A DNA stretch of 40,430 nucleotides, taken from assembly GCA_022641375.1 (NCBI GenBank), contig JALCDF010000010.1:1-40430 (forward strand), read 5' to 3'. Below the pieces are notes generated by a model. The model worked only from the letters and a program-made list of their open reading frames with translations. It was not told the origin of the DNA and did not search any database. This DNA is from Megasphaera sp. Its GTDB lineage: Bacteria; Bacillota; Negativicutes; Veillonellales; Megasphaeraceae. Positions 1-40,430 of this stretch are shown here, piece after piece. The position numbers and the translations under genes are program-made. Numbering within the stretch: position 1 is the stretch's first letter; the number at the start of each line of letters is the position of its first letter.

Positions 1-2
1 GC

Positions 3-137
3 GGCATCAACTGTGATGTTGTCACTGGTATTGCTTATGAAGATGAAGTGTTCGGTCTTTGCTTCTCCACTGATGATCAGAAGGAAGGCATGGCTGCTTT
101 CGTTGAAAAACGGGCAAAACATTTTACCGATAAATAA
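3..137 (+). CDS. Enoyl-CoA hydratase/crotonase, C-terminal fragment (partial at window edge)
   Basis: The frame is open from the first bases to a TAA at 135-137 and encodes the last 44 residues of a protein. The ending, with a Cys-Phe-Ser-Thr-Asp-Asp-Gln-Lys-Glu-Gly-Met stretch followed by AFVEKR, matches the C-terminal helices of short-chain enoyl-CoA hydratases (crotonases). In butyrate formers these hydrate or dehydrate crotonyl-CoA/3-hydroxybutyryl-CoA. An acyl-CoA dehydrogenase follows after 43 bases, the usual crt-bcd order of reductive beta-oxidation, so the two are probably cotranscribed. The active-site region lies outside the window, so family membership rests on the C-terminus and the context. 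Confidence 0.8.
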   Translation, partial: GINCDVVTGIAYEDEVFGLCFSTDDQKEGMAAFVEKRAKHFTDK

Positions 138-180
138 TAAGCATATCATTGAAACAATAAATTTTTAGGAGGCATTAAAC

Positions 181-1320
181 ATGGATTTTAAAATTCGTGA
201 AATGGACCAGGATATCGTAAAATTGGCTGCTGATTTTGCAGCAAAACGTTTGGCACCGACTGTTCATGAACGGGATGAAAAAGAAGAATTCGATCGTTCT
301 ATCTTGAATGAAATGGGCGAACTCGGCTTGTTAGGCATTCCGTATGGTGAAGAATACGGCGGCGTTGGCGCTGACTTCCTCAGCCTGGCGATGGCTTGTG
401 AAGAAATATCCAAGACAGACGCTTCCATCGGCTTGAGCTTCGAAGTTCACACCAATCTCTGCTCCTGGCCGATTTGGAAATTCGGTACAGAAGAACAGAA
501 ACAGCAGTACTTAAAACCCCTCGCCAGCGGCGAAAAATTGGGTGCATTCGGTCTTACAGAACCTAATGCCGGCACTGATGCTTTGAATGGCAGCACAACA
601 GCAGTAAAGCAAGGCGACCATTACGTATTGAATGGCTCTAAAGTTTTCAATACAAACGGCGGCGAAGCAGAAATCACTGTTGTATTTGCAGCTACCGACA
701 AATCTAAAGGCGCTAAAGGAATGAGCGCTTTTATTGTCGAAAAAGGCACACCGGGCTTTACATATGGCAAATCTGAAATTAAAATGGGTATCCACGCTTG
801 CGTTCAGCGCGAACTCGTGTTCCAGGATGTTAAAATCCCGGCAGCAAACCTTCTTGGTAAAGAAGGCGAAGGCTTTAAGATTGCTATGATGACTCTGGAC
901 GGCGGCCGTGTTGGCGTCGGTGCACAGGCATTGGGCATTGCTGAAGGCGCTTTTGAACATGCTGTTAAGTATGCTAAAGAACGTGTACAGTTTGGGAAAC
1001 CGATTGCTAAATTCCAAGCTATCAGCTTCATGCTTGCTGATATGAAAGCTAAGATCGAAGCAGCTCGTTATCTCGTTTACAAAGCAGCAGCTTCGATGAA
1101 CGAAGGCGGTTCCTACAGTCTGGATGCAGCTATTGCCAAGAAAATCGCTTCTGATGTAGCGATGCAGGTTACGACAGATGCTGTACAGGTATTTGGCGGC
1201 TATGGCTTTACTCGTGAATATCCGGTAGAACGGTATATGCGTGATGCTAAGATCACACAGATTTACGAAGGGACCAATCAGGTTCAGCAGATGGTTATTT
1301 CTGGTGCCATCCTGAGATAA
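181..1320 (+). CDS. Acyl-CoA dehydrogenase (butyryl-CoA dehydrogenase type)
   Basis: This 379-residue cytoplasmic flavoprotein has the normal length and order of short-chain acyl-CoA dehydrogenases: a helical N-terminal domain, a beta domain with FGLTEPNAGTDA near residue 125, and a C-terminal helical domain with QFGKP and FGGYG. The predicted catalytic base is Glu363 in IYEGTN. In this metabolism the enzyme would reduce crotonyl-CoA or a longer enoyl-CoA to the saturated acyl-CoA, normally with an electron-transferring flavoprotein, but no etfAB follows. The ATG at 181 is preceded by AGGAGG at 168-173. A terminator follows at 1388-1423, so the gene ends its operon. The exact chain-length preference cannot be read from sequence. 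Confidence 0.93.
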   Translation: MDFKIREMDQDIVKLAADFAAKRLAPTVHERDEKEEFDRSILNEMGELGLLGIPYGEEYGGVGADFLSLAMACEEISKTDASIGLSFEVHTNLCSWPIWKFGTEEQKQQYLKPLASGEKLGAFGLTEPNAGTDALNGSTTAVKQGDHYVLNGSKVFNTNGGEAEITVVFAATDKSKGAKGMSAFIVEKGTPGFTYGKSEIKMGIHACVQRELVFQDVKIPAANLLGKEGEGFKIAMMTLDGGRVGVGAQALGIAEGAFEHAVKYAKERVQFGKPIAKFQAISFMLADMKAKIEAARYLVYKAAASMNEGGSYSLDAAIAKKIASDVAMQVTTDAVQVFGGYGFTREYPVERYMRDAKITQIYEGTNQVQQMVISGAILR

Positions 1321-1387
1321 GAAAGAACACATTATATACACCCTCCTTTGAAATGTGAAATAAACCTAATATAAATGCTTACACTCA

Positions 1388-1423
1388 AGAGACGCAGCGT
1401 CGTGAACTGCGTCTCTTTTTTTT
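1388..1423 (+). terminator. Rho-independent terminator after the acyl-CoA dehydrogenase gene
   Basis: A perfect 10-bp stem (AGAGACGCAG with CTGCGTCTCT) has a 9-base loop and is followed directly by a run of Ts. It lies 68 bases after the stop codon and closes the crotonase/acyl-CoA dehydrogenase unit. Confidence 0.9.
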
Positions 1424-1516
1424 GCGCCTGGCATGGAATTCATGGCCCGGCCAGTGAAGGAAAATAGAGACAAGGCTGTCCGAAACCGTCATATTTTATT
1501 CAATTCATATATACAA

Positions 1517-1522
1517 TATAAT
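1517..1522 (+). promoter_or_regulatory. Possible -10 element for the GntP-family permease
   Basis: A TATAAT hexamer lies 66 bases before the permease start, in an AT-rich stretch. No good -35 box is seen 17 bases upstream (TTTTAT at best), so this is a weak call. The rest of 1424-1587 shows nothing else recognisable. Confidence 0.35.
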
Positions 1523-1587
1523 TAAGTCATAGAGTTTAGGAAATCAGAGAAATCGCAAGAAAAAACAAAAGAAAAGGAGATTGTGTT

Positions 1588-2985
1588 ATGGAGATTATTG
1601 CAATTGTATTAAGTTTGTTTTTATTGGTAACCTTTGCATATCGTGGCTTTTCCGTTATTCTCTTCGCCCCGGTATTCGCATTGTTTGCTGCGGCCTTTTC
1701 AGGCCTGCCTATTTTACCGGGGTATACGGAACTGTTTATGACGAAAGCCGTTATGTATATCAAATCATTTTTCCCGGTATTCCTGTTGGGGGCTGTATTT
1801 GGCAAAGTGATGGAAGAAACGGGCATGGCCCGCAGTATTGCCATGGAAACGATTCATGTCATTGGGAAAGATAAAGCTGTTTTTGCAGTCGTCTTTGCCT
1901 GCATGATCCTGTGTTATGGTGGTATTTCCATGTTTGTCTGTGCGTTTGCTGTATATCCGTTTGCCGCAGCGTTGTTCAGAGAAGCAGATATTCCTAAGCG
2001 CCTGATTCCGGCATGTTTTGTTGCCGGTGTATTTACAGCGACGATGGACTGCTATCCTGGTTCACCGCAGATCCAGAATATCATCCCGACGATTTACCTG
2101 GGCACGACGACGTTCTCCGCTCCTATTTTAGGGATTATCGCCGGTACGCTCCTCGTTATTGCCAGCCTGGCCTATTTGGAATGGCGCCGTAAGGCAGCCG
2201 CCAAAGCAGGCGAAGGATATGGTGATCATACCTTGAATGAAACCGTCGTCGATCCAAATGCGACACTGCCGCCATGGCAGCTATCCATTATTCCCTTGAT
2301 TGTCGTATTAGCCCTGAACTTCTATTTCTCTATGGTTTTCCAATGGGATAACAGCATCCTTGCTCCGTTCCAGAATTTAAAATTATCTCTTCTGGCTAAA
2401 GATGTCCATAATGTCATTGCTATCTGGGCCTTGGTTTTGGGCTTGTTAGCAGCTATCATTATTGCCAGCGTGACAGGACGGAAGTTCATGTCTAAGAATA
2501 CCAGCGTAAAAGCAGCTCTCAATGCCGGGGCTCTCGGTTCTTTGCTGGCGATCATGAACACCGCTTCCGAAGTTGGTTACGGCAACGTTATTTCCGCCTT
2601 GCCGGGTTTCCTGGAAGTAGCTGATAGTCTGTTAGGCATCGGTGCCAGCATGCCGTTGTTTAATGCCGCTATCATGGTTAATATCCTTGCCGGTATTACC
2701 GGATCTGCTTCCGGCGGTTTGAGTATTGCCCTGGATTTATTCGGCCAGCATTTCCTGGATGCGACAGCAGCACAGGGAATTCCGCCTGAAGTCCTTCACC
2801 GTATCGTGGCGATGGCTTCCGGTGGTATGGACAGTCTCCCTCATAACGGGGCTGTTATTACGACGTTGGCTATTTGCGGCTTGACACATCGTCAGTCATA
2901 CAAAGATATGTTTGCGATTACCCTTTTAAAAGTTGTCTTTGCTTTCTTTGCCGTATTCTTCTATATGGCAACAGGTATTTACTAA
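1588..2985 (+). CDS. GntP-family permease (gluconate/hydroxy-acid:H+ symporter superfamily)
   Basis: This 465-residue integral membrane protein has about 12 hydrophobic segments and almost no polar loops apart from a short one around residues 205-225. The overall pattern and the glycine/serine-rich stretch near residues 370-380 (AGITGSASGGLSIAL) followed by MASGGMDSLPHNGAV fit the GntP/COG2610 transporters. These carry gluconate, other sugar acids, D-serine or 3-hydroxybutyrate by proton symport. Its place between fatty-acid genes makes a short hydroxy- or carboxylic acid a reasonable substrate, but that is inference. The ATG at 1588 has AAAGGAG about eight bases before it. The gene is monocistronic, with a terminator at 3035. 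Confidence 0.8.
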   Translation: MEIIAIVLSLFLLVTFAYRGFSVILFAPVFALFAAAFSGLPILPGYTELFMTKAVMYIKSFFPVFLLGAVFGKVMEETGMARSIAMETIHVIGKDKAVFAVVFACMILCYGGISMFVCAFAVYPFAAALFREADIPKRLIPACFVAGVFTATMDCYPGSPQIQNIIPTIYLGTTTFSAPILGIIAGTLLVIASLAYLEWRRKAAAKAGEGYGDHTLNETVVDPNATLPPWQLSIIPLIVVLALNFYFSMVFQWDNSILAPFQNLKLSLLAKDVHNVIAIWALVLGLLAAIIIASVTGRKFMSKNTSVKAALNAGALGSLLAIMNTASEVGYGNVISALPGFLEVADSLLGIGASMPLFNAAIMVNILAGITGSASGGLSIALDLFGQHFLDATAAQGIPPEVLHRIVAMASGGMDSLPHNGAVITTLAICGLTHRQSYKDMFAITLLKVVFAFFAVFFYMATGIY

Positions 2986-3034
2986 TACATATGACGAAAC
3001 ACTAAATAGCGTACAATAATGCTGACATACAGAT

Positions 3035-3075
3035 CCGCCCTTCCCGGTTTTACCCTGGGAAGGGCGGGTTTGTAT
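3035..3075 (+). terminator. Rho-independent terminator after the permease
   Basis: An 11-bp GC-rich stem (CCGCCCTTCCC with GGGAAGGGCGG) has a partly complementary loop and is followed by the T-rich TTTGTATT. It lies 50 bases after the permease stop. Confidence 0.85.
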
Positions 3076-3133
3076 TATACTATGGTTAAATAGCCGCCAG
3101 AGCCTGCGCATTAGGGCATGTTATAATTTTACC

Positions 3134-3310
3134 TGTAAAATACATACGGGCACAGGGACGATGACAGAGGGTATCAGACTTACTGCAATGAATGAGACAG
3201 CAGAGGGGGTGTTCCTGTGCATATAGAGGACGAGTGATACAAGTGGTGTGTGCGAAAGGATAGCGTAAATACAAAGCGGGCATGGATCGTTTGATCCATG
3301 CCCGCTTTAT
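3134..3310 (+). ncRNA. Candidate small structured RNA between convergent genes
   Basis: The 440-base gap 2986-3425 contains no credible gene. An extended -10 box TGTTATAAT (3119-3127) would start a transcript near 3134, and a 16-bp perfect hairpin at 3273-3308 would end it. Within it, GCACAGGGAC (3150-3159) can pair with GTTCCTGTGC (3211-3220) with one mismatch, and CTGC with GCAG inside that stem. A dyad, ATTTTAC-CT-GTAAAAT (3126-3141), overlaps the predicted start and could be an operator. No -35 box and no known RNA family were recognised. The hairpin may instead serve the thiolase gene on the other strand. Confidence 0.3.
3273..3308. terminator. Strong bidirectional hairpin between convergent permease and thiolase genes
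   Basis: A perfect 16-bp stem (AAAGCGGGCATGGATC and its complement) has a 4-base loop. Flanks are T/A-rich on both strands but without a long T run, so it may work in either direction. A smaller 7-bp perfect hairpin (GGCCGGT/ACCGGCC) lies at 3382-3400, nearer the thiolase stop. Confidence 0.7.
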
Positions 3311-3425
3311 ATTTGCAACTATATAAAACCTGGAGAGTCGCTGTGTATCAAGCGATAATCCCTCTGGGTGGTGGTGAGAGAGGCCGGTGTATGACCGGCC
3401 ATCTGCCTGATACCTTTTTGAGATA

Positions 3426-4613
3426 TTATTTTACGCGTTCAACAATCAGAGATGTACCCTGACCGCCGCCGATGCAAAGTGCAGCAACGCCGTATTTGCC
3501 GTCGATCTGCGGTTCAGCCATGCCATAGAGCAGGGTGACGAGGATACGGGCGCCGGAAGCACCGATTGGATGGCCGATAGCGATAGCACCGCCGTGGATA
3601 TTGGTGCGGTTCATATCTACACCGAGTTCGCGGCAGCAATATACAGCCTGTGCTGCGAATGCTTCATTGAGTTCGAACAAGTCGATATCCTTGACTGTCA
3701 GATCAGCTTTTTTCAAGGCTTTACGGACAGCAGGTACCGGGCCGGTTCCCATGATAGCGGGATCTACGCCGGCAGAGGCATAGCTGACGATCTTAGCCAA
3801 TGGTTTGAGACCCAATTCTTTGGCTTTATCGGCGGACATGACAACAAAAGCTGCCGCACCGTCATTAATACCGGAAGCATTGCCGGCAGTTACCGAACCG
3901 CCCTTTTTGAAGGCTGGTTTTAATTTAGCAAGGCCTTCCGCAGTAGAGCCTTCACGGGGGAATTCATCGGTATCGACGATTTTATCGCCTTTACGGCCGT
4001 GAACGACAACCGGAACGATTTGTGATTTAAAAGCACCATTTTTGATGGCTTCACAAGATAATTGCTGGGAACGAAGGCCGAGTGCATCCTGGTCTTCACG
4101 GCTTACGCCGAACCGTTCAGCAACATTTTCGGCGGTTACGCCCATATGATAATCATTGAAAGCATCCCATAAGCCGTCTTTGATCATGGTATCGACCAAA
4201 GTGCCGTTACCCATGCGATAGCCCCAACGAGCTTTGGGGATAGCAAATGGTGCAGCTGACATGTTTTCCATACCACCGGCAATAACGACGTCAGCATCTC
4301 CGGCTTTGATGATCTGAGCAGCCAGAGAAACGGTACGCAAACCAGAACCGCAGACTTTATTTACTGTTAAAGCAGGTACTTCCTGTGGAATCCCGGCTTT
4401 GATAGATGCCTGACGGGCAGGATTCTGACCTAACGCAGCCTGGATAACATTACCCATGACTACTTCTTCAACCTGATCTTTCGAGATACCGGCACGTTTT
4501 ACGGCTTCATCAATGACGATGGCACCTAATTCCGTAGCGGGAACATCTTTCAATCCGCCGCCAAATTTGCCGACAGCTGTACGGCAAGCGCTTACGATAA
4601 CAACTTCTTTCAC
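3426..4613 (-). CDS. Thiolase (acetyl-CoA C-acetyltransferase)
   Basis: This 395-residue cytoplasmic enzyme condenses two acetyl-CoA, or acetyl- plus acyl-CoA, to 3-ketoacyl-CoA, the entry step of butyrate/caproate synthesis. All thiolase signatures are present: the nucleophile Cys88 in NKVCGSG, the histidine of GHPIGASG (about 348) and Cys380 in CIGGGQG. I start at the GTG at 4613, which has AAGGAG ten bases upstream. The in-frame GTG at 4622 almost touches that site and is unlikely to be used. The acyl-CoA dehydrogenase gene lies 88 bases upstream on the same strand with no terminator seen between them, so they probably form one operon. Biosynthetic versus degradative direction is inferred from context. 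Confidence 0.93.
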
Positions 4614-4701
4614 GTAGACCACACTCCTTAGGATATAAAATATAATTAATTATTGTTCCATTATATCGTATATCCTATAAATTTTCTATTCATTTGATAT
4701 A

Positions 4702-5865
4702 TTATTTTTTTGCTTTACGGGGACGTGGGAAGAGGCCGCCGGAGATGACCAGTTTTTGTATTTCATTGGTGCCTTCGTAAATCTGGGTGATTTTGGCATC
4801 ACGCATCATGCGTTCTACATGATATTCTTTCATATAACCGTTGCCGCCGAGCATCTGGACGCATTCTGTCGTCACTTTCATGGCCACATCCGTGCAAGTG
4901 AGCTTGGCAATAGCAGCGGCTGTCGTGAACGGCTTGCCGGCTTGCTTCAGGCAGGCGGCTTTGTACAGGACCAGTTTTGCCTTTTCGATATCAGCATATA
5001 ATTCAGCCATCTTGAAGGCGAGATATTGTTGTTTGCAAAGAGGCTTGCCGAATTGTTCACGCTGTTTCAAATATTCGCTGGCAATCTGGAAAGCACCTTC
5101 AGCAAGTCCCAGACCCTGGGCAGCGACGCCGATACGGCCGCCGTCTAACGTCTGCATGGCCAGTTTAAAACCTTCGCCCGGTTTGGCAATCATGCGGTCT
5201 GCGGATACGCGGACATTGCTCAATACCATTTCGGAAACCTTGGCAGAACGAATGCCCATTTTGTTTTCAAGTCGGCCGACATGGAAGCCTTCCATACCCT
5301 TTTCGACGACAAAGGCGCACATGCTCTTTGTGCCGATGGACGGATCCGTTAAGGCGTAGATGACCGTATAATCAGCAAGCGGTCCATTAGTATTGAAAAT
5401 CTTTGTGCCGTTGAGGATGTAATCATCGCCGTCTTTGGTAGCGACGGTTTTCTGACCAGCGGCATCGGAACCGGCGGACGCTTCCGTGAGGCCGAAGGAG
5501 CCGATGGCTTGTCCGCTGGCAATAGGAGATAAGAACCGTTTTTTCTGTTCATCTGTTGCATTAGAATACATGATACTGCCGCCATATAAAGACGTATTGA
5601 CCGAGAAGGCAATGCCGAAAGAGCCATCTACTTTAGATGTTTCTTCTACGCCTAAAATGTACGGGAGATATCCCACATCGATACCACCGAATTTCGTCGG
5701 ATAGCAAAGTCCGAACATGCCCATTTTACCGAATTCTTTGAAGGCTTCCAAGGGGAATTCGGAAGCTTCATCACGTTCGATGACACCGGGTTTCAATCGT
5801 TTTTCCGTAAAATCTTTTACTTGCTGCTGAATCTTTAATTCATCTGCCGATAATTCAAAATTCAT
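4702..5865 (-). CDS. Acyl-CoA dehydrogenase, second paralogue
   Basis: This 387-residue protein has the standard acyl-CoA dehydrogenase architecture, with FGLTEASAGSDA near residue 125, a QFGKP motif, GGNGY, and the catalytic Glu364 in IYEGTNEIQ. A short basic tail (PRPRKAKK) extends past the usual end. It is clearly divergent from the dehydrogenase at 181-1320, so the two may differ in chain length or in redox partner. The ATG at 5865 follows an AAGGAG site. A promoter of good quality (TTGATT, 17 bases, TATTAT) and an operator-like palindrome lie just upstream, and a marR gene comes next. This suggests regulated expression together with the downstream thiolase. Confidence 0.93.
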   Translation of the reverse strand: MNFELSADELKIQQQVKDFTEKRLKPGVIERDEASEFPLEAFKEFGKMGMFGLCYPTKFGGIDVGYLPYILGVEETSKVDGSFGIAFSVNTSLYGGSIMYSNATDEQKKRFLSPIASGQAIGSFGLTEASAGSDAAGQKTVATKDGDDYILNGTKIFNTNGPLADYTVIYALTDPSIGTKSMCAFVVEKGMEGFHVGRLENKMGIRSAKVSEMVLSNVRVSADRMIAKPGEGFKLAMQTLDGGRIGVAAQGLGLAEGAFQIASEYLKQREQFGKPLCKQQYLAFKMAELYADIEKAKLVLYKAACLKQAGKPFTTAAAIAKLTCTDVAMKVTTECVQMLGGNGYMKEYHVERMMRDAKITQIYEGTNEIQKLVISGGLFPRPRKAKK

Positions 5866-5914
5866 ACGTCATCGCTCCTTATTCTTTATTGCGAACAAAA
5901 TGTTTATAAAAATA

Positions 5915-5932
5915 TTTCGTAATAAGAACTAT
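5915..5932. promoter_or_regulatory. MarR-type operator candidate at the acyl-CoA dehydrogenase promoter
   Basis: TTTCGTAATAAGAACTAT is a partial palindrome of the form TTyGTAnTAnGAA and matches 13 of 17 positions of the site at 6001-6017. It sits directly downstream of the predicted -10 box, where a repressor would block initiation. Confidence 0.45.
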
Positions 5933-5941
5933 TACACTCAC

Positions 5942-5970
5942 ATAATATCATACGGGAAAGCACAAATCAA
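5942..5970 (-). promoter_or_regulatory. Sigma-70 promoter of the acyl-CoA dehydrogenase-thiolase operon
   Basis: On the minus strand a -35 box TTGATT (5965-5970) is separated by exactly 17 bases from a -10 box TATTAT (5942-5947). The start of transcription would fall near 5936, on top of the operator-like site at 5915-5932. Confidence 0.6.
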
Positions 5971-6000
5971 CCAAATGCCAAAAATGTTATAGAAGAATAG

Positions 6001-6017
6001 TTTGTAATACGAATAAT
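6001..6017. promoter_or_regulatory. MarR-type operator candidate, upstream copy
   Basis: TTTGTAATACGAATAAT contains a near-perfect inverted repeat (TTTGTA with TACGAA). It lies between the marR stop and the promoter of the dehydrogenase, about 30 bases upstream of that -35 box. It could be an auxiliary repressor site. Confidence 0.4.
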
Positions 6018-6028
6018 GAATAATGACA

Positions 6029-6063
6029 TAAAAAAACACAGTGTTTTTAAGAATCACTGTGTT
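6029..6063 (-). terminator. Terminator overlapping the end of marR
   Basis: On the minus strand a 9-bp stem (AACACAGTG with CACTGTGTT) is followed by a run of seven Ts. The marR stop codon lies inside the loop, so the hairpin overlaps the end of the coding sequence. Confidence 0.8.
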
Positions 6064-6475
6064 GAATATGGCCGATGCGGGCAAGATAGTTTAATAAATG
6101 AATGCGTTCATCCGGGGAAAAATCATGCAGGACGCTTTGGTTCAGTTCTTCGATTTTTTTCTGGACGGGTTCTTTAATAGCTAGTCCCTTTTCGGTTACC
6201 TGGACGCGGATGCTGCGTTTATTATGGGGATCCAGGACACGATTGATGAGATCCCGTTTTTCCATACGATCCAATACACCGGAAATCGTTGAATTTTCTA
6301 CGCGGAGTATAGCGGCGATTTCTTTCGGAGTGAGTGAGTCATTTTCCCAAAGACAGGCTAATACGCCGTATTGACCGGGGGTAATGCCGAACTGGGAGAG
6401 ATTTTCAGAGAATTCCAGGAATACGTCATGTTGGGCGATGGTAAGCAAAAAATTAATACATTTTCTATATTCCAT
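6047..6475 (-). CDS. MarR-family transcriptional regulator
   Basis: The protein has 142 residues, the usual MarR size. A dimerisation helix is followed by a winged helix: a recognition segment around residues 53-75 (LTPKEIAAILRVENSTISGVLDRMEKRDLI in context) and a basic wing with DPHNKRSIRVQVT. Members of this family repress neighbouring genes by binding short palindromes and release DNA on ligand binding or thiol oxidation. Cys6 and Cys41 are the only cysteines, so redox sensing is possible but not shown. It lies between the acyl-CoA dehydrogenase gene and a divergently transcribed superoxide reductase. Similar palindromes at all three promoters suggest that it controls them and itself. The ATG at 6475 has GAGGAGG about 12 bases upstream. 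Confidence 0.9.
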   Translation of the reverse strand: MEYRKCINFLLTIAQHDVFLEFSENLSQFGITPGQYGVLACLWENDSLTPKEIAAILRVENSTISGVLDRMEKRDLINRVLDPHNKRSIRVQVTEKGLAIKEPVQKKIEELNQSVLHDFSPDERIHLLNYLARIGHIQHSDS

Positions 6476-6504
6476 GATATGGATATTCCTCCTCTTTAAA
6501 ATTT

Positions 6505-6531
6505 TTTGTAAAACGAATAATTTTTAGTATA
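6505..6531 (-). promoter_or_regulatory. marR promoter with operator candidate
   Basis: An extended -10 box, TGCTATACT (minus strand, hexamer 6526-6531), is followed by the palindrome-like TTTGTAAAACGAATAAT (6505-6521, plus-strand reading). That site matches the one at 6001-6017 at 16 of 17 positions. No clear -35 box is seen. The arrangement fits autorepression. Confidence 0.5.
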
Positions 6532-6576
6532 GCATAATTTTGAAAATATTTCTAGAAAATTTACTGGGAGTATCTA

Positions 6577-6605
6577 TTGACAATTCCGGACCAAATTAGT
6601 ATAAT
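6577..6605 (+). promoter_or_regulatory. Consensus sigma-70 promoter of the superoxide reductase gene
   Basis: A perfect TTGACA (6577-6582) and a perfect TATAAT (6600-6605) are separated by 17 bases, the strongest promoter match in the window. The operator-like site at 6609-6626 lies right at the expected start of transcription. Confidence 0.85.
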
Positions 6606-6608
6606 GTA

Positions 6609-6626
6609 GTTGTAATAAGAAATAAT
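6609..6626. promoter_or_regulatory. MarR-type operator candidate at the superoxide reductase promoter
   Basis: GTTGTAATAAGAAATAAT resembles TTTGTAATACGAATAAT (6001-6017), with one substitution and one inserted A in the right arm. Its position immediately after the -10 box is the same as at the other two promoters. Confidence 0.4.
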
Positions 6627-6673
6627 AATTATTAATTAGAAAAAATTATTTGATAAATAGGGAGGAACCCATC

Positions 6674-7033
6674 ATGAAAGAAGTAAAATTTTATCAACTC
6701 GAAAATAAAAGTGTTGTAGCAGTAATTAACGGTGAAGGAGCGGACATGGCCAATGCAAAGTTATTGGTACCGGGTTCTGTCGATGCAGCTCAGGAAAAAC
6801 ACGTACCGGTTGTCCAGAAAGAAGGCAGTGATGTAGTCGTTACCGTAGGGTCGGTCATTCATCCGATGGAAGAAAAGCATCACATTGCATTCATTGCCCT
6901 GGCTTCGGAAGATGGGTTGGAAATTAAGTATCTCAAAGCCGGCGATCATCCGCAGGCTCATTTCAAAGCACCGGCTCATGGCATTGCGTACGAATTCTGC
7001 AATCTTCATGGGTTATGGAAAACAGAATTTTAA
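6674..7033 (+). CDS. Superoxide reductase (desulfoferrodoxin family, lacking center I)
   Basis: This 119-residue cytoplasmic protein would reduce superoxide to hydrogen peroxide in anaerobes. All ligands of the catalytic Fe(His)4Cys site can be seen: the EKHVP motif with its Glu and His, two His in HPMEEKHH, and Cys plus His in EFCNLHG near the C-terminus. The N-terminal desulforedoxin-like domain keeps its length, but its four cysteines (CxxC and CC) are gone. The rubredoxin-like iron center I is therefore lost, as in the Treponema-type (class III) enzymes. I start at the ATG at 6674, eight bases after GGAGG; the upstream in-frame ATG lacks a site. The gene has its own consensus promoter and probably MarR control. 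Confidence 0.9.
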   Translation: MKEVKFYQLENKSVVAVINGEGADMANAKLLVPGSVDAAQEKHVPVVQKEGSDVVVTVGSVIHPMEEKHHIAFIALASEDGLEIKYLKAGDHPQAHFKAPAHGIAYEFCNLHGLWKTEF

Positions 7034-7078
7034 ACAGAAACTATCTCCTAAACATATATAGTCTCCTAAATATAACAA

Positions 7079-7112
7079 GAACACTCTGCAGGTCATGCAG
7101 AGTGTTTTTGTT
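7079..7112. terminator. Hairpin terminator between convergent superoxide reductase and zinc-ribbon genes
   Basis: A perfect 11-bp stem (AACACTCTGCA with TGCAGAGTGTT) has a 5-base loop and is followed by TTTTG on the plus strand. It ends the superoxide reductase transcript and may also serve the opposing gene. Confidence 0.85.
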
Positions 7113-7317
7113 ATATCGTGAACATGCGCCATAACCCGATGATCAGGAAGGCCAGTATGATAATGAAACTGATGATACGGGTTTTAGAATATATAGCAGG
7201 ATTATTCTTTGTATTTTGGGGTGGTGTTGGCGGCGGTACCGGTAGCTTTGTGCCGCAAATGGGGCACATAAGGACACCGTCCCGCAATTCAGTTCCGCAC
7301 GTAGGACATTTTATCAT
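7111..7317 (-). CDS. Small zinc-ribbon membrane protein
   Basis: This 68-residue protein has an N-terminal zinc ribbon with two CPxCG knuckles (Cys4-Cys7 and Cys18-Cys21), a proline-rich linker (PVPPPTPPQ) and one C-terminal hydrophobic helix (about residues 48-64). The zinc ribbon probably faces the cytoplasm. Many Firmicutes encode such proteins and their role is unknown. The ATG at 7317 has GGAGATGAT upstream. No functional link with its neighbours is visible. Confidence 0.75.
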   Translation of the reverse strand: MIKCPTCGTELRDGVLMCPICGTKLPVPPPTPPQNTKNNPAIYSKTRIISFIIILAFLIIGLWRMFTI

Positions 7318-7559
7318 GATATCATCTCCGTTTATCTACCTTTTATCTTATCATACCATGTGCGGAAAGGTAAATAAAGCGGTAATGGCAGAGAACGGTA
7401 TCCTGGGAGGAGAAAGTTTCCCTGCCTGTTAATATAGAAAAATCCTAAAATATATTGTATAACCCAGATAAATATTATAGAATGTAATGTGCATGTTACA
7501 AAGACATGTATGATGAATATATGATAAGATTTCGATGAAGAATTAGGGGGAGTTTGGGT

Positions 7560-8835
7560 ATGAAGTTACCTAAAAAACTGGGATTAAGCACGCAGATACT
7601 ACTTGGATTGTTTTTAGGCGCCGTCGTTGGATATTGTTTTCCCGATTTTGGGGCGCAGTTGAAACCTGTCGGGGATGGGTTCCTGCGTATGATTAAAATG
7701 ATCATCGTGCCTTTGATTTTCAGTACATTGGTTATGGGCATTGCCGGTACGGGAGATTTTAAAAAACTGGGACGGTTAGGCGGGAAATCCATCATCTGGT
7801 TTGAATTTGCTACGACGATTGCGCTGGCCGTGGGGCTGCTGGTCATGAATTTATCTGAACCCGGCGTCGGTGTCCAGATTGCGGCTTCGTCATCCAGTCA
7901 AAGCAGTGCTGCTGCCGCCAGTCAGAAGAGTATTGATATGGTTCAATATATGGTCCATATTATTCCGACGAATATTATTGATGCCGCAGCCCGGCAGGAT
8001 ATGTTGGAAATCATCTTTTTCACCTGTTTTTTTTGGTGTCGCTGTAGCGCATATCGGGCCAGCCGGTGATATTATTGTCCAATTTTGCCGCAGTGTTGCC
8101 GAAGCGATGTTTAAGGTAACCGGTTATGTCATGAAATTAGCGCCTATCGGTGTATTTGCCATGATTTCCTATACGGTTGCCAGCTTTGGGATTGCCATGC
8201 TCATTCCCTTGGGGAAACTCATTTTTGCAGTTCTCTTTGCTACCGTTTTGTTCATCTGCCTGGTTGCGATGATTGCTACGGCATTGACACATATTAATTT
8301 CTTCCATGTGATCCGCTGCCTGAAAGACATCCTGTTCCTGGCTTTTTCTACGGCCAGCAGTGAAGCGGCCTTGCCGGTAGCGATGCAGCGGCTGGAAACC
8401 CTGGGAGTGCCGAAGAATATCGTTACCTTCGTCATGCCGACGGGATATTCCTTCAACCTCGATGGCTCGACGTTGTATAGTTCGGCGGCGATCTTGTTTA
8501 TTGCCCAGCTCTATGGCATTGACTTGTCGCTGGGACAGCAGCTCCTCATTATGATTACCCTCATGTTGTCGACAAAAGGGATCGCCGGTGTTCCAGGCGC
8601 GGGTATCATTGTCGTCGCGGCAACGGCTGCGGCCTTTGATCTGCCTGCTGAAGGGGTGGCTATCGTCCTCGGTATCGACCGTATCCTTGATATGATCCGC
8701 ACGGCGTGTAACGTCTGCGGCAATTGTATGGCAACAGTCCTCGTTGCCCGTTGGGAACACGAAATAACCGCTGCTGTTTTTAAAAAAGCGTATGATGAAT
8801 ATTTCCATAAAAAGGAAACGAATCCCATAGCGTAA
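7560..8835 (+). pseudogene. Dicarboxylate/amino-acid:cation symporter (SDF/DAACS family), frameshifted
   Basis: Two overlapping frames together encode one sodium:dicarboxylate symporter of about 425 residues. The first (7560-8069) has the N-terminal membrane segments. The second continues with TASSEAALPVAMQ, the NLDGST motif, KGIAGVPGAG and GIDRILDMIRTACNVCGN, the signatures of glutamate/aspartate/C4-dicarboxylate carriers. The break lies in a run of eight Ts at 8027-8034, where seven would restore CFFGVAVAH. The rest of the gene is intact, so this may be a sequencing error, a recent mutation or slippage-based phase variation. Without a fix the product would stop at 8069 and lack the transport core. 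The ATG at 7560 is preceded by AGGGGGA. Confidence 0.85.
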
Positions 8836-8850
8836 TCAGCCAATCTATCA

Positions 8851-8880
8851 GTGACTTTTTAGGCATATATATGGTATAAT
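8851..8880 (+). promoter_or_regulatory. Promoter of the hydrogenase/nitrogenase-like operon
   Basis: GTGACT (8851-8856) and TATAAT (8875-8880) are 18 bases apart, and TG precedes the -10 as TGGTATAAT (extended -10). Transcription would start near 8887, about 165 bases before the first gene, leaving room for the structured leader. Confidence 0.6.
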
Positions 8881-8904
8881 TGATGCAATAAAATAAGTAA
8901 TCTG

Positions 8905-9029
8905 GAAGGATATCCTGACAGAAAACTTCATTTCAAGCTCCGTTCTGACTGCAAAGACATCTGCGCAGGTCAGGCGAAAGCACATTCAGGATACGCAGGC
9001 GCTGTGCTTTCACACAGCGCCGTTTTTTT
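8905..9029 (+). promoter_or_regulatory. Structured leader with terminator/antiterminator choice (riboswitch-like, class unknown)
   Basis: Three mutually constraining helices can be drawn. A closing stem pairs TATCCTGA (8911-8918) with TCAGGATA (8986-8993). Inside it, CTGACTGC (8945-8952) pairs with GCAGGTCAG (8965-8973, one bulge). An intrinsic terminator has a perfect 9-bp stem, GGCGCTGTG (8998-9006) with CACAGCGCC (9013-9021), and seven Ts (9023-9029). The terminator's left arm and loop, TGTGCTTTC (9003-9011), can instead pair perfectly with GAAAGCACA (8976-8984), which would act as antiterminator. This layout before the first gene's ribosome site is typical of ligand- or protein-controlled attenuation. 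I could not match the aptamer to a class I know. Confidence 0.55.
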
Positions 9030-9051
9030 ATACAGAAAGGAAGGAATCCGT

Positions 9052-9303
9052 ATGGAAAAAAGACTGGCTTTAATCGGTATCATCGTCAGCAATCGGGAAT
9101 CGACCAAGAAGTTGAATGATATTCTGCACGAATATGGAAGTATTATTTTAGGGCGCATGGGGGTTCCTTACAGAGAACAGGGCATCCATGTCATTAGTAT
9201 TATCGTCGATGCACCGCAGGATACAATCAGTGCGTTGTCCGGAAAACTGGGTATGATCCCGGATATCAGTACCAAGACGATTTATCCGGCAGTGCCGAAG
9301 TAG
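9052..9303 (+). CDS. TM1266-type iron-only hydrogenase system putative regulator
   Basis: This 83-residue protein has an ACT/NikR-C-like beta-alpha-beta pattern: an N-terminal strand LALIGIIVSNR, a helix with the EYGSIILGRMGVPYRE segment, and a second strand IHVISIIVDAP before a helix predicted to end the fold. Proteins of this size and pattern are found beside [FeFe]-hydrogenase maturase genes (hydE, hydF, hydG) and are called putative regulators; their molecular role is not established. The ATG at 9052 has AAAGGAAGGA upstream, just past the attenuator. It is the first gene of the 13-gene unit and supports a hydrogenase-related purpose for it. The next gene follows after nine bases. Confidence 0.8.
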   Translation: MEKRLALIGIIVSNRESTKKLNDILHEYGSIILGRMGVPYREQGIHVISIIVDAPQDTISALSGKLGMIPDISTKTIYPAVPK

Positions 9304-9312
9304 GAGCTGCAT

Positions 9313-10062
9313 ATGTTGAAATTAGCAATCTATGGTAAAGGCGGCATTGGAAAATCTACGATGACCAGTAATTTATCAGCGGCGTTTGCCTATTTGGGCA
9401 AACGGGTCATACAAATCGGCTGTGATCCCAAAGCGGATTCCACGTTTAATCTTTTGGGGGGCCGGCCGGTGGAACCGGTCATGAATTATATGCGGGAACA
9501 TGATGAAGATCCGCAGCGGATAGAAGATATTTCCCGTGTCGGGTACGGCGGCGTCCTCTGTATTGAGACCGGTGGTCCGACGCCGGGGCTGGGGTGTGCC
9601 GGCCGGGGAATTATTGCAACCTTTGCGTTACTGGAAGACCTGGGACTCTTTGAAACGTATCATCCCGATGTAGTCCTTTACGATGTCCTGGGGGACGTCG
9701 TCTGCGGCGGGTTTGCCGCACCGATACGGGAAGGCTATGCCGAAGAGGTCCTCATCGTGACATCGGGAGAAAAAATGGCGTTATATGCGGCGAATAATAT
9801 TCATACGGCCGTAGAGAATTTTGCTGACCGCAGTTATGCCAAAGTGCGGGGAATTATTTTAAACCGCCGCAATATACCCGATGAAGAGCAGAAAGTACAT
9901 GAGTTCGCCAAACGGACCCAGTTGGATATCATCGGCGATATTCCCCGCAGCGATGATATCAACCGGTATGAAGAAGAAGGCAAGACCGTCATTGAAGGCA
10001 ATCCGGAGCTGCCAATCAGCAAACTATTCCTGTCATTGGCACAAACGTTGATGGAACGGTAA
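9313..10062 (+). CDS. NifH-like ATP-dependent reductase component, copy 1
   Basis: This 249-residue protein belongs to the NifH/BchL/CfbC family, which uses ATP to pass low-potential electrons to a two-subunit partner. Visible features are the P-loop GKGGIGKST (residues 9-16), the CDPKADST segment (from 37), and the two cysteines that hold the shared [4Fe-4S] cluster of the dimer: Cys95 in PGLGCAGRG and Cys131 in [11 protein letters not shown]. It is about 40 residues shorter than true NifH and lacks the long C-terminal tail. Its partners follow immediately. It is a clear paralogue of the protein at 17040-17798. An ordinary nitrogenase role is unlikely given the context. Confidence 0.93.
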
Positions 10063-10109
10063 AATGATGAATTTGATTTGTATAATTCAAGGATTTTAAG
10101 GAAGCGGAT

Positions 10110-11408
10110 ATGGAAAATAAACCTTATGCAATTACGGTGCGGAACCTGGTGAAATTGGGCCGGCAGGAGATTCCGCCGGAACTGATTTCTTCTACGCACC
10201 TTATTTATAATTCGCCGGCAGCATTGGCATTTAACTCGCCGGGAGCCCAGGGGTTCGGCGTGAAACGGGCTGGCCTTGCCATTCCCGGTTCGGTGATGCT
10301 TTTAGTGGGCCCGGACTGCTGCGGCCGTAATACGACGATACTCAGCGAAATGGGCGGATACAGTGATAGGTTCTTCTTTTACATTATGGATGAGACCGAT
10401 ATCGTAACCGGCCGTCATCTGAAGAAGATTCCCCAGGCCGTCGAAGAAGTTGTAAAATCATTGCCGCAAGAACCGACGATGGTCATGATCTGCATGACCT
10501 GTGTCGATGCCTTGCTGGGAACGGATATGGAACGAGTCTGCCGCAAGGCGTCGCAACAGGCAGGGCTGCCGGTGGTCCCTTGCTATATGTATGCGTTGAC
10601 CCGGGAAGGGCGCAAACCACCTATGGTAGATGTGCGTCGTGCGGTGTATTCCTTATTGGAACCGCAGACACGGCATCGCCGTACGGTCAATCTGCTGGGG
10701 TATTTTGCGCCGCTCAGAGAGCAATGTGAGTTTTACGATATCCTCCATCAATTAGGAGTGCAGCATATTCAGGAATTATCGCGGTGCCGGACCTTTGCGG
10801 AATATACGGCATTGTCACAGGCCAATTTTAATATCATCCTTCATCCCGAAGCCCGTCTGGCGGCACAGACCATGGAAAAGCGTCTCCATATACCCAGTAT
10901 TGAACTGACACGTCTCTATCAGGTCGACAAGATTCACAGCCAGTACACGGCCTTTGCCCGGGTGCTGGAAAAAGAACTGGATGATGACGTATGGCGGGAA
11001 CCGGCACGGGACTGCGTTCACCGTATAAAAAAGAGCTGCCAGGGGGCGACGGTGGCCATTGGGGAGATGCAGAACGGCAATGCATTTGAAATGGCGTTGG
11101 CACTGAGCCGGTATGGGTTCCATATAACGGAACTATACGCCAATGTATCTCCCGATGATTTCGTGTATCTGAATCAGCTGGCCGTACTCAGTCCGGATAC
11201 GCAGGTGTATTCTAACTTATCGCCGTCTATGTTGTATTATGAGGGAAATGAGCATCCGGTGGATCTTACTATCGGCAAAGATGCGGCCTATTATCATCCC
11301 CGCAGTGCCCATGTTTTTTGGAATGAAGAAGTCCAGCCTTTTGGGTATGACGGCGTGACGGCACTGCTCCATCAGATCCGGGAAGCGCTGGAAGGGAGGC
11401 GGATGTGA
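10110..11408 (+). CDS. NifD-like nitrogenase component 1 protein, copy 1
   Basis: This 432-residue protein has the oxidoreductase/nitrogenase component 1 fold pattern. Cysteines in the positions used by P-cluster-type clusters are seen in GPDCCGR (70-71) and MVMICMTCVDALLGTD (128 and 131). A further Cys226 in SRCRTFAEY is shared with the second D-like protein. The region matching the FeMo-cofactor cysteine ligand of NifD (before the MEKRLHIP segment, about 257) has no cysteine. It should therefore hold a bridging Fe-S cluster and a substrate site other than FeMo-co. It probably pairs with the next protein and takes electrons from the NifH-like protein 47 bases upstream. The substrate is unknown. 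Confidence 0.88.
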   Translation: MENKPYAITVRNLVKLGRQEIPPELISSTHLIYNSPAALAFNSPGAQGFGVKRAGLAIPGSVMLLVGPDCCGRNTTILSEMGGYSDRFFFYIMDETDIVTGRHLKKIPQAVEEVVKSLPQEPTMVMICMTCVDALLGTDMERVCRKASQQAGLPVVPCYMYALTREGRKPPMVDVRRAVYSLLEPQTRHRRTVNLLGYFAPLREQCEFYDILHQLGVQHIQELSRCRTFAEYTALSQANFNIILHPEARLAAQTMEKRLHIPSIELTRLYQVDKIHSQYTAFARVLEKELDDDVWREPARDCVHRIKKSCQGATVAIGEMQNGNAFEMALALSRYGFHITELYANVSPDDFVYLNQLAVLSPDTQVYSNLSPSMLYYEGNEHPVDLTIGKDAAYYHPRSAHVFWNEEVQPFGYDGVTALLHQIREALEGRRM

Positions 11409-12436
11409 TGAAAGGATTATGGAAATATATTTCTCCCTTTGCGCCGGATCAGTCCGGGGCAGCTGCTGTATTATACGGGCTGGGCGGTATCGTCGTCATC
11501 TGTGACGCCGGCGGCTGTGCCGGCAATATCTGTGGGTTTGATGAACCGCGCTGGTTCAGTGGCAGGAAAAGTGCCGTGTTCAGTGCCGGCCTTCGTGATA
11601 TGGATGCTATCTTAGGCCGTGATGACCGGCTGGTAGCTAAGTTATGTGCGGCAGCGCAGGAAATAGATGCGGCTTTTGCAGCCATTATCGGTACGCCGGT
11701 ACCGGCCGTCATTGGGACAGACTATAAAGGGCTGTCCCGCATGACCGAAAAACAATTGGCGATTCCTGTCATTACCATCGATACGAATGGCATGACCCGG
11801 TATGATAAGGGAATCATCAAGGCGTACCAGGGGATGCTCACTGCTTTTGCGGATCGGCAGGCAGTGTCGGTAAAGGGTGTGGTCAATGTTCTCGGGGCAG
11901 TGCCGCTGGATTTGATGGCACCGTCCGGCTTAGTGCAGATCAGACCGGTTTTGAAGACGGAAGGATGGGATACCATCCGGTTGTTTGATACGTTGGCAGA
12001 CTATATCCATGCCGGTGAGGCGGAACGGAATATCGTCATCTCGCCGGCCGGACGCGAAGCGGCTGAATGGCTGCAGCGTACATTTGGTACCCCGTGGGAA
12101 TGCCGCTATTTCGGATTAGAAGCGATTGCCCGTTCGGTACCGGCAACGGCAGGACGGATCCTGATCGTGCATCAGCAGATAGCGGCGAATGCGCTGCGCA
12201 GCCTGATAGAAGGGGAAACGGATGCCGAAATTACGACAGCCACATGGTTCTCCTGTCAGCAGGAGGATTGCCGTGCGGGAGATGTGCAACTGCATGAAGA
12301 AGACGATTTCTCTCATCTCGCCGATACCAATTCGTTTGACTGCATTATTGGCGATGCATATTTTAAAAAAGCGCTGCCTCACTTTCAGGGTACGTATATT
12401 GATTTTCCTCATTTTGCCGTATCCGGGAGGGAATAG
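11408..12436 (+). CDS. NifK-like nitrogenase component 1 protein, copy 1
   Basis: This 342-residue protein has the component 1 fold, with the N-terminal pattern CDAGGCAGNICGFDEPRW (Cys32, Cys37, Cys42) and the GTDY turn after AAIIGTPVP. The position that is LLCTP in the second K-like protein is IIGTP here, so one cluster cysteine is missing, and the protein is about 70 residues shorter than that paralogue. A GTG at 11405 is a possible alternative start; I prefer the ATG at 11408, which overlaps the stop of the D-like gene by one base and lies eight bases after GGGAGG. Translational coupling and adjacency suggest a heterodimer or heterotetramer with the D-like protein. Its substrate is unknown. 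Confidence 0.85.
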   Translation: MKGLWKYISPFAPDQSGAAAVLYGLGGIVVICDAGGCAGNICGFDEPRWFSGRKSAVFSAGLRDMDAILGRDDRLVAKLCAAAQEIDAAFAAIIGTPVPAVIGTDYKGLSRMTEKQLAIPVITIDTNGMTRYDKGIIKAYQGMLTAFADRQAVSVKGVVNVLGAVPLDLMAPSGLVQIRPVLKTEGWDTIRLFDTLADYIHAGEAERNIVISPAGREAAEWLQRTFGTPWECRYFGLEAIARSVPATAGRILIVHQQIAANALRSLIEGETDAEITTATWFSCQQEDCRAGDVQLHEEDDFSHLADTNSFDCIIGDAYFKKALPHFQGTYIDFPHFAVSGRE

Positions 12437-12438
12437 CC

Positions 12439-14733
12439 ATGCTGACAGAGATAATCCGTGTTTTCGGTATCGTCCAGGGCGTCGGTTTCCGCCCGTTTGT
12501 GAGCCGCCTGGCCAATCGGTGCGGTGTGAAGGGCAGCGTGTGCAATAAGGGTTCCTATGTGGAAATCCTCGTTCAGGGGGATGAAAAAAAGAAACAACAG
12601 TTTCGGGATGCCCTGGAACAGGAAGCGCCGCCGCGGTCGGCAATCCTGAAAGTGGATGTGACACAGGAAGACCGCGATGCCTGTGATTCATTTCAGATTA
12701 TTGAAAGCGCCAGGGAAACGGGTGATATTTTTGTATCTCCCGATATTGCGATTTGTGATGAATGTAAAAAAGAGCTTTTTGACAAGAATAACCGGCGGTA
12801 CCTTCATCCGTTCATCAATTGTACGGCCTGTGGCCCCCGTTTGACGATTTTGGATTCGATGCCCTACGACCGGGAACGGACGAGCATGGGTGAATTTCCC
12901 ATGTGTGATGCCTGCCAGTACGAATATACCCATGCCGACACGCGGCGGTATGATGCCCAGCCGGTATGCTGTAATGATTGTGGTCCCGAAGTATATTTGC
13001 TGGGACGGTCCGAACGCCGTCGCCAGGCTATTACCGAAACGCGGCGTATCCTGTCGGCCGGGGGCATCGCGGCAGTCAAGGGCATCGGTGGTTTTCACCT
13101 CTGCTGTGATGCTGCGAACGAGGCCGCTGTGAATCGGCTGAGGCGGCAAAAAAGACGGCCTGTCAAGCCCTTTGCCGTCATGATGAAAGATTTGGCAGCG
13201 GCCCGGCGTGAATGTGTTGTGGAAAAGGGGCAGGAAGCTGTCCTGGATGGGCATCAAAAACCGATCCTCCTCCTGCGCAAACGGGCTGACAGTACGCTTT
13301 GTCCGGAAATTTCACCGGGTAATCCCAAAGTCGGTATCATGCTTCCCTATGCACCATTGCAACTCCTGCTATTCCGGTATGATGACGGGCTGTGTATGCC
13401 TGATGCATTAGTCATGACCAGTGCCAATGAATCGGGAGCCCCTATCTGCCATACCGATGAAGAAGCGGTACAAGAACTGACGGGATTGTGTGACGTTATT
13501 TTATCCCACAACCGGAAGATACGGCTGCGGGCTGATGATTCGGTCATGGACTGGTATGACGGAGCGCCGTATATGATCCGCCGCTCCCGGGGCTATGCGC
13601 CGCTGCCCTTTTTTGTCGATACAGGAAAGGGTGAAGTGCTGGCTATAGGGGGCGAATTGAAGAATACGTTCTGCATTAGCCGGAACCATCTCTTTTATTT
13701 GTCTCCTTACATCGGGGATATGGCAGATATCCGGACGGTGGAAGCATTGCGGCAATCGGTAGTGCGTATGGAAACGTTGCTCGAAGCCAATCCTTCTGTC
13801 GTGGCCTGCGATACCCATCCCCGTTATAATACGGTGGCAGCAGCCCATGATATGGGGCTTCCCGTCGTGGAAGTGCAACATCATTATGCCCATGTTTTAT
13901 CTTGTATGGCGGAAAATAATTATTTAGATCCCGTTATCGGTGTTTCCTTTGATGGAACGGGGTATGGCGATGACGGGACCATCTGGGGCGGCGAGATTTT
14001 CACAGCGGATATGCATCGCTATGACCGGTATGCTTCCATCGCTCCATTCCATCAGCTCGGCGGCGACGCTTCAGCAAAAGAGGGTTGGCGCATTGCCGTA
14101 TCCATGATATACGGGCTGACTGGAAAAGATAAAGAAAAAACAACCAGTATAGTAGATGCATTGCATCTTTGTGATGAAAAGAATCTGGCGGCCCAATGGT
14201 TCATGTATGATCAACATATTAACAGTGTCTTATCAACCAGCGCCGGCCGTCTCTTTGATGCCGTCAGTGCTATCAGCGGTCTTTGTCGTGCATCTACATT
14301 TGAAGGAGATGCTTCGATGCGGCTTCAATTCGCTGCCGAACGCTGGATAGAAGGGCATGAGGTAAAACCTGCGGAGAGCATAGGACCGCGGCCGGGGTCC
14401 CGCTGGATCCTGCCGACGGATACATTGGTGGCGACGTTGATCCGCCACCGGCTGGCAGGCACTTCGCCGGAAGAAATGGCCTGGGAGTTTCATGCAGCCC
14501 TAGCCGGGATGATAGCCGGCGCGGTCGTTGAGGCACGCAATCATACGGGTATACAGACAGCAGCACTGAGCGGCGGCGTGTTTCAGAACCGGCTGCTATT
14601 GAGCCTTACCGATACCATGCTGCAGGCCCGGGGATTCAACGTGCTGCGTCACAGCCTGGTTCCGCCCAATGATGGCGGCATAGCACTGGGACAGGCGGTG
14701 TATGCGGCAGTTAACGGATTTTCTGATATATGA
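12439..14733 (+). CDS. hypF: Carbamoyltransferase HypF
   Basis: This 764-residue enzyme has the complete HypF order: an acylphosphatase domain (GIVQGVGFRPFV near residue 10), two zinc-finger CxxC pairs (around 105-185, with CDECKKELF, CTACGPR, CDACQYEY, CNDCGP), a YrdC-like adenylation domain and a C-terminal Kae1-like domain with HHYAH and FDGTGYGDDG. HypF moves the carbamoyl group from carbamoyl phosphate to the C-terminal cysteine of HypE, the first step in making the cyanide ligands of [NiFe]-hydrogenase. It begins two bases after the K-like gene and shares the operon with hypCDE. Finding it among nitrogenase-like genes and hydF, with no [NiFe]-hydrogenase in view, is unusual. Confidence 0.97.
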   Translation: MLTEIIRVFGIVQGVGFRPFVSRLANRCGVKGSVCNKGSYVEILVQGDEKKKQQFRDALEQEAPPRSAILKVDVTQEDRDACDSFQIIESARETGDIFVSPDIAICDECKKELFDKNNRRYLHPFINCTACGPRLTILDSMPYDRERTSMGEFPMCDACQYEYTHADTRRYDAQPVCCNDCGPEVYLLGRSERRRQAITETRRILSAGGIAAVKGIGGFHLCCDAANEAAVNRLRRQKRRPVKPFAVMMKDLAAARRECVVEKGQEAVLDGHQKPILLLRKRADSTLCPEISPGNPKVGIMLPYAPLQLLLFRYDDGLCMPDALVMTSANESGAPICHTDEEAVQELTGLCDVILSHNRKIRLRADDSVMDWYDGAPYMIRRSRGYAPLPFFVDTGKGEVLAIGGELKNTFCISRNHLFYLSPYIGDMADIRTVEALRQSVVRMETLLEANPSVVACDTHPRYNTVAAAHDMGLPVVEVQHHYAHVLSCMAENNYLDPVIGVSFDGTGYGDDGTIWGGEIFTADMHRYDRYASIAPFHQLGGDASAKEGWRIAVSMIYGLTGKDKEKTTSIVDALHLCDEKNLAAQWFMYDQHINSVLSTSAGRLFDAVSAISGLCRASTFEGDASMRLQFAAERWIEGHEVKPAESIGPRPGSRWILPTDTLVATLIRHRLAGTSPEEMAWEFHAALAGMIAGAVVEARNHTGIQTAALSGGVFQNRLLLSLTDTMLQARGFNVLRHSLVPPNDGGIALGQAVYAAVNGFSDI

Positions 14734-14762
14734 TATAAAATTATTTCAAAGGAGTGATACCT

Positions 14763-14969
14763 ATGTGCGTGGGATTACCAGCACGAGTAGTAACGATAAA
14801 AGACGGTATGGCCTTAGTCGATGCGTCAGGAGCCAGACGGAAAGTGTCTGCGGCGCTGATCGATTCACTGGATCCGGGAGATTATGTCATGGTTCATGCC
14901 GGCATGGCGATTGCTAAGATTACTGATACGGATGATGATGAAATGGATGATATTTTGGAGGACGTATAA
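14763..14969 (+). CDS. hypC: Hydrogenase maturation chaperone HypC
   Basis: This 68-residue protein starts MCVGLPARV, the HypC/HybG signature. Cys2, exposed after removal of the initiator Met, binds the iron that receives CO and CN in the HypC-HypD complex. I start at the ATG at 14763 because only this start puts the essential cysteine at position 2; a GTG nine bases upstream would bury it. AAGGAG lies at 14748-14753. The C-terminus is acidic (DTDDDEMDDILEDV). Its stop overlaps the hypD start by one base, implying coupled translation. Confidence 0.95.
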   Translation: MCVGLPARVVTIKDGMALVDASGARRKVSAALIDSLDPGDYVMVHAGMAIAKITDTDDDEMDDILEDV

Positions 14970-16027
14970 TGACAGTTGTGAAAAAGAACAAGGCCCTTGA
15001 TATAATCCGATGTTATGATGGGCCGCCGGTGCGTATCATGGAAGTGTGTGGCACTCATACACATGAAATCTTCCGGCAGGGAATCCGTCAGATCCTGCCG
15101 CCGCAGGTGACGCTCATTTCCGGGCCGGGATGTCCGGTCTGTGTGACGCCGGTAGGATATGTCGATGAAGCCATCTGGCTGGCCTTGGAAAAGGGCGTCA
15201 CGATTTGTACATTCGGGGATCTGGTTCGTGTGCCCGGATCGGAAATGAGCCTGGCCAGAGCCCGCAGTAAAGGAGCTCATATTGAAATCGTATATTCGCC
15301 TGTCGATGCTTATGAATATGCCCGGGATCATCAGGAAGAACAGACGGTATTTCTTTCTATCGGTTTTGAAACGACGACGCCGGCGAGTTGCCTGGCCGTT
15401 CAAAAAGCGCAGGAAGACGGGCTCACCAATTTTTCTATCCTGACAGCGAATAAGACGATGCCCCAGGCGTATGAAGCATTGAAAGGGAGCGCCGATGTAT
15501 TCCTTTATCCGGGCCATGTGGATGCGGTCATGGGGACGAAGCATTGCGAAGAACTGGTACAGGAAGGTATATCCGGCGTCGTCACCGGATTTACGGCCAA
15601 GGAACTGCTTACGGCTTTCGCGGTGATCCTGGCAAAATTCCCGGCCGGGAAACCATTTTTTAAAAACTGTTATCCCCGGGTAGTTACCCGCGACGGCAGC
15701 CTTTTGGGACAAGGAATGATGAACAAGTTTATGGAACCGTGTGATACAGAATGGCGCGGTTTGGGAATCATTCCCCTGTCGGGGCTGCAGCTTCGGGAGG
15801 CCTATACGGATTTTGATGCCAGAAAAAAATATGGCGTACCGAAGATAAAAGGCAGGGCGAATCCTGCCTGTCATTGTGGTGAAGTACTGCAGGGAAAATG
15901 CCGTCCGTCGGATTGTCCGATTTTCGGCACGGGATGTACGCCGGAGCACCCTGTAGGAGCTTGTATGGTTTCCCATGAAGGGGCTTGTTCGGCATATTAC
16001 CAATACGGAGGTGTTTTGCATGAGTAA
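14969..16027 (+). CDS. hypD: Hydrogenase maturation protein HypD
   Basis: This 352-residue iron-sulfur protein forms with HypC the platform on which Fe(CN)2CO is built. All hallmark motifs are intact: CGTHTH (27-32), GPGCPVC, GFETT, PGHVD and the C-terminal cysteine array CHCGEVLQGKCRP ... CPIFG ... C that binds a [4Fe-4S] cluster. The first cysteine of CGTHTH is thought to help hold the substrate iron and to cleave cyanide from HypE. The start overlaps the end of hypC, and hypE starts eight bases before the hypD stop. No degenerate residue was seen, so it should be functional. Confidence 0.97.
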   Translation: MTVVKKNKALDIIRCYDGPPVRIMEVCGTHTHEIFRQGIRQILPPQVTLISGPGCPVCVTPVGYVDEAIWLALEKGVTICTFGDLVRVPGSEMSLARARSKGAHIEIVYSPVDAYEYARDHQEEQTVFLSIGFETTTPASCLAVQKAQEDGLTNFSILTANKTMPQAYEALKGSADVFLYPGHVDAVMGTKHCEELVQEGISGVVTGFTAKELLTAFAVILAKFPAGKPFFKNCYPRVVTRDGSLLGQGMMNKFMEPCDTEWRGLGIIPLSGLQLREAYTDFDARKKYGVPKIKGRANPACHCGEVLQGKCRPSDCPIFGTGCTPEHPVGACMVSHEGACSAYYQYGGVLHE

Positions 16028-17024
16028 TGTCATTACGCTGGCCCATGGTGCCGGCGGCAGACAGACGGCGGAATTGATTGATAAAGTATTTAAAGCACAT
16101 TTTTCCAACCCACAGTTTACGGCAGATGATGCGGCAGTGCTGCCTATCGATAATACGAAATTGGCGTTTACGACGGATGGATTCATCGTATCACCACCGG
16201 ACTTCCCCGGCGGCAATATCGGCAAGCTGAGTATTTGCGGGACGGTCAATGATTTATCCTGCATGGGAGCACAGCCGTTGTATTTATCTTGTGCATTCGT
16301 CATTGAAGAAGGGTTTCCGTTGGCGAAAGTAGAAGAATATGCAGCGGCCATGGAAAAGACTGCTGCAGAAGCAGGCGTGCGCATTGTAGCCGGTGATACC
16401 AAGGTCGCCGGTAAAGGCCAGGTAGACCACCTGTTCATTACGACGACCGGTATCGGACGCATTATGGACGGCGTTTGCCTGTCCGGTTCGCAGGCTAAGT
16501 CCGGCGATGCGGTCATCGTGACCGGTGATGTCGGCCGGCACGGATGTACTATCCTGCTGGCCCGCAACCATTTCGGTATCGATGCGAAAGTGACCAGTGA
16601 TTGTGCGCCCTTATGGGGAACCGTCCAGTCTATGCTGGAAACGACAAAGGATATCCACGTCATCCGCGATGCCACCCGGGGCGGGGTAGGCACAGTCCTG
16701 TACGAAATCGCCTCTCAAAGCCAGGTGGGAATCCATTTGGACAGTCAGGCCATTCCGGTCGATCCGGCTGTCAGCGGCGTCTGCGGCATGTTGGGATTAG
16801 AACCGCTCTATCTTGCCTGCGAAGGGCGTCTCGTCGTCTTTGCGCCGCAGGATCAGGCAGCGGCACTTGTAGCAGCCTTGCGTAATGGACCGTATTCACA
16901 GCAGGCAGCGGTCATCGGTCAGGTCACGGCAGATCATGCCGGTCAGGTCGTCATGCGCACGGAAATCGGCACGGAAACATTGTTGCCGCCGCCGGGAGGA
17001 GAACTTCTGCCGAGAATATGTTGA
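16020..17024 (+). CDS. hypE: Hydrogenase maturation protein HypE
   Basis: This 334-residue member of the PurM/ThiL-like ATP-binding family begins with the usual AHGAGGR motif near residue 8 and ends with the conserved PRIC. Its terminal cysteine is carbamoylated by HypF and dehydrated with ATP to a thiocyanate, the cyanide donor. I start at the ATG at 16020, with GGAGGTG upstream, although the frame is open further. It overlaps hypD by eight bases. The presence of hypC, D, E and F together without hypA or hypB means the CN/CO-ligand part of the pathway is here while the nickel-insertion part is not. Confidence 0.97.
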   Translation: MSNVITLAHGAGGRQTAELIDKVFKAHFSNPQFTADDAAVLPIDNTKLAFTTDGFIVSPPDFPGGNIGKLSICGTVNDLSCMGAQPLYLSCAFVIEEGFPLAKVEEYAAAMEKTAAEAGVRIVAGDTKVAGKGQVDHLFITTTGIGRIMDGVCLSGSQAKSGDAVIVTGDVGRHGCTILLARNHFGIDAKVTSDCAPLWGTVQSMLETTKDIHVIRDATRGGVGTVLYEIASQSQVGIHLDSQAIPVDPAVSGVCGMLGLEPLYLACEGRLVVFAPQDQAAALVAALRNGPYSQQAAVIGQVTADHAGQVVMRTEIGTETLLPPPGGELLPRIC

Positions 17025-17039
17025 GGAAAGGATACTATC

Positions 17040-17798
17040 ATGATAAAAATAGCTATCTATGGTAAGGGTGGTATCGGTAAATCGACAACGGTATCCAATA
17101 TGGCAGCAGCGCTGGCCGATAAAGGATTGAAAGTCATGCAGATCGGCTGCGATCCCAAAGCGGATTCCACGATATCCCTGCACGGTCAGGGACCGATGCC
17201 GACTGTCCTTGATTTGATTCGCACCAAGGGAAATGATTTCACCCTTCAGGATATGACGCGGCGCGGCTATAAAGATGTCGTCTGCGTCGAAGCCGGCGGC
17301 CCGACACCGGGATTGGGGTGTGCCGGCCGGGGCATCATAGCCGCATTGGAAAAACTTCAGGAAAAGGGCGCGTATGAAACATATCGTCCGGATGTGGTAT
17401 TTTATGATGTATTAGGCGATGTGGTTTGCGGCGGGTTTTCCATGCCCATGCGCAAAGGCTATGCCGATGCCGTATGTATCGTTACATCCGGTGAAAACAT
17501 GTCTATCCATGCAGCGGCGACGATTGCCATGGCCATTGAAAATTTTAAAGGCCGGGGATATGCCCGGCTGGGCGGGCTGATCCTGAATCATCGGGATGTA
17601 AAACAAGAAGACGAAAAGGTACAAGAACTGGCAGAAGATATCCACACGTCTGTGATTGGCAGATTGTCCCGCAGTGATACGGTATTAGCGGCGGAAGAAC
17701 AGCAAAAAACCGTCATCGAAGCATTTCCGGACAGTGAAATGGCTGACGAATACCGCCGCCTTGCCGATGCGGTATATCAGGCGGTGATATCATGTTGA
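17040..17798 (+). CDS. NifH-like ATP-dependent reductase component, copy 2
   Basis: This 252-residue paralogue of the protein at 9313-10062 has the P-loop GKGGIGKST (9-16), CDPKADST (from 37) and the cluster ligands Cys94 in PGLGCAGRG and Cys130 in [11 protein letters not shown]. The two copies share long identical stretches around the nucleotide and cluster sites but differ in the region after residue 45 and at the C-terminus, where partner contacts would lie. This fits two dedicated reductases, each serving its own D/K-like pair. The gene starts 15 bases after hypE and overlaps the next gene by seven bases. Confidence 0.93.
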
Positions 17799-19120
17799 AA
17801 CGCGTTGATGGCAGGGAAGATACGTCCGGAGCCCGTGTCCTTTTAAAGGACGCGTCTTTTCCGGAACCGTTCTATGACGGGCTGGAATACTCGCCGCCGG
17901 CCCGGGGAACGTGGAATATCGTCCATACGACGATGCTCGTGCCGGATTCACACCAAATTTATATTTGTGCCTTGGGATGTCTCCGCGGCGTCGTATTGAC
18001 AGCAGCAGAAATGAATGCCATGGACCGGTTTTCCTCCATTGTCATCGAAGAACATCATTTATATGACGGGTCCATGGAAGATACGATCGTCAATGGCGTA
18101 GGGGAAATCCTCGCGGGTCTGCTGCCGAAAACGCCCCGGGTGATATTCTTGTATCCGGCCTGTATCCATCATTTCATGGGAGCGGATATGGACGGCATCG
18201 TGAAACGCCTGCAGGAAACATATACACAGACTCGTTTTGTCTTATGCTGGATGGATCCGATCCGCCGCCATTCCAACTTGCCGCCGGAAATCCGGACCCG
18301 CTGTCAGATTTACAGTTTGTGGAAAAAACAACCGGCAGACCAGAACTCGGTAAATCTGATCGGGAGCAATCTGGCAGTCGAAAATGACAGTGCCCTGATG
18401 AAACTGCTTCGGGATAACGGCATGACGGTGCGGCAGCTGCCGACATGTCAGACCTATGCAGAATATGAAGCAATGGGCTCGGCGGGGCTGAACCTGGCAT
18501 TTGAACCACTGGCCAGGCCGGTATTGCCATTTTTGCAGGAACGGTACGGTCAGCCGGGAATATATCTTTCTGACAGTTTTGATTATCAGGAGATTACGGC
18601 GGCGCTCTATCGTGTTGCCGATGCCATCGGGGCCGGGCATCCCGACTGCCGTGATGAAATCAACCGTTGCGAAACGGCTTTTCGCCTGGCTAAAGAAGCC
18701 ATCGGAGATATGCCTGTAGCCATCGATTATGCCGCCACATTCCGCCCGTTCAGCCTGGTCAGGGCATTATTGGGGCATGGCTTTCAGGTACGGCGCATCT
18801 ATGTGGATGTATGTAACGGTGACGACAGCAACGATTTTCAATCGTTGCAGCAGAGCCATCCGGCACTGGAACTCTATCCGACGCGCCACGCCAAGATGCG
18901 CTGCATGGACCGCCATAGTGATGAGTTTTTGGCCATCGGCCAGAAGGCGGCCTATTTCACGGGGACCCGGCATTTTGTTGATTTGGCTGAAGGCGGCGGC
19001 TGGTATGATTTTGCCGGCATCCGCAGGATGCTGGCAGGTATGGTCGATGCCTGCGAAAAGGAAAAAGATCCGCGTGACTATGTCCGCATCAAAGGATGGG
19101 GGTGCCATATATGCCGATGA
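17792..19120 (+). CDS. NifD-like nitrogenase component 1 protein, copy 2
   Basis: This 442-residue component 1-fold protein is related to the one at 10110-11408. Cluster-type cysteines are Cys59 and Cys63 (CALGCLRG) and Cys124 in [12 protein letters not shown]; Cys219 in [13 protein letters not shown] matches Cys226 of copy 1. The C-terminus ends in a GCHICR tail with a CxxC pair that copy 1 lacks. No FeMo-cofactor-type ligand pair is recognisable. It probably forms a complex with the K-like protein that overlaps its 3' end. What it reduces is unknown; its place beside hypE and hydF points to a step in hydrogenase-type cofactor synthesis, which is an inference. Confidence 0.87.
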
Positions 19121-20343
19121 AAGAAGCGGTGAGCCGTATTTCTACCTATTCTGCCGATACATTCGGCGTTTGTTCGGCGTTGTTCGAACTGGGCGGCATG
19201 ATAGTCATTCATGATCCGTCAGGGTGCAACTCGACGTATACGACGCATGATGAGCCGCGCTGGTACGACCGGGACAGCCTTATTTTTATTTCCGGCGTCG
19301 ATGAAATGGATGCCATTATGGGCAACGATGATAAATTTGTCCGCGACGTCGTTACCGCCGCCCGGGATTTCTCGCCGCGATTCATCGTCCTCCTGTGTAC
19401 GCCGATTCCGCTCATGACCGGTACGGACATGCCGGCGCTGGCACTGGAAATTGAAGGACAAACAGGGATTTCCACGTTTGCGGCGCCGACCAACAGCATG
19501 GATTTGTATGATGAAGGCATATCCTGGGCGTTTGCTATGCTGGCCCGGCATGTTGTCCGGCCCGGTCAGGATGCCGTCAAAGACAGGATGGCTTGTTCGT
19601 GGCAGCCGGTATTTGCTTCCGGCGGTTCCGTAGGGAAATGTGCAGCTCCGGTCAAAGTCAATATCATCGGGATGACGCCGTTGGATTTTGCGATGAATGG
19701 CAGTGAACTGTCTATCCGGAAGGTCCTGGAAGCGGCCGGGATGGAGGTCATAAGCTGTTGGGCTATGGGCAGCACGCTGGATGATATCGGCTGGGCTGAT
19801 CAGGCAGATGTCAATCTCGTCGTATCCTATGGCGGCTTGGCGGCGGCGCAGGAAATGGCAGGCCGTTTTGCCCAGCCCTATGTCGTTGCTGTGCCTGACG
19901 GGCCGATGCTGGCGGCGGCTGTTTGTAAGGATTTAAAAGACGCGGCAGTACATAAATCTTCCGTTTTCACATGTCACAGGCGAAGCCAGGCGATGGACAG
20001 CGGTATCGTCATTGTTGGTGAAGTGGTTGGCAGTGCTTCGTTGGCGGTAGCCTTGGAACAGGTATCAGGGGGAGGCGTACGCATATTTTGTCCTCTCCAT
20101 ACGGCCGAAGGTATATTGACGGACCGCGACCGGCTGATTCCATCGGAAAAAGAGTTGCGGACGGCTTTGCAGGGGGCAAAGACCGTTATCGCCGATCCTA
20201 TGTACCAGCCGATATGTCCACCGGCAAGCCGTTTTATCCCCTGGGGCCATGAAGCTTTTTCCGGCCGTATTTACCAGGACAGTATTCCTAATTTAATTGA
20301 CGGATTTGATGAATTCGCAGCGCTTGTAAAAGGAGAGGATTAA
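19111..20343 (+). CDS. NifK-like nitrogenase component 1 protein, copy 2
   Basis: This 410-residue component 1-fold protein has Cys21 (FGVCSALFELGG), Cys39 in HDPSGCNSTYTTHDEPRW and Cys96 in LLCTPIPLMTGTD, the positions expected for half of a bridging cluster at the D/K interface. The DEPRW and GTD-turn motifs are shared with the K-like protein at 11408-12436. I start at the ATG at 19111, which follows GGGGGTG; ATGs at 19096 and 19117 are also possible, the last overlapping the preceding stop as ATGA. It is followed after two bases by hydF, so the nitrogenase-like and HydF proteins are made from tightly coupled messages. Confidence 0.86.
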   Translation: MPMKEAVSRISTYSADTFGVCSALFELGGMIVIHDPSGCNSTYTTHDEPRWYDRDSLIFISGVDEMDAIMGNDDKFVRDVVTAARDFSPRFIVLLCTPIPLMTGTDMPALALEIEGQTGISTFAAPTNSMDLYDEGISWAFAMLARHVVRPGQDAVKDRMACSWQPVFASGGSVGKCAAPVKVNIIGMTPLDFAMNGSELSIRKVLEAAGMEVISCWAMGSTLDDIGWADQADVNLVVSYGGLAAAQEMAGRFAQPYVVAVPDGPMLAAAVCKDLKDAAVHKSSVFTCHRRSQAMDSGIVIVGEVVGSASLAVALEQVSGGGVRIFCPLHTAEGILTDRDRLIPSEKELRTALQGAKTVIADPMYQPICPPASRFIPWGHEAFSGRIYQDSIPNLIDGFDEFAALVKGED

Positions 20344-20345
20344 CG

Positions 20346-21545
20346 ATGGGTCTCAATGATACCCCGTCAGGGGAACGGGTACATATCGGGTTTTTTGGCT
20401 GCCGCAATGCCGGCAAATCCAGTGTGGTGAATGCCGTTACCGGTCAGAATCTGGCGATTGTTTCCGAGAAAAAGGGAACGACGACGGACCCGGTATACAA
20501 AGCGATGGAATTATTGCCCCTGGGGCCGGTCATGATCATCGACACGGCAGGCTTTGATGATACAGGAGAATTAGGAGCCCTGCGTATCAAGAAAACGCAG
20601 CAGGTGCTCAATAAGACGGATATTGCCGTCCTGGTCGTCGACGGCACGCTGGGGCTGACCACAGCGGACAGGCAGTTGCTGCAGCTCATCAAAGCCAAGG
20701 GAATTGCCCATATCGTCGTCTATAATAAAAGCGATTTATTAGGCAGTCATCAGCCGGCGCAGGCGGATGAAATCTATGTCAGTGCCGCTGAAAAAAAAGG
20801 TATCACCGAATTAAAGGAACGATTGAGTACATTGATACCCGATACGGAAGATGCGTTTCCCATCGTCAGGGATTTGATTCATCCGGCAGATTTTATCTTC
20901 CTGGTTGTCCCTATCGACACGGCGGCGCCGAAAGGACGCCTTATCCTGCCGCAGCAACAGACTATCCGGGATATCCTTGAAGCGGATGGGGCGGCCATGG
21001 TCGTGAAGGAAACGGAATTATCGCATGCATTGGCCCATATAGGACAGAAACCGGCCATGGTCATTACGGACAGCCAGGCCTTTGCTCACGTATCAGCGGA
21101 TACGCCGCCGGATATCCCGTTGACGTCTTTTTCTATCCTCATGGCCCGTCATAAAGGTTCGTTAGAAGCGGCTGTCCGCGGGGTAACCGCCATCGAACAT
21201 CTTCAGGACGGCGATACGGTGCTGATTGCCGAAGGGTGTACCCATCACCGTCAGTGTGATGATATCGGTACGGTGAAAATACCGCGGTGGCTGCACAACG
21301 ATACGGGCAAAAAAATTAAAATCGAAACGGTCAGCGGGGTAGAATTCCCTGATGATTTGTCGAAATATGCTCTTATTATTCATTGCGGCGGCTGTATGTT
21401 GAATGCCAGAGAAGTCCGTTATCGTGTAAAATGTGCAGCCGATCAACATATTCCCATGACGAATTATGGAATTGTCATTGCCTATATGCAGGGAATATTA
21501 AAACGCAGCCTGGAAATCATTCCCTATTTAGCGGATTTAGTATAG
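20346..21545 (+). CDS. hydF: [FeFe]-hydrogenase maturation GTPase HydF
   Basis: This 399-residue protein has the full HydF plan: an N-terminal GTPase domain (P-loop GCRNAGKSS 18-26, DTAGF, NKSD), a dimerisation domain, and a C-terminal cluster domain with Cys298 and His300 of the CxH motif and His346-Cys347-x-x-Cys350. In known systems HydF carries the diiron precursor made with the radical-SAM enzymes HydE and HydG and delivers it to HydA. Neither hydE nor hydG is in this window; hydF instead ends a run of nitrogenase-like and hyp genes. All expected motifs are intact, so this is a real HydF and not a generic Era-like GTPase. Confidence 0.95.
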   Translation: MGLNDTPSGERVHIGFFGCRNAGKSSVVNAVTGQNLAIVSEKKGTTTDPVYKAMELLPLGPVMIIDTAGFDDTGELGALRIKKTQQVLNKTDIAVLVVDGTLGLTTADRQLLQLIKAKGIAHIVVYNKSDLLGSHQPAQADEIYVSAAEKKGITELKERLSTLIPDTEDAFPIVRDLIHPADFIFLVVPIDTAAPKGRLILPQQQTIRDILEADGAAMVVKETELSHALAHIGQKPAMVITDSQAFAHVSADTPPDIPLTSFSILMARHKGSLEAAVRGVTAIEHLQDGDTVLIAEGCTHHRQCDDIGTVKIPRWLHNDTGKKIKIETVSGVEFPDDLSKYALIIHCGGCMLNAREVRYRVKCAADQHIPMTNYGIVIAYMQGILKRSLEIIPYLADLV

Positions 21546-21595
21546 AATGGAAGTATATTGGTATAGCAAAGGTTTATGAATAAGGAGATGAACAT

Positions 21596-22423
21596 ATGAA
21601 AATTGAACGGATCACCGCTTTATATTGGAGTGCTACCGGTAATACGCGGCAGGCAACCGTTGCGTTGGGACAGGCCCTGGCGGAACAGCTCAGCGTACCG
21701 TTCCGGACGGTAAATTTTACGTTACCGCAGGTTCGGAGGAGAATCCACGCATTTTTGCCGGATGAATTTGTTGTCGTTGGGGCACCTACATATGCGGGCA
21801 AACTGCCTAATAAAATCCTGCCGGATTTTACGTCTAAACTCGTGGGGAAACAGACGCCCTGCGCTGCAGTAGTGACGTATGGAAACAGATCTTTTGATAA
21901 TTCATTGGCAGAATTATGGGCCGTGCTGCAAAAAAACGGCATGAATCCTATGGGGGCAGCGGCTGTTCCCTGCCGGCATGCGTTTACGGACGCCCTGGCT
22001 GCCGGCCGGCCCGATGAAGAAGATCTGGCGACAATCCGCGATTTTGCAAAAAAAATTGTGGCCCATACAGTGCTCGATATGGCGGTATCCGTTCGCATTC
22101 CCGGGCAGGCCGATGCCCCGTATTATGTACCCCGGGGCATGGATGGACAGCCGGCTAAGTTTCTCAAAGCAAAACCGAAGACCGACATGAGCCGCTGTGA
22201 TGCCTGTGGTATTTGTGCCGATATCTGTCCGATGGGAGCTATCGATAAAAATGATGTGGCGGCGGTGCCCGGCATTTGTATTAAATGTCAGGCTTGCGTG
22301 CGGTCCTGTCCCAAGCAGGCCAAGTACTTCGATGACCCGGCATTTTTATCTCATGTGGATATGCTGAAGCAGCATTTTGCTGATAGCATTACGGGACGTA
22401 AAAAAATATCTTTTTATATTTGA
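21596..22423 (+). CDS. Flavodoxin-ferredoxin fusion (EFR1-type) electron carrier
   Basis: This 275-residue protein has two parts. Residues 1-160 resemble a flavodoxin: a first strand followed by a phosphate-binding loop SATGNTRQ (12-19), then VVGAPTYAGKLP. The C-terminal part has two [4Fe-4S] motifs, CDACGICADICPMGAI and CIKCQACVRSCPKQA. Such fusions pass electrons between flavin and ferredoxin clusters; substrates of most members are unknown. It lies 50 bases after hydF with AAGGAG before the ATG, no terminator between, and a strong terminator after it. It is therefore probably the last gene of the unit and a plausible electron donor for the two NifH-like proteins. Confidence 0.85.
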   Translation: MKIERITALYWSATGNTRQATVALGQALAEQLSVPFRTVNFTLPQVRRRIHAFLPDEFVVVGAPTYAGKLPNKILPDFTSKLVGKQTPCAAVVTYGNRSFDNSLAELWAVLQKNGMNPMGAAAVPCRHAFTDALAAGRPDEEDLATIRDFAKKIVAHTVLDMAVSVRIPGQADAPYYVPRGMDGQPAKFLKAKPKTDMSRCDACGICADICPMGAIDKNDVAAVPGICIKCQACVRSCPKQAKYFDDPAFLSHVDMLKQHFADSITGRKKISFYI

Positions 22424-22427
22424 GGAC

Positions 22428-22475
22428 ATGTATCCCCGTTCCAGACCCAGGTGCCGGGACGGGGATACATTTTTG
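22428..22475 (+). terminator. Terminator ending the hydrogenase/nitrogenase-like operon
   Basis: A 14-bp stem with one mismatch (TGTATCCCCGTTCC with GGGACGGGGATACA) is followed by TTTTTG. It starts five bases after the stop of the flavodoxin-ferredoxin gene and marks the 3' end of the 13-gene unit. Confidence 0.9.
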
Positions 22476-22507
22476 TCAAATACGGATGACGATAAGGAGG
22501 TTATCTG

Positions 22508-24118
22508 ATGGGTTGGAACATAAAAGGGCTGTGCCGCTGGATCGTAGGCATACTATTTTTAGTGAGTGTCTGCCAGACAGGAATGGCGGCGGATTTTTCT
22601 CATCTGGTTATTTTACATACGAATGATACGCATGGGTTTGATCAGCAGGCTGACGGAGTTTACGGAATGGCGGCGGTAGCAGCGTTGAAGAAAGAATACG
22701 AGACCAATGGATATGATGTCCTTCTTGTTGACGGCGGCGATGCGATCCAGGATAATAATCTGGTAAATTTCAGCAAGGGGGCATCTGCGATTACCTTTAT
22801 GAATGCTGCCGGCTATGATGCTATGACCTTGGGAAATCATGAATTCGATTATGGACAAGATGTGACGCTGCAACGGGTGAAGGAAGCACGCTTTCCTGTC
22901 GTTTCCTGTAATATCATCGTCGATGCGACCGGACAGCCATTCGTGCAGCCGCGGGCCATCCTGCATAAAGGGCCTGTCTGCATCGGAATCGTTGGCATGA
23001 CCACGCCTGCGACGGTAACCTCGACGAATCCGAAAAATGTTTACGGACTGCAGTTCCTGGCGGGCTCGGCACTGTATGCAAAAGTGCAGCAGGAAGTAGC
23101 AGATTTGCAGCGATCCGGCTGTGATGTCATCATCGCCTTAGGCCATTTGGGCAGTGAAACGGGCAGTATGGGCAACCGGTCTGATGATGTACTGCAACAT
23201 GTACAAGGCATTGATATTTTCATTGACGGCCATGATCATCAGGTCAAAAATGAACGGATCGGCAAAGCCCTGCTAGTTGAAACGGGCTATCATACGGAAA
23301 ATATCGGCAGGATTTCCTATAAGCAGGGCCAATGGCAGGAAAACATAGTACCCTATGGAACCTATAAGAAGCAGGACAGTGCCGTAAAACAGGTAGTGGA
23401 TCAATCTGCGGCGGAAGTGGCAGCGGAGTTAGGGAAATCCGTCGGTACCTCTGACGTATCGTTAGACGGCAGCCGTGTTCCCGGCGTTCGCACGCAGGAA
23501 ACGAATCTCGGTGATTGTATTGCCGATGCCGTATTATGGCAGTCCCGCATGGCCACAGCGGCCCAGGGAACCATTGTAGACGGGGCCATCGTCAATGGCG
23601 GCGGTTTGCGGGCTTCGCTGGAAAAGGGACCGGTGACGGTCGGTACGGTCCATAATATCCTGCCGTATAACAATCAGATTTATACGATGAAAATAAAGGG
23701 TAGCAAGTTATTGGAAATCATGGAAGCGGCGTTGGCGGCAGCGCCGGGACCGGCAGGGGCATTCCCGCAGGTTGCCGGCATGAAAATGACGGTCCATACC
23801 AATGTGCCGTATAAAGAAGGACGGCAGTATGATCATTCTACGTATCATGCGCCGGCAGTACCGGGGAGCCGTGTGACTATCGAAGAAGTGAACGGCAAAG
23901 CCTTTGATCCCGAAGCGGTATATACGATCGCTACCTTTGAATTCCTTTGCCGGGGCGGCGATACATACGGCGCTTTAGCGGAACCGGGAGCTGCCGATAT
24001 CCAGGGAATCGGTTATATCGATACGGAAGCGGTCATCAACTATATACAGGATGCCCTGAAAGGAAATATAGGAAATCAATATGCGGCATCAGCCGGACGG
24101 ATTACCCTGTTGAAATAA
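22508..24118 (+). CDS. Secreted 5'-nucleotidase/UshA-like metallophosphatase
   Basis: This 536-residue exported enzyme has an N-terminal signal peptide: basic start, hydrophobic core about residues 11-21, likely cleavage after Ala27 or Ala28. It is followed by a dinuclear metal phosphoesterase domain with HTNDTHG (37-43), DGGD (75-78), GNHE (109-112), GHLG (212-215) and GHDH (241-244). A C-terminal 5'-nucleotidase domain includes the NGGGLRASLEKG substrate-binding segment and FLCRGGDTYG. It would release phosphate and nucleosides from nucleotides in the periplasm of this diderm lineage. The ATG at 22508 has AAGGAGG upstream. It stands alone behind the strong terminator. Confidence 0.93.
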   Translation: MGWNIKGLCRWIVGILFLVSVCQTGMAADFSHLVILHTNDTHGFDQQADGVYGMAAVAALKKEYETNGYDVLLVDGGDAIQDNNLVNFSKGASAITFMNAAGYDAMTLGNHEFDYGQDVTLQRVKEARFPVVSCNIIVDATGQPFVQPRAILHKGPVCIGIVGMTTPATVTSTNPKNVYGLQFLAGSALYAKVQQEVADLQRSGCDVIIALGHLGSETGSMGNRSDDVLQHVQGIDIFIDGHDHQVKNERIGKALLVETGYHTENIGRISYKQGQWQENIVPYGTYKKQDSAVKQVVDQSAAEVAAELGKSVGTSDVSLDGSRVPGVRTQETNLGDCIADAVLWQSRMATAAQGTIVDGAIVNGGGLRASLEKGPVTVGTVHNILPYNNQIYTMKIKGSKLLEIMEAALAAAPGPAGAFPQVAGMKMTVHTNVPYKEGRQYDHSTYHAPAVPGSRVTIEEVNGKAFDPEAVYTIATFEFLCRGGDTYGALAEPGAADIQGIGYIDTEAVINYIQDALKGNIGNQYAASAGRITLLK

Positions 24119-24202
24119 AGCAGCTCCGTATCCCTGTAAATTCCGGCCGGGGTATACTATAATAAAATCAAATAGTGTCATATGTGAAGGCGGAGGTTTC
24201 TT

Positions 24203-24790
24203 ATGGATCGGACAATCAGTTTGCTGGCACAGAAGATTTTTCAACATCATACGAAGTTGCTCAGGGTCGTCACCTGTATCGCTAAATTCGGGTACTGGCT
24301 GTATATCCTGTACGGGCTGGTGGAGTGGTGCCGCCCAGGTACGTGGCAGCAGCGGCTGCAGCGTCGCCACAGGCTGTTGTACTGCATTGCTGCCGTAGCC
24401 TTCGGCTCGACGATTTCCTTCGTGTTGGGACGGTTCTGGAAGCGGGAACGGCCCTTTGTCACGCACCGGGATATCCGGGATATCCTGCCGCATAAAGCGA
24501 ATGCATCGTTTCCCAGCAATCACTCCATGAACTCCATGGCGGCTTCTACGATGATGCTTCATTTTCATAACTGGTGGGGCCTGCCATTTTTTTGTTGGAG
24601 CCTGGTTATCGGAGCATCGCGTATTGCCTGCGGTCTTCATTATGCAAGTGACGTATTAGGCGGCTTCGCGATGGGGGCTGTCAGTACGGGCATCATCAGG
24701 AACAGTGCGGCAGCCCGGAAGGGGATATACCGGATTTCCTGGGTTGGACATGTCCTGTCAGAAATTATCCGCATAGGACGAAAGGTATAA
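24203..24790 (+). CDS. PAP2-family membrane phosphatase (possibly undecaprenyl-diphosphatase)
   Basis: This 195-residue membrane protein has the type 2 phosphatidic acid phosphatase motifs: an RERPF motif (81-85), PSNHS (104-108) and SR ... H146 ... D150 with VLGG. It has several hydrophobic helices. Bacterial members of this size often dephosphorylate undecaprenyl diphosphate or lipid A/phosphatidylglycerol phosphate, and the substrate cannot be decided from sequence. It follows the 5'-nucleotidase by 84 bases; both are phosphate-releasing enzymes, and cotranscription is possible because no terminator lies between them. GAAGGCGGAGG precedes the ATG. Confidence 0.85.
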   Translation: MDRTISLLAQKIFQHHTKLLRVVTCIAKFGYWLYILYGLVEWCRPGTWQQRLQRRHRLLYCIAAVAFGSTISFVLGRFWKRERPFVTHRDIRDILPHKANASFPSNHSMNSMAASTMMLHFHNWWGLPFFCWSLVIGASRIACGLHYASDVLGGFAMGAVSTGIIRNSAAARKGIYRISWVGHVLSEIIRIGRKV

Positions 24791-24799
24791 AGAGAACGC

Positions 24800-24853
24800 A
24801 TGGCCTGTTTTGGTATATATATAACTTGTACCAAAATAGGCCATATTATTTTT
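24800..24853 (+). terminator. Terminator after the PAP2 gene
   Basis: A 15-bp stem with one mismatch (TGGCCTGTTTTGGTA with TACCAAAATAGGCCA) has a 13-base AT loop and is followed by TATTATTTTT. It lies ten bases after the stop. Confidence 0.85.
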
Positions 24854-24959
24854 CTGAGGAGAGAAAACATTAAAAATGACGCATCCAGATGTACGCGTAT
24901 AAAAGACATACGTATATTTGACCTCTCAGGATAAACGTTTAAAAAGAAAATTTTTATGC

Positions 24960-25001
24960 AAAAAAGCACTCATTATGAGTGATTTTTTCATAATGAGTGC
25001 T
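24960..25001 (-). terminator. Terminator of the OPT transporter gene
   Basis: On the minus strand a perfect 12-bp stem (GCACTCATTATG with CATAATGAGTGC) is followed by seven Ts. It lies about 30 bases past the transporter stop. The stretch 24854-24959 between the two terminators shows nothing recognisable. Confidence 0.9.
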
Positions 25002-25029
25002 GAAAATTTCATATTATTTTATAAAATTT

Positions 25030-27111
25030 TTATTTTTCGGCCGTGAATTTTGTAATCAATACGTGACGGACGAAGATGATAATAGTACCGACGAAGCAAA
25101 CTAAACCGAGAATATCAGCCGTGCTTTGGAAGCTTTTACCAACCAGGGCCAATGGATTTTCGCTGCCGCCGGAAGTAACGGAAACAACGATCAGCAGGGC
25201 GATGATAACGCCCATCAAGCTTTCACCTACGATCAGGCCGGAAGCGAAGAGTACGCCGCGGTGATTGCAGGCTTCCACATCGGCATCTTCGTTGCCGGGG
25301 CTGCGTGTAGCAGCTCTGGATTTGAGGCGCTGATGAACGAGCCAGCCCATAACAGAGCCGATAACCAGAGGAATTTCCAAGGTTGGTGGCAGGTAAATCC
25401 CCATGCCGACAGCCAGAGGCGGTAATGCTAATGCGGTCGTGTGTTTCGTAAGCAGTAAATCGACGATGATAGCGACGACACCGACGCCAACACCGAATAT
25501 AATGTAGTTCCAGTCAAGGCTGGCACTGAAAATACCTTGAGCAATCGTAGTCATCAAGGTTGCCTGCGGTGCAGCCAGAGCCTGCGTCGGGTCCATGCTG
25601 GCACGGGGCAGGGCACCGGTGAAACCGTAAGCCTGGTATAACAAGTTCAGGACCGGAGCGATAGCGACAGCACCGATGACCGAACCGAGAATCAAAGCGA
25701 CCTGCTGTTTCCACGGCGTAGCGCCTACGATATAGCCTGTTTTAAGATCCTGCAGGTTATCGTTGGAAATAGCAGCGACACTGACGATAACACTGGTAAT
25801 GAAGATGGCCAGTGCAGTAGCGAACTGGGTACCTTCCGGTGTTTCGAAGACACCGAAGGAAGCGCCGATAGCCAGTACGACAAGGGAGGAAACGATGATA
25901 CCTAAGATGCCGATACCGGAAATAGGACTGGCGGATGTACCGATGAGGCCTGCCATGTAACCGCAGGCAGCAGCGACGAAGAAGCCCATGAGCATGGCTA
26001 CGAGGATACCGACGACGATGTAAATGACGGTTACCGTAGTCGGCAGGCCCGCGGCGCCGACGAAGCTGTAGAATGTGATAATTAAGCCGAGCAGAACGCA
26101 GAAGAAAACGATGGCGATCGATTTGGGGCTCATATCGATATCGGTATGATGGAGCAATTTCTTTTCATCCGTATCATTAGAGCGGAATGCATTGATGGAC
26201 ATCTTGATGCCGTCGATGACTGGTTTTGCCAGACGGATCAATGTCCAGATAGCCGCAATCCCGATACAGCCGGCGCCGATGAAACGAACTTTCTGAGCCC
26301 AGATGGTCTGAGCGAAAGCGGCAGCCGTCTGGCCGTCAGCCGGTGTAAGTACGCTGGTCAGATACGGTACGCAGACGACCCATGCGAACAATGTACCGGT
26401 CAGGATAGCGATACCACTGGTAATCCCAATGAGGTAGCCAGCGCCGAGCAGCGCCATGGAAAAGCCCATAGGAAGCTGTGTAGTGGCCGTTTTTCCCAAA
26501 TGGATCCAGTAACTGAATTCCGAAGACAAAATATGGAACCCATTGGAGCAGAGGCTGAAGAGAGAGGCAAGAACCGTACCGAGGACGATGTCTTTCATGC
26601 CGGTTTCGGTCTTGGACGTATCTTCGCCGGCTGCTTCTTCACGACGGATTTCACTGCCGACTTTCAGGATTTCGGCAGCGGCCCGGCCTTCAGGATAGGG
26701 GAGATCGCTGTTAACGACCATAGCCCGGCGCAGCGGGATAGTGAACAGGACACCGAGGGAACCGCCGCAAGCGCATAACAACAGCGTTTGCCAGAAGGGG
26801 AACCCTTGCCAGTAGCCCAGCATGAGCAGGCCCGGTAAAATAAAGATGATGGCAGATAATGTGCCGGCAGCGGAGGCCTGTGTCTGGACCATGTTATTTT
26901 CCAAGATATTGGAATTATGGAAGAAACGCAGGATCGCCATGGAGATGACTGCCGCCGGGATGGATGACGAGAACGTCAAGCCAACCTTTAAACCCAAATA
27001 TACGTTGGATGCTGTAAAGATAATCGTGATCAGCATGCCGAGGAACATACCTCGGAACGTTAATTCAGGCAGGTTTGGGTAGGTGACAGTCACATTGGAA
27101 TGCGGCTTCAT
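25030..27111 (-). CDS. OPT-family oligopeptide transporter
   Basis: This 693-residue integral membrane protein has about 14-16 hydrophobic segments. The N-terminal ELTFRGMFLG and the SNVYLGLKVGLTFSSSIPAA segment are typical of bacterial OPT proteins, which import peptides or metal-chelate substrates by proton symport. A long cytoplasmic stretch with many acidic and basic residues lies near 155-175, as in homologues. The ATG at 27111 has AGGAGG upstream. A peptidase gene, pepD, is divergently transcribed from the same intergenic region, which suggests that imported peptides are its substrates. The gene is monocistronic. Confidence 0.93.
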   Translation of the reverse strand: MKPHSNVTVTYPNLPELTFRGMFLGMLITIIFTASNVYLGLKVGLTFSSSIPAAVISMAILRFFHNSNILENNMVQTQASAAGTLSAIIFILPGLLMLGYWQGFPFWQTLLLCACGGSLGVLFTIPLRRAMVVNSDLPYPEGRAAAEILKVGSEIRREEAAGEDTSKTETGMKDIVLGTVLASLFSLCSNGFHILSSEFSYWIHLGKTATTQLPMGFSMALLGAGYLIGITSGIAILTGTLFAWVVCVPYLTSVLTPADGQTAAAFAQTIWAQKVRFIGAGCIGIAAIWTLIRLAKPVIDGIKMSINAFRSNDTDEKKLLHHTDIDMSPKSIAIVFFCVLLGLIITFYSFVGAAGLPTTVTVIYIVVGILVAMLMGFFVAAACGYMAGLIGTSASPISGIGILGIIVSSLVVLAIGASFGVFETPEGTQFATALAIFITSVIVSVAAISNDNLQDLKTGYIVGATPWKQQVALILGSVIGAVAIAPVLNLLYQAYGFTGALPRASMDPTQALAAPQATLMTTIAQGIFSASLDWNYIIFGVGVGVVAIIVDLLLTKHTTALALPPLAVGMGIYLPPTLEIPLVIGSVMGWLVHQRLKSRAATRSPGNEDADVEACNHRGVLFASGLIVGESLMGVIIALLIVVSVTSGGSENPLALVGKSFQSTADILGLVCFVGTIIIFVRHVLITKFTAEK

Positions 27112-27172
27112 AATAAAAACCTCCTACAATAAAAAATGAACGAAACATAAAAAGACGGTATACAGTGGATAA

Positions 27173-27200
27173 TGTAGTAAAAAAATAAGACATTACTACA
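27173..27200. promoter_or_regulatory. Inverted repeat in the OPT/pepD intergenic region (operator candidate)
   Basis: Perfect 8-base arms TGTAGTAA and TTACTACA are separated by 12 bases. The repeat lies downstream of a possible minus-strand -10 box TATAGT (27212-27217), so a repressor bound here would block the transporter gene. No neighbouring regulator is present to assign. Confidence 0.35.
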
Positions 27201-27348
27201 CCCACACCTATACTATACATGATTTTTTTAGATTTGTCATTCCCTTAAAACGAATGGAGTACACTAGACTAAAGCGCATAAAAAACCAAAATTAACGAAT
27301 AAATTAATCACATAAAAAAGAAGCCATATCCCCATAAAAGGTAGTTCG

Positions 27349-27357
27349 TGATATAAT
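27349..27357 (+). promoter_or_regulatory. Extended -10 promoter element of pepD
   Basis: TGATATAAT, an extended -10 with a perfect hexamer at 27352-27357, lies about 55 bases before the pepD start. No good -35 box is seen. Confidence 0.45.
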
Positions 27358-27410
27358 AATAAATAGATAGAGTACGGATAGTAAGGACAACATAAAGGAG
27401 GAATATTACG

Positions 27411-28862
27411 ATGAAAGATAGTGAAATTATTGATGGCGTATTACACGAATTTGCTGGTTTGGCAAAACATCCCCGTCAGTCCCACCATGAAAAGGCAGTA
27501 AGCGATTATATCGCAGCCCGTCTTCATGAACTGGGTGTTGATGACGTGGTACAGGACGAAGTATATAACATCATTGCCAACGTACCGGCAACGGCAGGCT
27601 ATGAAAGCCGTCCGCTGACGATTTTGCAGGGACATATGGATATGGTCTGCGTAGCCAAACCAGGGGTTACGTATGATCCCCTTACCAGCCCGATCAAACT
27701 GATCCGGGAAGGGAATATCCTGCGCGCCGATGGTACCAGCCTCGGTGCAGATGACGGTATTGCCGCTGCCATTGCCATGTTTTTGCTGCAACAAAAAGAC
27801 GTAGCCCATGGTCCGCTCCGCCTGATCTTTACGGTTGATGAAGAAACAGCGATGACCGGTGCCACTCATTTGGATAAGAAATATGTGCAGGATGCGAAAT
27901 ATATCATCAATTGTGATTCCGAATATATGGATATCCTCTGCATCGGATCTGCCGGCAGCTGCCATACTCATTTCAATCGCGACATTACGTGGCAGGAACC
28001 AGCCGGTAACCTGGCGTTGAGCATCAAGACCTGTGATTTCCTCGGTGGCCATTCCGGCGAAACGATCAATTCCGGTAAGAGCAACGGTATCCAGGCCCTG
28101 GCCTTTGCCTTACTGAAAATGGCTGATAAGGGCATATCCTATCAGATGGCTTCCATGAATGGCGGCAATGCGGCCAATGCCATTCCGGCTTCAGCAGAAG
28201 CAGTCATCGTATTGGATAAAAAAGATTTACCGGCTGTACAGACGGTATTGAAGGAAACCAAGGATGAATTTGACCTTATTTATGGGGAAGTAGAACAGAA
28301 AGCTCATTACGTTTGTGAAGAAACGGCGATGCCGGCTAAGACATTCTCGCAGGATGATACCGATGCTGTCGTACAGCTCCTGTCCATCCTTCACTGCGGT
28401 GTCTTTGCCATGAACCAGCTGCTGCCGAAGTTACCGGATCTGTCAGCCAGTATCGGAACCATTGCGACGGAAGAAAACCGAGTGACGCTGCAGTATTTCC
28501 CACGGGCGTCAGCCGATGCTATCCTGCGCCAGCTCCTGATGACCTTGCCGGTTTATGGGAAATGCACAGGATTTACTGTGGAAATGGGACATCCGGAACC
28601 AGCCTGGACCAAGAATCCGCATAGCACGCTCCTGCCGGTCATTGCCCAGGCATATACGGAAGAAGCCGGCCGGGAACCGCGTCTTGAAGCGATGCACGGC
28701 GGTTTGGAAACGGGATATTTCTACTCGATGAATCAAAATCTCGATATCGTCTCGGTAGGTCCGACGACGCATGATATCCATAGCGCCGACGAATCGGTGG
28801 AACTGGATACGGTAGCTCTCTTAGTGCGTATCATTGCCAAGACATTAGGCAGATTAAAGTAA
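27411..28862 (+). CDS. pepD: Aminoacyl-histidine dipeptidase (M20 family, PepD/carnosinase)
   Basis: This 483-residue cytoplasmic metallopeptidase is of normal PepD length. Metal-site motifs are visible: LQGHMDMV (about 76-83), the DGTSLGADDGIAAA segment with the bridging Asp, VDEETAMTG with the catalytic Glu pair, and INCDSE. A lid/dimerisation domain with GGHSGETIN follows. It cleaves dipeptides, classically those with C-terminal histidine. GGAGG precedes the ATG. A divergently oriented OPT transporter shares the upstream region, consistent with peptide uptake and breakdown as one function. Confidence 0.94.
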   Translation: MKDSEIIDGVLHEFAGLAKHPRQSHHEKAVSDYIAARLHELGVDDVVQDEVYNIIANVPATAGYESRPLTILQGHMDMVCVAKPGVTYDPLTSPIKLIREGNILRADGTSLGADDGIAAAIAMFLLQQKDVAHGPLRLIFTVDEETAMTGATHLDKKYVQDAKYIINCDSEYMDILCIGSAGSCHTHFNRDITWQEPAGNLALSIKTCDFLGGHSGETINSGKSNGIQALAFALLKMADKGISYQMASMNGGNAANAIPASAEAVIVLDKKDLPAVQTVLKETKDEFDLIYGEVEQKAHYVCEETAMPAKTFSQDDTDAVVQLLSILHCGVFAMNQLLPKLPDLSASIGTIATEENRVTLQYFPRASADAILRQLLMTLPVYGKCTGFTVEMGHPEPAWTKNPHSTLLPVIAQAYTEEAGREPRLEAMHGGLETGYFYSMNQNLDIVSVGPTTHDIHSADESVELDTVALLVRIIAKTLGRLK

Positions 28863-28884
28863 TAGAATGATAGTTTGAAAAATA

Positions 28885-28931
28885 AAAGCAGCAATTTCTG
28901 AAAAAACGATTTCAGGAATTGCTGCTTTTTT
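28885..28931 (+). terminator. Terminator after pepD
   Basis: A 17-bp stem with one mismatch (AGCAGCAATTTCTGAAA and its partner) ends in CTGC followed by six Ts. Confidence 0.9.
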
Positions 28932-28965
28932 AATTATTCTGTTTATCTGGGAAGACCGCAAAATA

Positions 28966-29577
28966 TTAAAACATATATTTTGTATCATAGCTCAGATCCA
29001 TATATTCGGCGATAGTATCATCATCAAAACCGTATTCTTTTGTTTTTCCCATGATATTTCCCAGTTTTATCTGCATCTTTTTCTTGGCATTGACCGGTTC
29101 TTCATATTCGATACGCAGACGCAGGGCGTCATCCGTCCGGTTTTCTACATGGACGAACAGACCGTTATGGAACGTGAGTTCGAACACTTTTTTGAAAGCA
29201 TGCGGCAGCTGGAATCCGAAGGGAACAAAATAAGAATCAATGAAGCCGTTGCCGATGAGGATTGATCCCGTATAATCCAGGGGATGTTGCAGTTCATATT
29301 TCAGATCGCCGGCAGGCGAATTAAAGGCGACGGGGGCAATGCCGTCAATCGCCGGCGGTTCCATGCCGTTGTTGTTGGTCAGGAGCTTGAACAACGTCAA
29401 TTGCTTATCATCGTTGAATCCGAATACACAGGTATAGCCACGCAGGCAGGCTTCATTGTACATAATAGGGTGCAGGCCGAAGCTTTCAATGTTGAAGAAC
29501 TGTTCCGGGTGCTCGATGGCGACGATACTGTATTTGAAATGGGCAAAATCAAAACCATCAAAGAATTGTGCTCTCAT
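28966..29577 (-). CDS. Conserved hypothetical protein in operon with xpt
   Basis: This 203-residue soluble-looking protein has no signal peptide, membrane segment or motif that I recognise. It is rich in aromatic residues (MRAQFFDGFDFAHFKY at the start) and appears mostly beta-strand in its second half, with a charged, lysine-rich patch (NAKKKMQIKLG) before the C-terminus. The ATG at 29577 is preceded by AAGGAG and lies nine bases after the xpt stop, so it is cotranscribed with xpt. That suggests, weakly, a housekeeping or purine-related role. I do not assign a function. Confidence 0.75.
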   Translation of the reverse strand: MRAQFFDGFDFAHFKYSIVAIEHPEQFFNIESFGLHPIMYNEACLRGYTCVFGFNDDKQLTLFKLLTNNNGMEPPAIDGIAPVAFNSPAGDLKYELQHPLDYTGSILIGNGFIDSYFVPFGFQLPHAFKKVFELTFHNGLFVHVENRTDDALRLRIEYEEPVNAKKKMQIKLGNIMGKTKEYGFDDDTIAEYMDLSYDTKYMF

Positions 29578-29586
29578 ACGGACTCC

Positions 29587-30162
29587 TTATTCTGCAAATA
29601 CGGGTGCATTATTGGCAAATTTTGCAATGCGGGCCAGTGATTCTACGCGGTATCCGGCAGCTTCCAGCTTTTGACGGCCCGGCTGAAAACTTTTTTCTAC
29701 GACAATACCGATACCAGCAATGGTACAACCAGCCTGTTTTGCCAGTTCTGCCAGTCCCAGGGCGGCAGCGCCGCTGGCGAGGAAGTCATCGATGAGCAGG
29801 ACCCGTTCGCCGGCATGCAGGTACGATTTACTGATGGACGCCGTATAGGATTCTTCTTTCGTATAGGAATAAATGGAAGTCGTATACAGTTCATCCTGCA
29901 TCAGCAGGGATTTCTTCTTGCGGGCAAAGACGACAGGAATATTTCCGAAGGCCAGAGACGCGGCGAAGGCGACGGCAATGCCCGAAGCTTCAATCGTGAT
30001 GATGCGGTCTATATGCTGGTCCTGGAATCGGTTGGCGAATTCCTGCCCCACATGAGTGATGAGTGCCGTGTCAATTTGCTGATTCAGGAAATTGTCGATT
30101 TTTAGAATGCGGTTATCAATGACGATGCCATCTTGCAGGATACGCTTTTTTAGTTCGTCCAT
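29587..30162 (-). CDS. xpt: Xanthine phosphoribosyltransferase
   Basis: This 191-residue purine salvage enzyme converts xanthine and PRPP to XMP. The N-terminus (MDELKKRILQDG) and the PRPP-binding loop VLLIDDFLASGAAA (about 123-136) match Xpt, as does the length. I start at the ATG at 30162 with GAGGAGG before it; the TTG one codon earlier is in frame but unlikely. It is divergent from purL, so both purine genes share a regulatory region. Its promoter implies a leader of only about 30 bases, so no purine riboswitch fits in front of it, unlike many Firmicutes xpt genes. Confidence 0.93.
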   Translation of the reverse strand: MDELKKRILQDGIVIDNRILKIDNFLNQQIDTALITHVGQEFANRFQDQHIDRIITIEASGIAVAFAASLAFGNIPVVFARKKKSLLMQDELYTTSIYSYTKEESYTASISKSYLHAGERVLLIDDFLASGAAALGLAELAKQAGCTIAGIGIVVEKSFQPGRQKLEAAGYRVESLARIAKFANNAPVFAE

Positions 30163-30201
30163 CAAAAATCCTCCTCATTTTTGTATGATATAGTAGTATA
30201 C

Positions 30202-30230
30202 ATTTTAGAACGATTTCTGTATCTAGTCAA
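30202..30230 (-). promoter_or_regulatory. Promoter of the xpt operon
   Basis: On the minus strand TTGACT (30225-30230), a 17-base spacer and TAAAAT (30202-30207) form a good sigma-70 promoter. Confidence 0.6.
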
Positions 30231-30293
30231 TAAAGATATACAGGTGTCTCCGGTATTTTCATAGCAGCGATAACGGAAAGACCTTTTTTTCAA

Positions 30294-30322
30294 TTTACAC
30301 GAGGAAACAAACAGGGTATACT
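30294..30322 (+). promoter_or_regulatory. Promoter of purL
   Basis: TTTACA (30294-30299), 17 bases and TATACT (30317-30322) form a good sigma-70 promoter 45 bases before the purL ATG. Confidence 0.65.
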
Positions 30323-30367
30323 AATGATGTAAAATGTGAAGTTGTAGTCTCTAAGGGAGGTCATGAC

Positions 30368-33300
30368 ATGCAGTCTATCCGACGTTTGTATGTTGCCAAA
30401 AAAGAAGCCTTTGCTGATGAAGCAAAGCGAATGCTTACAGATTTACGAGAAAATTTGTTAATCCAGGGATTAACGGATATCAAGATCTTTAACCGTTATG
30501 ATATCGGAGGTCTCGATGACGCTGCCTTTGATGCTGCGAAAAATATGATTTTTTCCGAACCGCCGGTCGATGCTGTGTATGATGAACTGCCGGTTACTTC
30601 GGATGATACGGTTATCGCTGTGGAATACGTGCCAGGGCAGTATGACCAGCGTGCCGATTCGGCAATGCAATGTTTGCAGATGCTGACCATGAAAAATGAC
30701 AGCCGCGTTCGGACGGCCCGTATTTTTGTGTTGTCCGGCCAGCTGAGCCAGGAAGATATTGAAGCCATCAAGCACTACAGCATCAACCCTGTAGAAGCCC
30801 GGGAAGCCTCATTGGAACCGGCGAAAAGCCTGGAAATTGCCTGGGAACATCCCGACGCTGTACCGTCTATTGATGGATTCACGACGATGGATGATGCGGC
30901 TCGCCGTAACCTGGCCCAAAAAATGGGTCTGGCCATGAGCCTGGAAGATTTAAAATTCTGTCAAAATTATTTCCGCGATGAAGAAAAACGTAATCCGACA
31001 GTGACGGAAATACGCGTGATTGATACGTATTGGTCCGACCATTGCCGTCATACGACATTCATGACCGAACTGACCGATGTTTCCTTTGAAAACGGTAGAT
31101 TGACAGCGCCGATCCAGCGGGCCTATGAATCCTATAAGACGACGCGGGCAGATCTGCAGCGCAAAAAACCGGAAACGCTGATGGATATGGCGACGATTGC
31201 AGTCAAAGAATTAAGAGCTGCCGGTAAACTTAAAAACTTAGATGAATCGGAAGAAATCAACGCCTGCACGATTATCATCCCCGTCGATGTCGATGGGGTA
31301 AAAGAAGAATGGCTGCTGCTGTTCAAGAACGAAACCCATAATCATCCGACGGAAATTGAACCGTTCGGCGGCGCGGCAACCTGCCTTGGCGGCTGCATCC
31401 GCGACCCCTTGAGCGGCCGTGCTTACGTATATCAGGCGATGCGGGTTACCGGTGCCGGTGATCCCCGCCAGTCGGTCAAGGATACCCTTGTCGGCAAATT
31501 GCCGCAGCGTACGCTGACCACCGGCGCTGCCAAAGGCTACAGTTCTTATGGCAACCAGATCGGTCTGGCTACGGGCGAAGTCAAGGAATACTATAACCAG
31601 GGATTCCTGGCCAAACGCATGGAAATCGGCGCAGTCCTGGGCGCGGCTCCCCGTGATAATGTCGTACGGGAAGAACCGGTCCCCGGCGATATCATTATCC
31701 TGTTAGGCGGCCAGACCGGCCGTGATGGCATGGGCGGCGCGACGGGTTCCTCGAAGAAACATACCGTAGAATCGTTGGAAACCTGCGGCGCAGAAGTACA
31801 AAAAGGGAATGCCCTGACCGAACGGAAAATCCAGCGCCTCTTCCGCCGCCATGAAGTGACAGTCCTCATCAAACGCTGCAATGACTTCGGTGCCGGCGGT
31901 GTATCCGTTGCTATCGGCGAACTGACAGACGGTCTGGATATCAATCTTGACAAAGTACCGAAAAAATATGAAGGGTTGGATGGAACCGAATTAGCTATTT
32001 CTGAATCACAGGAACGTATGGCCGTAGTAGTAGCACCGGAACATGTCGACGAATTCATGAAATATGCAGCCGAAGAAAACCTGGAAGCCACCCTTGTTGC
32101 CGTGGCTACGGACACCAAACGGCTGGTCATGCATTGGCGTGACCAAAATGTCGTGAACGTTACCCGGGCATTTTTGGATACGAATGGCGTGACCCAGCAT
32201 CGTAAAGCCATCGTGGCGGCGCCGGAAGATAAAGATTTCTTCCAGGTACCGGCTGTAACGGATGTAAAAAAGACGTGGCTCGATACGATGGGAACACTGA
32301 ATATCGCTTCCGAACAGGGACTGGCGGAACGATTCGACAGCACCATCGGAGCCCGGACAGTGCTCATGCCGTTCGGCGGCAAATATCAAAAGACGCCGGT
32401 AGAAGGCATGGTTGCTAAAATTCCCGTAACTCATGGTACAACGACGACAGCATCTATCTTTACGCATGGGTATGATCCGGATCTGGCCATTTGGAGCCCC
32501 TTCCATGGTGCGCTGTATGCAGTCATCCAGTCCATTGCCAAGTTAGTCGCGCTCGGCGGCGACCGTCGTAACGTATATCTGACGATGCAGGAATTTTTCC
32601 AAAGCCTGGGGACCAATGAAAAAGCCTGGGGGCAGCCGGTCAGTGCCTTGCTGGGTGCCTATGTAGCACAGAAGGTCATGGGTGTAGCGGCTATCGGCGG
32701 CAAGGACAGCATGAGCGGTACCTTTGAAAATCTCACGGTTCCGCCGACACTGGTATCCTTTGCAATCGTACCGGAACACACGGACCATATTATTTCGCCG
32801 GAATTCAAACAGGCCGGCGATGCAGTACTTCTCTTTGACCTGCCCCGCGATGCAGAATCCATGCCGGACTTTGATGTATTCAAAGCGCATTGTGATTTCC
32901 TCCATCAGGCAGTTCTCGATGGCAAGATCAAGGCGATGCATGCTGTCGGTCAGGGCGGGATTGCTGCTGCCGTTGCTCAGATGGCCTTTGGCAACCGGAT
33001 CGGCATGGAAACAGACAATGCATTTGCGGCACAGGAATTGTTTACCCTCCGCTATGGCTCCATCCTGGTCGAAACCGATGCCGATACAGCGGCATGCTGG
33101 GCCAAACGCGACCATGTATGCCAGGTCGGCGTGACCAGTGCAGCCGATGTCATGACCGTACAGGGAACAAAGATTGCCCTGGCAGAGTTGCAGAAGGCTT
33201 GGGAAAAACCGCTTGATAAGGTATTCCCCATCCAGAGTGAAAGCGGCACGGGAGAAGCGGCATTGCCCTTGTTTACGACGTATGGCCCGCAGCGTGCCGA

Positions 33301-34111
33301 AAAATTCGGTACTCCCCGGGTATTTATTCCCGTATGTCCGGGCACGAACTGCGAATACGATTCAGCAGCAGCCTTTGAACAGGCTGGAGCTACAGCTGAT
33401 GTCATGGTCTTGCGCAACGAATCGGCAGCAGCATTGGCTGAATCCATTGATGAAATGGTACAACGTATTGCCAAAGCACAAATCGTCATGTTCCCGGGCG
33501 GGTTCTCTGCCGGCGATGAACCGGAAGGCTCCGGCAAATTCATTGCGACGTTATTCCGCAATCCTAAATTGTCCGATGCCCTCATGGATATGCTGGACCA
33601 TCGCGACGGACTGGCACTCGGCATTTGCAACGGCTTCCAGGCCCTCATTAAATTAGGACTGCTGCCGTATGGATTTATCCAGCCCCTTCGTCCGGACAGC
33701 CCGACGCTGACCTATAATACGATTGGACGCCATTTATCCCGGATGGTAAATACGAAGGTTATCTCCGTCAAATCGCCGTGGTTCTCTCAGTGCAAACCGG
33801 GGGATATCCATACGATTGCCATCTCCCATGGCGAAGGCCGTTTCGTCGCCTCGCCGGATATGATCAGGGAACTGGCGGCTAAGGGACAGATCTGCACGCA
33901 GTATGTCGACCTTGCGGGCAACGCAACCTATGACAGTGCCTATAATCCTAACCAGTCGGTCATGGCAGTGGAAGGTATCTGCAGTGTTGGCGGCCGTGTT
34001 CTCGGCAAGATGGCTCATACCGAACGGTATAGTGCTGATGATGTCTTTGAAAATATCAGCGGCAATAAACTCCAGCCTATCTTCGCTTCCGGGGTAAGTT
34101 ATTTCAAATAA
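30368..34111 (+). CDS. purL: Phosphoribosylformylglycinamidine synthase, single-chain (PurL)
   Basis: This 1247-residue enzyme catalyses the fourth step of de novo purine synthesis, adding glutamine nitrogen to FGAR with ATP. It combines the PurS-like N-terminal part, two PurM-like synthetase halves (for example HNHPTEIEPFGGAATC near 325-340 and GGKDSMSGTF near 778) and a C-terminal class I glutaminase with the nucleophile Cys1087 in LGICNGFQ and His in ISHGEGRF. This is the large fused form found in clostridia and Negativicutes rather than the three-subunit PurSQL of Bacillus. AAGGGAGG precedes the ATG. It is monocistronic and ends at a bidirectional terminator. Confidence 0.97.
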   Translation: MQSIRRLYVAKKEAFADEAKRMLTDLRENLLIQGLTDIKIFNRYDIGGLDDAAFDAAKNMIFSEPPVDAVYDELPVTSDDTVIAVEYVPGQYDQRADSAMQCLQMLTMKNDSRVRTARIFVLSGQLSQEDIEAIKHYSINPVEAREASLEPAKSLEIAWEHPDAVPSIDGFTTMDDAARRNLAQKMGLAMSLEDLKFCQNYFRDEEKRNPTVTEIRVIDTYWSDHCRHTTFMTELTDVSFENGRLTAPIQRAYESYKTTRADLQRKKPETLMDMATIAVKELRAAGKLKNLDESEEINACTIIIPVDVDGVKEEWLLLFKNETHNHPTEIEPFGGAATCLGGCIRDPLSGRAYVYQAMRVTGAGDPRQSVKDTLVGKLPQRTLTTGAAKGYSSYGNQIGLATGEVKEYYNQGFLAKRMEIGAVLGAAPRDNVVREEPVPGDIIILLGGQTGRDGMGGATGSSKKHTVESLETCGAEVQKGNALTERKIQRLFRRHEVTVLIKRCNDFGAGGVSVAIGELTDGLDINLDKVPKKYEGLDGTELAISESQERMAVVVAPEHVDEFMKYAAEENLEATLVAVATDTKRLVMHWRDQNVVNVTRAFLDTNGVTQHRKAIVAAPEDKDFFQVPAVTDVKKTWLDTMGTLNIASEQGLAERFDSTIGARTVLMPFGGKYQKTPVEGMVAKIPVTHGTTTTASIFTHGYDPDLAIWSPFHGALYAVIQSIAKLVALGGDRRNVYLTMQEFFQSLGTNEKAWGQPVSALLGAYVAQKVMGVAAIGGKDSMSGTFENLTVPPTLVSFAIVPEHTDHIISPEFKQAGDAVLLFDLPRDAESMPDFDVFKAHCDFLHQAVLDGKIKAMHAVGQGGIAAAVAQMAFGNRIGMETDNAFAAQELFTLRYGSILVETDADTAACWAKRDHVCQVGVTSAADVMTVQGTKIALAELQKAWEKPLDKVFPIQSESGTGEAALPLFTTYGPQRAEKFGTPRVFIPVCPGTNCEYDSAAAFEQAGATADVMVLRNESAAALAESIDEMVQRIAKAQIVMFPGGFSAGDEPEGSGKFIATLFRNPKLSDALMDMLDHRDGLALGICNGFQALIKLGLLPYGFIQPLRPDSPTLTYNTIGRHLSRMVNTKVISVKSPWFSQCKPGDIHTIAISHGEGRFVASPDMIRELAAKGQICTQYVDLAGNATYDSAYNPNQSVMAVEGICSVGGRVLGKMAHTERYSADDVFENISGNKLQPIFASGVSYFK

Positions 34112-34132
34112 TCGTATATAAACGATGATATA

Positions 34133-34177
34133 AAAAACCTCTGCAGGAAATGAATGCCATTTCTTGCAGAGGTTTTA
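34133..34177. terminator. Bidirectional terminator between purL and the TPR gene
   Basis: A long stem (AAACCTCTGCAGGAAATG against CATTTCTTGCAGAGGTTT, one G-T) has Ts on the plus-strand side and a run of six Ts when read on the minus strand, so it can end both convergent transcripts. Confidence 0.85.
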
Positions 34178-34181
34178 TGTA

Positions 34182-35174
34182 TCATGATTTATTTTTTTGA
34201 TAACGGGCCAGGGCCTTTTGCTCTTCTTTTGTTAATTTCTGGACTTTTGCGGCATCTTTTGCTGCGAGAGTGGCATTCCCCATGGTTTCATATAATTTTC
34301 CCCGCTGCCGATAGGCATCGATGGCTTTTTTATTCAAAGAGATAGCCTGATTGAAATCATCCAGCGCTTTTTCGTTTTGTTGTAATGCGGCGTATATACG
34401 GCCCCGGTCTATATATACGGCCGTATTTTTTTTATTGGCGGCCAGGACTGTTTCGATATCGGCCAGGGCCGAAGGATAGTCCTCCTGTTGCAGGAAGGCC
34501 TGATACCGATGGATGTGGGCATTGATGTTGTCCGGCTGCAAGGCGAGGATGTGATCATAATTGGCAATGGCTGCGGTATAATTCTTATAGGGAGCATCCT
34601 GATAGATGGCAGCTTGTTTTTCATAGGCTTTTATATCATCTGGAAACAGTTCAAGCTGTTTTTTATAATCGGCTAAGGCCTGATCATAATTTTTTTGTGA
34701 CGCATAGGCATTGGCCCGTTCCAGATATAATGGTTTCATCGCCACAGGATACGTCAGGGCCTGTGTCAAATCGGCAATGGCCTGGTCATATTTCTCCAAT
34801 TCCATATAGGCTAACGCCCGGTCATAATATATGCCCTGGGCATCGTCGCCAGCGGTGTTGTTATATAATGACAGTACTGTCGTGTAGTCAGCGATGGCCT
34901 GGTCATATTTTTTTTCGAAACTATAAGATAATCCCCGCAGTTTTAAAGCACCGGCATTGGCAGGGTCGGCAGCTAAGACTGCCGTGAATTTTTGGATGGC
35001 TTTGTCATAGTTGGCTTTACCGAAATAGAGCCAGCCTTGGCGGAGATTCGGTTCTGTTACGGCTGAATCAGACTGGACCGGATCCGGTGAAGCGGCATAG
35101 GCCGGCGGTGTTATTCCGAGGGGGATAGTGCAACCGATGCAGCCGGCCAACAGCAGGCAGACAATCATTTTCAT
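34182..35174 (-). CDS. TPR-repeat lipoprotein
   Basis: This 330-residue protein has a lipoprotein signal: a short hydrophobic N-terminus and a lipobox LLAGC with the lipidated cysteine at residue 12. After a linker come about seven 34-residue tetratricopeptide repeats with patterns such as YDQAIADYTTVLSLY and YDQALADYKKQLELF, then a charged tail. It would sit on the outer face of a membrane as a protein-binding scaffold. I start at the ATG at 35174, which overlaps the stop of the upstream gene as ATGA and has AGGAAA before it; a start seven codons earlier would spoil the signal peptide. Binding partners are unknown. Confidence 0.88.
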   Translation of the reverse strand: MKMIVCLLLAGCIGCTIPLGITPPAYAASPDPVQSDSAVTEPNLRQGWLYFGKANYDKAIQKFTAVLAADPANAGALKLRGLSYSFEKKYDQAIADYTTVLSLYNNTAGDDAQGIYYDRALAYMELEKYDQAIADLTQALTYPVAMKPLYLERANAYASQKNYDQALADYKKQLELFPDDIKAYEKQAAIYQDAPYKNYTAAIANYDHILALQPDNINAHIHRYQAFLQQEDYPSALADIETVLAANKKNTAVYIDRGRIYAALQQNEKALDDFNQAISLNKKAIDAYRQRGKLYETMGNATLAAKDAAKVQKLTKEEQKALARYQKNKS

Positions 35175-35749
35175 AGAGTAGTTTCCTTTCTCCATACATT
35201 TTTTTCTGATATGACGATATCTATAGGGATATCATGTGGTTCCGTGGGAACATCATCGGTCATGATGCGGCTGCGGCACAGCATGATCGTTGCAAAAGTT
35301 CCCTGTAGCAGATAGCGGTCATAATACCCGCCGCCGTATCCCAGCCGCAACCCCTGGCAGCTGCCCGTGACGCAGGGGATGATACCCAGATCGATATCCC
35401 GGGGCTGCAGGACCGGCGTATCCGCTTGGGGTTCTTCGATATGATAGAAGCCGGGATGTACGTCGTTCCATGAAGTAATACGGTGGGTTTCCATGATGCC
35501 GGGAGACAGGCAGAGCGGTACGCCAACGGCTTTTCCGTCTTGCCAGGCCTGTTCAATAAGGGGACGGGTATTGATTTCCCGGTCTGTCCCGATATAACAA
35601 AATAAGGTATGGGCCTGACGATATTCCGGCAACTGCAGGAGAGCCTTGATGATAGCCGTATCGGCATTACGCCGGTAGGCTGCATCCAGGCAGGATATAC
35701 GCTGCTGGATGTCCTGCCGGAGGGTCTTCTTTTTTTCCTGTATAGTCAT
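35171..35749 (-). CDS. 5-formyltetrahydrofolate cyclo-ligase
   Basis: This 192-residue cytoplasmic enzyme converts 5-formyl-THF and ATP to 5,10-methenyl-THF and thereby recycles folate. The basic N-terminal ATP-binding region (KKTLRQDI) and the substrate/ATP motif LGYGGGYYDRYL (about 138-149) are diagnostic. The length is normal. AAAGGAG precedes the ATG at 35749. It is translationally coupled to the TPR lipoprotein gene downstream, an arrangement with no obvious functional logic. Confidence 0.93.
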   Translation of the reverse strand: MTIQEKKKTLRQDIQQRISCLDAAYRRNADTAIIKALLQLPEYRQAHTLFCYIGTDREINTRPLIEQAWQDGKAVGVPLCLSPGIMETHRITSWNDVHPGFYHIEEPQADTPVLQPRDIDLGIIPCVTGSCQGLRLGYGGGYYDRYLLQGTFATIMLCRSRIMTDDVPTEPHDIPIDIVISEKNVWRKETTL

Positions 35750-35832
35750 GGATATCTCTCCTTTCGTATTATCATACTACATTTTTCCAAAAAAAGGTAA
35801 CGGACTGGATTACATTGCGCTTGTTTTCCCCC

Positions 35833-35862
35833 TTGCGTTAGCCCTGCTCTTTATGATATACT
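35833..35862 (+). promoter_or_regulatory. Promoter of the rpsF-ssb-rpsR operon
   Basis: TTGCGT (35833-35838), 18 bases and TATACT (35857-35862) form a reasonable sigma-70 promoter, giving a leader of about 70 bases. Confidence 0.55.
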
Positions 35863-35869
35863 AGTAAGG

Positions 35870-35909
35870 CTTGAGTACGTCAAGCTCCTAGCCCTTCTAA
35901 GGGAAGGGC
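35870..35909 (+). promoter_or_regulatory. Two small hairpins in the rpsF leader
   Basis: CTTGA/TCAAG (35870-35884) and a perfect 7-bp stem GCCCTTC/GAAGGGC (35891-35909) precede the ribosome site. Ribosomal proteins S6 and S18 regulate this operon through a leader structure in other bacteria, but I could not identify the conserved bulge of that motif with certainty. Confidence 0.3.
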
Positions 35910-35936
35910 CATATGTCCAAAAGAGGAGGTGATTTC

Positions 35937-36221
35937 GTGAATAAGTACGAAGTCATGTTTATTGCAAAGCCGCTCGAAGAAACAGAAGTAGATCCGATCG
36001 TTGAATTCATTTCCAACCTGATCACAAAGAACGGCGGCAATATTGAAAAAGTAGATCGTTGGGGTAAACGCCATTTAGCTTATTTGGTAAAAAAACAGTC
36101 CGAAGGCTATTATGTGTTGATTAACTTTGAAGCAGATCCTACTGTAATCAAAGAAATCGACCGCGTTATTAAAATCCGCGATGAAATTCTGAGACACTTG
36201 ATCGTCAAGATCGACGAATAA
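35937..36221 (+). CDS. rpsF: 30S ribosomal protein S6
   Basis: This 94-residue ribosomal protein begins MNKYEVMFIAKP and shows the central WGKRHLAY segment of S6, which binds 16S rRNA together with S18. The start is the GTG at 35937, which sits behind an excellent AGAGGAGG site. An upstream in-frame ATG would add eight residues before the conserved N-terminus and has no site. The order rpsF-ssb-rpsR is the standard conserved operon. Confidence 0.96.
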   Translation: MNKYEVMFIAKPLEETEVDPIVEFISNLITKNGGNIEKVDRWGKRHLAYLVKKQSEGYYVLINFEADPTVIKEIDRVIKIRDEILRHLIVKIDE

Positions 36222-36237
36222 CCGGAGGCGCAGAGGT

Positions 36238-36681
36238 ATGAACTCAGTACAATTGTTAGGGAATTTAGCACGTGACCCGGAAATCCGTTTTACGAAGACC
36301 GGCAGAGCGGTTGCCATGTTCACCGTTGCCTGCACACGGACGTATATACCGGCCGGCAGTACAGAACAACGAGAATTAACTGATTTTATTCCTTGTGTTG
36401 CTTGGGGTAATTTGGCGGAAAACTGTGGCAATAATTTGGCAAAGGGCAACCGGGTATTTGTTCAGGGTCGTATTTCCGTGCGTTCGTATGAAACGCAGGA
36501 CGGCCAGAAACGGTACCGGACAGAAGTCGTTTGTGATTTTGTTGCTCAGACGATGGGTTCCGAACGTCAGCAGTCAGCACCAGGTGCCGCTGCACCGAAA
36601 CCACAGCCGAAACCGGCTGCTCCGGGAGCAGGATTTGGTAACATGGGCTCTGATGCTAATGATGAAGATATCCCGTTTTAA
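36238..36681 (+). CDS. ssb: Single-stranded DNA-binding protein
   Basis: This 147-residue protein has an N-terminal OB fold (NSVQLLGNLARDPEIRFT at the start, then the FIPCVAWGNLAE segment), a glutamine/proline/alanine-rich linker (about 110-135) and the acidic C-terminal tip DEDIPF that recruits replication and repair proteins. It protects single-stranded DNA as a tetramer. It lies between rpsF and rpsR, 16 bases after rpsF, with GGAGG upstream. Confidence 0.96.
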   Translation: MNSVQLLGNLARDPEIRFTKTGRAVAMFTVACTRTYIPAGSTEQRELTDFIPCVAWGNLAENCGNNLAKGNRVFVQGRISVRSYETQDGQKRYRTEVVCDFVAQTMGSERQQSAPGAAAPKPQPKPAAPGAGFGNMGSDANDEDIPF

Positions 36682-36724
36682 AGTCAAACACAACCCTTCT
36701 TAATTTTTGAAGGAGGAATTATAC

Positions 36725-36955
36725 ATGAGAAGAGAACGCTCGAGAAAACCGAGAAGAAAAGTATGCAGCTTCTGTGTAGATCATGCTGAAACCATTGACT
36801 ACAAAGACGTTGCTAAGCTTCGCCGTTTTACGACAGAACGTGGTAAAATTTTGCCGCGTCGTATTTCCGGCGTTTGCGCTAAACATCAGCGCAAATTGAC
36901 GATCGCTATTAAACGCGCTCGTGCTATTGCTTTGCTTCCATACACAGCAGAATAG
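36725..36955 (+). CDS. rpsR: 30S ribosomal protein S18
   Basis: This 76-residue basic protein begins [12 protein letters not shown] and contains CSFC, the [10 protein letters not shown] segment and [19 protein letters not shown], all typical of S18. CxxC plus a further Cys and His make this the zinc-binding (C+) form. The ATG at 36725 follows GAAGGAGG. It is the last gene of the operon. Confidence 0.96.
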
Positions 36956-36966
36956 TCACAACAATA

Positions 36967-36992
36967 AAAGCCATCCTGAGGATGGCTTTTTT
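36967..36992 (+). terminator. Terminator of the rpsF operon
   Basis: An 8-bp stem AGCCATCC/GGATGGCT with a 3-base loop is followed by seven Ts. Confidence 0.92.
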
Positions 36993-37047
36993 TAGTATTA
37001 TGTTTTAAAATAGATGATAAAGAAGGTCTTCTTTTTACTGGCGGACA

Positions 37048-37938
37048 CTATGCCGGTACATATACATTTAAAAAGGAGGGCAGTACGGTCAGTTCCAGCG
37101 GAAATCCCGGGCCTTCGTCGCCGTCAATGTTTGTGGATAACGGATTGTCATCGAGAAGGGTGATCTTGGCATGGGTAAGGGTGGTCAGCGTCATATATTC
37201 GGCACTGACAGGGGTGCCGGCAAGGAATTCGGGGATGATTTTGAGGATGTCCAGATAGTTGAACTGTTTAAAAATAGCCAGCCATATCTTTCCGTCATTG
37301 ACTTTCGCTTTAGGGGCGATATTGCGGAAGCTGCCGACGGAACTGGTCAGCATGGCAATCAGCAGGGGCGAGCGGTATATATTTTCCCCCGCTTCGGTTT
37401 CTATCTTGAATAAAGACGATTCGTGGTTTTGCATGGCTTTGATTCCCGTCAGGAAATATGCCAGCGGGCCGAGCAATGTCTTTTGTTCGATGGATACATG
37501 GCCTACCGCTTCGGGCATGATGCCGGCAGCAATCGTATTGACAAAATAGCGGTCATTCGCCTTGGCAATATCGACAGGTACCAGCCGGGTATGTTTCAAC
37601 TTATCGATGGCTACTTCCGGATGGAGCGGAACGGATAAAGCCCGGGCCAGGTCGTTGACGGTCCCTAAGGGGACAAATCCAAAATTAATAGGCGTATTTG
37701 CCTGGGCCAGCCCATTGATCGTTTCGTTCAGGGTGCCGTCGCCACCCATGCAGAATACAGAATTAAAACCGGCTGAAGCCGCTTCTTTTGCCCATTCCGT
37801 AGCGTCGCCGGCTTTGCGGGTCAGTCGTGTTTCTACCGTATCGAACATCGTTTCCAGCTGGATGCGCAAATTATCCTTGTGATATTTTGCCCGTTCCCGC
37901 CCGGCTGTCGGGTTAATTATTAACATACATCGTTTCAC
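37048..37938 (-). CDS. Diacylglycerol/lipid kinase family protein (DgkB/YegS type)
   Basis: This 296-residue cytoplasmic or membrane-associated enzyme has the DAGK catalytic domain: NPTAGR near residue 9 and the nucleotide-binding GGDGTLNE (about 65-72), followed by the two-domain fold typical of DgkB, YegS and BmrU. It would phosphorylate a lipid such as diacylglycerol, and the exact lipid is unclear. The start is a GTG at 37938 with GAGGAG nine bases upstream. It is monocistronic and divergent from the gamma-glutamyltransferase gene. Confidence 0.9.
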   Translation of the reverse strand: MKRCMLIINPTAGRERAKYHKDNLRIQLETMFDTVETRLTRKAGDATEWAKEAASAGFNSVFCMGGDGTLNETINGLAQANTPINFGFVPLGTVNDLARALSVPLHPEVAIDKLKHTRLVPVDIAKANDRYFVNTIAAGIMPEAVGHVSIEQKTLLGPLAYFLTGIKAMQNHESSLFKIETEAGENIYRSPLLIAMLTSSVGSFRNIAPKAKVNDGKIWLAIFKQFNYLDILKIIPEFLAGTPVSAEYMTLTTLTHAKITLLDDNPLSTNIDGDEGPGFPLELTVLPSFLNVYVPA

Positions 37939-38063
37939 GTCTGCTATCTCCTCATGATAATATAATTCTCAGTTTCCGTTTGTATATATTATATATATAA
38001 AATGCGTAGAAGTGAAGAGAAAACAAAAATAATTCGGTAACAAAGGCAATTTGTTTTAGCATA

Positions 38064-38092
38064 TTGGTAAAAAGCGTATGACATGGTATAGT
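38064..38092 (+). promoter_or_regulatory. Promoter of the gamma-glutamyltransferase homologue
   Basis: TTGGTA (38064-38069), 17 bases and TATAGT (38087-38092), with TG forming an extended -10, lie just before the gene. Confidence 0.55.
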
Positions 38093-38129
38093 ATATGAGG
38101 AAGAAAATAAGTTGAAAGGAGTCATTATT

Positions 38130-39737
38130 ATGCAATTTGATGCCTTATTTTATCCATATGGTTCACGGCGTGAAGTGGTATATGCCCGTCATGGAATGGT
38201 TTGCACATCGCAATCACTGGCAGCACAGGCGGGATTATATATACTTCGGGAAGGCGGAAATGCAATAGATGCAGCGTTGGCGACAGCGATGGCATTGGTT
38301 GTATTGGAACCAGTCAGTAACGGACTGGGAAGTGATGCTTTTGCGCTCATTTGGACAAAAGGCAAGCTGTACGGCATGAATGGCAGCGGCTGGTCACCGG
38401 CATCCCTGACCTATGATGCGGTCAAACGCGCCGGGTATGATACGATGCCGATGCGCGGCTGGGTACCGGTCATGGTTCCGGGGGCACCGGCGGCCTGGTC
38501 GGAAATCCACCGGCGGTTTGGAAGATTGCCCTTTGAACGATTATTTGAGCCGGCCATCCGGTATGCTGAAGAAGGGTATGCCGTTATGCCGACGACAGCG
38601 TCATTGTTGAAGGAAAGTGCGGATGCGTTCGCTCCATATCGGAATGAACCGGCATTCAATGGTTTGTTTGATACCTTTTTCTATCAGGGCAGGGCTCATC
38701 AGGCCGGTGAAATCATGAAATTGCCCGCTGTGGCAAAATCACTGCGCTTACTGCGGGACAGCCATTGCCGCTCCTTGTATGAAGGAGAGTTAGCTGATGC
38801 TGTCGACAATTGGTCCAGACAGACCGGCGGGTATATCCGCAAGGACGATTTGACAGCGTATGAACCGCAATGGGTATCTCCGGTCAGTACGACATATCGC
38901 GGCTATGATGTTTGGGAAATTCCGCCGAACGGACATGGATTAGTCGTCCTCATGGCCCTGAATATTGCTCGTGGATTTGATTTTCATACGCGGGATACGA
39001 CAGAAACATTTCACCGCCAGATTGAAGCGATGAAGCTGGCGTTTACGGATGGCAAACAATATATTGCCGATCCGCGCTACATGACGACCGATATATCATA
39101 TTGGCTGTCGGAAACATATGCCGTCCGCCGCCGGGCCCTGATTGGTGATAGGGCAATCCTGCCGAAACCGCTGGATGTGAATAATGGCGGAACTGTATAT
39201 TTGTGTACGGCGGATGATGAAGGGAATATGGTATCGTATATTCAAAGCAATTTTGATGGTTTCGGTTCCGGAATTGTCATCCCGGGATATGGCATATCCC
39301 TGAACGACCGGGGAGCTAACTTCTATGTAGACCCGGATCGTGACAATTGTGTCGGACCCCGCAAGAAATCATACCATACCATCATTCCGGGCTTTCTTAC
39401 CAAGGGTGCTGCGCCTGTCGGTCCGTTTGGTGTCATGGGAGGATTCATGCAGCCCCAGGGGCAGATGCAGGTCGTGATGAATAGTATTGATTTTCATCTC
39501 AATCCACAGGCCGCATTAGATGCACCCCGCTGGCAATGGACCGGCGGCCGGCGTATTGAAATAGAACCGGCGGTACCGGATGCTGTCAGAGAAGGCCTGA
39601 TTAGTAAAGGTCATGAAATCGTTGTCAATCCCGATATTCGTGCCTACGGAAGGGGTCAGATCATCTGGCGTACTCCTGAAGGCACGTTGATGGGGGCAAC
39701 AGAACCACGGGCGGATGGAACAGTCGCGGCGTGGTAG
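38130..39737 (+). CDS. Gamma-glutamyltransferase family protein, cytoplasmic type
   Basis: This 535-residue Ntn-hydrolase of the gamma-glutamyltranspeptidase/acylase family cleaves itself before a threonine that becomes the nucleophile. By alignment with the E. coli enzyme that residue is Thr355 in NNGGTVYLCTADDEGN. Other family segments are EGGNAIDAALAT near residue 41 and GSGIVIPGYGISLNDRG. Unlike the classical exported enzyme it has no signal peptide, so it may be an intracellular hydrolase or acylase like Bacillus YwrD, with unknown substrate. I start at the ATG at 38130, eight bases after AAAGGAG; the TTG at 38112 is less likely. Confidence 0.88.
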   Translation: MQFDALFYPYGSRREVVYARHGMVCTSQSLAAQAGLYILREGGNAIDAALATAMALVVLEPVSNGLGSDAFALIWTKGKLYGMNGSGWSPASLTYDAVKRAGYDTMPMRGWVPVMVPGAPAAWSEIHRRFGRLPFERLFEPAIRYAEEGYAVMPTTASLLKESADAFAPYRNEPAFNGLFDTFFYQGRAHQAGEIMKLPAVAKSLRLLRDSHCRSLYEGELADAVDNWSRQTGGYIRKDDLTAYEPQWVSPVSTTYRGYDVWEIPPNGHGLVVLMALNIARGFDFHTRDTTETFHRQIEAMKLAFTDGKQYIADPRYMTTDISYWLSETYAVRRRALIGDRAILPKPLDVNNGGTVYLCTADDEGNMVSYIQSNFDGFGSGIVIPGYGISLNDRGANFYVDPDRDNCVGPRKKSYHTIIPGFLTKGAAPVGPFGVMGGFMQPQGQMQVVMNSIDFHLNPQAALDAPRWQWTGGRRIEIEPAVPDAVREGLISKGHEIVVNPDIRAYGRGQIIWRTPEGTLMGATEPRADGTVAAW

Positions 39738-39795
39738 ATTTATAGCATAGTTTAATTCAAAATAATGTATTGTGCTGGGGGGGGAAGATAGCACT

Positions 39796-40380
39796 ATGGT
39801 GTACGGATATGTTCGTGTATCCAGTAAGGAACAAAATCTTGCTCGTCAGCTTAATCGTTTAGTGAAATATGGCGTCAAAGAAAAACGTATTTATGCTGAT
39901 AAGGAAAGTGGTAAGGATTTTAACAGGGACAGGTATCAGCAGCTTGTTCGCAGATTGACAAGAAAAGATTGTATTGTGCTGACCTCACTGGATCGTTTGG
40001 GGAGAAATTATGTAGAAATCCAGGAACAATGGCGCTATATTACACATGAATTAGAGGCGGATATTATCATACTGGATATGCCGCTTCTCAATACGAGGAT
40101 GACACCGAATAACCTGACCGGACGATTTATTGCCGATTTGGTATTGCAGGTGCTCAGCTATGTTGCGGAAACAGAACGCAGCAATATCAGGAAAAGACAG
40201 GCTGACGGCATTGTCATAGCCAAAGCTAAAGGTGTGAAATTCGGCAGGAGTATCAAGTTGAAACCCGGTGAATTCGACGAGGTATTGTACCTTTGGAGTC
40301 ATAATCAGATTTCATTCAGCGAAGCTGCCCGACGCTTGCAGGTAAGCCGGTCCTGGTTATATAGACAGTTAGAAAAATAA
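39796..40380 (+). CDS. Small serine recombinase (resolvase/invertase family)
   Basis: This 194-residue protein has the serine recombinase catalytic domain: GYVRVSSKEQN with the nucleophilic serine at residue 9 or 10, LDRLGRN around residue 70 and the ETERSNIRKRQADGI segment, where the catalytic domain passes into the DNA-binding linker. A C-terminal helix-turn-helix follows (SFSEAARRLQVSRSWLY). This is the size of Tn3-type resolvases and DNA invertases. The ATG at 39796 lies about nine bases after a G-rich site. No transposase, terminal repeats or obvious inversion sites are seen beside it, so it may be a remnant of a mobile element or a stand-alone invertase. Confidence 0.9.
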   Translation: MVYGYVRVSSKEQNLARQLNRLVKYGVKEKRIYADKESGKDFNRDRYQQLVRRLTRKDCIVLTSLDRLGRNYVEIQEQWRYITHELEADIIILDMPLLNTRMTPNNLTGRFIADLVLQVLSYVAETERSNIRKRQADGIVIAKAKGVKFGRSIKLKPGEFDEVLYLWSHNQISFSEAARRLQVSRSWLYRQLEK

Positions 40381-40430
40381 ACAGCAGTGGTATTTTAAAA
40401 ATTATTTTAAAATACCACTGCTGTTTTTTT
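40381..40430 (+). terminator. Terminator after the recombinase
   Basis: A perfect 20-bp stem (40381-40400 with 40405-40424) has a 4-base loop and runs into Ts at the window edge. The stop codon directly abuts it. Confidence 0.92.

Follow-up and report, generated by a model that had tools for sequence, protein, structure and literature searches.

The leader of the operon at 9052–21545 in the window (the whole analysed stretch of 40,430 nucleotides) very probably attenuates transcription and is assigned to a new class of RNA, as judged from comparison of related leaders. Covariation, a conserved fold and a competing pairing specific to each leader make attenuation of H-cluster maturation genes its most likely function. 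The RNA family is widespread in Clostridia and Negativicutes, both groups of anaerobes, and is apparently undescribed.

The host is a Megasphaera-like organism with a draft genome of 1.69 Mb (79% complete). The first gene of the operon belongs to the TM1266 family and scored 118 bits against TIGR03959 (cut-off 61). The operon combines hydF and hypCDEF with two NifH/NifE-like sets, and contains neither hydE nor hydG. HydG was found above the cut-off in 0 of the 15 genomes of the Megasphaera-like genus, and the operon may represent a HydG-free route to the H-cluster. Upstream, a sodium:dicarboxylate-symporter-like gene (7554–8835) is divided into two overlapping frames by a frameshift or an assembly error. 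The features of the region are as follows.

8851–8880, forward strand: promoter-like site of the sigma-70 type, GTGACT-18-TATAAT, agreeing with 10/12 consensus positions and with TG preceding the −10 (consensus match only)
8895–8928, forward strand: predicted sensor hairpin 1 (P1 8895–8898/8925–8928, loop AA/AA, P2 8901–8904/8919–8922, loop GA/GA, P3 8907–8909/8914–8916)
8941–8976, forward strand: predicted sensor hairpin 2 (8941–8942/8975–8976, 8945–8946/8972–8973, P5 8949–8952/8965–8968, loop AA/GC, P6 8955–8956/8961–8962)
8976–8984, forward strand: antiterminator 5′ half, GAAAGCACA, abutting hairpin 2 and sharing base 8976 with it
8998–9029, forward strand: intrinsic terminator, a perfect 9-bp stem (8998–9021) followed by T7
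9003–9011, forward strand: antiterminator 3′ half, TGTGCTTTC, inside the terminator and a 9-bp complement of 8976–8984
9052–9303, forward strand: TM1266-family gene (PF21699/TIGR03959; profile match), opening the operon
9313–21545, forward strand: remainder of the operon, comprising NifH-like, two NifE-like, hypF, hypC, hypD, hypE, NifH-like, two NifE-like and hydF genes

The promoter-like site, the perfect terminator with its T7 and the ribosome site preceding the ATG at 9052, all pointed out in the initial annotation, were confirmed in the sequence, and the alternative 9-bp pairing proposed there (8976–8984/9003–9011) is also conserved in relatives. The 150-nt leader folded better than 200 of 200 dinucleotide shuffles (z = −3.64); the z value was only −1.45 when the terminator was removed, indicating that the terminator supplies much of the fold signal. 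A different outcome was obtained for the closing stem 8911–8918/8986–8993, which had been described as enclosing a domain of about 80 bases. The two strands are a true 8-bp complement here, but the stem is not kept in relatives and conflicts with the covarying hairpin 8895–8928. This fold was rejected because it is not conserved, and was replaced by the two tandem hairpins. The conserved element begins further upstream than the supposed domain, and its copy in the window spans 8890–9029.

Covariation was analyzed in alignments of increasing size. Eight leaders with two hairpins made up the first alignment, in which 11 of the 24 predicted pairs showed double changes. With 18 sequences, 51 double-change cells were counted, compared with 15.6 after shuffling. 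Among 20 diverse leaders, the covariation score was 0.612 (0.217 when shuffled and at most 0.193 when the pairing partners were slid), and 65 cells had changed on both sides compared with 18.9. Pairing cells in these 20 leaders amounted to 95.5% in hairpin 1 and 75% in hairpin 2, where the alignment is poorer. Homologous leaders thus contain a conserved, covarying sensor domain of the kind by which riboswitches are recognized. In the window, hairpin 1 is backed by covariation, by the fold and by a match of covariance model R3 to 8894–8980 (E = 9e-13). In hairpin 2, P5 covaries and the basal pairs are largely invariant.

Both hairpins have a common shape of 2–4 pairs, a 2x2 loop, 3–4 pairs, a second 2x2 loop and 2–3 pairs, with typically GA or AA on each side of the 2x2 loops, and they resemble each other in many relatives. 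Loop sequences such as GAGGGUUCGUCCC are strongly conserved. A strict hairpin-2 pattern was matched by 22 of 89 TM1266 leaders but by no shuffled sequence. Leaders with a single hairpin also exist (L116, L132, L063 and others). Minimal leaders consist of one hairpin of 28–30 nt, for example CUGA-CAC-AAAG..CUGA-GUG-AAAGG, which is nearly two-fold symmetric.

We then compared the terminator with its competitor. An intrinsic terminator lies between the promoter and the first gene, as in attenuators, and terminators were found in 51 of 89 TM1266 leaders compared with 4.0 in shuffles. An automatic rule scored 6 of 51 leaders as having no terminator, and five of these six show a terminator-like hairpin by eye. 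In one leader (L009 of genome G006, 307–488), the hairpins are kept and the terminator region is replaced by approximately 180 repeat-rich bases ending in a terminator-like hairpin. The last bases of hairpin 2, with the consensus AAGGCGAGAGAAUAG in many of the relatives, complement the 5′ arm of the terminator together with its loop (CUAUCCUUGUGCC), and this mutually exclusive antiterminator pairing is kept across relatives. In 45 leaders, the mean pairing energy was −10.61 kcal/mol with the leader's own arm and −9.04 kcal/mol with swapped arms (permutation sd 0.34, z = −4.5, 0 of 20,000 permutations; the relatives are not independent). Swapped arms are a conservative control because a GCCUU core is common to most arms.

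The specificity of this complementarity for each leader argues against a structural or processing element, such as an RNase site or stability hairpins with constitutive readthrough, which we consider improbable on the sequence data. A terminator with competing pairings would also be expected in ribosome- or tRNA-dependent attenuation. For a T-box, no covariance-model match was obtained in any leader tested, and Rfam did detect an unrelated T-box in one locus. For a leader peptide, segment lengths differ by non-multiples of three and no conserved short reading frame was seen in the leaders compared, so that this type of control is most unlikely. The proposal of a riboswitch-like attenuator in the initial annotation was upheld by the covarying homologues, the blank Rfam search described below and the conservation of terminator/antiterminator competition as a property.

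Covariance models R1, R2 and R3 were built in succession, R2 and R3 because R1 was too narrow. Of the 15 genomes of the genus, 9 were found to carry the leader by a DNA search and 13 by models R2 and R3; TM1266 is present in 14. One genome with TM1266 (G002) has a run of N at the expected leader position, and another (G008) has neither TM1266 nor the RNA; thus, the leader is present in every genome of the genus where it would be visible. R3 matched 28 of 380 Negativicutes genomes at E 0.01, of which 27 were true and one (G210) was false. In a class-wide draw of Clostridia, 39 of 391 genomes were matched, comprising 36 true and 3 false matches in coding sequence, about the number of false matches expected at E 0.01. 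The R2 matches L047, L049, L050 and L052, located in coding sequence or far from relevant genes, were judged false, as were the R3 matches in G476, G729, G701 and G210, located in coding sequence or with no relevant gene near. A hairpin-2-like pattern and a terminator also precede TM1266 in a deltaproteobacterial MAG (L123), possibly through transfer or a misbinned contig.

In the class scans, all true copies but one precede TM1266 and/or hydE/hydG, the exception preceding an SsuABC-like transporter. All 36 true Clostridia copies are followed by TM1266 and/or hydE, with hydE directly following the RNA in G755 and G678. The RNA precedes TM1266 in the 27 true Negativicutes genomes, save for one extra copy, the second in G004, which is located directly 5′ of an SsuC-like permease gene. 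Further contexts came from genomes picked through their TM1266 loci: the RNA is located directly before hydE-hydG in G407, before NifH-like/NifE-like genes followed by FecB/FecCD-like transporter genes in G388 (L186; TM1266 on another contig), and together with TM1266 and an SsuA-family ABC transporter in G402 and G393. In G755, the TM1266-SsuABC cluster apparently has its own single-hairpin leader, as judged by eye. The copy L037 precedes a transporter, which indicates that adjacency to TM1266 is not a requirement. An SsuABC/TauABC-like ABC transporter is repeatedly linked to TM1266 or the RNA (L037/L038, L184, L185 and L231; four separate genomes). In genome G346, TM1266 occurs twice, and a separate RNA leader accompanies each gene (L043 and L051).

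These contexts contradict the alternative, considered in the initial annotation, that the hairpin simply ends the transcript of the upstream transporter gene and has no regulatory role for the operon. The terminator is located approximately 160 bases past the transporter reading frame, as such a role would allow. However, in many genera the element accompanies TM1266/hydE with differing genes upstream, a promoter-like site lies between the upstream gene and the leader, and the covariation is found 5′ of the terminator. A plain terminator is thus very improbable.

We propose the following mechanism. RNA polymerase would first synthesize a pseudo-symmetric hairpin, or two of them, whose 2x2 internal loops are rich in purines. 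In hairpin 2, the 3′ strand and the bases just beyond it (AGGCGAAAGCACA here) could alternatively pair with the terminator, along its 5′ arm and loop, and this antiterminator pairing would allow transcription to proceed into the H-cluster maturation genes. When an effector holds the hairpins, the terminator would form and transcription would stop. The sign is inferred from the arrangement: a stabilized hairpin 2 occupies the antiterminator strand, which would favour termination. Readthrough would accordingly be conditional, with the effector acting as an OFF signal. The likeliest effector would be TM1266, a protein already mentioned in the initial annotation, whose gene opens most such operons and which could act on its own leader and on others in trans, perhaps together with a ligand of its own. 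We assign a probability of roughly one half to this reading as a whole, that is, an attenuator switched off by its effector with TM1266 in that role.

The same attenuator could instead be a riboswitch, its tandem hairpins sensing a small molecule or ion linked to the assembly of the H-cluster (perhaps the compound that the SsuABC-like system transports), with TM1266 a mere passenger of the operon. We consider this a serious possibility with a chance somewhat below even. Control of biosynthesis genes together with a transporter is the usual footprint of metabolite riboswitches and counts against TM1266; here, SsuABC-like systems are under the RNA in G004, G402, G393 and G755. The conserved loop sequences point in the same direction, and two similar tandem hairpins resemble tandem aptamers. 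Against a riboswitch, a metabolite aptamer would usually be larger than the minimal hairpins of about 29 nt, whereas the near two-fold symmetry of these hairpins is what the site of a symmetric oligomer might show. Moreover, the RNA persists in the Megasphaera-like genus without HydG (15 genomes), making a signal specific for HydG chemistry unlikely.

Co-occurrence was examined in 32 genomes, namely 28 true RNA carriers, G008 without the RNA, and the false matches G476, G729 and G701. TM1266 was present in 28 of the 28 true carriers, leaving no RNA-bearing genome without it, even where hydE or nifH-like genes follow the RNA and TM1266 is on a different contig (G755, G678, G407 and G388). This is a weak test because TM1266 is common in HydG genomes anyway: of 80 RNA-negative Clostridia genomes, 50 have HydG, and 40 of these have TM1266 and 10 do not; related genomes in these counts also do not amount to independent cases. 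No RNA was matched in many genomes with TM1266, partly owing to the limited sensitivity of the models. The predicted TM1266 structure (mean pLDDT 93.8) matched 2NZC and the C-terminal domain of NikR. TM1266 is slightly preferred to a metabolite as the effector, given its co-occurrence in 28 of 28 genomes and its NikR-like sensor fold, which comes with no DNA-binding domain. More tentatively, TM1266 might be a NikR-type sensor domain turned RNA-binding attenuation protein, which recognizes the symmetric hairpins in tandem and switches off the genes for H-cluster assembly in both Clostridia and Negativicutes, among them a genus that seemingly matures its hydrogenase without HydG.

[FeFe]-hydrogenases are among the main hydrogen-makers of anaerobes. 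To our knowledge, TM1266 has been named a putative [FeFe]-hydrogenase regulator with no known target, and no control of the maturation genes is described in the literature searched. A conserved RNA before these genes in dozens of genomes is a concrete candidate target for TM1266, and provides an RNA class whose effector can be tested. It also ties an uncharacterized SsuABC-like transporter to hydrogenase assembly. The leader is likely novel: it was not reported in the literature searched, which included RNA-discovery papers. No Rfam 15 family matched the leaders at or above the gathering score, and the weak sub-threshold matches have nothing in common, in agreement with the earlier statement that no recognized RNA class was evident.

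Similar to transcription-terminating riboswitches, the leader has a conserved structured domain sharing its 3′ strand with the antiterminator and precedes biosynthesis and transport genes, but it differs from them in having no Rfam 15 match. TM1266 shares its fold with the C-terminal domain of NikR (TM-score of approximately 0.85, predicted model), whereas NikR has a ribbon-helix-helix DNA-binding domain that TM1266 lacks. The ribonucleic antiterminator hairpins of LicT/BglG offer a tentative parallel, being also short, with two internal loops, a GGCAAACC-like 3′ strand and a protein dimer as effector. In contrast to these, the loops of the leader are mostly symmetric 2x2 loops, its hairpin is clear of the terminator, and TM1266 is not of the BglG type. 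The PyrR-regulated pyr attenuators of Bacilli likewise combine a regulator encoded by the first gene, terminator/antiterminator competition and a hairpin with a conserved internal loop. No sequence relation to that system was seen, and TM1266 has a NikR/ACT-like fold rather than that of a phosphoribosyltransferase.
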